Shown: positions 1-64,000 of the stretch, one piece after another
Layout of the letters: each line of letters starts with the position of its first letter
Position numbering within the stretch: the first letter of the stretch is position 1
DNA from: an uncultured Clostridia bacterium
Lineage (GTDB): Bacteria; Bacillota; Clostridia; Oscillospirales; Ruminococcaceae
Direction of reading: 5' to 3'
Length of the DNA: 64,000 nucleotides
Assembly (NCBI GenBank): GCA_947629905.1
Contig: CANRFM010000010.1
Location: 21,670 to 85,669, forward strand
Made by a program: the position numbers and the translations under genes
Notes under the pieces: generated by a model
Seen by the model: the letters and a program-made list of their open reading frames with translations, nothing else
Databases searched by the model: none
What the model was told of the DNA's origin: nothing

Positions 1-40
1 CAATGCCGGAGGTCGCTCCAGTAATCAGTGCTCGTTTCAA
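1..40 (-). CDS. SDR-family oxidoreductase, N-terminal fragment (runs off window start)
   Basis: Reverse complement reads (TTG)KRALITGATSGI, a typical short-chain dehydrogenase N-terminus; AAAGGA about 9 nt upstream of the TTG, in-frame ATGs at 46 and 49. Confidence 0.55.
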   Translation of the reverse strand, partial: MKRALITGATSGI

Positions 41-251
41 ATGCATCATTCCTTTCAGGAGCAGAGATGCTCTTTTTATTAGTATAGCATATTTCCACAA
101 AGGATTGCAAGCGGTTTCTGAAAATTCTGTGAAAAACCAGAATTTTTTTGCAAAAACTATGGACTTATTTCCGGAATTGTAGTATAATAGAAACGGACTG
201 CCCCTGCACTGTACAGCGGGCATACATTCTGAAATTCCGGAGGTATTTGTT

Positions 252-1706
252 ATGTCTGTTTTCAAAAGAGCTGCGGCATTGCTGACGGCGGTCGGCTTGG
301 CGGCTGCGTGCTCCGGCTGTGGGATGAATACCAGAACGGCACTGACCGTGGACGGGTATGAAGTTCCTGCGGGCGTGTATATTTATTATGCCAATACTGC
401 CTTGAATAATGCCCTCTCACAGCTTGCGGAGGAGAACCCCGACCTTGACACGACGGATCTCAAGGCTGTCAAGGCGGAAACCTTAGAGGGGCAGGACGTG
501 CTGTCGTGGATTCAGGACAAGGCAACGGAAATGTGCGTCAATTTCGTGGCAACGGAGAAGAAATTTGACGAACTGGGGCTTACCCTTGATGCCGATGCCA
601 AGAACAATATCAGCATGATGATGGACTACTACTGGTCGTCCAATCAGACAACCTATGAGAATAACGGCATCAGTGAAGCATCTTTCGAGAAGATCGTGAC
701 TTCTTCCTACAAGAGCGATATGCTCTTCATGCACTTCTACGGCGTGGACGGAGAAGAAGGTGTCACCGAGGACGAGCTGTATGACTACTATGCGGAGAAC
801 AATATCCGCTGCCAGTATGTTGCAGTTGACCTCAAGGACGGCGAAGGCAATCTCCTGAAATCCGACGGCAAGGCAGACATGATGGACATGGTGGAAGAAT
901 ACCGTGACCGTGTGGAAGATGCCATGGACAACGGCGGCGTGGGTGCTGTCATGACGGAGATGGACTATATTCAGGAGGATTACAACTACTATGTGACCTC
1001 TGTTTCGGAGGCGGCTGCCGGTGTGACCGGAGAAGCGGCTGCTACCACGACGAAGCGGACGACTACAGCGACCACCACCACTGCGGACGAGGATGAGACG
1101 GACGAGGAAGATGAAGAGACTACTGTAGCAGAGGACGAAGAATCCGAGGAAACGACCGAAGCAGAGGATGAAGAATCCGAGGAGACCACCGAAGCAGAGG
1201 ACGAGGAATCCGAGGAAACGACCGAAGCAGAGGACGAGGAATCTGAAGAGACCACCGAAGCAGAGGACGAGGAAGTTGAGACGACTACCGGCACGGAGAC
1301 AACGACTGCCGATTCTGAGACGGAAACGGAGACAGAAACTGTTCCATTCCTGAATGAGCACATCATCAGCATCATTGACCCGGAGGACTACGAGGACGAG
1401 GAGGATATTACCTACACACCGAGCGAAGATGTGTACAACAAACTCCTTGAAATCGGGGAAAAGGACTATGGCAAGCCGTTCATCGTGGAGGAGGACGAGA
1501 CCTATTATCTGGTTGTCCGCTACGACATCAAGGAGCGCATGACGGAGGATGACCTCTGGGGGGAATCTGCGGTGACAAATGCCGATTACACCAAATACGA
1601 TGCCGATTTTCAGGCGGATCTGGATGAATGGAGTGCTGCACTGACGGTTCAGCGGAATGCTGCGGCATACAAGAGCTTTGACCCGTTCAAGTTTGATTTC
1701 AGCTAA
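252..1706 (+). CDS. Lipoprotein, foldase/peptidyl-prolyl isomerase-like (SurA/PrsA-like), with acidic repeat insert
   Basis: Signal peptide with lipobox-like LAAAC; SurA-N-like helical region; repeated EDEESEETTEA low-complexity insert. Confidence 0.6.
   Translation: MSVFKRAAALLTAVGLAAACSGCGMNTRTALTVDGYEVPAGVYIYYANTALNNALSQLAEENPDLDTTDLKAVKAETLEGQDVLSWIQDKATEMCVNFVATEKKFDELGLTLDADAKNNISMMMDYYWSSNQTTYENNGISEASFEKIVTSSYKSDMLFMHFYGVDGEEGVTEDELYDYYAENNIRCQYVAVDLKDGEGNLLKSDGKADMMDMVEEYRDRVEDAMDNGGVGAVMTEMDYIQEDYNYYVTSVSEAAAGVTGEAAATTTKRTTTATTTTADEDETDEEDEETTVAEDEESEETTEAEDEESEETTEAEDEESEETTEAEDEESEETTEAEDEEVETTTGTETTTADSETETETETVPFLNEHIISIIDPEDYEDEEDITYTPSEDVYNKLLEIGEKDYGKPFIVEEDETYYLVVRYDIKERMTEDDLWGESAVTNADYTKYDADFQADLDEWSAALTVQRNAAAYKSFDPFKFDFS
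1132..1275 (+). repeat. In-frame 33-bp tandem repeats encoding EDEESEETTEA
   Basis: About four consecutive near-identical 33-nt units in the CDS at 252-1706. Confidence 0.85.
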
Positions 1707-1716
1707 TACGGACACA

Positions 1717-1751
1717 AGGGACTGCATATGTGAGGTATGCAGTCCTTTTTT
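1717..1751 (+). terminator. Rho-independent terminator
   Basis: GGACTGCATA-tgtgagg-TATGCAGTCC followed by TTTTTT. Confidence 0.85.
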
Positions 1752-1818
1752 GTGAAAAAAGATTGACACCTTTTCAAAAATATGGTATACTTTTAACAGT
1801 AACCTGTTTAGGGAAAGG

Positions 1819-2517
1819 ATGATACCAATGAAAAAACGCCGACTGTTTTTGCCGATAGCGTTGGCAGTGCTGGTGGTGATCGTGGCAGTTTCCGTACTGC
1901 TGCTGACAAATTTCGGGCGGACGGAAATTAACCCGAGTCTCTATCTGCGTGTGGATTTTGCGGGGCAGAGTACCATGGGGACGGCAGAAAGCCGCTTTGA
2001 TGCGGAGAGAATGGTTGCCGAAAACCTGCGTGCTTTCGGGCTGAACAAGAACGCTTCCGAATCCGATATCCGGACAACAGCGGCAGAGGTGACTGCCTGC
2101 CTGACCGGCAGACTGGACAAGACTGACCACCTTTCCAACGGCGGACAGGTGATCTTCATATGGGACGAGGAAGGCATTGCGGCACTGGAGGAGGCTTACC
2201 GTGTCACAGTGGAAGATACAGACCCCACTTTTATCGTGACCGGGCTGCAAAGGACGGAGCAGGTCGACCTGTTTTCGGGGATCGCTGTCACCTATACGGG
2301 CAAGGAACCGGACGGGAAGATCTCCCTCTCCACCACAGGTGCAGCGGTGCAGGGGCTTGTGTACACGGCGGAACCGGCAGAGGGGCTGCGCAACGGCGAC
2401 ACCGTTACCGTGACCGTCACAGCACCGGACGGCGGCGATCTGCAGGCGTATCTGCTGACGCAGAACAAGACCGCTTCTGCCACGACCAAGCAGTATATCG
2501 TTGAGGGACTTTCGTAA
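1819..2517 (+). CDS. Hypothetical membrane-anchored protein
   Basis: ORF with N-terminal TM segment; upstream TTGACA-17-TATACT promoter at about 1764-1792. Confidence 0.6.
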   Translation: MIPMKKRRLFLPIALAVLVVIVAVSVLLLTNFGRTEINPSLYLRVDFAGQSTMGTAESRFDAERMVAENLRAFGLNKNASESDIRTTAAEVTACLTGRLDKTDHLSNGGQVIFIWDEEGIAALEEAYRVTVEDTDPTFIVTGLQRTEQVDLFSGIAVTYTGKEPDGKISLSTTGAAVQGLVYTAEPAEGLRNGDTVTVTVTAPDGGDLQAYLLTQNKTASATTKQYIVEGLS

Positions 2518-2525
2518 AATACCTG

Positions 2526-2554
2526 CTGCCGGCTTACCCCAAGCCGGCAGTTTT
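2526..2554 (+). terminator. Rho-independent terminator
   Basis: CTGCCGGCTT-acccc-AAGCCGGCAG-TTTT. Confidence 0.8.
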
Positions 2555-2732
2555 GCCTTGAAAATACCCTATCCGGAACGATTCGCCAAAATATTTTTCC
2601 GTTCTTTCAGAAATCCACCGTAAACCCCTTGCATTTTTCGTCAATATCGTGTATAATGAAAGTGTATGGCTTCCGGGATACGGGGGCAAAGCACGGGCTT
2701 TCTGCCCGAATCAATGTAAAGGAGTTTTTCCC

Positions 2733-3989
2733 ATGTTCAATGATCTGATCGATACCATCGGCTATGTGGAGCAGGCTGACCCGGAGGTCGGTGCTGCCAT
2801 GCAGAAGGAGCTTGCCCGCCAGAGACGGAATCTGGAGCTGATCGCCTCCGAAAATATCGTCTCCCCGGCTGTCATGGCTGCTATGGGCAGCGTGCTCACC
2901 AATAAATATGCCGAGGGCTACCCCGGCAAGCGCTACTACGGCGGCTGCGAGTGCGTGGACATCGTGGAGCAGATCGCCATTGACCGTGCGTGCAAGCTGT
3001 TCGGGGCAAAGTTCGCTAACGTGCAGCCCCATTCCGGCGCACAGGCAAATACTGCCGTCTATGTGGCAACGCTTCAGCCGGGCGATACGGTTTTAGGTAT
3101 GAGCCTTGCGGACGGCGGACACCTGACACACGGTTCTCCTGCCAATCTGTCCGGTAAGTATTTCCATTTTGTTTCCTACGGTCTGGACGATACCACGGAG
3201 ATGATCAATTATGATGATGTACAGAAACTTGCCGAGGAGTCCCAGCCGAAGCTGATCGTTGCCGGTGCATCTGCCTATCCGAGAGCCATTGACTTCAAGC
3301 GGCTTTCTGAGATCGCCAAGTCTGTCGGCGCACTGCTGATGGTCGATATGGCACACATTGCCGGACTGGTGGCTGCCGGACAGCACGAAAGCCCTGTACC
3401 GTATGCCGATATTGTAACGACCACCACCCACAAGACCCTCAGAGGACCGAGAGGCGGTCTTATCCTCACCAATGACGAGGCACTTGCCAAGAAGATCAAT
3501 TCTGCCATTTTCCCCGGTACACAGGGCGGACCGCTGATGCATATCATTGCGGCAAAGGCAGTTTGCTTCGGGGAAGCACTCAAGCCGGAATTTAAGGACT
3601 ATCAACGGCGCATTGTGGAAAATGCCAAGGCACTTGCCGAGGGACTGGTCAAGCGGGGATTCAACCTTGTGTCCGGCGGTACGGATAACCACCTGATGCT
3701 GGTCGATCTGCGTCCGTTCGGCATCACAGGCAAGGAACTGGAGCACCGTCTGGACGAGGTATACATCACGGTCAATAAGAATGCCATTCACAACGACCCC
3801 GAAAAGCCCTTCGTGACAAGCGGTATCCGCATCGGCACACCGGCTGTCACCACAAGAGGACTGGGTGTGGCTGAAATGGAGAAGATCGCAGAGTACATCT
3901 ATCTCTGTGCAGTCGATTTTGAGAACAAGGCGGACGAGATCCGTGCGGGCGTGACGGAGATCTGCGAGAAATTCCCGCTGTATGCGTAA
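2733..3989 (+). CDS. glyA: Serine hydroxymethyltransferase
   Basis: Full-length [62 protein letters not shown]; start after AAAGGAG, the ORF-track start lies upstream. Confidence 0.96.
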
Positions 3990-4131
3990 GCCGGACGTTC
4001 CGTGTCTCCTGCGCCGGGCTGTTCCGGGGCAGGAGGACTGTCCGGCTGTTGTCGGAGAGACAGGAAATTTGTCAGAAAACAGGAAACTCCATCATGGATT
4101 TCCGTCTGAGATGTGAAACGGAGGTCTTTGC

Positions 4132-4578
4132 ATGACCATTGCCATATACTCCCGCAAAAATATGGAGCGGCTTTTCGTGCGGGGATTTCCGGCGCATACG
4201 GCTGTGATCAGCTTCTGCGACCCGCCGGAAACGGCAGACAGAGAGCCGCTGAATTATAAAAACAAAACAGACCGGGTGTTCCAGATCGAACTGGCAGATA
4301 TTACCTATCAGGAACTTGCCGCACACGGCATGACCTACGAGGGGTATTTCACGGAAGCGGAGGAGTTGGCAGAGTTCGTGTTTGCTGCCATCCGGGACGG
4401 CTATGACATCATTGTCCAGTGTGAGGACGGCAACCGCCGGAGTGCGGGCTGTGCGGCAGCGCTCCATGAATTTTTCACGGCGGACGGGGTGTTCATCTTT
4501 GCGGATTACCGCTATACACCGAGCCAGATGGTGTTCCACAAGGTCTACAATGCACTGTGGCTTTCGGGGAAACGGTAA
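4132..4578 (+). CDS. Cys-based phosphatase-like protein (CX5R motif)
   Basis: IIVQCEDGNRRSAGCAAALHEFF resembles a tyrosine/dual-specificity phosphatase P-loop. Confidence 0.5.
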   Translation: MTIAIYSRKNMERLFVRGFPAHTAVISFCDPPETADREPLNYKNKTDRVFQIELADITYQELAAHGMTYEGYFTEAEELAEFVFAAIRDGYDIIVQCEDGNRRSAGCAAALHEFFTADGVFIFADYRYTPSQMVFHKVYNALWLSGKR

Positions 4579-4596
4579 GGCGGAAAGGAGTGTGCC

Positions 4597-5361
4597 ATGC
4601 AGCTTGACGATGTGACTGCCGGCTTTTTAGAGGATGAGGAGGCAGGAAAGCGCTTTGCCAAAACCGCCTGTGAGAATCTGCGGGGACGTGTCCGCAGAAG
4701 TTTCGGGGATGTGAGCAAGACCGTTCTGATAATGGCAGTGCTGTTGGGGGTGTGGTATCTGGTGTTCCGTCATGCGCCGACCGTGCTGCTGATGCTGACG
4801 GCTGTGCCGGTGTGGCTGGGTGCGTTCGTGGCATTCTGGAACATGGTACGCTGGGAGCTGACCTTTGACGGGGAAACAGGCTGGTTCGGGTTCAGCTCGC
4901 TGTTCGGGACGGATCTGCGGTTTCACGTGTCGGAGATCTACCGCATCCGCCGGGAGAGTGTGCGGAGCATTTCCCATGGGCTGAAAAATTGGGATACGCT
5001 TTCCATCGAGGTCGGCAATACCGTCATCCCCGTTGTGCTGCGTAAATACTGGTTCGAGACGAAACACACGCACCGTCAATTCAAGGGCGGCTATACGGAT
5101 GCGGAGAAGCTCTCGCAGTATCTGGAGCTGTACCAGCGGTATTTAGCACCGCCGGATTTCGGGATGCAGCGTGCACAGCAGGGGGAGCTTGCGCCTGCCG
5201 TGGCGGCTGCCATTGCTGCACAGCGGGCAGAAATGCAGGAAAATCTCCCTGCCCCGGCAGAAACACCTGCCCCGGAACAAAAGCCCGCCCCCGAAAAGCC
5301 GCAAGTGGACGTGGATGCACTGTTCAACTCCATTTTGCAGGAACACGGGAAAAAGAAATAG
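4597..5361 (+). CDS. YcxB-like membrane protein
   Basis: Two TM segments followed by a PH/YcxB-like region (LTFDGETGWFGFSSLFGTDLRFHVSEIYRI) and a Pro/Ala-rich tail. Confidence 0.45.
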   Translation: MQLDDVTAGFLEDEEAGKRFAKTACENLRGRVRRSFGDVSKTVLIMAVLLGVWYLVFRHAPTVLLMLTAVPVWLGAFVAFWNMVRWELTFDGETGWFGFSSLFGTDLRFHVSEIYRIRRESVRSISHGLKNWDTLSIEVGNTVIPVVLRKYWFETKHTHRQFKGGYTDAEKLSQYLELYQRYLAPPDFGMQRAQQGELAPAVAAAIAAQRAEMQENLPAPAETPAPEQKPAPEKPQVDVDALFNSILQEHGKKK

Positions 5362-5374
5362 AAAGGAGCACGCC

Positions 5375-6649
5375 ATGGCTTCACCGCTTGCTGACCGTAT
5401 CCGCCCGAAATCACTGGATGATGTGGTCGGGCAGCAGCATATCCTTGCACCCGGCAAACCGCTGCGGCGCATTATTGAGAGCGGAAACATTCCCAACATG
5501 ATTTTCTACGGGCCGTCCGGCATCGGCAAAACGACCGTTGCCGGCATCATTGCTGCCCGGACGAACATGACACTGCACATCCTCAACGGCACGCAGGCAG
5601 GCGTTTCGGACATCAAGTCCGTCATTGCGGATGTGGGGACATTTGCGGGGATGAACGGGATATTGCTGTATCTGGACGAAATTCAGTACCTCAACAAGAA
5701 GCAGCAGCAGTCGCTCCTTGCCTATATCGAGAGCGGAGACATCACGCTGATCGCCTCCACGACCGAAAATCCCTATTTTGCGGTCTATAATGCCGTCATC
5801 AGCCGGAGTACGGTCTTTGAATTCAAGCCGGTAGACGCTGCCGAAATGGAAAAGGCTGTCATCCGGGCATTTTCGCTTTTGGAGGAAGAAACAGGTACAC
5901 CGCTGCACCTTGCGGAGGGGGTCACGCACTGCATTGCACAGGGCAGCGGCGGTGACGTGCGCAAGGCGATGAATGCGGCAGAACTCTGCGTGCTGTCGGC
6001 AGAACCGACGGCGGAGGGGCTTGAAATTTCACTGGAACTGGCGCAGTCCCTTACGCAGCGAAGCAATATGCGCTATGACCGGGACGGAGATGCGCATTAT
6101 GACATTTTGTCGGCGTTACAGAAATCCATCCGGGGCAGCGATGAAAATGCAGCCCTGCACTATGCGGCAAGGCTGCTCGAAGCGGGAGATTTAATTTCGC
6201 TGACAAGGCGGCTTCTCGTGATCGCCTCGGAGGATGTGGGGCTTGCGTATCCGCAGGCGGCAATGATCGTGAAAGCCTGTGTGGACAATGCCCTTGCGCT
6301 GGGTATGCCGGAAGCGCAGATACCGATCGCCGAAGCTGTTATCCTGATGTGCACTGCCCCGAAATCCAACAGTGCCAACAATGCGATCAAGGCGGCATTT
6401 CAGGATCTGCACGCATACGGGGCACTGGATTTTCCACGGCATTTGCAGAATGTTCACCTTGACGGGGAGGGGGCTGCTGTGAGAGGGCAGCACTACCTCT
6501 ATCCGCATGATTTCCGGAATCACTATGTAAGGCAGCAGTACCTGCCGGACGAGATCGCCGATCATGTCTATTATGAATTCGGGGAAAACAAGCAGGAACA
6601 GGCGGCAATGCTTTATCGGAAGAAAATTTTAGAGGAAAGCGAAGAGTAG
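5375..6649 (+). CDS. rarA: Replication-associated recombination protein A (AAA ATPase)
   Basis: PLADRIRPKSLDDVVGQQHILAPGKPLRRII, Walker A GPSGIGKTT, LYLDEIQYLNKKQQQSLL; MgsA C-terminal domain. Confidence 0.93.
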   Translation: MASPLADRIRPKSLDDVVGQQHILAPGKPLRRIIESGNIPNMIFYGPSGIGKTTVAGIIAARTNMTLHILNGTQAGVSDIKSVIADVGTFAGMNGILLYLDEIQYLNKKQQQSLLAYIESGDITLIASTTENPYFAVYNAVISRSTVFEFKPVDAAEMEKAVIRAFSLLEEETGTPLHLAEGVTHCIAQGSGGDVRKAMNAAELCVLSAEPTAEGLEISLELAQSLTQRSNMRYDRDGDAHYDILSALQKSIRGSDENAALHYAARLLEAGDLISLTRRLLVIASEDVGLAYPQAAMIVKACVDNALALGMPEAQIPIAEAVILMCTAPKSNSANNAIKAAFQDLHAYGALDFPRHLQNVHLDGEGAAVRGQHYLYPHDFRNHYVRQQYLPDEIADHVYYEFGENKQEQAAMLYRKKILEESEE

Positions 6650-6661
6650 CCTCAGACAAGA

Positions 6662-6689
6662 AACAGCCGGGATAGTCGTCCCGGCTGTT
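6662..6689. terminator. Shared hairpin between convergent genes
   Basis: AACAGCCGGGA-tagtcg-TCCCGGCTGTT. Confidence 0.6.
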
Positions 6690-6723
6690 GTTGTAAGATT
6701 TTGAAGAAGAACGATACGCTGCA

Positions 6724-8049
6724 TTACAGCGTAGACAGTACAAATACGTCATAGATATAGCGGATCGCCTGATGCAGGTCATGTTCATTCACGCCCACGA
6801 TGACGTTCAGCTCGCTTGAACCCTGATCGATCATCTTGACATTGATGCGCCCGTGTGCCAGTGCTGCGAAAATTCTCGCTGCCGTGCCACGGGTTTTTCT
6901 CATGCCACGTCCTACCACGGCAAGCATGGCAATATCCGGCTCGATTTCAAGGTGATCCGGCTCGACTGCCTTGCGCAGGGCAGAGAGAAGCTGTTCTTCC
7001 TTGCCCTTGAGGGATTCGCTGTCCGCAATGATACTCAGCGTGTCAATGCCCGAAGGCATATGCTCCACATTGATGCCTAATTCCGCAAAGACATTCAGCA
7101 CATCCCGCACAAAGCCGATCTCGCTGTTCATCATGCCTTTTTCCATATTGATCGCAACGAAGCCCTTTTTCCCGGCAATGCCTGTAATTGTCCGCACCGG
7201 TTCGTCTACGGCATCGCTGTCCGGAATGATCATCGTGCCGGCATCTTCCGGGGCGTTGGTGTTGCGGATGTTGATGGGGATACCTGCCGTGCGTACCGGA
7301 AAGATCGCATCCTCATGCAGCACGGAAAAGCCCATGTACGAAAGCTCCCGGAGTTCCTTGTAGGTGATGACGGGGATGACGACCGGGTCTTTGACGACAC
7401 GGGGGTCTGCCACCAAAATGCCGGACACGTCCGTCCAGTTCTCGTACACCGCCGCATGGACTGCCCTTGCCACGAGCGAACCCGTCACGTCCGAGCCGCC
7501 CCTCGAAAACGTCCGCACGACACCGCTGACCGACTTCCCGTAAAAGCCCGGAATGACGGCGTGGGTCACACCTTTCAGGCGTTCCCGGAGTTTGGCAACG
7601 GTTTCATGGCGCAGCATCATGCCCTCATCACTGAACACGATCACATCGGCTGCATCGATGAACGTGAAGCCTAAATATGCCGCAATAACGATACCGTTCA
7701 GGTATTCGCCACGGCTGGCGGCATATTCTCTGCCGGCAGAAGCTAAATTTGCCTGAATGCGGTCAAATTCCTCGTCCAGTGAGATACCCACCCCAAGGGA
7801 GGCGATGATCTCATTATAGCGTGCCTTGATCCGCCCGAAGTCCTCCGTAAAATCCTCGCCAAGGCTTGCTTTTTCGTAGCAGGCGTAGAGCATATCCGTG
7901 ATCTTGACATCACTGCTGCTGCGCTTGCCGGGGGCAGAGGGCACAACATAGCGCCTGTCTGCATCGCTTTTTATGATAGCGGCTGCCTTCCGGATCTGGT
8001 CTGCATCCGCAAGACTGCTGCCGCCGAACTTGACTACCTTTACACCCAT
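6724..8049 (-). CDS. Aspartate kinase
   Basis: VVKFGGSSLADADQI, FSRGGSDVTGSLVARAV, C-terminal ACT domains; start MGVKVVKFGG at 8049. Confidence 0.95.
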   Translation of the reverse strand: MGVKVVKFGGSSLADADQIRKAAAIIKSDADRRYVVPSAPGKRSSSDVKITDMLYACYEKASLGEDFTEDFGRIKARYNEIIASLGVGISLDEEFDRIQANLASAGREYAASRGEYLNGIVIAAYLGFTFIDAADVIVFSDEGMMLRHETVAKLRERLKGVTHAVIPGFYGKSVSGVVRTFSRGGSDVTGSLVARAVHAAVYENWTDVSGILVADPRVVKDPVVIPVITYKELRELSYMGFSVLHEDAIFPVRTAGIPINIRNTNAPEDAGTMIIPDSDAVDEPVRTITGIAGKKGFVAINMEKGMMNSEIGFVRDVLNVFAELGINVEHMPSGIDTLSIIADSESLKGKEEQLLSALRKAVEPDHLEIEPDIAMLAVVGRGMRKTRGTAARIFAALAHGRINVKMIDQGSSELNVIVGVNEHDLHQAIRYIYDVFVLSTL

Positions 8050-8382
8050 GTCTCTTTCCTCCTGAAAAGCATCAATTTTCTGTACTTTCTTATTATATTC
8101 TATTTTCCCTGAAAAAGCAAGTGGAAATCCATACAATTTTTTCCGGCATGAATGTGTTTTTTTGGTGAATACGGCTGTACGCCCGTGAAAAACACTGGCT
8201 TGCTCGGCGGAGAATGCGGCTTTACAGAAAATTTACAAAAAATTTACGGCATCTTGTACAGAAAATGGTCAGCAGGCTTGCATTTTTACGGGAAACATGA
8301 TATAATGAATTTGTGTTTGCCGGACGGCAGAGGAATGCACGTCCGCTGTGTATGACCGATATTACGGCAAAGGAGGATCTAT

Positions 8383-10242
8383 ATGCTGCATGGATACAAA
8401 ATTGCTGCTGTCTGTGTCTCCAAGATCCATGAAGCAGTCCTGATCGAATTTCTACAGTCCCTCAGTGATACGCTTGCCGCACAGAACTGGCGGGTACTTG
8501 TGTTTACGACCGGTACGGATCTGTTCTGGAAATCCAAATCCAATATGGGCGAGGAATGCATTTTCGACCTCATCGACACGGACACAACGGATGCGCTTGT
8601 CATTTTCAATGACAAAATTCTGGATATTTCCTGTCTGGAATCGATCATCTCCCGTGCGCAGGGGCATGATATTCCTGTGTTTTTCCTCAACGGTATGCGG
8701 GAAAACTGCTGCTGTGTCAATTTTGATTATAAAAAGGGCTTTGCCAATGTTGTCAGACACCTGATCGAAGTACACGGGGTGCATGATTTTCACTACATAG
8801 GCGGCTTTGAAAATAACGAGTACTCGGACGAACGCCGGGATGCCATGCGGAAAGTACTGGATGAGTATTCTATCCCGTTTGGGAACGACCGCATCAGCTA
8901 TGGCAATTTCTGGTCTGTGCCAGCAAGGGATGCAGCGAAAAAGCTCATAGACGAGCATCGTCTGCCGAGGGCAATCGTCTGTGCCAATGATACGATGGCA
9001 ATTGCCGTCTGTGTGGAGCTGCACCAGAACGGCTACCGGGTGCCGGAGGATGTGATCGTGACAGGCTTTGACGGCATTGATGCCATTCATTATTCTATCC
9101 CGACCATGACTTCGGCTTTCTGCGATTACGGGGAATTGGGTGCGGCAGTCGGCAGCCTGATCGTCCGCAGCGGAAACGGCGAAGAGATCCCCGGCAGTTT
9201 GTTCCTTGAGCCGAAGCCCCTGTTGCAGGAGTCCTGCGGCTGTCAGGCGCAGAAAGCACTGGATATGGTGGACTTCATCAACGGGCTGAATAACACCTTC
9301 AACCGCTTCCAGACGGAGGATGAACTGTTGGGGGAGATCTCCTCGAAAATTCAGGGCAGCACCACGCTTGACGAAATTCACGACCAGCTTCACCATGAAG
9401 TGTTCTACAGCATGACTGCTGTCCTCAAAAAGGAGACCATAGATTTTTCGCTCGACCCCATGCGTATCCATTCCGGAACGGCATTCGGCGAGGAAGTCTA
9501 TGTGGTGCAGGATACGGATGTGTGGGAGTCGGAGCGGCAGCTCATTCCCGTCCGTTCCCTTGTGCCGAGATTGGCAGATATGTTCCAGACGGGAAAAGCG
9601 ATCGTGTTCATTGCGCTGCATCAGATCGACATTCCGCTTGGGTATCTGAGCTTTCACTTTCAGGACTACGGCCGTCAGAGCTACCTCAAGATCAATCAGA
9701 TCGCCCTTTCCCTGAGCAGTGCCATTGCCGGTTTCCGGAATGCGCAGTATCAGAAGCACCTACAGGCGAAAGTCGATGAAATGTACAAATATGATGCCCT
9801 CACCGGGCTGTATAACCGCATTGCTTTCCTCAAACGATTCCGGCAGATGATGGAGGGGACGGTCTCCCACAGTCTGACACTGGTGCTGTGCGATCTGGAC
9901 GGGCTGAAATACATCAACGACCATTTCAGCCACACGGAAGGCGACAATGCCATAGCCGTGACAGCGAATGCACTCCACGAAGCCTGCCGGGAAGGGCTGT
10001 GCTGCCGTTACGGCGGGGATGAACTGGTCGCTGTCCTGAACCGTGCCGCAGACCCGGCAGCTTTGCGGGCAGAAATTCTGCATTTGCTGGATAGTTATAA
10101 CCAGACCTCCGGGAAACCCTATCAGGTGTCGGCAAGTATCGGCATCTACACCTCGTCATCGGAGGGCTTTGAGCAGATGTTTGAAAAGGCAGATGCCCTG
10201 ATGTATCAGGACAAAACCGGCAAGCCGCACAGGCGGACATAA
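8383..10242 (+). CDS. LacI-type periplasmic-binding-like sensor domain fused to GGDEF diguanylate cyclase domain
   Basis: LacI-like ligand domain (ANDTMAIAVCVELHQNGYRVPEDVIVTGFDGIDAI); GGDEF domain with YDALTGLYNR and RYGGDELVAVL; promoter TTGCAT-17-TATAAT near 8278-8306. Confidence 0.85.
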   Translation: MLHGYKIAAVCVSKIHEAVLIEFLQSLSDTLAAQNWRVLVFTTGTDLFWKSKSNMGEECIFDLIDTDTTDALVIFNDKILDISCLESIISRAQGHDIPVFFLNGMRENCCCVNFDYKKGFANVVRHLIEVHGVHDFHYIGGFENNEYSDERRDAMRKVLDEYSIPFGNDRISYGNFWSVPARDAAKKLIDEHRLPRAIVCANDTMAIAVCVELHQNGYRVPEDVIVTGFDGIDAIHYSIPTMTSAFCDYGELGAAVGSLIVRSGNGEEIPGSLFLEPKPLLQESCGCQAQKALDMVDFINGLNNTFNRFQTEDELLGEISSKIQGSTTLDEIHDQLHHEVFYSMTAVLKKETIDFSLDPMRIHSGTAFGEEVYVVQDTDVWESERQLIPVRSLVPRLADMFQTGKAIVFIALHQIDIPLGYLSFHFQDYGRQSYLKINQIALSLSSAIAGFRNAQYQKHLQAKVDEMYKYDALTGLYNRIAFLKRFRQMMEGTVSHSLTLVLCDLDGLKYINDHFSHTEGDNAIAVTANALHEACREGLCCRYGGDELVAVLNRAADPAALRAEILHLLDSYNQTSGKPYQVSASIGIYTSSSEGFEQMFEKADALMYQDKTGKPHRRT

Positions 10243-10263
10243 CAGAAAATTTGAAAAAACCCC

Positions 10264-10292
10264 TTGACAAATGCGGGAAGATGTTGTATAAT
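10264..10292 (+). promoter_or_regulatory. sigma-A-type promoter upstream of the leuA leader
   Basis: TTGACA (10264-10269), 17-bp spacer, TATAAT (10287-10292). Confidence 0.85.
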
Positions 10293-10297
10293 AGATA

Positions 10298-10567
10298 TAA
10301 TAAATGCGATGATGGGAAACAATTCACAGTCTCCCGGATTTCAGAGAGCTGCCGGTCGGTGCGAGGCAGTGTCCGCCCTGTGAAATCACTCGTCCCGGAG
10401 CAGATGTGCCGAACGTCCGTCCAGTAGGTGCATACGGGTACTCCCGTTACAGAGCGATGCATTTTCAGGATGCAGCAGAGTGGGCGCTTATGCGTCAAGA
10501 AGAGTGGTACCACGGAGTGCATGACTTCGTCTCTTTTGTGTCAGTCCGGCATGAAAGAGATTTTTTT
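10298..10567 (+). promoter_or_regulatory. T-box riboswitch leader
   Basis: AGAGAGCTGCC...GGTGCGAGGCAG stem I core, AGAGTGGTACCACGG T-box sequence, TCTCTTT...AAAGAGATTTTTTT terminator, upstream of an amino acid biosynthesis gene. Confidence 0.9.
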
Positions 10568-10606
10568 ATGCCGGAAATGCAAAACTTTCAGAAAGGCGGT
10601 AATACT

Positions 10607-12271
10607 ATGGAAAACTACCAGAAGTACACAAGACAGTATTTCGATGTCGTGGATCCGCCCATGCGCTGGGCAAAAAAATCTTACATCGATAAAGCCCCCT
10701 TATGGTGCAGCGTTGACCTGCGGGACGGCAATCAGGCGCTCATCATCCCGATGAGTTTAGAGGAAAAGCTGGAATTTTTCAAACTGCTGGTGCGTATCGG
10801 TTTCAAGGAAATCGAGGTCGGTTTCCCGGCAGCTTCCGAAACGGAGTACGAGTTCTGCCGTGCTCTCATCGAACAGAACCTCATCCCCGATGATGTGACC
10901 ATTCAGGTACTCACCCAGTCGAGAGAGCACATCATCGCCAAGACCTACGAGGCACTGCGGGGCTGCAAGAACGCCATCGTACACCTCTACAACTCGACCT
11001 CCCTTGCACAGCGGGAACAGGTATTCCGCAAGAGCAAGGAGGAAATCATCGACATTGCCGTATTCGGGGCAAAGCTCTGCAAGGAGTACCGGGAAAAGAC
11101 ACCGGGTAATTTCCGGTTTGAGTACTCGCCGGAGAGCTTTACCGGAACAGAGCCGGAATTTGCAGCCGAGATCTGCAATGCCGTCCTCGACATCTGGCAG
11201 CCCACACCGGAGGATAAGGTCATCATCAACCTCCCTGTCACGGTCTCCCACTCCATGCCGCACGTCTACGCCAACCAGATCGAGTATATGTGCGACCACC
11301 TGAAAAACCGGGAGAACGTCATCGTTTCGCTCCACCCGCACAACGACAGAGGGTGCGCCGTGGCAGACAGCGAAATGGGACTGCTTGCCGGGGCAGACCG
11401 GATCGAGGGAACGCTGTTCGGCAACGGGGAACGCACGGGCAATGTGGACATTGTGACCCTTGCCCTGAATATGTTCTCCCAAGGCGTTGACCCGGAACTG
11501 GACTTCTCCAACCTCCCGGAACTGACGGAACTCTACGAGCGTGTGACACGGATGCAGGTCTACGACCGCCAGCCCTACAGCGGCAAGCTGGTCTTTGCGG
11601 CGTTCAGCGGTTCGCATCAGGATGCCATTGCCAAGGGCATGAAGTGGCGTGAAGAAAAGCAGTGCAGCACGTGGACAGTACCCTACCTGCCCATCGACCC
11701 GACCGATGTGGGGCGTGTTTACGAAGCGGATGTCATTCGCATCAACAGCCAGTCCGGCAAGGGCGGTATCGGCTATCTGCTCGAAACGCAGTTCGGGCTT
11801 GACCTGCCCAAGAAGATGCGGGAGGAGTTCGGCTATATCGTCAAGGGCATTTCCGACCACGCCCACAAGGAACTGCTTCCGGCAGAGGTGCACGAGATTT
11901 TCGAGACGACCTATGTCAATATCCGGACACCGCTCGAATATCAGGAAATTCACTACGTCCAGAAGAACGGCATTCAGGCAGCTGTCACCCTCACCCAAAG
12001 CGGCGAGTCGTACACCATCAAGGCAGACGGCACGGGCAGACTGGATGCGGTGAGCAACGCCCTCAAGGCATTCTTGGGGAAGAAATTCACCATCCAGACC
12101 TACACGGAGCACGCACTGACGGTTTCTTCGCAGTCCGATGCGGTATCCTATGTGGCAATTGAAGCGGACGGCAAGCTTTACTGGGGTGTCGGCATCAAGC
12201 GTGACATCACGGATTCTTCCGTTGCGGCACTGTTCAGTGCGCTCAACCGGTGGTTATCTGTAACAAAATGA
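10607..12271 (+). CDS. leuA: 2-isopropylmalate synthase (long LeuA form)
   Basis: WCSVDLRDGNQALIIPM, GFKEIEVGFPAASETEYEFCR, LHPHNDRGCAVADSEMGLLAGADRIEGTLFGNGERTGNVD; true start MENYQKY at 10607. Confidence 0.94.
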   Translation: MENYQKYTRQYFDVVDPPMRWAKKSYIDKAPLWCSVDLRDGNQALIIPMSLEEKLEFFKLLVRIGFKEIEVGFPAASETEYEFCRALIEQNLIPDDVTIQVLTQSREHIIAKTYEALRGCKNAIVHLYNSTSLAQREQVFRKSKEEIIDIAVFGAKLCKEYREKTPGNFRFEYSPESFTGTEPEFAAEICNAVLDIWQPTPEDKVIINLPVTVSHSMPHVYANQIEYMCDHLKNRENVIVSLHPHNDRGCAVADSEMGLLAGADRIEGTLFGNGERTGNVDIVTLALNMFSQGVDPELDFSNLPELTELYERVTRMQVYDRQPYSGKLVFAAFSGSHQDAIAKGMKWREEKQCSTWTVPYLPIDPTDVGRVYEADVIRINSQSGKGGIGYLLETQFGLDLPKKMREEFGYIVKGISDHAHKELLPAEVHEIFETTYVNIRTPLEYQEIHYVQKNGIQAAVTLTQSGESYTIKADGTGRLDAVSNALKAFLGKKFTIQTYTEHALTVSSQSDAVSYVAIEADGKLYWGVGIKRDITDSSVAALFSALNRWLSVTK

Positions 12272-12277
12272 CACACA

Positions 12278-12308
12278 AAAAAAGGGGCGGCGCTGCTGCC
12301 CCTTTTTC
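12278..12308 (+). terminator. Rho-independent terminator after leuA
   Basis: AAAGGGGCGGC-gct-GCTGCCCCTTTTT. Confidence 0.8.
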
Positions 12309-12319
12309 AGGAGGATAAT

Positions 12320-14986
12320 ATGCTTGAAAAGCTTCAGCTTGACGGAGAATGGGCATTTCTTGCCGACGAGGCGGAACGCTTTGCGGGCTTTGCCCCGGCA
12401 GCGGAGGATTTTGCCGACACCATACAGCTCCCCGGCACAACCGCACAGAATCACAAAGGCACCCCGAACCCGAACCGGGAGGACGGCTGCCTGACCGAGC
12501 TGTATCCCTTTGCCGGGAACGCATGGTTCCGACGTGTTGTAAATATCCCGGAATCCTGCCGGGGGCAGCACACAGAGCTGTTTCTGGAGCGCACCCGCCT
12601 GACAAGCCTGTGGGTGAACGGCAGCTTTGCCGGCACGCAGAACAGCCTTTGTACGCCGCATCGCTATGATATTTCCCGCTTTCTTGCAGACGGCAAAGCG
12701 GAACTCATCCTCTGCGTCAACAATACCCACTACCCGACCAAAGGCGGACACATGACCTCTCCCGACACGCAGACGAACTGGAACGGCATCACTGGGCGCA
12801 TGGAACTGCAATTCTCCGCACCGGATAGAATTGTCTCCGTGAAAGCTGTCCCGGAACTGCCCGGCGACCTGCGGCTTTTCCTGCGCACGGAAGGACACGT
12901 GGAGAGCTGCATTGCGGAGGGCGAATGGCTCGGCGAACAGGGGCGCATGGCATTGATACCCGCAAGAACGCTGCACATCCGGAACGGCACGGCACTCCTC
13001 TCCCTTGGGGAAAATGCCCCCGTCTGGGATGAATATACCCCCGTTATCGCCCGCATCCGGCTGCGGTTGCAAAATGGCGAATGCTTCACGTTTGAAACCG
13101 GACTGACTGACTTCCGGGCGGAGGGGATGCACTTCCTGAGCAAGGGCAGGCAAGTCATGCTCCGGGGCAAGCATGACGGCATGAGCTTTCCGCTGACGGG
13201 TGCAGCGCCGACGGATTTAGAAAGCTGGCTGCATATCTTCCGCACCGCCAAGACCTACGGCATCAATCACTACCGGTTTCACACGTGCTGCCCGCCGGAA
13301 GCGGCATTTGCGGCTGCCGACCGGACGGGGGTCTGGTTGCAGCCTGAAATTCCGTTCTGGGGCACAATGCAAGCCCCCGGTGAGGAGGGCTATGACCCGC
13401 AGGAACAGGCATACCTGATCGCAGAGGGTAGGCGCATATTGGAAACATTCGGAAATCATCCGTCTTTCTGTCTGTTCTCCCTCGGCAATGAACTGTGGGG
13501 AAACCCCGAACGGCTTGCGGACATCCTGAAAGCGTATCATACGCAGGAACAGCGCATTTTATTTACGCAGGGGAGCAATAATTTCCAGTTCTGCCCGGTG
13601 TTCCTGCCGGAGGATGATTATTTCACGGGAGCAAGACTAAACAGGCAAAGGCTGCTGCGGGGCAGCTGTGCTTCCTGTGATCAGCCATTCGGGCACGTGC
13701 AGACGGAACGCCCGGCTACGCTGCACAGCTATGACCCGCTGATCTGTCCCGAAAATCAGCCCCACCCGGAAAAGCCCATTCTTGCCCACGAGATCAGGCA
13801 GTACTGTATGTACCCGGACTTCACGGAGATCCCGCAGTACACCGGTGTCCTGCAAGCCCGGAATTACGAGATTTTCCGGGAACGGCTGCAAGCGGCAGGC
13901 ATGGGGGAACAGGCGGAGGACTTCTTCCGGTGTTCCGGGCAGCTTGCCGTGCAGTGCTACAAAGCGGAAATCGAAGCCGCTATGCGTTCGGCACTGATTT
14001 CAGGCTTTCATCTGCTCGATTTGCAGGATTTTCAGGGGCAGGGTACGGCAGTGGTCGGCATCCTCAATGCCTTTCTAAAAAACAAAGGGCTTGTCACCCC
14101 AGAGGTCTGGCGGGGCTTCTGCTCCGATGCCGTGCTGTTGGGGGAATTTGAGGACTACTGCGTGACGGATGCGCTGCGGATGACCATTCAGCTTCGCTAT
14201 CACCGTCCCCAGCCCCTGCAAGACAAGCTCCGCTACACGGTAGAGCGTGAGGGTATCTGCCTGTACAGCGGTGAAATGGCGGTGAAAATTCACGGGCAGG
14301 GTTTGTTCACGCTTGGCAGCTTTTCCGTGCAGCTTCCGCCCGTGGAGGAAATTCAGCCCGTCACCGTGAAGCTTCATCTTCCGCAGACGGAAAACACCTA
14401 CACCCTGTATCAGATACCCGACACGACTATGCCGGCAGGACAGGCAGAGGGTGTCTGCGTGACTACCCACCTGAAAGAAGCGGAGGCGGCTTTACAGAGC
14501 GGCGGTACAGTCCTGTTCCTGCCCGAAAAACTGAAACAAAGCATCCCCGGTGCTTATTGTACGGATTTCTGGTGCTATCCGATGTTCCGTTCGATTTCGG
14601 AAAGCATGGGGTCGGAGCTGCCTGTGGGTACGCTCGGACTTTGCATTGCAGCGGAACACCCGGCACTGCGTGGTTTCGGGAGTGAGACCTACACGACCCC
14701 CCAATGGTATGAGCTCATCACCCATGCCGATTTTGCCGTTTTAGACGGACTGCCGGTGCAGCCTATTGTACAGGGGATCGACAATTTTGCACGCAATCAC
14801 AAACTCGGACTGCTGTTCTCGTGTCAAGTCGGCAGCGGAAAGCTGCTAATCTGCACGGCAAGGCTTGCGGAATGCAGCCGCCCGGAATCCGCATGGTTTC
14901 TGCGTGGGCTGCTGCGGTATGCCGCATCGGAAGAATTTCAGCCCGAAGCGACCCTGACACCCGATGCACTGAAAAGCCTATGCTAA
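12320..14986 (+). CDS. Glycoside hydrolase family 2-like protein
   Basis: N-terminal sugar-binding domain, GITGRMEL, FSLGNELWGN (acid/base NE), PILAHEIRQYC (candidate nucleophile). Confidence 0.8.
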   Translation: MLEKLQLDGEWAFLADEAERFAGFAPAAEDFADTIQLPGTTAQNHKGTPNPNREDGCLTELYPFAGNAWFRRVVNIPESCRGQHTELFLERTRLTSLWVNGSFAGTQNSLCTPHRYDISRFLADGKAELILCVNNTHYPTKGGHMTSPDTQTNWNGITGRMELQFSAPDRIVSVKAVPELPGDLRLFLRTEGHVESCIAEGEWLGEQGRMALIPARTLHIRNGTALLSLGENAPVWDEYTPVIARIRLRLQNGECFTFETGLTDFRAEGMHFLSKGRQVMLRGKHDGMSFPLTGAAPTDLESWLHIFRTAKTYGINHYRFHTCCPPEAAFAAADRTGVWLQPEIPFWGTMQAPGEEGYDPQEQAYLIAEGRRILETFGNHPSFCLFSLGNELWGNPERLADILKAYHTQEQRILFTQGSNNFQFCPVFLPEDDYFTGARLNRQRLLRGSCASCDQPFGHVQTERPATLHSYDPLICPENQPHPEKPILAHEIRQYCMYPDFTEIPQYTGVLQARNYEIFRERLQAAGMGEQAEDFFRCSGQLAVQCYKAEIEAAMRSALISGFHLLDLQDFQGQGTAVVGILNAFLKNKGLVTPEVWRGFCSDAVLLGEFEDYCVTDALRMTIQLRYHRPQPLQDKLRYTVEREGICLYSGEMAVKIHGQGLFTLGSFSVQLPPVEEIQPVTVKLHLPQTENTYTLYQIPDTTMPAGQAEGVCVTTHLKEAEAALQSGGTVLFLPEKLKQSIPGAYCTDFWCYPMFRSISESMGSELPVGTLGLCIAAEHPALRGFGSETYTTPQWYELITHADFAVLDGLPVQPIVQGIDNFARNHKLGLLFSCQVGSGKLLICTARLAECSRPESAWFLRGLLRYAASEEFQPEATLTPDALKSLC

Positions 14987-15103
14987 GCCACGCAAACGCC
15001 GCTTAGATTATGCATTCACCTTTTTCTCCGGATGTCATACTATGTACTATGGACGGCGGAAGAAACGCCTTCCAAATACAATAGACTAAAGGAGTTACGA
15101 CTT

Positions 15104-15241
15104 ATGAACGGATGCTTTGATGGTGGTTGCTGCTGGATCATTATCCTGCTCATTCTTGTTTGCTGCTGCTGCGGCAACAACAATGGCTGCGGGTGCGGCT
15201 GCAATAACAACAACAACAACGGTTGCGGCTGCGGCTGCTGA
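15104..15241 (+). CDS. Cys/Asn/Gly-rich 45-aa membrane microprotein
   Basis: AAAGGAG then ATG; MNGCFDGGCCWIIILLILVCCCCGNNNGCGCGCNNNNNNGCGCGC; terminator immediately downstream. Confidence 0.75.
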   Translation: MNGCFDGGCCWIIILLILVCCCCGNNNGCGCGCNNNNNNGCGCGC

Positions 15242-15250
15242 CCCACGTGC

Positions 15251-15290
15251 AGAGAAGCCCTGTTCCGGATGGAGCAGGGCTTTCTGCTGT
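15251..15290 (+). terminator. Rho-independent terminator
   Basis: AGAAGCCCTG-ttccggatggag-CAGGGCTTTCT. Confidence 0.7.
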
Positions 15291-15313
15291 GTTTCAGGAC
15301 GTTCTGCCATAAA

Positions 15314-15346
15314 AAAGGTGCAGCGGAAAATCGCTGCACCCTTTCG
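15314..15346 (-). terminator. Terminator of thrH (minus strand)
   Basis: AAAGGTGCAGCG-gaaaat-CGCTGCACCCTTT; A-run on + gives a U-run on -. Confidence 0.7.
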
Positions 15347-15347
15347 T

Positions 15348-15947
15348 TTATTTCACTGCCCGGATAGCTGCCAACAGGTCGTCAAATTCCTCGAATGCCG
15401 GGATCTCCGGGTGTTCCTGCCGGATCTGCGGTGTGCTCCGGAACAGGAAGCCTGCCTTGCTTGCTTGGATCATGGCAAGGTCATTAAAGCTGTCTCCGGC
15501 GGCGATCGTCTCAAAGCCGACAGACTGGAGTGCCTTGACGGTCGTGAGCTTGGATTTTTCGCAGCGCATCTGATAGCCGGTGATCTCCCCGTTTTCCGCA
15601 ACGATCAGGGAATTGCAGAACAGGGTTGGATAGCCTAACTTCTTCATCAGCGGCATGGCAAACTGCGTGAATGTGTCGCTTAAGATCAACACCTGCCCTT
15701 CTGCCCGCAGGGCATCGAGAAATGCCTTTGCACCGGGCATGGGGTCGATTTTGGCAATGGTCTCCTGAATTTCTTTCAGCCCCAGTTTATGTTCTTTGAG
15801 TATGGCAAGGCGATACTGCATGAGCTTGTCATAGTCCGGTTCGTCACGGGTCGTTCTGCGCAGTTCCGGAATGCCGCTTGCTTCCGCAAAGGCGATCCAG
15901 ATCTCCGGAACGAGTACCCCTTCCATATCCAGACAGGTAATGTTCAT
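15348..15947 (-). CDS. thrH: ThrH-like bifunctional phosphoserine phosphatase / homoserine phosphotransferase (HAD)
   Basis: MNITCLDMEGVLVPEIWIAFAEASGI..., ILSDTFTQFAMPLMKKLGYPTLFCN, AAGDSFNDLAMI. Confidence 0.88.
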   Translation of the reverse strand: MNITCLDMEGVLVPEIWIAFAEASGIPELRRTTRDEPDYDKLMQYRLAILKEHKLGLKEIQETIAKIDPMPGAKAFLDALRAEGQVLILSDTFTQFAMPLMKKLGYPTLFCNSLIVAENGEITGYQMRCEKSKLTTVKALQSVGFETIAAGDSFNDLAMIQASKAGFLFRSTPQIRQEHPEIPAFEEFDDLLAAIRAVK

Positions 15948-16025
15948 CTTCCATTCCTCCTAATTATTTTTCAGGGAAAACCCTCTTCATAGTATACCAC
16001 ATCCCGGAAAAAATTGCAACCGATT

Positions 16026-16934
16026 TTAATGAATTTCCGGTGTTGTTTTTTGCAGGGTACAGCCTGCATTGTCAATGCTCAGCTCCAGCACCTGCCAGCC
16101 TTTCATGCCGGCATTGTCCAGAGAAAACCGCAGTTTTCCGGCAAAATAGGCATTGTCCTCGTCTGCGATCGCCATTACCGTAGGACCTGCCCCGGAAATG
16201 TATACGGCATATGCTCCGTGTGCGTAGGCAATGTCAAACACCTCCCGTGCCCGTGGGATGAGTGCCATCCGGTAGGGCTGGTGCAGTTTGTCATGAACTG
16301 CCGTGCGCAGGTTCTCAAACTTTCCGGTCAGGAGAGAGGCGGAGAACAGGGCTGCCCGTGACAGATTATAGACCGCATCCTTGTGGGAAACTTCCGTGGG
16401 GAGACAGGCTCTTGCCCGTTCGGTTTTCAGCTCGAAGTCCGGGATCATTGCCGCAAAGCGGAGTTTTGTGTAGACTTCCTGCTTCACCCAGTGCACCCGC
16501 CGCCCGTCAAAGACTGCCGTCACGATACCGCCGAGCAGTGCCGGGGCAGTGTTGTCGGGGTGTCCCTCGATTTGTGCCGCAAGGTCAACAAGATCATCCG
16601 TTTGCAGCGGGTTGCCGAGGAGCTGATTCGCCCCCACAAGCCCTGCCACGATACACGCCGAACTCGAACCAAGTCCCCGTGTCATGGGAATGCGGTTCGT
16701 CTGCACCAGCCGCAGCCCTCTGAGGGTCTTGCCGCAGACCTGATACAGATCCTTTGCAGCCGTGTAGATCAGGTTGCTTTCATCCGTCGGGACGGGGGTA
16801 TTGTCTGTCGAGGAAATGGCAACCGTGTCGCATTCCTCCATTTCCACGTCATTGTAAAGCTGCAGGGCAAGCCCCAGCGCATCAAAGCCTGCGCCAAGAT
16901 TTGCACTGGTAGCGGGAATTTGCAGTTTGATCAT
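16026..16934 (-). CDS. thrB: Homoserine kinase (GHMP family)
   Basis: IKLQIPATSANLGAGFDALGLALQLYN, PMTRGLGSSSACIVAGL, YISGAGPTVMAI. Confidence 0.93.
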   Translation of the reverse strand: MIKLQIPATSANLGAGFDALGLALQLYNDVEMEECDTVAISSTDNTPVPTDESNLIYTAAKDLYQVCGKTLRGLRLVQTNRIPMTRGLGSSSACIVAGLVGANQLLGNPLQTDDLVDLAAQIEGHPDNTAPALLGGIVTAVFDGRRVHWVKQEVYTKLRFAAMIPDFELKTERARACLPTEVSHKDAVYNLSRAALFSASLLTGKFENLRTAVHDKLHQPYRMALIPRAREVFDIAYAHGAYAVYISGAGPTVMAIADEDNAYFAGKLRFSLDNAGMKGWQVLELSIDNAGCTLQKTTPEIH

Positions 16935-16987
16935 GGTATCATCCCCTTTTTGACAGGATATTCCGGCAAGCCGGAGAGGGTGACGCA

Positions 16988-19810
16988 TCAGGCAGCTGCT
17001 TTGACGGCTTTCTTCTTTCTGCGGCGTTCCCGGAGTACCTTGTTGTTTTCCCGGTCATAGCGGTAGAACAGCACCAGCATCCCCACGCCGATCACGAACA
17101 GGATCACACCTGCCACGAATCCGGGCGGTATATAGGAGAATGTCACAGTATGCGTTCCGGCTTCGAGCGGGACATAGATCATTGCCTTGATGCATTCCAG
17201 TGTTCTGACTTTTTTGCCGTCCACTTTCACCGTCCAGCCGGGTTCGTAGGGGATGGACGTGAACAGCATCTGCCCGTCCTGCGCCTCGACCGTACCCTTG
17301 ATGTAGGTGTCGGAATACTTCGTCACCTGAAGCTGCCCGGCTTTGAGCTTGTCAATGTCGTTCTGGAACAGATCCCGGTTGAAGTAGTAGAAGAACGGCT
17401 TCTTGATGATGACCGCATTCTGATCATTATCGACCGTCAGACGCAGGGAGAGCTTTGTGCCAATGTCGTATTCTCCCATGCTGAAAACACAATAGTTGCT
17501 CTGTGCATCGAAATAAATGCCGTAGCCCTTGAAGTCATAGTCCGACTTCTCCTCGTTCCAGACACCGAGCCAGAGGTTGGCTTTCTGCTCGTTTTCGGTC
17601 TTGAGGAAGCAGAAGATCTCCTCCGTACTTTCCACAGTGAAGCGGTAGTCCACAGTCGGGTCGCCGCTGTCCATTTTGGTGTAAGTTACCTGTCCGTTGT
17701 AGTCCCCGACCGTGACCGCACCGAGCACTGGTTCGCCGAAGTCAATGGGCGTGTAGTATTCCGAATGCTCTGCGATCTGTCCCTCTGCATCAAAATTCGT
17801 CTGCCCCAGCATGGTGCTCAGCAGAATGTTCTGACTGTTGAACGGGTTGTCATTGCCGAGGTGATCGATGCGCAGCAGATCGTCACTGACCATATAGCCG
17901 ATAGAGAGCGCATTCGGGTTTTCGTAGATGCTGATCGTCTTGTCGACCGAGGTAGGCTTTCCTTCGGCGTCCTTACCGCTTTTGTCGGTATAGTCGTACT
18001 GCCCGACCTTGACATATGCCTTATGCAGCAGCGGACGGGCGGGAGAATCCCCTCTGTCCAGCACATAGCGAATACCCATGAGCGAGTCCGCTAACTCTGT
18101 TGTGCCGTCATAGCGGGAATAATAGCTCCGGGTGTTGTAGCCGAGCGTTTCGATGAAAGCAAGCGTTTTCGCATTCATGACGGAGCTGGAGTGGGTGAGA
18201 CCTTTCAGTCCGAAAGCAAGGTTATCATTGATGCAGCGGGAGAAAGTTTTCTCCGAACGGTACAGCCCGTCGTTGAGTTTCTCCATGGTCTTTGTGGCAG
18301 CACGCCCGGACTGGATGTAGGTGCCATAGGAAGCTCTTGTGGAGTAGGTGACTTCCTCGTCCACGTCTTTCAGGGTGTTGACCGTGTTGAACACCAGCTC
18401 CCCGGAGATCACACAGAGGAGCATGACCGGCACGACCCAGCTGGAAACCTTGCTTTTTTTCGGGTAGAGCATGATCAGGTACACGGCAGAAAGCCCGATG
18501 GTGAGCCAGATAGAGCCCATGATGTCAAGATGTTCATAGCCCCTGCCCTGAATGTAGAGCACCACCGCCAAGATCCCGAAGAAGATCCCCCCGAAATGTC
18601 CCGGCGATATGCCGTCTATTTTCTCAAAGGCGGAAGCTGCCATACTCAGCAGGATGAACGAGATGATGAACGAATACCGGAACGGCAGCCAGTTCGGGAC
18701 TTGTCCGCCGTGCCACCACATATCGACCGGCTTGATATACATACTGAAAAACATAGCAACCAACAGGAAGCCATAGCCCAGTTTGCGGCGCAGGGTGATC
18801 TTCCGGTTCAGGAAGAAAACGGGCAGCAGGACAATGGTGAGTACCCCGCAGTAAATTTCCGGGCTGCCCTGTACATTGACGGAGTCGTACTGTGCCGTGA
18901 GCAGCTGTGCCAGTACGGTGACAGGCTCAAACTGTACATGAAAGCTGTAGTCCGGGTCGGTGAAGTCAAATTTACCAAGCTGGAGCGCATTGTAGACCGG
19001 CAGGATCATAAAGGCGGAAAGCATGACGGCAACCAGTGTCGAAACCCCGAAATTGCACACGGTATAGACATAATTCCCTACTTTGCCACGGCTGCCGTCC
19101 TTGCCGAAGAACAGGTAGTAGATAAAATACAGCGCCGTGAAAATGCCGATCATGTAGCCAATATAGAAATTGGCAACGAACATGATCGCCAGCGGAATGA
19201 TATAATTCAGCTTGCGCCCGTCGTCGATGAGGTATTCCACGCCCAGTGCGACCAGCGGCAGCATCACCAGACCGTCCAGCCACATCGGGTCAATGGTCTG
19301 AATGACCATATACGCCATCAGCGCATAGCACAGGGAAAAGATCGTTGCGTGCAGCGGCTTCATGCCCTTGGACTTTTGCAGGTAGAGACTGAATGTCACA
19401 CCTGCCGAACCGATCTTGCACAGGATCATGATGAGCAGGCTGGTGAGCATCCATTTTTCCGGCAGAAGCATGGGGATCAGCGTGAACGGGCTTGCCAGAT
19501 AATAGCCGATGATGCCCATGTAGCCGCCGGACAGGTTGCGTGACCAGCTGTAGAAGAAGCTGCCGTCTCCCCAGAAGGCATCCCGCAGCGCCTCAAAGTA
19601 ATACACATACTGCGCATTCAGGTCGAGTGCGAGAACGGATTTTTCCCCGAACGGATACAGCCCGAAAATCGCATAGGAAATGTACATCAGCACGACCGGC
19701 AGAAAGAACGCCAGAAAATACCAGCGATTCCGGACAAACCAGTGCCGGACGGCTGTCAGGATACGGCTGCCGAGCGGGGCAGCGGATGCGGTTGTTTTTT
19801 CGTTTGCCAT
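16988..19810 (-). CDS. YfhO-family multi-pass membrane protein
   Basis: About 12 TM segments and YfhO C-terminal features (FTSIPYEPGWTVKVDGKKV); upstream TTGCAA-17-TATAAT on minus strand near 19865-19893. Confidence 0.82.
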   Translation of the reverse strand: MANEKTTASAAPLGSRILTAVRHWFVRNRWYFLAFFLPVVLMYISYAIFGLYPFGEKSVLALDLNAQYVYYFEALRDAFWGDGSFFYSWSRNLSGGYMGIIGYYLASPFTLIPMLLPEKWMLTSLLIMILCKIGSAGVTFSLYLQKSKGMKPLHATIFSLCYALMAYMVIQTIDPMWLDGLVMLPLVALGVEYLIDDGRKLNYIIPLAIMFVANFYIGYMIGIFTALYFIYYLFFGKDGSRGKVGNYVYTVCNFGVSTLVAVMLSAFMILPVYNALQLGKFDFTDPDYSFHVQFEPVTVLAQLLTAQYDSVNVQGSPEIYCGVLTIVLLPVFFLNRKITLRRKLGYGFLLVAMFFSMYIKPVDMWWHGGQVPNWLPFRYSFIISFILLSMAASAFEKIDGISPGHFGGIFFGILAVVLYIQGRGYEHLDIMGSIWLTIGLSAVYLIMLYPKKSKVSSWVVPVMLLCVISGELVFNTVNTLKDVDEEVTYSTRASYGTYIQSGRAATKTMEKLNDGLYRSEKTFSRCINDNLAFGLKGLTHSSSVMNAKTLAFIETLGYNTRSYYSRYDGTTELADSLMGIRYVLDRGDSPARPLLHKAYVKVGQYDYTDKSGKDAEGKPTSVDKTISIYENPNALSIGYMVSDDLLRIDHLGNDNPFNSQNILLSTMLGQTNFDAEGQIAEHSEYYTPIDFGEPVLGAVTVGDYNGQVTYTKMDSGDPTVDYRFTVESTEEIFCFLKTENEQKANLWLGVWNEEKSDYDFKGYGIYFDAQSNYCVFSMGEYDIGTKLSLRLTVDNDQNAVIIKKPFFYYFNRDLFQNDIDKLKAGQLQVTKYSDTYIKGTVEAQDGQMLFTSIPYEPGWTVKVDGKKVRTLECIKAMIYVPLEAGTHTVTFSYIPPGFVAGVILFVIGVGMLVLFYRYDRENNKVLRERRRKKKAVKAAA

Positions 19811-20076
19811 GTTGTTCCTCCTGTAACATTCAGCATTTCTCTTTTTGCAAAGACATACAGGAATATTATACCACGGTTTTCCTGTTTTTGCAAGGAGATT
19901 TTTCTGTTTTTCGGTAAAAAGGCAAAGAATTTGCAGCTTTTCTGGATTTTTCGTGAAATTGCACAAATTTTGACTTCCGCACTGTGCAAATCGGGAACAT
20001 TTGCCGGAATCACTGGACAAATGCGCTGAAACATGGTACAATGTAACTACTGACTGACTACAAAGGAGGATACCCA

Positions 20077-21084
20077 ATGAATACAACACAAATGATGCAG
20101 TGGGGCGGTATGCCCTGCGTACGGCTCGATGCAGGCGGCTATACAGCGCTGATCGCACCCGACCTCGGCTCGAATGTCATCCGGCTGCGTGACGAGAAAA
20201 ACGGCGTGGAATTTTTCCGTTTCAAGCCGGACAACACCTATGAGGCACTGCTGAAGTCCGCTGAAGTCTGGGGACTGCCCACCCTCTACCTGCCGAACCG
20301 CTTTGCGGACGGTGTCCTGAAAACATCCGATGCCGTCTATCATCTCCCCGTCAACGAGAAAGCCCCCTACAACAACCACATCCATGGCTTTCTGCACAAG
20401 CGTTCCCACACCGTGACGGAACACAATGCCGACGACAACTGCGCATGGTGCAAGACGGAATACCTCTACGATGAGAACGACCCGTTCTTCCAGTATCTTC
20501 CGGTACGGTTCAAGGCGGAGTTCCTGTTCACGCTGTCATCCTGCGGACTGGAGTATGCCTTTACGCTGACCAATCTGTCCAATAAGCAGCTCCCGGTCTC
20601 CGTAGCGACGCATACCACCATCAATTCCCCGTTCGTGACGGGCGGCAAGGAAGCCGATGAACGTATTACCGTCCCGATCGGCAAGCGCTGGGTGCTGAAT
20701 GAACGCTGCCTGCCTACCCTCGAAACGGCAGACCTCACCATGCGTGACTTGGAATACCGCAGCGGCAGCCGCTGTCCGGTATTGCAGAATATTGACAACG
20801 AAATGTATTTTGCCGAGCATATGACACTCGAGGGTGAAGATTTCTACGGTATCATAGCCGAAGACCTGCAAAGCGGCAAGAAGATCGCTTACGAGGTCGG
20901 GGAAGAGTACAAATTCTGGATCATCTGGAATGACAAGGGCTTCAACGGCTATTTCTGCCCCGAACCCATGACCGCCATGATCGATGCCCCGAATCTTGAC
21001 CTGCCGCAGGGCGTTTCCGGTTACCGGGAACTTGCACCGCAGCAGAGTGAAACATTCCACCAGCGGTTCTTCACGGTCGTCTGA
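20077..21084 (+). CDS. Aldose 1-epimerase family protein
   Basis: LDAGGYTALIAPDLGSNVIRLRDEKNGVEFFRF; HIHGFLHKRSH; galactose-mutarotase-like fold features. Confidence 0.65.
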   Translation: MNTTQMMQWGGMPCVRLDAGGYTALIAPDLGSNVIRLRDEKNGVEFFRFKPDNTYEALLKSAEVWGLPTLYLPNRFADGVLKTSDAVYHLPVNEKAPYNNHIHGFLHKRSHTVTEHNADDNCAWCKTEYLYDENDPFFQYLPVRFKAEFLFTLSSCGLEYAFTLTNLSNKQLPVSVATHTTINSPFVTGGKEADERITVPIGKRWVLNERCLPTLETADLTMRDLEYRSGSRCPVLQNIDNEMYFAEHMTLEGEDFYGIIAEDLQSGKKIAYEVGEEYKFWIIWNDKGFNGYFCPEPMTAMIDAPNLDLPQGVSGYRELAPQQSETFHQRFFTVV

Positions 21085-21305
21085 ACGCTTTCTGTCATCT
21101 ATGCCCGCATTCCCGTGCGGGCATTCTCTTTTCGGCAGCGTAGAAATCGATTGTCTGAAATTTGTGCAGAACGATGAATTTCTTCAACAATATGCCGAAA
21201 GCATTGCAGGATGATTGACAAAACGGCTGCTTTCGTGCTATAATAATAGTGTATTAGGGCTGACATTGACAGCTTTGGAGGGGAGGGAGCACTACGAAAA
21301 CGTTT

Positions 21306-23219
21306 ATGCTATTACAGGCGATTCCGGCAGTCATGGAAGGCTATACGCCCATTGGAGACATCACGGTCATCGGGCTGTGTCTGCTGATGGCAGCACTGCT
21401 GTCGCAGATGCATATTTTCAAGGACAAGAGCTTTCGGCTGCTGTTGATGATGCTGGTTTCCTGTGCTGCCGCTTCGATCACCAACGTAGTCCTGTACGGT
21501 GTGCGGATGCAGGAAAGCTGCCCGGTCATGCTGATCTATGGGCTCCGGCTGGTGCATTACATCATGCTGACACTGTCCATGCTGCTCTACATACGCTATC
21601 TGCTGAAAGCCATGTGGGTGCGCAGCTATGTCCGGAAACGCTATAATCTGGCTGCCACGCTCCTGCTGCTTGCCGGGGTCGCTGTGGACATTGCCGGGAC
21701 GGTGTTCCGGTTCGGGTTCTATATTGCGCCGGACGGACAGATCGAGGACAGACCGAGCTTGTTCCTGATACCGAATCTTCTGTTCATGGCGCTGATGATG
21801 TGGCTGCTGATCCGCTATCGGAAGCGCCTGATCCGGCAGATTTTCTGGTCGCTGATCGGCACGGATGTTATCTGCTTGCTGATTGTTGCCATACAGGAAT
21901 ATTTCGGGCAGATCTCCTATACGGGTGTTGCCCATTTCCTGCCGTTCCTGAGCATTCTGTTCCTGTTCCATTCCAACCCCTACGACATCAATACCGGGGC
22001 GATCTCCGAGAGCTTTTTCTACGACGAACTGGACGAAAACCGCAAGGATAAGCATACCCTGATCCTGATGAGCTGCATCATGCTGAATTTCTCCAAGGCA
22101 TTGCAGCAGTCAAAAGACCTGAGCGATGTGTTCCGGGATTTTTTCCGGATGCATATGCGGCAGGCAACGCTGTACCGCTTCACGAATGACCGCTTTATCC
22201 TCTGCTTCCCGAAGTCCTACGATGTACGGCAGGACAGGGAAATGGAGGATATGCTGGAGGAATTTAAGGAGCATTATAAGCGTTTTGCACTTGACTATAA
22301 AATCGTCATCATGGAGACCAACCCGGAAATTGTATCCGGTGCGGACTATCTGCGGCTGATCGAATTTGCCGAGCAGACGATGCCGTTCAACGTCATCTAT
22401 CGGGTCGGAGAGACGGACATCCGGCGGTTCTACAGCAACAGCTACATCCTGAGCCAGCTCGAAGACATTGTGCAGAAGCATGATTTGGATGATGAACGGG
22501 TGCTTGTGTACTGTCAGCCGGTGTTCAACATCAGCACCAACAAATATGACACCGCCGAAGCCCTCATGCGGCTGCGTCTCGAAAAGACGGGTATGGTCTA
22601 CCCCGACCAGTTCATCCCGCTTGCGGAACAGCATGGGCTGATCCACATGATGAGCCTGATCATCCTCAACAAGACCTGCGGGGCGATCCGCACGATGATG
22701 GAGGACGGGTATGACATTTCCCGTATCTCCGTGAATTTCTCCACACTGGACATCCGGTATGAGGGATTCTGTCAGGAAGTGCAGCAGATCATCGACCGCA
22801 ACCAGATCCCCTACAGCAAGATCGCCATTGAGATCACGGAAAGCCGGAGCGAGTATGATTTCAACATCATGAAGGGCAAAGTCATGGAGCTTCAGAAGCT
22901 TGGCATCAAGTTCTATCTGGACGATTTCGGGACGGGGTATTCCAATTTTGAGCGTATCATGGAGATCCCGTTTGACATCATCAAATTTGACCGTTCCCTG
23001 CTGATCGAGTCCGGGCGGAGCGATTCGTCCCGGTACATGGTGAGCACGTTTGCCAGTATGTTCAACCAGCTCAAGTACTCCATCCTGTTTGAGGGTGTGG
23101 AAAATGATAACGACGAGGAAAGCTGCGTGAGCATGAGTGCGAAATACTTGCAGGGCTACAAATATTCCAAGCCCATTCCCATTGAGGAACTGCATAATTT
23201 CTTGGAGGTAAGGGCATAG
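21306..23219 (+). CDS. Membrane-associated EAL-domain c-di-GMP phosphodiesterase
   Basis: N-terminal about 7 TM segments; EALMRLR, IEITES, LDDFGTGYSNFERIMEIPFDIIKFDRSLL, FEGVEN, LQGYKYSKP. Confidence 0.88.
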   Translation: MLLQAIPAVMEGYTPIGDITVIGLCLLMAALLSQMHIFKDKSFRLLLMMLVSCAAASITNVVLYGVRMQESCPVMLIYGLRLVHYIMLTLSMLLYIRYLLKAMWVRSYVRKRYNLAATLLLLAGVAVDIAGTVFRFGFYIAPDGQIEDRPSLFLIPNLLFMALMMWLLIRYRKRLIRQIFWSLIGTDVICLLIVAIQEYFGQISYTGVAHFLPFLSILFLFHSNPYDINTGAISESFFYDELDENRKDKHTLILMSCIMLNFSKALQQSKDLSDVFRDFFRMHMRQATLYRFTNDRFILCFPKSYDVRQDREMEDMLEEFKEHYKRFALDYKIVIMETNPEIVSGADYLRLIEFAEQTMPFNVIYRVGETDIRRFYSNSYILSQLEDIVQKHDLDDERVLVYCQPVFNISTNKYDTAEALMRLRLEKTGMVYPDQFIPLAEQHGLIHMMSLIILNKTCGAIRTMMEDGYDISRISVNFSTLDIRYEGFCQEVQQIIDRNQIPYSKIAIEITESRSEYDFNIMKGKVMELQKLGIKFYLDDFGTGYSNFERIMEIPFDIIKFDRSLLIESGRSDSSRYMVSTFASMFNQLKYSILFEGVENDNDEESCVSMSAKYLQGYKYSKPIPIEELHNFLEVRA

Positions 23220-23235
23220 GGTTTTCAGACAAATT

Positions 23236-23264
23236 GAGCGCACCGCAAAGGGTGCGCTCTTTGT
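23236..23264 (+). terminator. Terminator between convergent genes
   Basis: GCGCACC-gcaaag-GGTGCGC followed by TCTTTGTTT. Confidence 0.65.
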
Positions 23265-25622
23265 TTATTTCCAGAAAATCAACATATCCTCCGTCAGGTC
23301 AAGTATATAGGGCGCATCCCGGAAGAAACTGTACATACTGCTCAGGAGCAGGCAGTACATCAGCCCCATAGTGACCGGCAAGGAAACAGCAGAAACCGCA
23401 TACCGCAGGCCATGCCGTTCCGGGTCGGCAGTGTGCTGCATTACGATCACCGTCCCCAATGTCAGCAGCGGCAGGATATCGATGATGTACCGCTGATTCA
23501 CACCGCCTATGCAGAAGTCCATCCACGCCAGCACGACCGGAACGGCAAAGCACAGCAGCAGGAAGAGATAGCGCACCCGGCGGGTACTTTGTTTCAGGAA
23601 AGGCATATGCCGGCGGCGGATCGTGAACAGCAGGAGCGTTCCCACCGATAGCATCGGGAAAGCAAGCGCACCGCAGATCTCTGCCTGATACTGGTATTTT
23701 CCGTAGTTCCGCAGGGAGAAAGTCCGCAGCTCCACAAAGGGGAATGTTGTCCGCAGATTTGGTGTCTGACAGAAATAGTGGAACACCGCAGCCGGGAGCT
23801 GATCAAGCTGCACAGTGTTCGCATGGACATCACTGACCGTGAGCTGATACGCTGCCCCGAAATCGAGCGGCGACCCGAACCGTGCAGTATTATACGCAAA
23901 AATCACGCCCAAACCCGCAAACAGCGGCACGAGGAAACAGGCAGCCTGCCGGATGCGGCGGACAAGGGGTACAGATTTCCGGAACAGGATGCCGAAGAAA
24001 AACGGCAGCAGCACAGCCGCATTGACAGCCACACCCGGACGGGATGCCACACAGAATGCCAGTGCCGCACCGCTGCCGGCAAACAGCACATAGCGCAGCC
24101 ATTCCCGCTTGACGAGACAGCCCCACAGCCCCAGACAGAGCGTCATAGAGATAAAGCACAGCGCCGAGGCAACGGCGACATAATACTTATCCCCGTACTG
24201 CATCGCAAAAAGCGCCCCGAAACAGCTTGTTCCTGCCGGGAGGCTCAGCAGCAGAAGCAGGAAATTCGGGCGGCGTATCATCAGGCGTACTGCGGCGATC
24301 AGTGCCAGACAAAAACAGAAGATCGCTGCCCCGGAGAGAATATCAGACGTAACATTCGTGGTCGGCAGTTTTCCGGTGAGTGCATAGAACGGATAGTAGA
24401 CCGCTATCACCGGTGCAGCCCCGAAATAGCTGTAATACTTCCCCTCAAAATAGGCAAAGTCCCACCGGGCAGGAATGCCGCTTTCGTTGCGTTCACTGTT
24501 GTCATAGGGGTTGTCCAGTTCCGCCAGTCCGGGGTCGGGGGCATCATCCAAGGCAACCTCTCCATGCAGGAACGCATCGAACATTTCCACATAGGGGTCT
24601 GGTCCGGTATAGCGTTTCTCCGCATCGTAGTCGATCAACGGCTCATCCGGCCGGTAAAACATTCCCACGCTTGCCGTGCAGATCATTGTCATCACGGCAA
24701 GGGCAGCGATCTGCACAGGTTTCCGGGTGTAGGTCACGGTATGCAGCCGGTAGACGAGAATAATCGCCAGCGCAGCCCCTGCTAAAAGCAGGAACAGATA
24801 GCGTTCCGGAATAAAGGCATAGGGCACAGCCTTGCTGAAACAAATGCCTTTCAGTGTCACGGGTTCGCTGATCTCCCGGAAATTCAGTTTCAGCGAACGG
24901 ATATCCCCGTAGGGGGAAAGCTGCACGCTGTAGGGGGCATCCAAGGCAGTGAGACGGGTCTCAGAAACAGCGATATAGGCTCTGGAAAAATTGCCGTCCT
25001 CCATTTCGATATTCAGGAAAAACGGGAAAGACTTGTTCGTGAATTTCTGCTGCATATCAAACGTCAGCGCAGACATACCGGCAGGAATATCGTTCAGGGT
25101 GAGCGTGGTATTTCCGGTGATGACGATACTGTCCGCATCGGCGGCAGCTTCTCCTTCCATGACCGGAGCAAGTTCGGAAATGGTACAGTCGGCAAGGGTT
25201 TTGTCCGTTGTAAAGCTCTTGGCATTGAACAGAAACACCTCCGCCGGCAGCAGCAGCAGGGCAATGGCTGAAATGACGGCATAGGTTTTCCGGAGGCGGT
25301 TCTGTTTCGGGCAGAAGAGCCACAGCCATATGGCATACATGGGCAGACAGGCTGCAAGCAGCAGACAGCCCGGATGCAGTGCAGTTTCCTCTCCGGAAAT
25401 CGTAAATGCAGAAACCGCCAGTGTCAGCAGCAGAAACAGCACAATCTCTGCTCCTGCCATCATACCGGCGATGAGCAGCAGCGTTCCGGTGCGGCAGGTG
25501 TCGGTTTTCAGGAAACGGCGGAGCGGTTCGGGGGTGTGGGCAGGCTTTCCGGCATTGGCGCAGAGGGACATGATACAAAACACCAGTGCCGCCGCCAACG
25601 GCATACCGAGCGCAGTCAGCAT
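23265..25622 (-). CDS. Large multi-pass membrane protein (glycosyltransferase-like/PMT-like topology)
   Basis: Many hydrophobic segments; start MLTALGMPLAAALVF after AAAGGAG; ORF-track start lies upstream. Confidence 0.6.
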   Translation of the reverse strand: MLTALGMPLAAALVFCIMSLCANAGKPAHTPEPLRRFLKTDTCRTGTLLLIAGMMAGAEIVLFLLLTLAVSAFTISGEETALHPGCLLLAACLPMYAIWLWLFCPKQNRLRKTYAVISAIALLLLPAEVFLFNAKSFTTDKTLADCTISELAPVMEGEAAADADSIVITGNTTLTLNDIPAGMSALTFDMQQKFTNKSFPFFLNIEMEDGNFSRAYIAVSETRLTALDAPYSVQLSPYGDIRSLKLNFREISEPVTLKGICFSKAVPYAFIPERYLFLLLAGAALAIILVYRLHTVTYTRKPVQIAALAVMTMICTASVGMFYRPDEPLIDYDAEKRYTGPDPYVEMFDAFLHGEVALDDAPDPGLAELDNPYDNSERNESGIPARWDFAYFEGKYYSYFGAAPVIAVYYPFYALTGKLPTTNVTSDILSGAAIFCFCLALIAAVRLMIRRPNFLLLLLSLPAGTSCFGALFAMQYGDKYYVAVASALCFISMTLCLGLWGCLVKREWLRYVLFAGSGAALAFCVASRPGVAVNAAVLLPFFFGILFRKSVPLVRRIRQAACFLVPLFAGLGVIFAYNTARFGSPLDFGAAYQLTVSDVHANTVQLDQLPAAVFHYFCQTPNLRTTFPFVELRTFSLRNYGKYQYQAEICGALAFPMLSVGTLLLFTIRRRHMPFLKQSTRRVRYLFLLLCFAVPVVLAWMDFCIGGVNQRYIIDILPLLTLGTVIVMQHTADPERHGLRYAVSAVSLPVTMGLMYCLLLSSMYSFFRDAPYILDLTEDMLIFWK

Positions 25623-25662
25623 GAAGATACTCCTTTCTGATTCAAACGAAAAGCCGGAGCTG

Positions 25663-26244
25663 TTAATGCTCCGGCTCCGGCAGGCATTTCTGTGCCAGTT
25701 CGGCAATGCGTCTCTCCAACCCGGCAATAACATTTTCCAGCGAGTAGAGATGCCAGATCTCACTTGCGGCGCAGCATTTGTCCGCTATGGTGATGATGAA
25801 GCTTTCCTTGTAACGGGGGGGCGGAAAGCAGAGGGGGAACATATGCTTCCGGATGATGTCCTGTTCCACGGGATTCAAGTCAAATTCCGCAAGCGCATTG
25901 CGCAGTGCCACCATGGGATGACGGAACGTGTGAAAGCGGCAGGCGACATTTTTGTCATGCCAGTCATACAGGAAATAATCATGCAGCAGGCTGCCACGTA
26001 CCATGCTGCGCACGTCAATTTTTACCCGCAGACATTCAGCGACCCGCAGTGCCATATACGCCACGCAGACAGAGTGCGTATAGCAGCTTGTAATGCCGTG
26101 CTGCATAAAATTGCGCTCCGACTGCATACGGGGGGAGCGGAGAATTTCTGCACCGTGTTCCAGCACAAGGTCGATCAGACGGGTGCTTGCTTTGATATCA
26201 TACAATGCCTCTGCACGGCGGTGCAGCAGGATGTGATGCGCCAT
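25663..26244 (-). CDS. HD-domain phosphohydrolase
   Basis: ITSCYTHSVCVAYMALRVAECL...VRGSLLHDYFLYDWHD; HD motif. Confidence 0.8.
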   Translation of the reverse strand: MAHHILLHRRAEALYDIKASTRLIDLVLEHGAEILRSPRMQSERNFMQHGITSCYTHSVCVAYMALRVAECLRVKIDVRSMVRGSLLHDYFLYDWHDKNVACRFHTFRHPMVALRNALAEFDLNPVEQDIIRKHMFPLCFPPPRYKESFIITIADKCCAASEIWHLYSLENVIAGLERRIAELAQKCLPEPEH

Positions 26245-26317
26245 TGTGTCGCCTCCTTTGCGGATAACATTTCATTTTCTATTATAATACAGATCGCAGG
26301 ATTTGTCAAGGGGTAAA

Positions 26318-26352
26318 AAGCGCCCAGCCGTACATAGATGCGGCTGGGTGCT
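26318..26352. terminator. Hairpin terminator
   Basis: GCGCCCAGCCG-tacatagatg-CGGCTGGGTGC. Confidence 0.55.
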
Positions 26353-26388
26353 GTGAAATGTAAGAAGGAATTATGGTATGGAAAATAC

Positions 26389-28845
26389 TTAACCCAAAGT
26401 AACGGTCACTTCATGTACGCCGCCGTCAAATGCCGGAATGACATTGCCCTCGACAGCATTGCCGTCAACGGTCATTGCCTTGACACCCTTGCAGACGTGG
26501 TTCGGGTTCTCGACCTTGATATTATAAGTCGCACCTCTGTACTGCCGTGTTGCCGTGAAGCCGTCCCACTCGTGCGGAATGGACGGATCGATCTTCAGAC
26601 CATCCCAATCCGCAGCAATGCCGAGGATGTACTGCGAAATGGCAACCATATTCCATGCTGCCGTACCAGTCAGCCACGAGTTCTTGCCCTCGCCGAAACG
26701 GCTTGCATCCTTGCCGGCGATCATCTGCCCGTACACATACGGTTCTGTCTTGTGCAGGTCGGAGATCTCCTCGTTGAATGCGGGAGCGATCTTGCTGTAG
26801 TACTCAAATGCCTTGTCCCCTCTGCCGGCATATGCCTCAGCGCAGATGATCCATGCATTGTTGTGCGTAAAGATGCCGGCATTTTCCTTGTAACCGCCGG
26901 GATAGGTGGAAATTTCACCGTACTGGATGTAGTACTTCGAGTAAGCCGGATTGTTCAGCACAAGCCCATGCTTGGTGTTGAGGTACTTGTCAATGGAATC
27001 GAGTGTCCGGATATCTGCACCGACATCCTTGCCGATCTCCGACATAACAGCGAAGCCCTGCGGTTCGATGAAGATCTTGCCCTCTTCGCACTCCTTCGAG
27101 CCCATTTTTGCACCCGTGGAGTCGTAAGCACGCAGGAACCAATCCCCGTCAAAGGCAGATTCCATGACGTTTTTCTTCATCTTGTCGATCTCAGCCTGTG
27201 CCGCAGCAGCCTCGTCATCCTTACCGAGGTGCTTCAGGATAGCGACATAATTCGGTCCGACATAGGTGAACAGGGTAGCGACCATGACGGATTCTGCGAT
27301 CTTGGAGTAACCGCCCTCTGCGGCGAATTTCGGGTTCGTGTAGGTCTGGAAGCTTTCGCCGGGCGTATCGGAATAGCAGGAGAGGTTGATGCAGTCGTTC
27401 CAGTCAGCACGCATTGCGAGCGGCAGTCCGTGCGGTCCGAGGTTGTTGACGATCTTGTAGAAGGAGACCTTGAGGTGGTCAAGCATGGGCTTTGCCTTGG
27501 AGGTATCATTGTCGTAGGGAACGAGTTCGTCCAAAATTGCCCAGTCGCCCGTCTCCTTGATGTAAGCGGAAACGGAAAGGATCATCCACAGCGGATCGTC
27601 CGAGAAATCGCCGCCGATGTCGGAGTTACCCTTCTTGGTGAGGGGCTGGTACTGGTGATAGCAGCCGCCGTCCTCGAGCTGCGTGGAAGCGATGTCGATG
27701 ATACGCTCTCTTGCCCGATCCGGGATCTGATGTACAAAGCCGAGAATATCCTGATTCGAGTCACGGAAGCCCATACCTCTGCCGATACCGCTTTCAAAGT
27801 AGGAAGCCGAGCGGGAGAGATTGAACGTTACCATACACTGGTACTGGTTCCAGATATTCACCATGCGGTTGACCTTATCATCACTGGTGTTGACGGTGAG
27901 AATGCCGAGCAGCTTATCCCACGATGCTTTCAGCTCTGCAAAGCCTGCCTGCACCTTTTCGGGGGTGTTGTACTGCTCCATCATGGCAAGGGCTTTTTCC
28001 TTGTTGATGGTCACGCCGTCAGCCTCAAACTTCTTGTCCGCAGGCATTTCCACATAGCCGAGGATGAAGATGAGGGTCTTGCTCTCACCGGGCGCAAGGG
28101 TGATCTTCTTATAGTGCGAAGCCACCGGCGACCAGCCGTCCGCAAAGGAATTGCCGGGCTTGTCAGCCGTTACCGCCTGCGGATCGCCGAAGCCATTGTA
28201 AAGCCCGATGAACGAATCCCTGTCGGTATCGTAGCCGTCGATCGTGTCATTGACCGTATAGAAAGCAAAGTGATCCCGGCGGTCTCTGTACTCCGTCTTG
28301 TGGTAGATCGTCGAACCTACGACCTCAACACGTCCGGTACTGAAATTCCGCTGGAAGTTGGTGCAGTCGTCCTGCGCATCCCACAGACACCATTCCGCAA
28401 AGGAGAACAGCGAGAAAGACTTGCTCTCCGCACTCTCGTTCGTGAGGACAAGCTGCTGCACCTCTCCGTTGTAGTTCTGCGGTACGAAGAACGTCACTTC
28501 CGCTTTCAGCCCGTTCTTCTTGCCCGTGATAATGGTATAGCCCATACCGTGGCGGCACTCATAGGCATCGAGTTCCGTCTTGACAGGCGACCAGCCGGGG
28601 TTCCAGATGGTACCATTGTCGTTGATGTAGAAATATCTGCCGCCCATGTCAATGGGGACATTGTTGTAGCGGTAGCGGGTAATTCTGCGCAGACGGGCAT
28701 CCTTATAGAAATGATAACCGCCGGCAGTGTTGGAGATCAGGGAGAAAAACGCCTGCGTACCGAGGTAGTTGATCCACGGATACGGCGTTCTGGGAGAAGT
28801 GATGACGTATTCCTTGTTCACGTCGTCAAAATAGCCGAACTTCAT
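26389..28845 (-). CDS. GH94 glycoside phosphorylase, cellobiose phosphorylase-like
   Basis: [103 protein letters not shown]. Confidence 0.9.
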
Positions 28846-29189
28846 AGCTTTAACTCCTTTTACATTTTTGATAAGATTCTGTACGAACACAGAACACCAT
28901 ATATATTATACCATATTTTGTGTGCAATGGCAATAAGTTTTTGCAGGTTTCTATTCAGAAAAAAGTGATAAATTTTTGTGTAAATTGCACAAATGTTGTT
29001 AAATTTCAAAACGAATAATCGACATGAAAGAAGCCCCCGCCCTGTTGCCTTCCCATGATTTCGTGTGATTAGCGGGCAATTTTTCAAAATATGCCCGGCA
29101 TCGACAGATTTCCCCTTGCAATTTCGGAAAAGGCGTGGTATAATTGTATAGACAACATCGGACACTTTCCGTTAAAGGAGAAGAAAAGC

Positions 29190-29813
29190 ATGGGGATCAT
29201 GGATATTTTTGCACAGATCGAACAGAACAGCCGCACTGCCGGCAAGCCGCAGTGGCTGATCACCGGGCTTGGCAATCCGGGCATGGTCTATGAGAATACC
29301 CGGCACAATGCCGGATTTATGGCACTGGACACCCTTGCCGCACAGGAACAGGTGAAGATCGACCGCATGAAATTCAAGGGCTATATCGGGGACGTGACAC
29401 TTGCCGGACAGCGCTGTCTGCTCCTGAAACCTGCGACCTATATGAACAACAGCGGCGAAGCAGTCGTGCAGGCGATGCAGTTTTACAAGCTGGACATTTC
29501 ACAGCTCATTGTTGTCTTTGATGATATTTCCCTGCTCCCCGGCAAGCTGCGCATCCGCCGGAAGGGTTCGGCAGGCGGGCATAACGGCATCAAGAGCATT
29601 ATTGAACTGACCGGGTCGGAAGAGTTTGCCCGTATTAAATTAGGTGTCGGCGCAAAGCCGCACCGGGAAATGTCCCTTGCCGACTGGGTACTCAGCAAAT
29701 TCCGCCCGGAGGAACTGGAGAAAATGGAACAGTCCTGCACCCATGCCGCCGAATGCCTGCGCCTGATGGTCAATGACAAAACGGACGAAGCCATGAACCG
29801 CTTCAATGCATAA
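29190..29813 (+). CDS. pth: Peptidyl-tRNA hydrolase
   Basis: WLITGLGNPGMVYENTRHNAGFMALD, KPATYMNNSGEAV; promoter TTGCAA-17-TATAAT upstream. Confidence 0.95.
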   Translation: MGIMDIFAQIEQNSRTAGKPQWLITGLGNPGMVYENTRHNAGFMALDTLAAQEQVKIDRMKFKGYIGDVTLAGQRCLLLKPATYMNNSGEAVVQAMQFYKLDISQLIVVFDDISLLPGKLRIRRKGSAGGHNGIKSIIELTGSEEFARIKLGVGAKPHREMSLADWVLSKFRPEELEKMEQSCTHAAECLRLMVNDKTDEAMNRFNA

Positions 29814-29829
29814 CGAGGTATACTATACT

Positions 29830-32800
29830 ATGAATTTCTTTACACAGACATTTGCGGAGCTGCCGGACTACGGGCGGCTCTGTTCTGCGCTTGACAGCGG
29901 GGAAGTGCCCGTCTGCGTGACAGGGCTGTCTCCCGTACATAAGGCGCAGCTTGCCCTGACACTTGCGGAACGGGAAGATGCGCCCCTGCTCCTGCTGACC
30001 GGAACGGAAGCCGAAGCAATGCGTCTCAGCGCTGACATCAATGCCATGGCAGGAAAGACCGTTTCACTTCACTTCCCTGCGAAAGAATTGCTGTTCACTG
30101 CCGCCGAGAGCAAGTCCTCTGCCTACGAGCATGAACGGCTGCACGTGCTTTCGGCAATTTCCGAAAACAGTGTACGCATCGTCACCGCCGGAGCGGAAGC
30201 CGTCATGCAGCCGACCATTCCCCCGGACGTGCTGAAACAGGCGCATATCTCGCTGCACAAGGACAGCACGGTCGACCTCAAAGCCCTGACTGCCCGCCTC
30301 ATTCAGGCGGGCTATGTCCGTTGTGAAACAGTCGAGGGCAAGGGGCAGTTTGCCATCCGGGGGGCGATCGTGGACATTTTCCCGGTGCAGTCGGAATTTC
30401 CCGTCCGTATGGAACTGTGGGGGGATTCTGTCGATTCCCTGAACTACTTCGACACCGAGTCACAGCGCCGCACGGAAGCGATCGACAGCATTACCATTTC
30501 CCCGGCTGCGGAACTGCTCGCTTCCCCGGAAGAAATGAAAGCCAAAATTCTTGCCTTTTCTGCGAAAGTGCGTGGCAAGCACACCGCTGCCGTCCGGGAA
30601 AAGCTCGAACACGACATAGCACGCCTTGATGCCGGGCTATGGCTTGCGAATGCGGACAAATACTACACGCTGCTCTATAAGCCGACCTACCTGACCGCCT
30701 ACCTGAACGGGGTCATTCTGATCAGTGAAGCGGCTGATGTACACCGACAGGCGCAGGGTGTCACGGCGCAGATGCGTGAGGACTTGCAGCTCCTCTTTGA
30801 GGACGGCACACTCTGCCGGGGACTGGACGGCGGCGTACTGGACTATGCCGCATTGCAGGAACTGCTTGCCGAACGAAACTGCGTGTATCTCAGCCATTTT
30901 TTGCAGGGTAGTGAGCGCATTCCGTTCCGGAAGATCATTTCCATTCAGGCAGAACAGAATGCCTCGTGGGGCGGTGAGATCCGGCAGCTGATCGAGGATT
31001 TGCAGGAGTACATCCGTGACCATTACCGCATTGTACTGGCTGCCGGCAGTGAAAAAACGCTTCCCATCCTCGTGAATGATTTGCAGGAAAGCGGCATCCG
31101 CTGTTCCATTGCACAGGAGGACGATCTCTGTCCGCCGGGGGCTGTCCTTGTCACGGCAAGGCGCATCAGCAGCGGTTTCTCCTACCCGGACAATAAGACT
31201 GCCCTCATCGTGCAGACCGGCGTGAATACTTCCCGGAAGCACAAGACCCGCCACAAGGCAGGTATGGAGCTGCAAAGCCTTTCCGACCTGCATCCGGGCG
31301 ATTTAGTCGTCCATGCCATGCACGGCGTGGGGCGGTTTTTAGGCATTCACAAGCTCGAAATGGAAGGCATTGCCAAGGACTACATCACCATCCAGTATGC
31401 CGGAACGGAAAAACTATATGTCCCCGTCACACAGCTGGACTTGGTGAGCCGCTACATCGGCGCAGGGGATGACAATGCCGTCCGCCTGAATAAGCTCTCC
31501 TCTCCCCAGTGGCAAAAGACCTGCAATAACGTCCGCCGTGCCGTCAAGGATATGGCGGAGGAGCTGATGCAGCTCTACGCCAAGCGGGAAAAGAGCGAGG
31601 GATATGCCTTTTTCCCGGATGATGAGTTGCAGCGGGAATTTGAGAGCCGTTTCCCCTACGTGGAAACAGACGACCAGCTCCAGAGCATTGAAGAGATCAA
31701 AGCCGATATGCAGCGGACACGCCCCATGGACAGACTGCTCTGCGGCGATGTGGGCTTCGGGAAAACAGAAGTCGCTTTCCGGGCTGCCATGAAATGCGTG
31801 CTTTCCGACCGGCAGTGCGCCATTCTTGCACCGACCACGGTGCTTGCCTTGCAGCATTACCGGACGGCAGTGCAGCGGTTCGACCGGATGCCGGTGCGCA
31901 TTGAAATGCTCTCCCGCTTCCGCTCCCCGAAGGAACAGAAAAAAATCTTAGAGGACACTGCCAAGGGCAAAATCGATATTCTTATCGGCACACACCGGAT
32001 CGTTCAGAAAGATGTGAAATTCCGTGCTTTAGGGCTTGCAGTCATTGACGAAGAACAGCGGTTCGGGGTAGCACACAAGGAACGCTTCAAGGAGATGTTT
32101 GCCGGCATTGATGTGCTGACACTTTCGGCGACCCCCATTCCGAGAACGCTGAACATGGCGCTTTCCGGTATCCGGGATATGTCCGTCCTGAGCGAACCGC
32201 CGCAGGACAGATACCCCGTACAGACCTATGTTGCCGAATATCAGGACGGCGTTGTCGCACAGGCGATCTCCCGTGAACTGAAACGGGGCGGACAGGTCTA
32301 CTACATCCATAACCGTATTGACACCATCATGAACTGCGCTGCCCGCTTACAGGCACTTGTGCCCGATGCCAGAATTGCCGTAGCACATGGACGGCTGACC
32401 GAGGATGAAATTTCCGACATCTGGCAGCAGGTCGTGGACGGTGAGGTGGATATTCTCATCTGCACGACCATCATTGAAACGGGTGTGGACGTGGCAAATG
32501 TCAATACCCTCATCATTGAGGATGCTGACCGGCTGGGGCTTTCACAGCTCTATCAGCTCCGGGGGCGTGTGGGGCGTTCTAACCGGCGTGCCTATGCGTA
32601 TTTCCTCTTCAAGCGGGATAAGGTGCTCACAGAGATCGCTGCCAAACGGCTTGAAGCCATGCGGGAGTTCACGCAGTTCGGGTCGGGTTTCCGCATAGCC
32701 ATGCGGGATCTGGAAATACGGGGCGCAGGCAGTATTTTAGGCGGCAGACAGCACGGACACATGGAAACGGTCGGCTATGATATGTATATGCAGATGCTCT

Positions 32801-33291
32801 CCGAAGCGATCGCCGAAGTCAAGGGCGAAAAGATCCAGACCGCCAGCAGCTGCACGGTCGACATCCGCATTGAAGCCTACATCCCTGAAACCTATATCAG
32901 TGACTCCCCGTCCCGGATCGCTATGTACCGGAAGATCGCTGCCGTCCGGGATGCAGCGGATGAGTCGGAGCTGATCGATGAACTGATCGACCGCTACGGC
33001 GAACCCCCGAAAGCCATTTTAGGGCTGATACAGGTCTCCCTGCTGCGCAATTCGGCAGCTTCTTTAGGCATCACGGAAATTACCCAACGCTCCGGCAGCC
33101 TGCAATTCTACATTCAACAGCCCGAACCGGAACAGATCGCAGCCCTCTCCGCCAAATACGGGCGGCGCATTCTCTTTTCCTGCGTGGATAAGCCCTATAT
33201 CGGGGTAAAGCTGCTCCCCGGTCAGGAACCTGCGGCACTCATACAGGAAGTCGTCAGCACAATGACGGAGGCAAACCATGTGGAAACCTGA
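29830..33291 (+). CDS. mfd: Transcription-repair coupling factor
   Basis: Full-length Mfd: RID domain, helicase motifs (GDVGFGKTEVAFRAAMK, DEEQRFGVAHKERFKEM), TRCF C-terminal domain. Confidence 0.96.
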   Translation: MNFFTQTFAELPDYGRLCSALDSGEVPVCVTGLSPVHKAQLALTLAEREDAPLLLLTGTEAEAMRLSADINAMAGKTVSLHFPAKELLFTAAESKSSAYEHERLHVLSAISENSVRIVTAGAEAVMQPTIPPDVLKQAHISLHKDSTVDLKALTARLIQAGYVRCETVEGKGQFAIRGAIVDIFPVQSEFPVRMELWGDSVDSLNYFDTESQRRTEAIDSITISPAAELLASPEEMKAKILAFSAKVRGKHTAAVREKLEHDIARLDAGLWLANADKYYTLLYKPTYLTAYLNGVILISEAADVHRQAQGVTAQMREDLQLLFEDGTLCRGLDGGVLDYAALQELLAERNCVYLSHFLQGSERIPFRKIISIQAEQNASWGGEIRQLIEDLQEYIRDHYRIVLAAGSEKTLPILVNDLQESGIRCSIAQEDDLCPPGAVLVTARRISSGFSYPDNKTALIVQTGVNTSRKHKTRHKAGMELQSLSDLHPGDLVVHAMHGVGRFLGIHKLEMEGIAKDYITIQYAGTEKLYVPVTQLDLVSRYIGAGDDNAVRLNKLSSPQWQKTCNNVRRAVKDMAEELMQLYAKREKSEGYAFFPDDELQREFESRFPYVETDDQLQSIEEIKADMQRTRPMDRLLCGDVGFGKTEVAFRAAMKCVLSDRQCAILAPTTVLALQHYRTAVQRFDRMPVRIEMLSRFRSPKEQKKILEDTAKGKIDILIGTHRIVQKDVKFRALGLAVIDEEQRFGVAHKERFKEMFAGIDVLTLSATPIPRTLNMALSGIRDMSVLSEPPQDRYPVQTYVAEYQDGVVAQAISRELKRGGQVYYIHNRIDTIMNCAARLQALVPDARIAVAHGRLTEDEISDIWQQVVDGEVDILICTTIIETGVDVANVNTLIIEDADRLGLSQLYQLRGRVGRSNRRAYAYFLFKRDKVLTEIAAKRLEAMREFTQFGSGFRIAMRDLEIRGAGSILGGRQHGHMETVGYDMYMQMLSEAIAEVKGEKIQTASSCTVDIRIEAYIPETYISDSPSRIAMYRKIAAVRDAADESELIDELIDRYGEPPKAILGLIQVSLLRNSAASLGITEITQRSGSLQFYIQQPEPEQIAALSAKYGRRILFSCVDKPYIGVKLLPGQEPAALIQEVVSTMTEANHVET

Positions 33292-33994
33292 ACCCATCGG
33301 CGGCGGTATCTTCGTCTGCACTTCAAAGGAACACCGTTTCGGGACGGATGCTTTCCTGCTGACCCATTTTTCACGATACAAGGAAAAGGATACGGCAGCG
33401 GAACTGGGAACAGGCTGCGGCATCATTCCCCTGCTCATGCAGAAGCACCGACCGCCGAAATGCATCTATGCTGTGGACGTACAGGCAAATGCTATCGAAC
33501 AGCTGAAAGAGGGCATCCGTCTCAGCGGCGTGACGGGTATTATTCCTGTGTGTGCGGATATGCGGGAACTCTGGGCAGGTGCACCGCTGGGGCAGTGCAG
33601 TCTGGTACTGTGTAATCCGCCCTATCAGCCGCCGGGTTCGGGGAAAGAGGCAGCAAATGCCTCACAGCGGCTCGCAAGGCACGGCATTGTCTGTACGCCG
33701 GAGGACGTGTGCAGGGCTGCCGCTAAACTCCTGAATGCGGGCGGACGGCTCTGTGTCTGCGGCAGACCGGAACGCTTGCCGGACTATATCTGCGCCATGC
33801 GGGCTGAAAAGCTTGAACCGAAGCGTCTGCAATTTGTCTCAAAAACAGCCGTGGACAGACCGTGGCTTTTTCTGCTCGAGGGGAAACGGGGTGCAAAGCC
33901 GTTTCTGCAAACCGAAAAGCCCTTTATCATGTACGAAAACGGCACACTCACCGGAGAAGCTGCCGCACTCTACACACAGGAGGAACAGCCATGA
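33278..33994 (+). CDS. tRNA1(Val) (adenine37-N6)-methyltransferase-like protein
   Basis: AAELGTGCGIIPLLM..., LVLCNPPYQPPGSGK (NPPY); overlaps mfd. Confidence 0.85.
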   Translation: MWKPEPIGGGIFVCTSKEHRFGTDAFLLTHFSRYKEKDTAAELGTGCGIIPLLMQKHRPPKCIYAVDVQANAIEQLKEGIRLSGVTGIIPVCADMRELWAGAPLGQCSLVLCNPPYQPPGSGKEAANASQRLARHGIVCTPEDVCRAAAKLLNAGGRLCVCGRPERLPDYICAMRAEKLEPKRLQFVSKTAVDRPWLFLLEGKRGAKPFLQTEKPFIMYENGTLTGEAAALYTQEEQP

Positions 33995-34821
33995 GCGGAA
34001 CGCTTTACATCACAGGAACGCCCATCGGGAATTTAGAGGACATCACCCTGCGGCAGCTGCGCATCCTGAAAGAGGTGGACTTCATTGCCGCTGAGGACAC
34101 CCGTGTGACGAGGAAACTCCTGCTGCATTACGAGATCCGCACGGAACTGGTGAGCTGCCATGAACACAGCCGCCGGCAGGACGTTGCTGCCATTGCCGAC
34201 CGCATTGCTGCCGGGGAAAACTGTGCCGTTGTGACGGATGCCGGTATGCCGTGCATTTCCGACCCCGGTGCAGTGCTGCTTCAATGCTGCCGGGAACGGG
34301 GTGTTCGTGTAGAGACCGTACCCGGTCCGAGTGCGGTCGTGACGGCGCTGGCGATTTCGGGGGCGGATACAAGGGCATTTGCGTTTTACGGATTCCTGCC
34401 GGTCGAAACGGCACCCCGTGCGGCAATGCTCGAGGCACTCTCCCGGGAACACAAGACCTGTGTCCTCTACGAAGCCCCCCACAAGCTGAAAAAGACCCTC
34501 TCCGACCTCTGCAAAACGCTGGGCGGGGGGCGGGTACTTTCCCTCTGCCGGGAGCTGACGAAACTTCATGAAGAGGTGCTGCGCATGACACTGGACGAAG
34601 CAATTGCCTATTATGCGGAGCGAAACATTCAGGGGGAATTTGTGCTGGTCATCGACGGCGCACCGGAGGACGAACAGCAGCTCACGCTCGAGGATGCGGT
34701 CAGCATGGCACGGGCTGCGGCAGCACAGGGACTTTCTGCATCGGCTGCCGCAAGACAGGCGGCAAAGGAAAGCGGTTTCCCGAAGTCGGAAATTTACCGG
34801 GCACTCTGTGAGAATGGATAA
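33991..34821 (+). CDS. rsmI: 16S rRNA (cytidine1402-2'-O)-methyltransferase
   Basis: GTLYITGTPIGNLEDITLRQLRILKEVDFIAAEDTRVTRKLL; VPGPSAVVTAL. Confidence 0.95.
   Translation: MSGTLYITGTPIGNLEDITLRQLRILKEVDFIAAEDTRVTRKLLLHYEIRTELVSCHEHSRRQDVAAIADRIAAGENCAVVTDAGMPCISDPGAVLLQCCRERGVRVETVPGPSAVVTALAISGADTRAFAFYGFLPVETAPRAAMLEALSREHKTCVLYEAPHKLKKTLSDLCKTLGGGRVLSLCRELTKLHEEVLRMTLDEAIAYYAERNIQGEFVLVIDGAPEDEQQLTLEDAVSMARAAAAQGLSASAAARQAAKESGFPKSEIYRALCENG
34732..34811 (+). repeat. rsmI 3' coding end, copy 1 of an 80-nt direct duplication
   Basis: Matches 34963-35042 at constant offset 231; encodes LSASAAARQAAKESGFPKSEIYRALCE. Confidence 0.95.
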
Positions 34822-34904
34822 TCAGGGAGCTTTTTAATGTATTCCGACTGACAGTACTGCTTAATTCGGCTTACTCGAATACTACTTAAACTTACCTGAT
34901 AGCA

Positions 34905-34938
34905 GTCGCCCTTTGTGCCGCAAGGCACATTGGGCGAC
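34905..34938 (+). repeat. Hairpin repeat family, copy A
   Basis: GTCGCCC-TT-TGTGCC-gcaa-GGCACA-TT-GGGCGAC; structural homolog of copies at 43088 and 55018. Confidence 0.75.
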
Positions 34939-34962
34939 AAGACGGGTGCAGCGTCACGCTGC

Positions 34963-35042
34963 CTTTCCGCCTCGGCTGCTGCAAGACAGGCGGCAAAGGA
35001 AAGCGGTTTTCCGAAGTCGGAAATTTACCGGGCACTCTGTGA
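34963..35042 (+). repeat. rsmI 3' coding end, copy 2 (orphan duplicate)
   Basis: Encodes LSASAAARQAAKESGFPKSEIYRALCE then T-stop in the corresponding frame. Confidence 0.95.
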
Positions 35043-35181
35043 AACATAAGGACATTTTCTGTGCCAGAAAAGAATTTACGGTTGACAAATCTTCTGTGAT
35101 ATTGTATAATAAAATAAGAAATGGGAATACCGGAGCAGAAATTTTCCCATAAAATTTAATGATCAAAAAGAGGGACAACAC

Positions 35182-35982
35182 ATGGATCAGAATGAATTCA
35201 AAGCACTGATGAGGCGGGCAAGATGGGACAGAATTGGCGGTGCGTTTGCCGTACTGGTCATCCTCATCGTCCTGATCGTCTGCATCGCATCTTCCTGCGG
35301 CAAGAAAGAGGACACAGAACCTGCGGACACCAATTCCGTGATCCCGCCCGTTGCCACGGAAGCTGTCACGGAACCGCCTGTGGACAATTCCATGGCGGTC
35401 TATCTCAGTCCGTCCACACAGTTTGACAATGTGTATGCCTGTGATGAGACGGTAACGGAAGAATCCTCCATGTTTGAACTTGCCAACAAGGTGAAGGCAC
35501 TTCTTGAGGCAGACGGTTTCAAGGTCTATATGTGCGGTGAGGACGACAGCGTAAAAGACAAGGTCGAGCAGGGCAATGAACTGAAATGCGGCGCTTATGT
35601 CGCCCTGCATTCCAATGCCGGCGGCGAAAGCGGCGACGGGCAGGGGACGGAGTGCTACTACAATGCCACAGTACCCGGCAGTCAGGCACTGGCTGAAAAT
35701 GTCTACAACCGTGTTGCCGATGCGACCCCGACCGAGGACAGAGGGCTGAAAGATCAGACACAGCGTGATCTGTATGAAATTCTCAAAAACGAGTCGCCCT
35801 GCTGTCTGGTTGAGGTGGAATTTCACAATCAGGTCGAACTTTCCCAGTGGATCCTTGACAATCAGGACACGCTTGCCAAGGCGGTCAAGGAGGGCATTGA
35901 AGCCTATCTCAACGGCACGACGACTGCCCCGGCAGAAACCGTTTCCGGTGAGAGCACTTCCGGGGAGGATACGGCAGAATGA
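35182..35982 (+). CDS. N-acetylmuramoyl-L-alanine amidase (Amidase_3), membrane anchored
   Basis: N-terminal TM; YLSPSTQ, CGAYVALHSNAGGESGDGQGTECYY, CCLVEVEFHNQ; promoter TTGACA-17-TATAAT near 35083-35111. Confidence 0.82.
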   Translation: MDQNEFKALMRRARWDRIGGAFAVLVILIVLIVCIASSCGKKEDTEPADTNSVIPPVATEAVTEPPVDNSMAVYLSPSTQFDNVYACDETVTEESSMFELANKVKALLEADGFKVYMCGEDDSVKDKVEQGNELKCGAYVALHSNAGGESGDGQGTECYYNATVPGSQALAENVYNRVADATPTEDRGLKDQTQRDLYEILKNESPCCLVEVEFHNQVELSQWILDNQDTLAKAVKEGIEAYLNGTTTAPAETVSGESTSGEDTAE

Positions 35983-36596
35983 TCCAGAATCACCAGCTTG
36001 CTATGGATAAGCTCCTTGATGCGGCAGAGACTCTGCCGCATATTCTTTTACACGTGTGCTGTGCGCCCTGCTCCAGTGCTGTGCTCGAGCGCATCAGCGC
36101 AAGGGCAAGGCTGACACTGTTCTTCTACAACCCAAATATTTTACCGGAAACAGAATACGATTTCCGCCTTGCCGAGCTGAAACGGCTGCTGACCCAAATG
36201 CCGCTGCCGGGGGAAATTTCCCTGATCGAGGGGAACTATGAGCCGGAACGCTTTCTGGCATTTGCCGAAGCATTGGCAGACGAACCGGAACGGGGGCTGC
36301 GCTGTCAGAAGTGCATCCGCCTGCGCCTTTCGGAAGCGGCAGCCAAGGCACGGGAGACGGGGGCAGACTATTTCGCCACGACCCTCACCGTCAGCCCGCA
36401 TAAAGATGCCGCTTTCATCAATGCGGCAGGCTACGAGATCGCAGAACAGACCGGGATGGCATGGCTGCCGTCCGACTTCAAGAAAAAGGACGGCTACAAG
36501 CGTTCAGTCGCCCTGTCCGCAGAATACTGCCTGTACCGGCAGAACTACTGCGGCTGTCCGTTCAGCCGTCAGAATTCCCGTCACCCCGACCAGTAA
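35979..36596 (+). CDS. queH: Epoxyqueuosine reductase QueH-like
   Basis: LLHVCCAPCSSAVLERI, FYNPNILPETEYDFRLAELKRL, CQKCIRLRL, YCGCPFS. Confidence 0.88.
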   Translation: MIQNHQLAMDKLLDAAETLPHILLHVCCAPCSSAVLERISARARLTLFFYNPNILPETEYDFRLAELKRLLTQMPLPGEISLIEGNYEPERFLAFAEALADEPERGLRCQKCIRLRLSEAAAKARETGADYFATTLTVSPHKDAAFINAAGYEIAEQTGMAWLPSDFKKKDGYKRSVALSAEYCLYRQNYCGCPFSRQNSRHPDQ

Positions 36597-36638
36597 AACC
36601 GCATAGGCTGTAGTATTACCATATGAAGGGGTGATACT

Positions 36639-36860
36639 ATGCTTTGTAAAGCGGTTTTGCCGTCGGAGACCTATGCGTACAAGGCGCAGCGGGTGCTGGC
36701 TGCAAACGGCTATCCAAGTGAAATCATCCGCAGCACCGGACAAAAAGAGGGCTGCGGCTTCGGCTTGCGTATCGCAGGCAATTGTGAACAGATACACGCC
36801 CTGCTCATCCGGGAGGGCATCCCCGTGCAGCTTGTCAGAAAAGAGCGTGGGGATGGATGA
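36639..36860 (+). CDS. DUF3343-like putative Se/S carrier protein
   Basis: Small protein with KEGCGFGLRI Cys motif; 4-nt overlap with downstream aminotransferase class V. Confidence 0.65.
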   Translation: MLCKAVLPSETYAYKAQRVLAANGYPSEIIRSTGQKEGCGFGLRIAGNCEQIHALLIREGIPVQLVRKERGDG

Positions 36861-37999
36861 TGGTCAATTTTGACAACGCTGCCACGACGTTCCCCAAACC
36901 GCCGGAAGTGCGGCTTGCCGTGGAAAAGGCACTCGTGCGCTGCGGCAGTGCCGGCAGAGGCGGACATCCCCTTGCCGCACGCAGCTCGGAACTGGTGTAT
37001 GCGGCACGGGAAGAGGCGGCTTCTTTTTTCGGGGCAGAGCCGGAACAGGTGGTCTTCACATCCAACTGCACCCACGCCCTTAATATTGCCATTCAGGGGC
37101 TTGCCAAGGGCGGCGGACACGTCATCATCAGCCGCATCGAGCATAATTCCGTGCTGCGCCCCGTCTATGCACAGGCAAAAGCCGGAAAGCTCCGCTACAG
37201 CATTGCGGATGTGTACCCGTCCCCTGCGGATACCCTTGCGAGTTTTGCACGGCTGATCCGCCCCGATACACGGGCGATCATCTGCACCCTTGCCGGCAAT
37301 GTCACCGGGCAGATTTTGCCGTGGAAAGAAATTGCTGCCCTCTGCCGGGAAAAGGGGCTGTGCTTCGTGGCAGACGGGGCACAGGCTTGCGGGGTGCTGC
37401 CGGTGAAAGTAACGGACGGCATCAATATCCTCTGCACTGCCGGACACAAAGGACTGTACGGCATCACGGGAACGGGGCTGCTGCTTTCAGACGGGAAATT
37501 TGACATTCCGCCGCTGATGCAGGGCGGTTCGGGCAGTCTGTCCAACCTGCCGGAAATGCCGCCATTTTTGCCTGATGCTCTGGAAAGCGGCACGGTGAAT
37601 GTCATCGGGGCTGCTTCCCTCCGGGCAGGTATCCGCTTCGTGAAAAGCAAGGGAACAGACAACATTTTCCGCCATGAGACCGCCCTCTGCGAACGGCTGA
37701 TCCAGCGGCTGCAAAAGCTGCCCGCTGTTAAGATCTACCGGGAGGCAGGTGCTTCGTATGCGCCCATCGTTGCGTTCAATATCGGGGCACGCCCCTCGGA
37801 AGAAATCGCCGCAAAGCTTGCGGAAAAGGGCTTCTGTCTGCGGGCAGGGCTGCACTGTGCGCCGCTGACACATCAGGCACTCGGCACAAAGTCCGGGGCA
37901 GTACGGTTTTCACCGTCTGTCTTTTCCCATATGCAGGACACGGAACGTCTGGCGGATGCTATACGGGAATTATGTGAAAAGGAAAAGGAAATTTTGTGA
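36857..37999 (+). CDS. Aminotransferase class V / cysteine desulfurase family
   Basis: FDNAATTFPKPPEV, EHNSVLRPV, ICTAGHKGLYGITGTGLLL, LRAGLHCAPLTHQALGT. Confidence 0.9.
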   Translation: MMVNFDNAATTFPKPPEVRLAVEKALVRCGSAGRGGHPLAARSSELVYAAREEAASFFGAEPEQVVFTSNCTHALNIAIQGLAKGGGHVIISRIEHNSVLRPVYAQAKAGKLRYSIADVYPSPADTLASFARLIRPDTRAIICTLAGNVTGQILPWKEIAALCREKGLCFVADGAQACGVLPVKVTDGINILCTAGHKGLYGITGTGLLLSDGKFDIPPLMQGGSGSLSNLPEMPPFLPDALESGTVNVIGAASLRAGIRFVKSKGTDNIFRHETALCERLIQRLQKLPAVKIYREAGASYAPIVAFNIGARPSEEIAAKLAEKGFCLRAGLHCAPLTHQALGTKSGAVRFSPSVFSHMQDTERLADAIRELCEKEKEIL

Positions 38000-38036
38000 A
38001 ATGTGAAATTTTTTAGTCATATTTTCAGAAAGACAC

Positions 38037-38065
38037 TTGCAAAACCGGACAAATCGTGTTATAAT
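38037..38065 (+). promoter_or_regulatory. Promoter upstream of the cdaA leader
   Basis: TTGCAA (38037-38042), 17-bp spacer, TATAAT (38060-38065). Confidence 0.8.
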
Positions 38066-38076
38066 AAAATAGGATA

Positions 38077-38102
38077 TGTCCTCCGGGCTGTCCCGGAGGA
38101 CA
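38077..38102 (+). promoter_or_regulatory. Strong hairpin in the cdaA 5' leader
   Basis: TGTCCTCCGGG-ctgt-CCCGGAGGACA, 11 bp perfect, no following U-tract. Confidence 0.7.
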
Positions 38103-38111
38103 AAGCACATA

Positions 38112-38310
38112 AGGCAGCACCGCACAAAGACCGCCTAACGGCTTTGTACGGCATCTGCGGCGACCGAAGGGAGTGCCCTTGGGTACATATTTTCCGTCAT
38201 CTTGCACATAAACTCCTTGAAATACACAAAGTATTCCTGCGTCGTTTCTGCACAAGCTGACGAAAAATCTGACGGCGCATCTGCCGCACAATCTTTGTGC
38301 GGTGCTGCCT
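38112..38310. mobile_element. MITE-like element (199 bp)
   Basis: Perfect 19-bp terminal inverted repeats AGGCAGCACCGCACAAAGA / TCTTTGTGCGGTGCTGCCT. Confidence 0.7.
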
Positions 38311-38328
38311 AAGAAAGGACGTGAACCG

Positions 38329-39222
38329 ATGCATTTTCCTTCTCTGCACGATATGTGGGAAACTGTTTTCAGCGTATTGCAGACAATGACAGTCGTGGAT
38401 GTTCTGGACATTATCCTATTGTCCTATGTCATCTATTATTTCAGCAAGCTGATACGGGAGACGAGAGCCGGACAGCTTCTTAAGGGCATCGCTTTTCTGG
38501 TCATTGTCTATGTGCTTAGCAAATTTGCCCAGCTGAAAGCAATTCCCTTTATTCTGGAACAGCTGTTTAATATCGGTCTGCTGGCGATCCTGATCGTCTT
38601 TCAGCCGGAAGTGCGGCGTACCGTGGAAAAGCTCGGTCACTCGCAGTTTGGTCTGAAAGCACTGGGGCTGGTCGGTTCGAGTGATGAAGTGGCTGCCCGG
38701 TGGGCATATGCCATCGAGGAGATCTGTGATGCCTGTGTAGAGCTGAGTTCTACCTGTACGGGTGCGCTCATCGTCATTGAACAGCAGACGCACCTCGGCG
38801 AACAGATCGAAAACGGCACGATTTTGAACGCCTCCCCCAGCAAGGAACTGTTCGGGAACATCTTCTACCCGAAAACGCCCCTGCACGATGGTGCGGTCAT
38901 CATGCGGGACGGCATGATACTTGCGGCTGCCTGCTTCCTGCCTAAACCGCAGAAAGAGGAGCTGATCAACAAAAAACTCGGCTCCCGTCACCGTGCTGCC
39001 ATCGGCATGAGTGAAAATTCGGATGCCATTGTCATTGTCGTTTCAGAGGAAACAGGGCAGATCTCTGTGGCGGAGAACGGTTCGATCACCCGGAATTTTA
39101 CCCGTGAGAACCTGCATCACCTGCTGACCGAACGGCTGCTGCCTGCGCCGTCAGAGAACAAGCTCCGTCTGCCCCGGCACCGTGGAAAGGAGAAGCGTAA
39201 CAAGGATGAAAAATCTGCATGA
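38329..39222 (+). CDS. cdaA: Diadenylate cyclase CdaA (DacA)
   Basis: N-terminal TMs; LHDGAVIMRDGMILAAACFLP (DGA) and GSRHRAAIGMSENSDAIVIVVSEETG (RHR). Confidence 0.95.
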   Translation: MHFPSLHDMWETVFSVLQTMTVVDVLDIILLSYVIYYFSKLIRETRAGQLLKGIAFLVIVYVLSKFAQLKAIPFILEQLFNIGLLAILIVFQPEVRRTVEKLGHSQFGLKALGLVGSSDEVAARWAYAIEEICDACVELSSTCTGALIVIEQQTHLGEQIENGTILNASPSKELFGNIFYPKTPLHDGAVIMRDGMILAAACFLPKPQKEELINKKLGSRHRAAIGMSENSDAIVIVVSEETGQISVAENGSITRNFTRENLHHLLTERLLPAPSENKLRLPRHRGKEKRNKDEKSA

Positions 39223-40543
39223 ACTGCGCAGCTCTGTGGTTGCGCTGCTGAACCGGAAACCTGCTACCATTCTTTTTTCGGTGTTCTTTGCCATTATCAT
39301 CTGGTTTGCGATCGTTGTGAACGTCTATCCGAGTACGCCTGTGAGCTTTTATCAGGTGCCGCTCGAAATTGATCTGACCGGAACGGCTGCGGAACAGAAC
39401 GGGCTGAGTCTTGTCTCCTGCGATGTGGAAACCGTTAATGTGGAGCTGACCGGAAACCGTTCCCAGATCGGTATCCTGACAGCGGAGGATCTGACCGCCA
39501 CGGCAGACCTTGGCACGATCAATGCGGCAGGGGAATACCCGGTGAGCCTGACCGTCAAGGCGAGCAACGGCATTTCGTTTCAGGTGGATTCCATTACACC
39601 GGCAACTGCGACTGTGCAGCTCGATAAGATCGAGACCCGGAGCTATCCGGTCGAGCCGTCTTTTCCGGGCGTGGTGGTGACTGCCGGACACGCCCTGAAC
39701 CGGGATGAAGTCGTATGCGAACCGTCTGAGATCGAGATCACAGGTCCTGCGGCACAGCTCGACGAGATCAGCAAGGTGGAGGTCTATTCGGACAAGCGGC
39801 AGGAGATCGACAGCGCCTATCTGCTGTACACCAGCGATGTCCGGCTGTATTCCAAAAGCGGCGCACTGATCGATGATGAGGCGCTGGAGATCCCGAAGGT
39901 CGATTTTCAGATCAATCTGCCTGTACTCACACAGCGGGAATTGCAGCTTACCTACGGGGTGACAGGCGCACCGCAGGATTTCGATCTGTCGTGGCTTCAG
40001 GAACGGCTGCAGCTCTCGGAAGATACCATTACCATGGCTGCCCAGAACAGTACAGCTTTTACGGATGTGGACACGTGGAATGCCGGCTTTGTGCGGCTGA
40101 GTGATATTGATCTCGACTACACCGGCACGCTGACACTTGCCGAGGAAGAGGGCTACATCAACGAAAGCGGCATTCAGGAAGTCACGCTGTCCCTTGACAG
40201 TGAAGGGCTGGATAAACGGACTTTCCGGGTGACGAGTGATAATATTTCGATCGTCAATGCGCCTACGACATACGATTTCAGGCTTGTGACAAAGCAGCTT
40301 GAGGTTACAGTCATCGGCGAGGCATCACAGTTAGAGGAATTGCAGGCAGAGGATATTATCATCACGGTCAATCTGATGAATTATGCCAATGCTGATCAGA
40401 GTGCTTCTTTCCCGTGGTCACCGTCCATTTCGTTCCACCAGAAAAATCACCTCTGGGCGGTCGGGTCATACAGCATCTCCCTCGAACGGTCAGAACCGGA
40501 GACCACGCCGGAAAGCAGCAGTACAGACAGTGAAAACGGCTGA
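39206..40543 (+). CDS. cdaR: YbbR-domain CdaA regulator CdaR
   Basis: N-terminal TM plus repeated YbbR domains; overlaps cdaA. Confidence 0.9.
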   Translation: MKNLHELRSSVVALLNRKPATILFSVFFAIIIWFAIVVNVYPSTPVSFYQVPLEIDLTGTAAEQNGLSLVSCDVETVNVELTGNRSQIGILTAEDLTATADLGTINAAGEYPVSLTVKASNGISFQVDSITPATATVQLDKIETRSYPVEPSFPGVVVTAGHALNRDEVVCEPSEIEITGPAAQLDEISKVEVYSDKRQEIDSAYLLYTSDVRLYSKSGALIDDEALEIPKVDFQINLPVLTQRELQLTYGVTGAPQDFDLSWLQERLQLSEDTITMAAQNSTAFTDVDTWNAGFVRLSDIDLDYTGTLTLAEEEGYINESGIQEVTLSLDSEGLDKRTFRVTSDNISIVNAPTTYDFRLVTKQLEVTVIGEASQLEELQAEDIIITVNLMNYANADQSASFPWSPSISFHQKNHLWAVGSYSISLERSEPETTPESSSTDSENG

Positions 40544-40604
40544 AAGCCGTAGAAAATTGCTGCTTGCTTCAGGCTTGAAAATGATGTGCTGAAACAGTAG
40601 CCTG

Positions 40605-40638
40605 TCAAAAAAGTCCAGCCGAACGCTGGACTTTTTCA
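40605..40638 (+). terminator. Rho-independent terminator
   Basis: AAAAAAGTCCAGC-cgaa-CGCTGGACTTTTT. Confidence 0.9.
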
Positions 40639-40718
40639 TATATAAGTGGGATGATAGAGAATGAATTGCCCCCAAAAAGTTAGATAAGTTTTTTGGAAAG
40701 TACAGATATTCAGCCGTT

Positions 40719-42881
40719 TTATGCGGTTTGCCCGCTTTGTGGTTTTTTACGGTAATACGCATAAATGCGCCACAGCACGAACAGCACGCACAGAATTGTC
40801 ACGCCCGTATCCGCAAAGACCGATACCCACATATTGGCAAACCCCAAGAATCCGGCAAGCATGATGCCAAACTTGACAGCCAGTGCAAACACGATACAGA
40901 ACATCGCTGTCCGGTTCACACGTTCTGCCATTTGTACGGCGAACAGGATCGACTGCGGGTCAGAGCCAAGCAGAACCATATCTGCCGCTTCCATGGCAGC
41001 ATCCGCACCGCTGCCCATAGCTGCCCCGACATCCGCCCCCGAAAGTACCGGCGCATCATTGATGCCGTCCCCCACGAACAGCACAGCACCGTGTTCCTGC
41101 CGGATCTGTTCCATGTGCTTTGGCTTTTCGTCCGGCAGCAGTCCGGCGTGTACTTCCGCAATACCAAGCGTTTTTGCAACGGTCTTTGTGTGGGCAGGGC
41201 TGTCGCCTGTCAGCAGCACCGTGTAAAGTCCACGCTGCGCCAGTGCCTGTACGGTTTCGGCGGCATGGGGTTTCAGGGTGTCAGATAGGAGCAGCTTGCC
41301 GGCATAGCTGCCGTCCACTGCAACATACACACAAGTACCCTCTGCCCCCGGGACAGTAACACCCTCGTCCATCATCAGCCTGTCATTGCCGCACGCAATG
41401 CGCTTGCCGTCCACCGTGCCGATGATGCCCTTTCCGGCGATCTCCTGAATGGATTCCGCCTCCGGAATGACGATGCCCTGCGCCTGTGCCTGCTTCACGA
41501 TACAGCCTGCGATCGGGTGGGTGGAGAACGCTTCACACGCTGCCGCAAGGCGCAGTACTTCGCTGCCGCCTTCGGATTCTGTCACGGAAAAGCTGCCCTT
41601 TGTGAGGGTTCCGGTCTTATCCATGACCACTGCTTTGACTTTGGCAAGGGCTTCAAGCGAGATGCCGTCCTTGAATAAAATGCCCTTCGAGGCAGCTGCC
41701 CCGATGCCGGAGAAAAATGCCAGCGGCACACTCAGTACCAGCGCACACGGACAGCTGATCATCAGGAAATTCAGCGCCGTGTAGATCCAGTGTCCCCAGT
41801 CCCCCCCGAACAGCGGCGGAACAAGGGCAGTCACGATGGCAATGCCCACCACAACGGGCGTGTAGACCCTTGCAAAGCGGGTGATGAAGCGGTCGATCTT
41901 CGGCTTGCCGGCGGCAGCATTTTCCACGCTGTCTAAGATGCGCTGCACCATGGAATCTCCAAGGGCTGCCGTGGTCTCCACCTCAAGCACGCCTGAAAGA
42001 TTCACGCAGCCGGACATGACGCTGTCGCCTGTCTGCACTGCCACGGGGAGCGACTCGCCCGTCATTGCTGCGGTGTCAAGCGTACTCTGCCCTTTCCGGA
42101 TAATGCCGTCTAAGGGTATCCTGTCCCCCACACGAACCAACAGCAGCGAACCCGGCTTGACCTCTCCGGCGGGAACTGTTTCGGGCTTGCCGTCCACAAG
42201 AAGCTGCACTGTTTCCGGGCGCATATCGACGGCTTCTGTGACAGATTTCCGGCTGCGCTCCACGGCAAGGTGTTCAAACAGCTCACCGATGCGGAAAAAC
42301 AGCATGACACCTGCGGCTTCCTCAAAGCAGCCGATGCAGAGTGCGCCGACCGTGGAAACGCTCATCAGCAGGTTCTCGTCAAAGAACTGCCCCTTGCCGA
42401 TGCTTTTGACACAATCGACCAGTACTTCATAGCCAAGCACCAGATAGGCAAGCACCAGAACCGCCTGCGGCAGGTACGGCACATTTCCCGCAAACAGGAG
42501 CAATGCGATCCCGATCGCAAACAGCACAATACCAAAAACCAAGGAATACACCTCGCTTTTGCCGTGTGCTTCATGTTCATGGCTGTGGGTGTGCTCGTGG
42601 GTATGTTCGCAGGTACAGTGTTCTCCGTGGTGATGTTCGTGGTCATGGGTATGGGCGGTTTCCTGCCCTTTTTTGCGGAAGATCACACCGTCTTCGATGC
42701 TGTCAGCGGCTGCCTGTATCTGTTCGAGCAGGTGTTCTTCCGCTGCGGCGGTCACGAATAATTTCCCGGTCGGCAGGGAAAGGGATGCTTCCTGTACGCC
42801 CTCTATTTTCTGGATGGCTGCTTCGATTTTGGCAGCGCAGTGCGGACAATCAAGATTTTCTATGGTATAGGTCAGTTTCAT
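40719..42881 (-). CDS. CPx heavy-metal-translocating P-type ATPase (Cd/Zn type) with His-rich linker
   Basis: N-terminal HMA domain NLDCPHCAAKIE; HTHDHEHHHGEHCTCEHTHEHTHSHEHEAHG; SCPCALV; MDKTGTLTKG; GDGINDAPVL. Confidence 0.94.
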   Translation of the reverse strand: MKLTYTIENLDCPHCAAKIEAAIQKIEGVQEASLSLPTGKLFVTAAAEEHLLEQIQAAADSIEDGVIFRKKGQETAHTHDHEHHHGEHCTCEHTHEHTHSHEHEAHGKSEVYSLVFGIVLFAIGIALLLFAGNVPYLPQAVLVLAYLVLGYEVLVDCVKSIGKGQFFDENLLMSVSTVGALCIGCFEEAAGVMLFFRIGELFEHLAVERSRKSVTEAVDMRPETVQLLVDGKPETVPAGEVKPGSLLLVRVGDRIPLDGIIRKGQSTLDTAAMTGESLPVAVQTGDSVMSGCVNLSGVLEVETTAALGDSMVQRILDSVENAAAGKPKIDRFITRFARVYTPVVVGIAIVTALVPPLFGGDWGHWIYTALNFLMISCPCALVLSVPLAFFSGIGAAASKGILFKDGISLEALAKVKAVVMDKTGTLTKGSFSVTESEGGSEVLRLAAACEAFSTHPIAGCIVKQAQAQGIVIPEAESIQEIAGKGIIGTVDGKRIACGNDRLMMDEGVTVPGAEGTCVYVAVDGSYAGKLLLSDTLKPHAAETVQALAQRGLYTVLLTGDSPAHTKTVAKTLGIAEVHAGLLPDEKPKHMEQIRQEHGAVLFVGDGINDAPVLSGADVGAAMGSGADAAMEAADMVLLGSDPQSILFAVQMAERVNRTAMFCIVFALAVKFGIMLAGFLGFANMWVSVFADTGVTILCVLFVLWRIYAYYRKKPQSGQTA

Positions 42882-42900
42882 GGGAACGCCTCCTTTACAT

Positions 42901-42928
42901 ATTTGAACATTTGAGCGAATGTTCAAAT
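42901..42928. promoter_or_regulatory. ArsR/SmtB-type operator candidate
   Basis: Perfect ATTTGAACATT-tgagcg-AATGTTCAAAT inverted repeat just downstream of the minus-strand -10. Confidence 0.7.
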
Positions 42929-42930
42929 GT

Positions 42931-42959
42931 ATTATACCATACTTTGCTCTGTTTGTCAA
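42931..42959 (-). promoter_or_regulatory. Promoter of P-type ATPase gene
   Basis: Minus strand TTGACA (42959-42954), 17 bp, TATAAT (42936-42931). Confidence 0.85.
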
Positions 42960-43013
42960 GGGGGTTGATTCGAAAAATATATATTTCCCTGAAAGTCAAT
43001 TAAAATGAAAGCA

Positions 43014-43175
43014 GCATCCGGGCAAGCCGATTTGAATTACACTATCATCCGAGCAAGCAGATTTGAATTATACTATCATCCGAGCAAGCCGACCTTTGCG
43101 CCGTAGGCGCATTGGGAGGCAAATCGGAGCCGGCAGCCTGCCGGTGGGAGGCAAAACGGAGGCGGCAGCTTGCCG
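43014..43175 (+). repeat. Hairpin repeat family, copy B with flanking short tandem units
   Basis: Hairpin at 43088-43120 GCCGACC-TT-TGCGCC-gta-GGCGCA-TT-GGGAGGC; preceded by tandem GCAAGCmGATTTGAATTAyACTATCATCCGA units and followed by two GGGAGGCAAAwCGGAGsCGGCAGCyTGCCG units. Confidence 0.8.
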
Positions 43176-43182
43176 AAAGCAC

Positions 43183-43212
43183 TTGACAGAAGGGGGCAGA
43201 TACTGGTATAAT
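43183..43212 (+). promoter_or_regulatory. Promoter of ABC operon
   Basis: TTGACA (43183-43188), 18-bp spacer, TATAAT (43207-43212). Confidence 0.75.
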
Positions 43213-43277
43213 GATTATATAGGTATCGGAGAGAAAACTGCTGCCATTTACAGCGGTCGGGAAGGGAGGAGATCATT

Positions 43278-46235
43278 CTGAAACGGAAGAACAGGCGGAT
43301 GCGGCTTACCGGGCTGCTGCTTGCGGCAATGCTTCTGCTGCTCTGCACCGCTGTGCCCGTATCCGCAGAGGACGGGACAGCAAGCCCGGAACCTCTGCCG
43401 GAAGAACCCCTTTACACGGAACAGGAGAGCTACAGCGACTATTACGACACCTATTCCGGAGAAAACCGCCCGGCGCAGGAGATCGTGATCGCAGGAAAGG
43501 ATTATGTTTCTGCCCGTTCCCCGGAGGATGGCGTTTCGGTCGGGAGTTTCGGCAGTGAGTACGGACAGGAAAACAAGGACAATGTGCTGATCTGGAACAC
43601 GGCAGACGGCGAGATCACCTATGAAGTGGATGTGCCGGAGACTGGCATTTACTGCATGGCGTTTTCCTATATGCCCATTCCGTCCACTATGTCCGGTATT
43701 GAATTTTCCATTCTGATCGACGGGGAATCGCCCTATGATACGGCATCCCGTGCGGCTTTGAAGAAGGTATTTGTGAATGACGGAGACTTCATCCTTGACT
43801 TCCGGGGCAATCAGATACGCCCGCCGCAGAAACAGACGGCACTGTGGCTGACAACGCCCCTGTATGACCCGGACGGGCTGTTCAATGACCCGCTGATCTT
43901 CTACCTGAAAAAAGGCAGCCATGAGCTGACATTCTCTATTGTAAAAGGCTATTTTGCGCTGGAGGAATTCCGGCTGTACACGCCGGAAGTGCTGCCGGAT
44001 TATGCGGCATACCGGGACAGCATTTCTGCTGCTGTGACACCGGAAAACACCCCTGCCACGCTGGTACGCATCGAGGGGGAGGATGCTGCCTACAAGAGCG
44101 ATGCGACTTTGTACGCTACGGCTGACAATGCAAGCTACCTTGCTTCTCCGGCAGACCCGGCGAAAACGGTCTTTAATACGATCGGGGCAGGGAACTGGTC
44201 GAAGGCTTTGCAGACCGTCACGTGGGAGATACCCGCTGCGGAACTGCCGGAAGACGGCTGGTATAAGCTTGGCATAAAGGCAAGGCAGAACACCATGCGG
44301 GGCTTTTCTTCCAACCGCAGAATTTACATAGACGGGGCAGTGCCCTGTGAGGAATTCGATCAGGTACAATTCCGCTACGACAATGACTGGCAGCTTGTCA
44401 CACCCGCCGATGCCGGGGGAGAGGCGCTGTATGTCTACTTAGAGGGCGGAACGGATCACACCATTTCCATGGAAGCCGTTCCCGGTGAGATCGGCAGATC
44501 GATGCGGCTTTTGCAGGAAACGGTGGCGGACATTAACACCTACTACCGGAAGATCCTGATGATCACCGGTCCGACACCGGATCGGTATACGGACTACTAT
44601 GTGCATGAGCGCATTCCGGAGCTGTTGGGGGAACTGGAACGGCTTTCTGCTGACCTGAAAACCATCAAGGCAGATATTGAGTCACTGGCAGATACAGAGG
44701 GCTCGGAAGCGGCTGCCCTCGAACGGATGTATATTATCCTCGACAGCTGTATCGAACGTCCGCTGCGCATTCCGGACTACCTGTCACAGATCAAGGACAA
44801 TATCACGGCGCTTTCCGCATGGATGTATGACTACAGGGGGCAGCCGTTAGAGGTGGACTATATCGAGATCGCCTCTGCTGATCAGGCATTCAGTCCGGTC
44901 GAGGAAAAATTTTTCCGTTCGGTCAGCTTCGGGTGGAAACGGTTCGTCAGCTCGTTCTTTGAGGACTACACCAACCTGTCAGAGGACAAGGGAGAGGATG
45001 CTGTCAATGTCTGGGTCAGCCTCGGACGGGAACAGGCGCTTGTGGTCAAAAATCTTGTGGAATCGGAATTTTCCACGCACTATGACACCAATATCTCCGT
45101 CAATCTTGTGGTCGGCGGTGTAGTAGAGGCGACACTTGCCGGAAAAGGTCCGGATGTGGCACTGTTCCTCGGCGGAGAATTTCCCGTCAATCTGGCAGCA
45201 AGAGGACTGCTGGTCGATCTGAAACAGTTTGACGACTATGAGGAAGTCATGCAGCAGTATCAGGAAAATGCGGCTGTGCCCTATCAATATGACAACGGCA
45301 CGTATGCACTGCCCCTGACACAAAGCTGGGCGATGATGTTCTACCGGAAAGACATTCTTGCGGCGTTGGGCTTTACCGCACCGCCGGAGACATGGACGGA
45401 TGTGGTGGATATGCTGCCGGCTTTACAGCGCAATTATATGTATGTCGGTCTGGTGCTGCCGGTCGTTTCGGGCACGAATGCGACGATTTCTGCGGCTACG
45501 GAATCGGGGCATACCTTTGCGGCACTGATGCTGCAGAACGGGCTGAATTACTACAACGAAGCGCAGACAAAGACGAATTTTGACAGCGTAATTGCGGAGC
45601 AGGCGTTTGAGCAGTGGACGGATTTTTACACGAAATACGGCTTTGAGCAGACGTATGACGGGTTTTCCCGTTTCCGGACAGGGGAATATCCCATTGTCAT
45701 TGCGGACTACGGCTTTTTCAATCAGCTCACAGCAGCTTCACCGGAGATCAACGGCTTGTGGGATTTCACGAAAATTCCCGGCACGCTGCGGGAGGATGGC
45801 ACGGTCTCCCATGCGGTGAACTCTACCACTTCCGGTGCTGTGATCTTCAACAAGTGCAAGGATATTGAGGGGGCGTGGGAATTTCTGAAATGGTTCTCCT
45901 CGGCAGAGGTACAGGCGGAGTACGGCACACAGGTCGAGGGCTTGCTCGGGCAGCTGGGCAGATATGCCCCTGCCAACCGGGAAGCGCTTGCACGGCTTTC
46001 ATGGTCGAAAGCGGAGCTGCAAAAACTGACTGAGGCACAGGATGAATTGCAGGAAATTCCGATCATTCCGGCTTCCTACGCTGTGACACGCAATATCATG
46101 AATGCGTTCCGGGAGACTGTGAACGAACACGAAAACCCCCGTGATACGTTCTTCTGGTATAACCGTGACATCAACAGTGAAATTACCCGGAAGCGGGAAA
46201 ATCTCGGACTTCCGACAGGGGAGACTACACAATAA
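43278..46235 (+). CDS. Extracellular solute-binding protein with large N-terminal carbohydrate-binding-like region
   Basis: C-terminal SBP type 1 features (NISVNLVVGGVVEATLAGKGPDVALFLGGEFPVNLAARGLLVDLKQF, LPLTQSWAMMFYRKDIL); probable CTG start 43278 after GGGAGGA, in-frame ATG at 43299. Confidence 0.82.
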   Translation: MKRKNRRMRLTGLLLAAMLLLLCTAVPVSAEDGTASPEPLPEEPLYTEQESYSDYYDTYSGENRPAQEIVIAGKDYVSARSPEDGVSVGSFGSEYGQENKDNVLIWNTADGEITYEVDVPETGIYCMAFSYMPIPSTMSGIEFSILIDGESPYDTASRAALKKVFVNDGDFILDFRGNQIRPPQKQTALWLTTPLYDPDGLFNDPLIFYLKKGSHELTFSIVKGYFALEEFRLYTPEVLPDYAAYRDSISAAVTPENTPATLVRIEGEDAAYKSDATLYATADNASYLASPADPAKTVFNTIGAGNWSKALQTVTWEIPAAELPEDGWYKLGIKARQNTMRGFSSNRRIYIDGAVPCEEFDQVQFRYDNDWQLVTPADAGGEALYVYLEGGTDHTISMEAVPGEIGRSMRLLQETVADINTYYRKILMITGPTPDRYTDYYVHERIPELLGELERLSADLKTIKADIESLADTEGSEAAALERMYIILDSCIERPLRIPDYLSQIKDNITALSAWMYDYRGQPLEVDYIEIASADQAFSPVEEKFFRSVSFGWKRFVSSFFEDYTNLSEDKGEDAVNVWVSLGREQALVVKNLVESEFSTHYDTNISVNLVVGGVVEATLAGKGPDVALFLGGEFPVNLAARGLLVDLKQFDDYEEVMQQYQENAAVPYQYDNGTYALPLTQSWAMMFYRKDILAALGFTAPPETWTDVVDMLPALQRNYMYVGLVLPVVSGTNATISAATESGHTFAALMLQNGLNYYNEAQTKTNFDSVIAEQAFEQWTDFYTKYGFEQTYDGFSRFRTGEYPIVIADYGFFNQLTAASPEINGLWDFTKIPGTLREDGTVSHAVNSTTSGAVIFNKCKDIEGAWEFLKWFSSAEVQAEYGTQVEGLLGQLGRYAPANREALARLSWSKAELQKLTEAQDELQEIPIIPASYAVTRNIMNAFRETVNEHENPRDTFFWYNRDINSEITRKRENLGLPTGETTQ

Positions 46236-46266
46236 CAGCACAGGGCTGCGGAAGGAGGTGGTTCTA

Positions 46267-47175
46267 ATGGAAAAACAGGCACAGCGGCACACACTCTGGA
46301 AACGGATCATACAGCACCGGGAGGAGTATCTGATGCTGCTGCCGTTTATGCTGGTGTTCTTTGTGTTCACTGTCATTCCGGTTGTCATGTCGCTGCCGAT
46401 GGGCTTTACGGATTTTGACATGGTGCAGCTCCCGCAATTTGTCGGGCTGTCCAATTATGTCACGCTGTTTCTGAATGACAGCATTTTCATACAGTCCATC
46501 CGGGTGACACTGGTGTTTGCCCTGTTCACAGGACCGATCAGCTATGTGCTGTGCTTTCTGCTCGCATGGCTCATCAACGAACTGCCCCAAAAGCTGAAAA
46601 CCATCTTTACACTGGTGTTCTATGCGCCCTCTATGGCGAATGTTTACACCGTGTGGCAGCTCATTTTTTCGGGCGACTCCTACGGCTATCTGAATTCCGT
46701 TCTGCTGAATGCCGGGCTGATCACAAAACCTATACAGTGGCTGACCGACAGTAACTATGTGCTGGGGGTCGTTATCGTGGTGCAGCTCTGGCTCTCCCTC
46801 GGGGCAGGCTTTCTTGCCCTGAGAGCGGGTTTTCAGAGCATTGACCGTTCTTTGTATGAAGCGGGTGCGATCGAGGGCATCCGCAATCGGTGGCAGGAGC
46901 TGATCTACATCACCATTCCTGCCATGGGTCCGCAGCTTCTGTTTGCGGCAGTCATGCAGATCGTCAGCTCATTCACGGCAGGCACGGTGGCGCAGAGTCT
47001 TGTGGGCTTTCCGAGTACGGATTATAAGGCGCACACCATTATGACACACGCCTATGACTACGGGTGGGTTCGATACGAAATGGGCTATGCATCTGCAATC
47101 TGCATGGTGCTGTTCCTTGCCATGCTCGTCTGCAACAGGTTGATCAGCAAGCTGTTGAGCCGCTATATGGACTGA
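46267..47175 (+). CDS. Sugar ABC transporter permease (MalF/UgpA-like)
   Basis: Six TM segments, EAGAIEGIRNRWQELIYITIPAMGPQL EAA loop. Confidence 0.9.
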   Translation: MEKQAQRHTLWKRIIQHREEYLMLLPFMLVFFVFTVIPVVMSLPMGFTDFDMVQLPQFVGLSNYVTLFLNDSIFIQSIRVTLVFALFTGPISYVLCFLLAWLINELPQKLKTIFTLVFYAPSMANVYTVWQLIFSGDSYGYLNSVLLNAGLITKPIQWLTDSNYVLGVVIVVQLWLSLGAGFLALRAGFQSIDRSLYEAGAIEGIRNRWQELIYITIPAMGPQLLFAAVMQIVSSFTAGTVAQSLVGFPSTDYKAHTIMTHAYDYGWVRYEMGYASAICMVLFLAMLVCNRLISKLLSRYMD

Positions 47176-47188
47176 AGGGGGCTTTTGC

Positions 47189-48061
47189 ATGACCGATACC
47201 AAAAAACTGAAAGCCTCCAACCGACAGGCAGGACGGCACATTGGCGGGACAGTGCTGATCTTTCTCTTTCTGCTGGTGCTGGGACTGTTCATGGCACTGC
47301 CCATCTACCTTGCCTGTGTCATGTCTGTCAAGCCCGTTCATGAGCTGTTTATCTTTCCGCCGAAGCTGTATGCTATTGACCCGACACTGGATAATTTCCG
47401 GGATATGTTTACGACCCTCAGCGAAATGTGGGTGCCTTTCTCCCGGTATGTGTGCAACAGTGTGCTGGTGACCGTCAGCGTGACGGCGGCGCAGTGCGTG
47501 TTTGCCTCTATGGCGGCATTCGTCCTTGCAAAGGGCAAAGCACCCGGCAGAGGATTCCTCAACAAGCTCATTGTCGTTTCTCTGCTTTACCAGAGCAATG
47601 TCATTTACATCATGCAGTATATTGTCATGGCAAAGCTGCACATGATCGATACCTACTGGGCGCTGATTTTGCCGTCGGTGGCTTCGCCGATGTGCCTTTT
47701 CCTGATGCGGCAGTCCATGATGACCGTCCCGGATGCTATGATCGAGGCTGCCAAGGTGGACGGTGCGGGGATGTTTACCATCTGCTGGCAGGTCGTCATG
47801 CCAAACCAGAAACCGGCGCTGATGACGATGATCATTTTTGCGTTTCAGGCGGCGTGGAATATACAGGGCGGCACATTGGTCTACAATGAAGCCCTCAAGA
47901 CGCTGCCGACCGTTGTGCAGCAGGCGGCTGCTGCAGGGCTTGCCCGTGCGGGCGTGGCAATGGCTTCTGCCGTGTTCATGCTTGTGCCGCCGGTCGTGAT
48001 CTTCATGATCGCACAGAAACAGGTCATCGAAACAATGGCACATTCCGGCATCAAGGACTAA
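47189..48061 (+). CDS. Carbohydrate ABC transporter permease (MalG-like)
   Basis: MIEAAKVDGAGMFTICWQVVMPNQKPAL EAA loop. Confidence 0.92.
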   Translation: MTDTKKLKASNRQAGRHIGGTVLIFLFLLVLGLFMALPIYLACVMSVKPVHELFIFPPKLYAIDPTLDNFRDMFTTLSEMWVPFSRYVCNSVLVTVSVTAAQCVFASMAAFVLAKGKAPGRGFLNKLIVVSLLYQSNVIYIMQYIVMAKLHMIDTYWALILPSVASPMCLFLMRQSMMTVPDAMIEAAKVDGAGMFTICWQVVMPNQKPALMTMIIFAFQAAWNIQGGTLVYNEALKTLPTVVQQAAAAGLARAGVAMASAVFMLVPPVVIFMIAQKQVIETMAHSGIKD

Positions 48062-48073
48062 AGGAGGGAGCTC

Positions 48074-49570
48074 ATGCTGCTGAAACAAATGACTGCGGCT
48101 GCCCTTGCCGCAGCTTTGAGCCTGTTCTTATCCGGCAGTGTGACAGCCGCTGCGGAGGAACATTATGATGTCTATCACTATGACTGCTGGTCGGAAGCCG
48201 TTCCCTCACAGGCAGGCTATACGGCGGAGCGTGCTGTCAGCGGGCAGGATTTAGGGGTCGGGAATTTTTCAGAGCCGACGGATATTTTCCGGGACAGCCA
48301 TGATCGGTTCTATATCGTGGATTCCGGGAATGACCGCATTGTTGTGACCGATGCAGAGCTTGAAACGGTGGAGAAAGTGTTTGACACGTTCACCATGCCG
48401 GACGGCTCGGAAACGGCTCTGAACAGTCCGCAGGGCGTGTATGTTGCGCCCGAAACGGAGCTGCTCTATATTGCCGACTATGACAATTCCCGTGTGCTGA
48501 TCTCCGATTATGACGGCAATGTGCAGCGGGAGATCACAAAGCCGGATTCTGAACTGTTCTCGCAGGAACTGACTTTCCTGCCGCAGAAAGTCCTTGCCGA
48601 CAAGGCGGGAAATGTGTACATCGTGCTTGGCAATATCACGACCGGGGCGGCAATGTTCAGCAGTGACGGGGTATTTCAGGGGTACTACGGGGCAAATACC
48701 GTGCAGACGACCCCGGAAGTCATTGTAAACCATTTCCGGAAACTGCTCTCGACCGATGAGATGCGCTCCCGGCAGGCAAGGACAGTGCCGTCCGGTATCA
48801 CGAATTTTGATCTGGATGATGAGGGCTTCATTTACACCTGTTCACAATCGACCTCGCAGACGCAGGACACGGTGAAAAAACTCAATGCGGCAGGGGCGAA
48901 TCTGTTTTCCTCGCTTGGGGTCACGTGGGGGGACATCCGTTCCTACTACGACACCAACACAAACACGAATTATCAGCCGATGATCTGTGACATTGAAATT
49001 TCCGATGACAAGAGCATCAACTGCCTTGACCTGACGACGGGGCGGGTATTTCAGTATGACAAGGAGGGCAGTTTGCTGTTCATTTTCGGGAGCAAGTCCG
49101 ATCAGTTAGGGGGCTTTACGGAAGTCACGGCACTGGAATCGTGCGGAGAATCTATTTATGTGGTCGATAAACGGAAAAATACGGTCACGGTCTTTGCGGA
49201 GACGGATTTTGGTTCGCTCGTTCATAAAGCGACAGAACTGTACAATGCGGGCTATTATGAAGAAGCGCTTGCGCCGTGGTATCAGGTACTTCAGTATGAC
49301 GGCAACTATGTGAGGGCATATGAGGGCATTGCATCGGGGCTGCTTGTCAAGGGTGATTATGAAGGCTCGATGAGGTATGCAAAGCTTGCGGATTCCAATT
49401 CCCGCTATAACAAGGCATTTGAGGGATACCGGCAGGAATGGCTGTCGGCGCATTTCACACAGGTAGCTATCGTTGTGATCTTGGTTGCTGCGGTGCTGAC
49501 TGGGCTGCATTTTTACCGGAAGAAGCACATCGCTAAAACAGAAACGGCAGAGAGGAGTGAGCAGCCGTGA
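48074..49570 (+). CDS. NHL-repeat (beta-propeller) exported protein with C-terminal TM
   Basis: FYIVDSGNDRIVVTD, LLYIADYDNSRVLISDYDG; signal peptide; TM AIVVILVAAVLTGLHFYRKKH. Confidence 0.8.
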   Translation: MLLKQMTAAALAAALSLFLSGSVTAAAEEHYDVYHYDCWSEAVPSQAGYTAERAVSGQDLGVGNFSEPTDIFRDSHDRFYIVDSGNDRIVVTDAELETVEKVFDTFTMPDGSETALNSPQGVYVAPETELLYIADYDNSRVLISDYDGNVQREITKPDSELFSQELTFLPQKVLADKAGNVYIVLGNITTGAAMFSSDGVFQGYYGANTVQTTPEVIVNHFRKLLSTDEMRSRQARTVPSGITNFDLDDEGFIYTCSQSTSQTQDTVKKLNAAGANLFSSLGVTWGDIRSYYDTNTNTNYQPMICDIEISDDKSINCLDLTTGRVFQYDKEGSLLFIFGSKSDQLGGFTEVTALESCGESIYVVDKRKNTVTVFAETDFGSLVHKATELYNAGYYEEALAPWYQVLQYDGNYVRAYEGIASGLLVKGDYEGSMRYAKLADSNSRYNKAFEGYRQEWLSAHFTQVAIVVILVAAVLTGLHFYRKKHIAKTETAERSEQP

Positions 49571-50196
49571 TGGATCTGACAGACCGGCAGTGGGTAAGCT
49601 ATGCCGTGACACATCCCTTTGCAGGGTTTGAGGATATGCGCTGGAAGAAAGCGGGTTCGGTGAAAATTGCGACAGCGGTTGTGTGCCTGTGGTTCGTGGC
49701 TGCTGTGCTGTATAACCGCCTGTACGGGTTTCAGTTTTACAGTGAGCCGGATAAGATCTTCAATGTCATTCCCTATTTTGTGCAGACGATCGTCATTTTC
49801 CTGACATGGACGGTCGGCAACTGGTCGGTCTGTACGCTGCTTGACGGCGAGGGGACGATGCGCAATATCTACATTTACAGTGCCTATGCGCTGATCCCCT
49901 ATGTGGCAAGCCTTTATCTCGAAACATTCCTGTCGCATTTCCTGATCCGGGATGAGTATATTTTCATGCAGGTGATCGGCTATCTGGGGCAGGGGTGGAC
50001 GATTTTGCTGCTGTTCTCAGCGATCCGGTCGGTGCATCAGTATTCGTTCCTGAAAACCATTGCGGCGATATGCCTGACGGTTGCGGCAATGGCGGTCATG
50101 CTGTTTTTGCTTGTCATGCTGCTGCTGTTGTTTGAGCAGGTGTATGTGTTTGCATATTCCATTTATACAGAAATTGCCTACCGGCTGAAAGTGTAG
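49567..50196 (+). CDS. Yip1-family membrane protein
   Basis: Multi-TM, TWTVGNWSVCTLLDGEGTMRNIYIYSAYALIPYV resembling Yip1 domain; 4-nt overlap with upstream gene. Confidence 0.7.
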   Translation: MMDLTDRQWVSYAVTHPFAGFEDMRWKKAGSVKIATAVVCLWFVAAVLYNRLYGFQFYSEPDKIFNVIPYFVQTIVIFLTWTVGNWSVCTLLDGEGTMRNIYIYSAYALIPYVASLYLETFLSHFLIRDEYIFMQVIGYLGQGWTILLLFSAIRSVHQYSFLKTIAAICLTVAAMAVMLFLLVMLLLLFEQVYVFAYSIYTEIAYRLKV

Positions 50197-50208
50197 AGGG
50201 GTGTGCAG

Positions 50209-52959
50209 ATGAAACGGAAAAGAAGATTGCTCGCATGGCTGCTTATTGCGGTTCTGTTTGTGGTTTCCGGAAGTCTTGCTGCCTTTGCGGCAGGGGAGAC
50301 AACGGAGCTTTCTGAAACGGAAGAAGCGGACGAGGGTGAAGCGCTTGACATCGGGGAAGCACAGGAAGAAATGGAAGCGACCCCGGCGGATATTACTGGC
50401 TATTTTTCTGAAATCGGACAGGCGGACGGCTATTCTGTCTGGCTGCGCCCGGCGGATTACAAGGATAACATCGAGGCAAAGCAGCCGGATGCAGATACGG
50501 CGGACGAAACAAAAAAACGTCTGAAACACGTGGAGCTTGCTCTGCTAAATCCGGCAGGAAAACTGGTCGCAGAACTGGAAGAAGCTGGCGGCAGCAAGGA
50601 GGAGACGGTCTGTCTCAGCCATGCCGGGCGGTATCTGGTCGTACTCAATGCTGACCGGGATAAAGTGCTGCGTATCCGGTACCGGGTATCTACACTGGAC
50701 AGTGCGTTCCTGTTCCTGACACAGGATAAAAAAACGCTGGAGCTGTACAGCACGGACTACGAGTCCTTGCGTGCGGTGATGCAGCTTGACGAGACGAAAG
50801 ACGGACAGTGCATTTACCGTTCCGCTGACGGGGCATATCAGGCATTTCTGAATGCGGAGAAAGATCAGGCATGGGCTTGTGTCAGACAGGCTGCGGAGAA
50901 CAACAAGCTTGTCCTCTACTATGAGGAGGATACCGCTGTGATCGCTCTGGAGAACAAGGCGAACGGCTATCTCTGGTGGTCATCGCCCCTTGGCTGTGAT
51001 CGTGATACCCGTGCGAAGGCGCTGACAGTCGCAGAACTGGGATCTTCGGCAGTGCTGACTTACGGGGACAGAAATGCCGGAAGTACGGCTACCCAGCGTT
51101 CCCGGAACGGTTCGGAAGTCAAGTGCCGGGAGACGGGGGACGGTCTGGAGATCACCTATGATTTCGGGAAGAGCGGCATCCTTGTGCCGGTGACATATAC
51201 CCTTTGTGACGACTATCTTTCTGTGAGCGTGGAGACTGCTGCCATCCGGGAGAGCCGGACAGAGGAGGGCATTACGGCAACAGAGCTGGAACTGCTCGGG
51301 AGCTTCGGGGCTGGAACAGCGGACGAGGAGGGGTATTTTGTCATTCCGGACGGCTGCGGGGCTTTGCTCCGGTTCAACAACGGCAAGACCGATACCAAAA
51401 GTTACAGTGCCAAGGTCTACGGCAGGGACATCACTGCCGTTCCGACCACAAAGCCTGCGGTGACGGAAAAAATTTACATGCCCGTTTACGGTATCGTCAA
51501 GGAAGGCAATGCCATGACGGTCATCGTGGAAAAGGGCGACGGGAATGTGTTCCTGAATGCCAGCGTTTCCGGGCAGTCCTTGAGCAGCTATAATATTTGC
51601 AGCTTCTCTTTTCAGCTGCGGGGGTCGGATACGTTCTACATGGCAGGGGACTACGGCGATCTGACGGTATTCGAGAAGGGCGAGATCCAGCAGGATGAAC
51701 TGAAACTCCGCTACTACCCGACCGCAGATGAGACGGCAAGCTATATGGACATTGCCAAAACTTACCGGACGTACTTGCTGAATGACGGCGGTGTGACGGC
51801 AAAGGCAGAGTCTGACCGGACAGAACTGTACCTTGATCTGTATGGCGGCACGATGAGACCACGCTCGGTTTTGGGGATCCCTGTTACGCTGAAAACGGCT
51901 GTCACCGGGTTTGACGAGGCAAGGACGATCGTGCAGGGCTTCACGGACCGGGGGATCACGGATGTGGCAGTTATCTACCATAACTGGACGGACGAGGGCA
52001 TTTCCGGCAAAGTGGACAACAAGGCAAAGCCCTCCGGAACGCTTGGCGGAAACGGCGCATTCCGCAGGATGACGGATCTTTTCACGGAGCAGGGGATCGC
52101 ATTCTATCCGGCTGTGAACAACGTTGTATTCCAGTCCGGGAACGGCTACTATCCGTTCTTTCATACTGCTATCCGCATTTCCGGTGCGTATGCCAGACAG
52201 ATCCCCTATGACCTTGCCTACGGGGTGCAGGACACCTCCCAAAAGACGAAGAGCCTTCTGTCGCCGGGCACATTTGCAGGGATCTACAGCAAGCTGGCAA
52301 AGCGCTATGCCCAAAAAGGACTGACCGGGGTCAGCCTTGGGGAAATGACAGCTTCACTCTGGAGCGATCACGGCAAGCAGAACATGGGCTGCGACAGCAC
52401 CATGCGGACCTTGCAGGAGAGTTACCAGCAGATCAGGGATGCCGGGCTTTCGCTGTTGGCGGACGGCTGTGCGGCATATGCGTTCCCGTATGTGGACCGC
52501 ATTACGGAAGTCCCGCTGCAGTCCAGCGGCTTTGATGTACTGAATGAGGACATCCCGTTCTATCAGATCGTGATGCACGGGGTCATTCCCTATGCGGGGA
52601 CGGCGATCAATGCCAGCGCAGATGCGCCGGAGGCGTTCCTGAACTGCATTGCAACAGGCTGCGATCCGTCCTATGATATGATCTATGCTGAGGCAAGCGA
52701 ACTGAAAGATACAGAGCTGGATCGGTATTTCTATGCGGATCATGCGTTCTGGACGGACACGGCTGCTGAGGAATATGCACTGGCAAAGGAGATCCTTTCC
52801 GGCGTGAGCGACCAGTATATCACAGACTATGTGCGGGACGGTGATATTTCCGTGACGACCTATGCGGACGGGACGGAGATCACTGTGGACTATGCGGAGG
52901 AGACCATTACGGCTGACGGAAAGACATGGGTGCTGGAAGAAGTGCTGAAGGGAGCGTGA
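50209..52959 (+). CDS. DUF5696-like exported protein with putative TIM-barrel glycosidase-like region
   Basis: Signal peptide; GYLWWSSP, FVIPDGCGALLRFNNGK, DVAVIYHNWTDEGISGKVDNKAKPSG...; located within ABC permease operon. Confidence 0.65.
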   Translation: MKRKRRLLAWLLIAVLFVVSGSLAAFAAGETTELSETEEADEGEALDIGEAQEEMEATPADITGYFSEIGQADGYSVWLRPADYKDNIEAKQPDADTADETKKRLKHVELALLNPAGKLVAELEEAGGSKEETVCLSHAGRYLVVLNADRDKVLRIRYRVSTLDSAFLFLTQDKKTLELYSTDYESLRAVMQLDETKDGQCIYRSADGAYQAFLNAEKDQAWACVRQAAENNKLVLYYEEDTAVIALENKANGYLWWSSPLGCDRDTRAKALTVAELGSSAVLTYGDRNAGSTATQRSRNGSEVKCRETGDGLEITYDFGKSGILVPVTYTLCDDYLSVSVETAAIRESRTEEGITATELELLGSFGAGTADEEGYFVIPDGCGALLRFNNGKTDTKSYSAKVYGRDITAVPTTKPAVTEKIYMPVYGIVKEGNAMTVIVEKGDGNVFLNASVSGQSLSSYNICSFSFQLRGSDTFYMAGDYGDLTVFEKGEIQQDELKLRYYPTADETASYMDIAKTYRTYLLNDGGVTAKAESDRTELYLDLYGGTMRPRSVLGIPVTLKTAVTGFDEARTIVQGFTDRGITDVAVIYHNWTDEGISGKVDNKAKPSGTLGGNGAFRRMTDLFTEQGIAFYPAVNNVVFQSGNGYYPFFHTAIRISGAYARQIPYDLAYGVQDTSQKTKSLLSPGTFAGIYSKLAKRYAQKGLTGVSLGEMTASLWSDHGKQNMGCDSTMRTLQESYQQIRDAGLSLLADGCAAYAFPYVDRITEVPLQSSGFDVLNEDIPFYQIVMHGVIPYAGTAINASADAPEAFLNCIATGCDPSYDMIYAEASELKDTELDRYFYADHAFWTDTAAEEYALAKEILSGVSDQYITDYVRDGDISVTTYADGTEITVDYAEETITADGKTWVLEEVLKGA

Positions 52960-52963
52960 TACC

Positions 52964-53857
52964 GTGAAATTGCCTTATCAAAAGCGCAAGGCGCTGTACG
53001 GGTACGGCTTTATAGCGCTGTGGCTGGTGGGGACGGTGATCTGGTTCCTCTATCCGCTTGCGGAATCTTTGCGGTACTCCTTCATGACCGTCAAGCCGGA
53101 AAAGGGCGGTATGCAGGGCATCTATGTCGGGCTGGAGAATTACAGCTATATCTTCACCGTTGACCCGAAGTATACGCAGTACCTTGTCAAGGTGCTGGGG
53201 GAGACAGCGATCCGGACACCGCTCATTATCATTTTCTCCCTGTTCATTGCGGTCATCCTGAACCAGAAATTCAAGGGGAGAGGGTTTGCAAGGGCGATCT
53301 TCTTCCTGCCTGTCATCATTGCCACAGGTCCGGTGTACAACATCATCAACGGCGATATTTCAAAGACGGGCGCAAGCAGTGCCGGGCAGTTCTCGACCAT
53401 GTTCCAGACCGACCTTGTGGGGGAGCTGTTCCAGTTTCTGGGAATTTATGGTTTGAGTGACAAGGTGCAGTCCGGTATTGAATTCATCACAAATGATGTG
53501 TTCGGGCTTGTGTGGAGTTCCGGTATCCAGATCCTGATCTTTCTGGCGGCGCTGCAGAATATCCCGGTCTCTGCCAAAGAGGCAGCACAGGTGGAGGGCG
53601 CAACGGCATGGGAATTTTTCTGGAAGATCACGCTGCCCTATGTCAGCCCGATGATCTTAGCCTGCCTGATCTTCACGGTCATTGACAGCTTTACCGCACC
53701 GGATAATCTTGTCATGGGGCATGTGCTGGATATGCGGGGGGAATGGCAGTATGGCTATGCCTCTGCGATGGCGTGGGTCTATTTCAGCATCATACTGGCG
53801 GCAGTCGGGCTGATCACGCTGCTGATGAACCGCTTTATTTACTATGAGGTTGATTGA
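52964..53857 (+). CDS. Sugar ABC transporter permease (second pair)
   Basis: EAAQVEGATAWEFFWKITLPYVSPMIL EAA loop. Confidence 0.92.
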   Translation: MKLPYQKRKALYGYGFIALWLVGTVIWFLYPLAESLRYSFMTVKPEKGGMQGIYVGLENYSYIFTVDPKYTQYLVKVLGETAIRTPLIIIFSLFIAVILNQKFKGRGFARAIFFLPVIIATGPVYNIINGDISKTGASSAGQFSTMFQTDLVGELFQFLGIYGLSDKVQSGIEFITNDVFGLVWSSGIQILIFLAALQNIPVSAKEAAQVEGATAWEFFWKITLPYVSPMILACLIFTVIDSFTAPDNLVMGHVLDMRGEWQYGYASAMAWVYFSIILAAVGLITLLMNRFIYYEVD

Positions 53858-53870
53858 AAGGAGGGGGGCT

Positions 53871-54896
53871 ATGGCAGCACCGGAAACGAAACTTTCCCGG
53901 AAAGAACTACACCGCAGACACCGGGAGACGTTGAGCCGGGAAGAACTGATTTCACTCCGGCGCAGGGAAGCATTGGATATGCTGTGGCGTGTCGGGCGGT
54001 TTCTGATCTTGTTCGGGCTTTGCTTTATCATTCTCTACCCGTTGATCTACATGGTGAGCTGTGCATTCCGGGCGCAGGAGGATATGCACGACCCGACTGT
54101 GATGTGGATCCCCCGGCATCTGACACTCTCGATCCTACAGCAGACGTGGTCGGCGATGGATTACGACAAAACATTTGTGCGGACGATTTTCCTGAACATC
54201 GGCTGCTCGTTCGTACAGGTGGCAGTCTGCGCCCTTACGGGGTATGGGTTTGCAAGATTTCGGTTTCGGTTTCGGGGTCTGCTGTTTGGCGTTGTCATTT
54301 TGCAGATACTTGTGCCGACGCAGATCATTTCCATTGTGCAGTATATGGAATTCCGGTACTGTCTCGGCTTGCAGCCGCTCATGGAGCGTATCAGTCAGAC
54401 ACTTGGCAGTGCGTTCAACCTGATCGGCAGCCCGCTGACGATGTATCTGCCTGCCATGATGGGCAACGGGATACGGGCAGGGCTGATGATCTATATTTTC
54501 CGGCAGTTCTTCAAGGGGATGCCGCAGGAGCTGGAGGATGCTGCTTATCTGGACGGCTGCGGACCGTTCCGGACGTTCTGGCAGGTCATGGTCCCGAATG
54601 CTTCGTCCTCGTTCCTGACGGTGTTCCTGTTTTCGGTGGTCTGGTACTGGAATGATTACTACGTCAGCTCCACGTTCTTCACCCAAAATTCTACGATGGC
54701 ACTCATGCTGAAAAACCTGAACACGCAGCTCAGTCTTGTCCTGTTCAACAGTGCGACTGTGGAGGTCTCGCCCCGGGAGCAGATCCTCTGGATGGAGGCG
54801 GGCTGTCTGCTGGCAGTTTTTCCGCTGCTGCTGATGTATATTTTCCTGCAGAAACACTTCACGGAGGGCATTGAGCGTTCCGGGTTGGCAGGATAG
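53871..54896 (+). CDS. Carbohydrate ABC transporter permease (second pair)
   Basis: ELEDAAYLDGCGPFRTFWQVMVPNASSSFLTVFLFS EAA loop; RBS GGAGGGGGG. Confidence 0.92.
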   Translation: MAAPETKLSRKELHRRHRETLSREELISLRRREALDMLWRVGRFLILFGLCFIILYPLIYMVSCAFRAQEDMHDPTVMWIPRHLTLSILQQTWSAMDYDKTFVRTIFLNIGCSFVQVAVCALTGYGFARFRFRFRGLLFGVVILQILVPTQIISIVQYMEFRYCLGLQPLMERISQTLGSAFNLIGSPLTMYLPAMMGNGIRAGLMIYIFRQFFKGMPQELEDAAYLDGCGPFRTFWQVMVPNASSSFLTVFLFSVVWYWNDYYVSSTFFTQNSTMALMLKNLNTQLSLVLFNSATVEVSPREQILWMEAGCLLAVFPLLLMYIFLQKHFTEGIERSGLAG

Positions 54897-54910
54897 GCAA
54901 TACTGTGCAA

Positions 54911-54941
54911 AAAGCCCTCATCCGGTGTGGATGGGGGCTTT
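54911..54941 (+). terminator. Terminator of ABC operon
   Basis: AAAGCCCtCATCC-ggtgt-GGATGgGGGCTTT. Confidence 0.75.
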
Positions 54942-54971
54942 AGTCTGTCAAAAAAACAACTCGAAAGTCAT

Positions 54972-55055
54972 GCAAGCCGACCTTTGCGCATTCTAAATTG
55001 CACTAACAGTCAAGCAAGCCGACCTTTGCGCCGAAGGCGCATTGGGAGGCAAATT
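54972..55055 (+). repeat. Hairpin repeat family, copy C plus truncated 5'-half copy
   Basis: Full hairpin 55018-55050 GCCGACC-TT-TGCGCC-gaa-GGCGCA-TT-GGGAGGC; half copy GCAAGCCGACCTTTGCGC at 54972-54989. Confidence 0.8.
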
Positions 55056-55060
55056 GCCGG

Positions 55061-55639
55061 TTATGGAAACAGCGGCTGTAATTGTCTGCCGTCCAGTGCG
55101 GCTGCGATTGTTTCCGCAGTCAGGGAGAAATCCGCTATCAGCGAGGTGGGTTTCTTTACGGTATCATCCTGCCGGAGCGGTACGAAATAGTAGTGCTTCA
55201 TGTGCGAAAGCGCCCCGATGTGCTTCATGCACCCGGCAAGTGCATCATTCGAGGCAAGGGCAAGCACCACGGGTTTTCCGCTGCGCAGGTGGGATTTGAC
55301 AGCCATGGTTGCTGCCGTGTCGGTAATGCTGAGCGCCAGTTTTGCGGCAGTGTTGGACGTACAGGGGACAACTGCCATGATGTCGGTCAGGTTCTTCGGT
55401 CCGATGGGTTCGGCATCTGCAATGGTCAGAATGGGTTCACGCCCGCAGATCTCCGCCAAACGTCTGCGCTGTGCGTCCGCCTCCCCGAAACGGGTGGAAA
55501 TGTTCGCTGCATGGGCTGACATGACAGGAAGCAGCTTTGCACCCAGTGAGGTCAGGTATTCCGCCTGTGAAAAAGCCTGTGCAAAGGTGCAGAACGAACC
55601 CGTCATGACAAACCCGATGCGCACCCCGTCAAGTTTCAT
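55061..55639 (-). CDS. dpaB: Dipicolinate synthase subunit B (flavoprotein-like)
   Basis: VRIGFVMTGSFCTFAQAF, VVPCTSNTAAKLALSITDTAATMAVKSHLRSGKPVVLALASNDAL. Confidence 0.9.
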   Translation of the reverse strand: MKLDGVRIGFVMTGSFCTFAQAFSQAEYLTSLGAKLLPVMSAHAANISTRFGEADAQRRRLAEICGREPILTIADAEPIGPKNLTDIMAVVPCTSNTAAKLALSITDTAATMAVKSHLRSGKPVVLALASNDALAGCMKHIGALSHMKHYYFVPLRQDDTVKKPTSLIADFSLTAETIAAALDGRQLQPLFP

Positions 55640-56519
55640 GCTTCACACCCCCTTCGTCCGTTTCCAGCATATGGAGAATGGTTTTGGCGATGATCTCGCC
55701 GGCTGTGAAGGGGGCAGTCTTGCCGGGCAGGGAAAGCGCCCAGACGACACGCCTGCCGAGTGCCTGTGCGGCATCCCAGTCCACGCCGCCCGGCTTGGAG
55801 GCAAGGTCAAGGATGAGGGCATCCGGCTGCATGGCTTGCAGTGTTTCCGCTGTGATGACTTTAGCGGGAATGGTGTTGACAACGGCTGAAAAATCGGCTG
55901 CGCAGGCGGTTATTCTGTTCAGGGGAAGGCTCTTGCACCCATACAGTTCCGCACGTGCCCGGTCTGCTACATCCCGTGCAGCGACCGTCACCTCTGCGCC
56001 CAGCGAATGCAGTACGCCCGCTAAACGGCTGCCAATGCGCCCGAAACCAAGCACCAGAACCGGACTGCCGTGCAAGGTGCAGGGCATTTCTTCCAGCATG
56101 ATCTGTACAGCGCCCTCTGCGGTGGGAACGGCATTGCGGGTACTCATTTCTTCTTCGGCTAAGTAGTCGGAAACGGTAAAACCGGCAGCCCGGAACAGCG
56201 CTGCAGTCTGCCCGAATTTTCCGCCGAACACGGCAGCACCCGGTTTCAGCAAAGGGATCAGGTCGGTGACAGCGACCGGCTGTGTCTGGAAGGGGGCGTT
56301 CAGGTGGGTGCCGTCCTCTGAGACAGGGATCGGCAGCACCAGACAATCAAATTTAGGTAGTCCTGTATCTGTCAGAGAGGCAAGCTGCACTTCCGGAAAA
56401 GGCAGCACCTGCCGGGTAAAGCCCACAGCCCGGACTTCAAAATCCTGTGCTAAAACCCTTGCTGTGTAGCCGTATCGTAAGTCCCCGCCGGCAACGAGGA
56501 CGGTTTTCTTTGGCTGCAT
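55629..56519 (-). CDS. dpaA: Dipicolinate synthase subunit A
   Basis: VLVAGGDLRYGYTARVLAQ, VLVLGFGRIGSRLAGVLHSLGAEVTVAARD, ILDLASKPGGVDWDAAQALG; AAGGAG 9 nt before MQPKK. Confidence 0.9.
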   Translation of the reverse strand: MQPKKTVLVAGGDLRYGYTARVLAQDFEVRAVGFTRQVLPFPEVQLASLTDTGLPKFDCLVLPIPVSEDGTHLNAPFQTQPVAVTDLIPLLKPGAAVFGGKFGQTAALFRAAGFTVSDYLAEEEMSTRNAVPTAEGAVQIMLEEMPCTLHGSPVLVLGFGRIGSRLAGVLHSLGAEVTVAARDVADRARAELYGCKSLPLNRITACAADFSAVVNTIPAKVITAETLQAMQPDALILDLASKPGGVDWDAAQALGRRVVWALSLPGKTAPFTAGEIIAKTILHMLETDEGGVKHET

Positions 56520-56617
56520 ATACATCGCTCCTTTGTGAGCTTTTTGCTCATAGGCAGTATATGCGGGAGGGGGAAATGGAGTGATAGCTGAAATTTTCAA
56601 AAATTTGAAAAAAAGTC

Positions 56618-56646
56618 TTGACAAAGGCAGGAAATTGGGGTATAAT
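56618..56646 (+). promoter_or_regulatory. Promoter of rplM-rpsI
   Basis: TTGACA then TATAAT with about 17-bp spacer, followed by a roughly 130-nt leader. Confidence 0.75.
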
Positions 56647-56779
56647 AAATGGGTATGGTGTCGCAGAGTAACCGCCTGCCGATGCCCCACTGCTGCATAC
56701 CCTTGTGATTCCGGGTATCCCCGTGCCCGTGAATGGTCTGACAGCGGTTGGTTATCACTTTGAATATGGAGGAAAGATC

Positions 56780-57208
56780 ATGTCTACAACGATGCCTAAG
56801 GCTGGCGAGATCAGCCGTAACTGGTATATCTTAGATGCAGCAGACAAGCCCCTCGGCAGAGTCGCTGCACAGGCTGCTGTGCTCCTCAGAGGCAAGCACA
56901 AGCCGATTTTTGCACCGCACGTTGACTGCGGCGATCATGTTATTATCATCAACTGCGAGAAAGCCATCCTCACCGGCAAGAAGCTGGAGGAGAAGAAGTT
57001 CCGCTGGCATACCGGCTGGATCGGCGGACTGAAGGAAGTTTCCTACAAGAAGCTGATGGCTGAAAATCCGGAACGTGCTATGACGATCGCTGTGACTGGT
57101 ATGCTTCCGCACAATGCACAGGGTGCAGAGCAGAGCAGACGGCTTCGGACGTTCCGTGGTGCAGAGCACAAGCACGCTGCGCAGAAGCCGGAAGTTTATG
57201 AGTTTTAA
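56780..57208 (+). CDS. rplM: 50S ribosomal protein L13
   Basis: WYILDAADKPLGRVAAQAAVLLRGKHKPIFAPHVDCGDHVIIINCEKAILTGKK. Confidence 0.97.
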   Translation: MSTTMPKAGEISRNWYILDAADKPLGRVAAQAAVLLRGKHKPIFAPHVDCGDHVIIINCEKAILTGKKLEEKKFRWHTGWIGGLKEVSYKKLMAENPERAMTIAVTGMLPHNAQGAEQSRRLRTFRGAEHKHAAQKPEVYEF

Positions 57209-57218
57209 GGAGGGCTGA

Positions 57219-57623
57219 ATGATGTACGAACCGAAGGTTGCTTACCATTATGGTACCGGTAGAAGAAAGCATTCCGTTTCCCGTGTCAGACTGATCCCGG
57301 GCAACGGTGCGATCACGATCAACGGCAGAAATATCGATGATTATTTTGGTCTGGAAACGCTCAAGCTGATCGTTCGTCAGCCGCTGGCACTGACCAATAC
57401 ATTGGAGAAGTTTGATGTTGTCTGCACTGTAGAGGGCGGCGGTGTGACCGGGCAGGCTGGTGCGATCCGCCATGGTATTTCCCGTGCGCTGCTGCAGTAT
57501 GATGCTGAACTGCGTCCTACGCTGAAGGCTGCTGGATTCCTGACCCGTGACCCTCGTATGAAGGAAAGAAAGAAGTACGGCCTCAAGGCTGCAAGACGTG
57601 CACCGCAGTTCTCGAAGAGATAA
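57219..57623 (+). CDS. rpsI: 30S ribosomal protein S9
   Basis: [27 protein letters not shown]...[24 protein letters not shown]. Confidence 0.97.
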
Positions 57624-57711
57624 GAAATCACTTATCTGTATTGGCAAAAACTACGTGTTTTTAGTGTTTTTATCGTTTTGAGTTTCTCTGAAATATGGTG
57701 AATTCCGGACG

Positions 57712-57744
57712 GTAACTAACACGTAACTGACGGGTAACTAACAA
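57712..57744 (+). repeat. Three exact-period 11-bp direct repeats (candidate integrase arm sites)
   Basis: GTAACTAACAC GTAACTGACGG GTAACTAACAA starting at 57712, 57723, 57734. Confidence 0.7.
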
Positions 57745-57881
57745 GATTTTAAGGCATTTGCCCTTGTGGTGAGTGCCTTATTTATTAAGTTGTCGGTTTC
57801 ACTTGATTTTGGCTTAACTATATGCTATAATTAGAATATTAAGCCATAATTGTTTCATACTATTATCGGAGGTGGTATATA

Positions 57882-59216
57882 ATGCTGTTAAGGTATTCTG
57901 TTAGTAACTTCAAGTCGATCGGAAACAATATTGAATTTAGTATGCTTCCGTCTGAAGATACTTCTGATGATAGATTTCTAATAGAAATTGATACTGTTGT
58001 TGGAAAATGGAAAGTATTAAAAAGAGGAGCCTTTTTCGGTCCGAATGCATCTGGGAAAACATCTTTTATTGATTCCATATCTTATGCAAAAGATTATATT
58101 ACAAAGGGACCCAAAAATCCAAATGTAACGAAAGTAAATCAATTTAAAGGAAATATTTCTGAACTTGACGGTGTTACATCTTTCCGGTTTTTAATATATG
58201 TTGACAAACAAGTATATAACTACGGTTTTTCTTTGGATAGGTCATATGTTCATGAAGAATGGCTTGCTATATTAAATTCTTCTGGACATTTTGACTTATT
58301 ATTTGATAGAAAAACTAATCATAAACTTTTCACTAAAATAACCGTATTTGATGCTTATGAAAAACCAGGATCTGTCGAAAGAGGCTTAGCAGAATTGTTA
58401 ACCAAAAGTATTAAAGGCGAACAATCGGATCAACTGTTCTTATTTAAATTATACGAGAATGCTTCAACTCACGCAGGTATAGTGCTTTCATGGTTTAAAA
58501 CATTACAGATCATTTATCCAAACACCAAACTTCAGGCATTGCCAATAAGGATTCAAAAAGACGAACAATTTAGAGATTTTCTGTCTGAAAAGCTCCATTC
58601 TCTTGATACTGGTGTCGATAGAGTATCTACGACAGAGAATATTTTAGATCTTTCAGATTTTGAAGAGAAGTATGGTATTCCAAGTGAAGTAATTCATGAA
58701 ATTGAAGAAATTCAGAACGGAATGATAAGTTTAAACGGAAAATTTTATATTTTTAAAGAAAGCACTAAACGAAAAATAACTCTCATTCAGATCAAGTTCG
58801 AACATTCTTTAAATCGGAGAAAAGTTAATTTTGATATTGATGATGAATCAGATGGAACTCAACGTCTTCTTGATTTATTACCTATTTTATTTAGATTGGA
58901 TAATAATTCCCACAATATTATCTATATCGTAGATGAACTTGATCGTAGCCTTCATACTAAATTAACCAAATATCTTGTTAACTCGATCGGCAATGCATCG
59001 TATAATACACAGTTTTTATTTACGACACACGATGTCAACTTGCTTAGCCTAAAGAACTTCAGACAAGATGAGATATGGTTTATTGAAAAGAACAAAAACG
59101 GCGAAACAAGATTAAAGCCGTTTTCTGATTTTGATGTTAAAAACAAGGAGAATATCCTAAAGGATTATCTTACCGGAAGATTTGGAGCTGTCCCAGTAAT
59201 AAAGGAGGAAGTATAA
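57882..59216 (+). CDS. AAA-family ATPase (AAA_15/AbiLi/RloA-like)
   Basis: YSVSNFKSIGNNIEFSM; Walker A GPNASGKTS; YIVDELDRSLHTKL Walker B; FTTHDVNLLS. Confidence 0.88.
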   Translation: MLLRYSVSNFKSIGNNIEFSMLPSEDTSDDRFLIEIDTVVGKWKVLKRGAFFGPNASGKTSFIDSISYAKDYITKGPKNPNVTKVNQFKGNISELDGVTSFRFLIYVDKQVYNYGFSLDRSYVHEEWLAILNSSGHFDLLFDRKTNHKLFTKITVFDAYEKPGSVERGLAELLTKSIKGEQSDQLFLFKLYENASTHAGIVLSWFKTLQIIYPNTKLQALPIRIQKDEQFRDFLSEKLHSLDTGVDRVSTTENILDLSDFEEKYGIPSEVIHEIEEIQNGMISLNGKFYIFKESTKRKITLIQIKFEHSLNRRKVNFDIDDESDGTQRLLDLLPILFRLDNNSHNIIYIVDELDRSLHTKLTKYLVNSIGNASYNTQFLFTTHDVNLLSLKNFRQDEIWFIEKNKNGETRLKPFSDFDVKNKENILKDYLTGRFGAVPVIKEEV

Positions 59217-60011
59217 GTGGCTGCTGAGCGAATGTCCTCACTCCCTTTCTCTCCTGTACGTCCCAAGTGCAGGACAAGTGACAAATTAATCTTCATTTCA
59301 TGTGAAGGTTCGGTTACTGAATGGGAATATTTTGAGAAGATAATAAATATGGTCTTTGCAAACATCGGTTCAAAAGTAAAAGTCATAAACGTTCTTGAAG
59401 ATGCTCTCAAAAAAAGAGATAAAAATAGAACAATTGGTGAGAAAAAACAGGTGTCAAGTTCTAAACCACAGAACTTACTTGATAAAATGAACGCTTTTAA
59501 AAGTGCACATAAGGAAGATTATGATTTTGACGAACATGAACAAGATGAATTTTGGTTGATAATGGACGTTGATGATCATACTGATAAAACAATAGTTGAC
59601 AGTGAAGGCAGAAGTAATCTTGATAAATGGAATGCTGTATTAAATGAATGTCAAAATAATAAATATCAGTATGCCGTGAGCAACCCTTTCTTCGAATTGT
59701 GGCTTCTTCTTCACTTTGATGATGTGAATGAAGAAGATTATAGCTATGCTGTAACTGATTCACATTCATATGAACCGACAGACCACTACAAAATTAGATT
59801 GTCTACATTAAAAGTCCCACTCAAAAGGGATAAGCATTTTGATAGAAGATATTACAATAAATACAGTAAAGCAGCCATAAATGATGCGATTCAGCGAGCG
59901 GAAGCTCTTGATCCTGAGCCTAAATGTAACTTTCCTTCAGATTTAGGCTCAACTGTATATAGGTTATTAAAAAGTATTAAAGAAATTGATGACCAATACG
60001 AAGGCAATTGA
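59217..60011 (+). CDS. RloB-like protein (TOPRIM-like candidate nuclease)
   Basis: IFISCEGSVTEWEYFEKI, FWLIMDVDDH (DxD), SNPFFELWLLLHF; GTG start abutting the upstream stop, RBS AAAGGAGG. Confidence 0.82.
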   Translation: MAAERMSSLPFSPVRPKCRTSDKLIFISCEGSVTEWEYFEKIINMVFANIGSKVKVINVLEDALKKRDKNRTIGEKKQVSSSKPQNLLDKMNAFKSAHKEDYDFDEHEQDEFWLIMDVDDHTDKTIVDSEGRSNLDKWNAVLNECQNNKYQYAVSNPFFELWLLLHFDDVNEEDYSYAVTDSHSYEPTDHYKIRLSTLKVPLKRDKHFDRRYYNKYSKAAINDAIQRAEALDPEPKCNFPSDLGSTVYRLLKSIKEIDDQYEGN

Positions 60012-60022
60012 ATACATAGCAA

Positions 60023-60056
60023 GACCGCTGAGAGATCACTCCCTCAGCGGTTTCTT
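60023..60056. terminator. Terminator between rloB-like gene and integrase
   Basis: ACCGCTGAG-agatcactc-CTCAGCGGT followed by TTCTTT. Confidence 0.75.
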
Positions 60057-60061
60057 TATGC

Positions 60062-61111
60062 CTATATTCTGTTGATAGCCTCCAACAGTTCCTGCACATT
60101 AACGTGAGTATAGACCCTCTCGGTCAGCGACATTGCACCTGAATGACCGACAATCTTCTTTATCAGTGTAGGCGATACCTCTTTCTCAGTCATCATCGAA
60201 ATACAAGTATGACGGGTATCATGCGGCTTATGTGAGCAGCCTATCAGTTCCATAACAGGTGTCCAGTAGGAATCATAGTAGTTACGGTAAACAAAATGCT
60301 TGCCATTTGGAGTATGGAGTAAATATTCATACCCATCTTCATACCATTTTTTGAAGAACGGATAAGTCCTGTCGTGTATCGGCACAACACGAATACCGTT
60401 CTCCGTTTTGCTTTCAACAACCTTGAAATAATGCTTTTCGATATTGACGTTCTCACGTTTCAGGTCAAGCAGTTCGGACACACGCACTCCACTGTAAATC
60501 AGCATAAGTACGATCTGAGCGTAGATATTGTTTTCCTGCACCCACAAAGCATCAATCTCCTGTTTGCTGAAAGGAGAACGGTCTGTCTTGTTGGGATTCT
60601 TGTCCTTGTACTTGATAATATCCACATACTCAGAGTAGTCTTTCATGCAGATCTCATACTTCGGGGCATACTCATACATCTGACTGAACAGCACTTTCAG
60701 CTTTCGGAGCGTGGGATAATTCTTTCCACAGTTGTCCACAACACCCTGCAAATCGGTCAGTTTCAAATCCTTGAACACTCTGTCGTGCAGAGCTGTACAG
60801 CAATTATAGGATGCTTTATAAGCTTTGGCATTGCTGTCCGAGTTCGTGGGGAATTTCTCAGCCGACCACTTCTCAAAGACTTCGGCAAAAGTGATCTTGG
60901 ACGCTTCAATGTCATAAGGATTCTTATTGTAATCCATCAGCATTTCAAGTCCCTTAGCTCTGGTGGGAGCATAACCAATTGTGATATAAAGCTGCTTCCG
61001 TTTGCCTGTTTCGGTATCAATATCCCAGCCGACTGTCTTTCGGACAATGTAAGGATTACGCCTGTTGCCCGACAGCTTGTAAACAGTGCCAACGCCGTTA
61101 GCTAACTTCAT
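60062..61111 (-). CDS. int: Tyrosine site-specific integrase
   Basis: SGVRVSELLDLKRENV, PHDTRHTCISMM, KKIVGHSGAMSLTERVYTHV (R..HxxR..H..Y). Confidence 0.94.
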   Translation of the reverse strand: MKLANGVGTVYKLSGNRRNPYIVRKTVGWDIDTETGKRKQLYITIGYAPTRAKGLEMLMDYNKNPYDIEASKITFAEVFEKWSAEKFPTNSDSNAKAYKASYNCCTALHDRVFKDLKLTDLQGVVDNCGKNYPTLRKLKVLFSQMYEYAPKYEICMKDYSEYVDIIKYKDKNPNKTDRSPFSKQEIDALWVQENNIYAQIVLMLIYSGVRVSELLDLKRENVNIEKHYFKVVESKTENGIRVVPIHDRTYPFFKKWYEDGYEYLLHTPNGKHFVYRNYYDSYWTPVMELIGCSHKPHDTRHTCISMMTEKEVSPTLIKKIVGHSGAMSLTERVYTHVNVQELLEAINRI

Positions 61112-61871
61112 CTTGCTTCTCCTCCTTCAGCCGTACCACCTCACGGCAGGTGTCAACGATCTCGGAAATGCGGTCAATCTGTGTTTTCAGTTCGTCAAGA
61201 GGCATCGGGGCTTCTTCCTGTTCGTCCTTGTTAACAGTGAACTTTTTGAAATCGCTGATTATAGACGATGTAAAGCCTTTGACCGTCATAACAAGATAAT
61301 TCTCGAATTGCAGATAATCGCTGATAGATATATAGCACATTGTCTTTCCAGCCTTTTTAAGAGCTACAACATATCCCTCTGAAAATAACTGCAACAGTTC
61401 AGGCGGCATATCATATACAGGCTGTCCCTCGTCCGTCTGAGATAGAACGAAGTAGTCGCTCCAGACATCACGGGAAGCCTTGATTTCCAGTGTGTAGCCA
61501 AGATTAGCAATCACTGTTGAAAGTACATTCTGATTGCGCTTTCCAACGAATGTGGCAGTATCGAGCAGCACAGCCTGCGATTTCAGACTATCGAAACTAT
61601 CTCCCATAAGATGATTGAACTTCTGCAAGGCTTCATAGAATTCCTCATTGTAGCTGTCAGCATAGACAACTATGTCTTTGACGGGCACATCATAGAATTC
61701 AGCAAGCATATTGATGTAGCTGCTTGTAATCGTAGCCTTTCCGTGTTCGATACCGTTGTAATGTGTACGTGAAGCACCGAGGGCTTCTGCAAGCTGATTC
61801 TGCGACAAACCACGCTCGGTACGCAAAGCAATAATCTTTTCTTTCGTTTTTTCCTGATCTATTTTTTTCAT
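61098..61871 (-). CDS. XRE-family transcriptional regulator (CI-like)
   Basis: IIALRTERGLSQNQLAEALGASRTHYNGIEHGKATITSSYINMLAEFYDV; overlaps integrase start by 14 nt. Confidence 0.88.
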   Translation of the reverse strand: MKKIDQEKTKEKIIALRTERGLSQNQLAEALGASRTHYNGIEHGKATITSSYINMLAEFYDVPVKDIVVYADSYNEEFYEALQKFNHLMGDSFDSLKSQAVLLDTATFVGKRNQNVLSTVIANLGYTLEIKASRDVWSDYFVLSQTDEGQPVYDMPPELLQLFSEGYVVALKKAGKTMCYISISDYLQFENYLVMTVKGFTSSIISDFKKFTVNKDEQEEAPMPLDELKTQIDRISEIVDTCREVVRLKEEKQDEVS

Positions 61872-61950
61872 TTCTACTCCTCTTCTTATAAATTGTGAAT
61901 AAATTATGGATGTACTATTTTTACCAAGACAATTGAAATGTCTGGAAGTT

Positions 61951-61970
61951 TATGATACAATTATATCATA
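61951..61970. promoter_or_regulatory. Operator candidate in divergent control region
   Basis: TATGATA-caatta-TATCATA inverted repeat overlapping the minus-strand -10. Confidence 0.65.
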
Positions 61971-61988
61971 GACTTAGAGAGTTGTCAA
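61960..61988 (-). promoter_or_regulatory. Promoter of XRE regulator-integrase unit
   Basis: Minus strand TTGACA (61988-61983), 17 bp, TATAAT (61965-61960). Confidence 0.75.
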
Positions 61989-62046
61989 GAGATTTTCTGA
62001 GTTTTTTCAAACGATTAGAGAAAAATACATAATCGGAGGTAACAAA

Positions 62047-62298
62047 ATGAATGTTTTTACTTCTCTGCCGGCTTTTACAGGCAGAAATGTACCGATCAAG
62101 GAGATCGCACAGGCAACAGGCAAAGACCCACAATACATCAGGATAGGTTTACAGAAGGGTATATTCCGCTTCGGATATGCTTTCAAAAAGGACGGCTCAA
62201 GCGAATATAACTATCTTTGTCCTGACAAGAAAGTATGGGAGGATTTAGGCTATTTCAGGGCAGAAACGGAGGTCAGCAATGCGGGAAATGACGAATGA
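62047..62298 (+). CDS. Excisionase/MerR-like small DNA-binding protein
   Basis: VPIKEIAQATGKDPQYIRIGLQKGIFRFGYAFKKDGSSEYNYLCPDKKVWE. Confidence 0.65.
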   Translation: MNVFTSLPAFTGRNVPIKEIAQATGKDPQYIRIGLQKGIFRFGYAFKKDGSSEYNYLCPDKKVWEDLGYFRAETEVSNAGNDE

Positions 62299-63808
62299 TA
62301 CTGCGAAGCTGATTGCGGAAGTCAACAATGGGGATGATCTCCCCATTGTACCTGACGAGGAGGTACAGTCCGAAGGGCGGGAGAAATTCGATCTTGATAA
62401 GCCCAAAAAAGAACTGTCGGCGGTAACGTATGATGATATACTTAACAGCACCGCATCATATGAAAAGATCCTCACTCTGCACGATGAGTTTGCAATATCG
62501 CAGTATATTACAGCGTTCAGACAGATAGCCAAGAAGTTTAAGCTGACAGCGGATTTTGATAGCCTTGTTGCTCCGTATAAGGACAAGGCGTTACGGCAGC
62601 TCAAAGAAGCGGAGCATCAGGAAAAGAAAGAGGAGAAAAGCAAATACCCGAAGTGGTGGGACGGCTCTCAGGTCAACGAGGACGTATTCTGCACTGAGTT
62701 TCTCTCACAGCACACGCTGTACTGTATCAATGGGATGTTCTATGACATAGACGGTGAATACCTTATCTCAGAGCTGAGCAAGGTCATATACGAGCGTATC
62801 AAGCCCTATGTCATAAAGAACGTGGCAGATCGTACCAGACGGCTGGTTGAAGCTATGAAGATAAAGTGCTATTCTCCTGCACCTCAGCCAAATGAAAAGA
62901 CTATACACCTGAAGAATGGAACATTGCGTCTGTTACAGGGACGATTTGTATTCTCTCCGGACAAGCAGTTCATTACGAATCGCTTGGGTGTTGAATATCT
63001 TTCCGATGCACCAAAGCCTGAACGTTGGCTCAGGTTCGTGCAGGAACTTCTGAATGAACAGGATGTGCTGACCCTACAAGAGTATATGGGGTATCTGCTG
63101 ATTCCGTCTACAAGAGCGCAGAAAATGCTGATGATCTCAGGAAACGGCGGCGAAGGAAAATCCCGTGTCGGAAAGGTGTTATTTGAGATTATGGGGAGTA
63201 AGAATGCCGTCAGCGGAAGTATATCATCTCTGGACAATGGAGCTGCCGCCCGATTCAACAAGGTCAAGCTCCTCAGCAAGCTCTGTATGATAGATGATGA
63301 TATGGATATGTCTGCACTTGAAAAGACAGAGTTTCTTAAACAGCTTATCACAGCGGAGATTCCTATGGAGATTGAGCCGAAAGGCAGTCCTTCTTTTCAA
63401 GCGTTATTGTACACAAGAGTTATCGCTTTCGGAAATAATCCGATTTCTGCACTTTACGACCGCAGCGAAGGTTTCTTTCGCAGGCAGATGATTCTTGTAG
63501 CAAAGCCCGTTCCTAAAGAACGTAAAACAGACAAGCACCTGACAGAAAAACTACTTGCTGAAAAGGAAGGAATACTCCTTTGGTGCATCGAGGGATTGGA
63601 GCGTTTGATAGCGGATGATTTTGAGTTTACCATAAGCGATCAGGCGAAAGAAAATATCAGACGAAGTGAGCAAGATATATCAGGACTTACACACTTACAC
63701 ATTTCTTTTCTTATTATAGATATGGAAAATATCGCAGATATTTTTTCTTTTTTGATGATAAAACTTCGGACAGGTATATTCCTGTGTGTGAAGTGTGTAA
63801 CCGTGTAG
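62279..63808 (+). CDS. Phage/plasmid primase-helicase, P4/D5-like C-terminal domain (3' end possibly truncated)
   Basis: MLMISGNGGEGKSRVGKVLFEIMG, CMIDDDMDMSALEKTEFLKQLITAEIPMEIEPKG, RVIAFGNNPISALYDRSEGFFRRQMIL. Confidence 0.82.
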   Translation: MREMTNDTAKLIAEVNNGDDLPIVPDEEVQSEGREKFDLDKPKKELSAVTYDDILNSTASYEKILTLHDEFAISQYITAFRQIAKKFKLTADFDSLVAPYKDKALRQLKEAEHQEKKEEKSKYPKWWDGSQVNEDVFCTEFLSQHTLYCINGMFYDIDGEYLISELSKVIYERIKPYVIKNVADRTRRLVEAMKIKCYSPAPQPNEKTIHLKNGTLRLLQGRFVFSPDKQFITNRLGVEYLSDAPKPERWLRFVQELLNEQDVLTLQEYMGYLLIPSTRAQKMLMISGNGGEGKSRVGKVLFEIMGSKNAVSGSISSLDNGAAARFNKVKLLSKLCMIDDDMDMSALEKTEFLKQLITAEIPMEIEPKGSPSFQALLYTRVIAFGNNPISALYDRSEGFFRRQMILVAKPVPKERKTDKHLTEKLLAEKEGILLWCIEGLERLIADDFEFTISDQAKENIRRSEQDISGLTHLHISFLIIDMENIADIFSFLMIKLRTGIFLCVKCVTV

Positions 63809-64000
63809 ATCGGATAGCTGCCTGAAAAGAAAAATGACAGAGCAGACAGGCATAAAACTGCCTGGAATTCCCTTTTGAAAAGAGAAAAATGAAACTACGC
63901 CTGCAGGGGCGTTTGGAAGAGTAGCAAGCACGGTATGTCGTATTACGATTATGGAAAATCGTAAACCACATACGGCTTGTCAGGGGAAATTTCCCCTAAG

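What the first reader, a model, noticed from the sequence alone, without database searches (positions are those of the whole stretch)
57882..60011. AAA ATPase + RloB two-gene cassette in an integrative element: AbiL/PARIS-like defense candidate
Seen: an AAA_15-type ATPase (GPNASGKTS Walker A) whose stop abuts the GTG start of an RloB-like gene, so the two are probably translationally coupled. The second protein has CEGSVTEWEYF plus a downstream DVDD, which fits a TOPRIM-like Glu + DxD layout. Known (from memory): Lactococcus AbiL pairs an ATPase with an RloB-domain protein, and PARIS pairs AriA (AAA15) with AriB (DUF4435). Inference: this is an abortive-infection module, carried between the integrase and the chromosome junction where cargo defense genes often sit.
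Basis: partly seen in the sequence, partly recalled or inferred. Interest (0 to 1): 0.78.

Follow-up and report, generated by a model that had tools for sequence, protein, structure and literature searches.

The report
AbiL anti-phage pair in element slot
This is a two-gene AbiL-type anti-phage module (a predicted ATPase sensor plus a predicted toxic nuclease) that sits in a small mobile element, in a slot where relatives of that element carry other phage-defence genes instead.

Summary
57882-59216 encodes an SMC/OLD-type ABC ATPase (PADLOC AbiLi, E 2e-73) and 59217-60011 an RloB protein (Pfam RloB E 2e-32; PADLOC AbiLii E 5e-22), stop codon against GTG. It is a new member of the known AbiL family, not PARIS (no DUF4435). 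From published work on relatives, the likely mechanism is an ATPase that restrains, and on infection releases, a Toprim-like nuclease. That is untested here, and my fold search did not confirm the Toprim fold.

The less expected result is the address. The pair lies in an rpsI-integrated mobile element (about 13 kb in complete relatives), between left arm repeats and integrase. Homology to 13 of 14 related elements stops at 57758-57790 and, where contigs reach, resumes at 60011-60063, exactly around the operon. Of 20 such rpsI insertions, 18 slots are occupied: seven hold modules with firm defence-model matches (AbiL, TIR/ThsB, two kinds of restriction-modification, dCTP deaminase), four an ATPase plus PD-(D/E)xK-like protein, seven a cyclase-like protein. 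In an R. flavefaciens MAG the pair remains beside rpsI without an integrase. rpsI is a known hotspot; I found no description of this slot.

The parts
57219..57623 (+). rpsI (ribosomal protein S9), integration target; its last codons TCG AAG AGA TAA form the left attachment core
   Evidence: Nucleotide homology to congeners stops at the rpsI stop codon or within a few bases of it; same core repeated at the right end of complete relatives L085 and L099
57612..57623 (+). attL core TCGAAGAGATAA (12 bp)
   Evidence: TC[A/G]AAGAGATAA at both ends of related elements
57711..57743 (+). left arm-type repeats, three copies of a GTAACTAACA-like unit at 11-bp period (GGTAACTAACACGTAACTGACGGGTAACTAACA)
   Evidence: reversed-pattern control found 0 matches
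57750..57780 (+). intrinsic-terminator-like hairpin between the left end and the operon
   Evidence: number found in region not above shuffles; similar hairpin present in relatives
57803..57831 (+). promoter-like site TTGATT-17-TATAAT with TG extension
   Evidence: consensus match only, number in region not above shuffles; sequence shared with L003
57882..59216 (+). abiLi: SMC/OLD-type ABC ATPase, presumed sensor/antitoxin; variable middle region residues 148-255
59203..59208 (+). ribosome-binding site AGGAGG for abiLii inside the abiLi 3' end
59217..60011 (+). abiLii: RloB protein, presumed Toprim-like nuclease effector (E30, D117, D119)
60024..60051 (.). inverted repeat (ACCGCTGAG...CTCAGCGGT) between the convergent abiLii and int genes, terminator-like
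   Evidence: Direct reading; an equivalent hairpin is present in L003, L006, L055, L148
60062..61111 (-). tyrosine integrase of the rpsI element
   Evidence: Pfam Phage_integrase 1.4e-18; 83-92% identical homologues at rpsI
61098..61871 (-). XRE-type regulator of the element
62047..62298 (+). small conserved element protein (83 aa)
   Evidence: Homologous ORF at the same place in L085, L099, L148
62279..63808 (+). D5_N/DUF5906 replication primase-helicase; frame ends earlier than in relatives

Best explanation
The pair is an AbiL abortive-infection module carried as exchangeable cargo in an rpsI-targeting mobile element. Shown here: family membership by profile, operon layout, conserved ATPase and EG..TE/DxD motifs, and the position in a cargo slot between left arm repeats and integrase. 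Inferred from relatives: AbiLi, an ABC-type ATPase, forms an oligomer that keeps AbiLii inactive; a phage product or infection signal, read by the variable middle of AbiLi, releases or activates AbiLii; AbiLii, a metal-dependent Toprim-like nuclease, then cleaves an essential nucleic acid (by analogy with AriB, a tRNA) and stops growth before phage are released. The element gains by protecting its host.
For: PADLOC AbiLi 2.1e-73 over residues 1-442 and AbiLii 5e-22; Pfam RloB 2.2e-32. An ATPase homologue lies beside RloB in all class-wide RloB loci fetched, L009-L038, and a Walker A ORF directly upstream in 18 of 22 viral-collection loci, the other 4 being cut at a contig edge. AbiLi model pLDDT 84 matches Rad50 (1e-11), OLD (6p74, 1.7e-10) and PtuA (1.5e-9). 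RloB profile aligns in register with OLD Toprim, EG..TE to EG.TE and DxD to DxD, pairwise E 0.0011 against 0.15-0.22 for two unrelated profiles. AbiLi residues 148-255 evolve fastest (dN 0.67-0.76 against 0.13-0.17 in residues 1-75, versus L003 and L004). Purifying selection, dN/dS 0.09-0.25 where measurable. Patchy distribution: 3 of 299 family genomes including its own, none of the 4 congeners sampled. Slot data. Literature: a C. algidicarnis TOPRIM_OLD D44 (RloB) toxin validated with its AAA partner in E. coli neutralisation assays (PMC10440598); F. nucleatum AbiLii toxic in E. coli (PMC3985639); AriA/AriB mechanism (PMC12409363, PMC11455837).
Against: Foldseek of the AbiLii model (pLDDT 74) found no significant match and no Toprim protein in the list. 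F. nucleatum AbiLi did not neutralise AbiLii, and L. lactis AbiLii was not toxic in E. coli (PMC3985639), so the restraint model is not universal. PMC10440598 got no convincing AAA-toxin interface from AlphaFold2. Neither the nucleic-acid target nor any phage phenotype was tested here.
Confidence: 0.72

Rival explanations
1. It is an element-addiction toxin-antitoxin pair: AbiLii poisons cells that lose the element, AbiLi neutralises it, and phage defence is secondary or absent.
For: An AAA-RloB pair behaves as a toxin-antitoxin pair in E. coli (PMC10440598); it sits on a mobile element.
Against: The same slot in related elements holds restriction-modification, TIR/ThsB and dCTP deaminase modules, which fit defence better than one shared addiction role. 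The pair persists in L003 with no integrase nearby and no relative of this integrase in that genome, where addiction to the element no longer applies.
Confidence: 0.12
2. It is a PARIS system with a diverged AriB.
For: Same two-gene logic; the ATPase hits the generic PADLOC AriA models (1.8e-24).
Against: No DUF4435 in AbiLii at E<=1; the AbiLi model scores far higher than any AriA model (245 versus 85 bits); RloB-to-DUF4435 profile comparison was weak (E 0.048).
Confidence: 0.03
3. It acts on invading DNA (OLD/Gabija/MksG-like) rather than on host RNA, so that defence need not be abortive.
For: AbiLi belongs to the SMC/Rad50/OLD ATPase fold, many of whose relatives act on DNA; the RloB active-site motif aligns best with OLD-type Toprim.
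Against: RloB-type toxins are toxic to uninfected E. coli when expressed alone in two of the published cases (PMC10440598, PMC3985639), which suggests a host target; host DNA remains possible.
Confidence: 0.25

Closest known systems
AbiL of Lactococcus lactis (AbiLi/AbiLii)
   Same: Two-gene operon, ATPase then RloB-domain protein; best PADLOC models for both proteins.
   Different: Chromosomal rpsI-integrated element in a Ruminococcus-like host rather than a plasmid; the close homologues (264-265 aa) carry extra sequence around residues 50-80 and 168-206 relative to most RloB proteins. L. lactis AbiLii was not toxic in E. coli (PMC3985639).
C. algidicarnis TOPRIM_OLD D44 : AAA D29 (PMC10440598)
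   Same: RloB-type toxin with an AAA/ABC ATPase partner, validated as a toxin-antitoxin pair in E. coli.
   Different: Species and context; no phage test of that pair is described in the text read.
PARIS (AriA/AriB)
   Same: ABC ATPase plus Toprim effector in two genes.
   Different: Effector family differs: RloB here, DUF4435 in AriB.
rpsI-targeting islands (E. faecium esp island, S. suis rpsI IMEs)
   Same: Site-specific integration at the 3' end of rpsI; S. suis rpsI IMEs carry an orphan methylase (PMC2858755, PMC12479173).
   Different: Different host group and a defined one-to-two-gene slot between left arm sites and int; integrase relationship to those islands was not tested.

Membership tests
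AbiL | AbiLi-type ATPase | tested here: met
   PADLOC AbiLi 2.1e-73, residues 1-442; Walker A, ESDGTQ signature, Walker B DE, switch His conserved
AbiL | RloB-domain AbiLii immediately downstream | tested here: met
   Pfam RloB 2.2e-32, PADLOC AbiLii 5e-22; adjacent genes
AbiL | abortive infection of phage | not testable with these tools
   Needs phage challenge
Toprim/OLD nuclease | Glu plus DxD in Toprim register | tested here: met
   E30, D117, D119 conserved; in-register alignment to OLD Toprim, E 0.0011 for one comparison
Toprim/OLD nuclease | Toprim fold | tested here: inconclusive
   Strand/helix order of the model is compatible, but Foldseek found no significant match and listed no Toprim; model pLDDT only 74
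PARIS | AriB DUF4435 effector | tested here: not met
   No DUF4435 hit; profile comparison E 0.048
PARIS | AriA ATPase | tested here: inconclusive
   Generic AriA models hit at 1.8e-24, far below AbiLi
rpsI-integrated mobilizable element | tyrosine integrase and att repeats at rpsI | tested here: met
   Integrase, attL core and arm repeats in window; both ends present in relatives L085, L099
rpsI-integrated mobilizable element | mobilization genes | tested here: inconclusive
   NikA/MobC-like protein in relatives L085 and L148; window contig ends before that region; no relaxase was identified in the stretches read

The most novel reading that the evidence does not exclude
An undescribed family of rpsI-targeting elements in Ruminococcus-type bacteria has a dedicated defence-cargo slot between its left recombination site and its integrase, flanked by terminator-like hairpins. 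Modules are swapped there as one- or two-gene cassettes, and some remain in the chromosome after the element decays. The undescribed occupants (a cyclase-like 362-373 aa protein, 7 of 20 loci; an ATPase plus PD-(D/E)xK-like pair, 4 of 20) would then be new anti-phage systems.
Probability: 0.55. Interest if true: 0.62.

Novelty: new member of a known kind. Interest (0 to 1): 0.48.

Why it matters
To my knowledge AbiL's target and trigger are not established, and this locus supplies close natural variants whose ATPase middle has diverged more than the effector, useful for mapping the sensor. More broadly, the slot gives a sequence signature (arm repeats next to rpsI) for collecting defence modules in rumen and gut bacteria, and it nominates two untested candidates by position.

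Tried and rejected
PARIS membership: rejected on the missing DUF4435 domain. Fold search for Toprim: no match, reported as inconclusive. First hhalign run with realignment gave no usable alignment; repeated without realignment. RloB relatives in phage records: none; in plasmids only two distant ones. Viral-contig scans with the close RloB alignment and with the integrase found no relative. PDB sequence search for AbiLii: nothing meaningful. Rfam: no RNA family in 56500-64000. tRNA genes as integration target: none in the window. An operator at the inverted repeat around the -10 box was considered and dropped because it is imperfect in L003 and absent in L004 (direct reading). PDB profile searches for the cyclase-like and PD-(D/E)xK-like cargo: nothing.

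Full report
Observation. The first stop (TAA 59214-59216) is followed directly by the GTG start at 59217, with AGGAGG 8 nt upstream inside the first gene. In homologues the spacing ranges from overlaps to short gaps, so coupling is likely but not measured.

Identity. AbiLi: PADLOC AbiLi 2.1e-73, Pfam AAA_21 2.3e-26. AbiLii: Pfam RloB 2.2e-32, PADLOC AbiLii 5e-22. AbiLi's predicted model (pLDDT 84) matches Rad50, SMC, OLD and PtuA heads, so it is an ABC-type ATPase. AbiLii's model (pLDDT 74) has a compatible strand order, with E30 after the first strand and D117/D119 at the third, but Foldseek found nothing significant. A 30-sequence RloB profile aligned in register with OLD Toprim domains at E 0.0011 for a single comparison, against 0.15-0.22 for two unrelated profiles; with the smaller 17-sequence profile the match was weaker (E 0.043, 9 columns). 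I treat Toprim as likely, resting partly on the published HHpred statement (PMC10440598).

Mechanism. In PMC10440598 a C. algidicarnis RloB-type toxin with its AAA partner is among the validated toxin-antitoxin pairs. In PMC3985639 F. nucleatum AbiLii was toxic but not neutralised by its AbiLi, and L. lactis AbiLii was not toxic in E. coli. AriA/AriB gives the best-understood analogue: hexameric ATPase, sequestered Toprim tRNase, release on trigger. Within AbiLi, residues 148-255 are the most diverged (dN 0.67 and 0.76 to L003 and L004) while residues 1-75 are conserved (0.17 and 0.13). That is what a variable sensor would show, though relaxed constraint is an alternative. dN/dS was 0.09-0.25 in the comparisons where dS could be estimated; several dS values are near saturation. 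AbiLii dS between window and L003 (0.64) is lower than rpsI dS (1.82), consistent with horizontal transfer after the hosts diverged.

Element. Congeners show other tyrosine integrases directly after rpsI in 4 of 11 loci read, so the site is a hotspot here as it is in Enterococcus and Streptococcus (PMC2858755, PMC12479173). The window's left end has three arm-type repeats at 57711-57743. Patterns for them, with up to 3 mismatches, hit 7 of 398 family genomes and 14 of 125 genomes of the genus of L003, with no control hits. Two relatives, L085 and L099, have both ends: core TC[A/G]AAGAGATAA and right arm repeats, element about 13 kb.

Slot. Blastn of the window against 14 related elements is the key result. 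Left homology ends between 57758 and 57790 in 13 of them and at 57744 in the empty L087; right homology resumes at 60011-60063 in the 13 whose contig reaches it (L086 ends before). The operon fills that gap. Backbones flanking unrelated cargo are 85-87% identical in DNA over about 3.6 kb (L085, L099, L148). Of 20 rpsI loci, 18 are occupied: AbiL 1; PDC-M50A plus ThsB 1; C5 methylase plus unknown partner 2; D12 methylase plus HNH 2; dCTP deaminase 1 (3e-124); AAA_15 ATPase plus PD-(D/E)xK-like 4; cyclase-like 7; empty 2 (L087, L143). Membership of some loci in a class was assigned by phmmer similarity to one scanned representative. As a small control, ten chromosomal neighbours gave one hit, a local kinase-type match at 4e-9. 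The control is small, the loci are not phylogenetically independent, and 11 of 18 occupants lack a firm defence assignment, so 'defence slot' is well supported as a tendency and not proved as a rule.

Cargo without element. L003 (R. flavefaciens MAG) has the pair between rpsI and rnhA with no integrase between them, and no relative of this integrase in that genome. L006 has the AbiLii 3' end, the hairpin and a 51-residue integrase stub before other genes. G920 (L146) has an intact cyclase-like gene and a truncated integrase. These are draft assemblies, many of them metagenomic, so misassembly in single cases is possible.

Limits. No experiment was run, and defence has not been tested for this locus. 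The window contig ends inside the element. I searched open-access papers only for a prior description of this slot; absence there is not proof of novelty.

Noticed in passing
L140, L141, L146, L148, L149, L101 (intact) and L142 (truncated): A 362-373 aa protein with AYFD(I/T)LGY and FSDN motifs occupies the same slot in 7 of 20 rpsI elements; weak Guanylate_cyc match (0.0016, below cut-off), no PADLOC hit. Candidate new defence gene by position only.
   Followed up: partly
L086, L100, L144, L150: AAA_15 ATPase plus 214-232 aa partner with a D-x13-ExK motif (VDAVC...NEWFLIEFKN); weak HEC-02 and SduA_C matches. Candidate ATPase plus PD-(D/E)xK nuclease pair.
   Followed up: partly
L085:6300-12450: Second cargo region inside the element: NikA-like mobilization protein, AlwI-type restriction-modification, two TIR/ThsB-like proteins and a second protein resembling the PDC-M50A-like one.
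   Followed up: partly
L099 near 14113 (reverse-complement coordinates): An extra copy of the attachment core TTCTCGAAGAGATAA beyond attR, suggesting an earlier or tandem integration.
   Followed up: no
L097 (G281) around 1072-1230: Left end of the element with the att core but no rpsI gene upstream, with a CPCC-type protein in the slot: secondary integration site or rearrangement.
   Followed up: no
L004:8872-14510: The AbiL pair next to rpsI is followed by an XRE regulator, an Eco57I-type methylase and a ResIII/T5orf172 protein, a possible second defence system.
   Followed up: no
window 63669-63937: Window and relatives L085, L099, L148 match past the primase with an extra stretch of about 0.3 kb in the relatives, so the window element seems to lack it and its primase frame ends early.
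   Followed up: no
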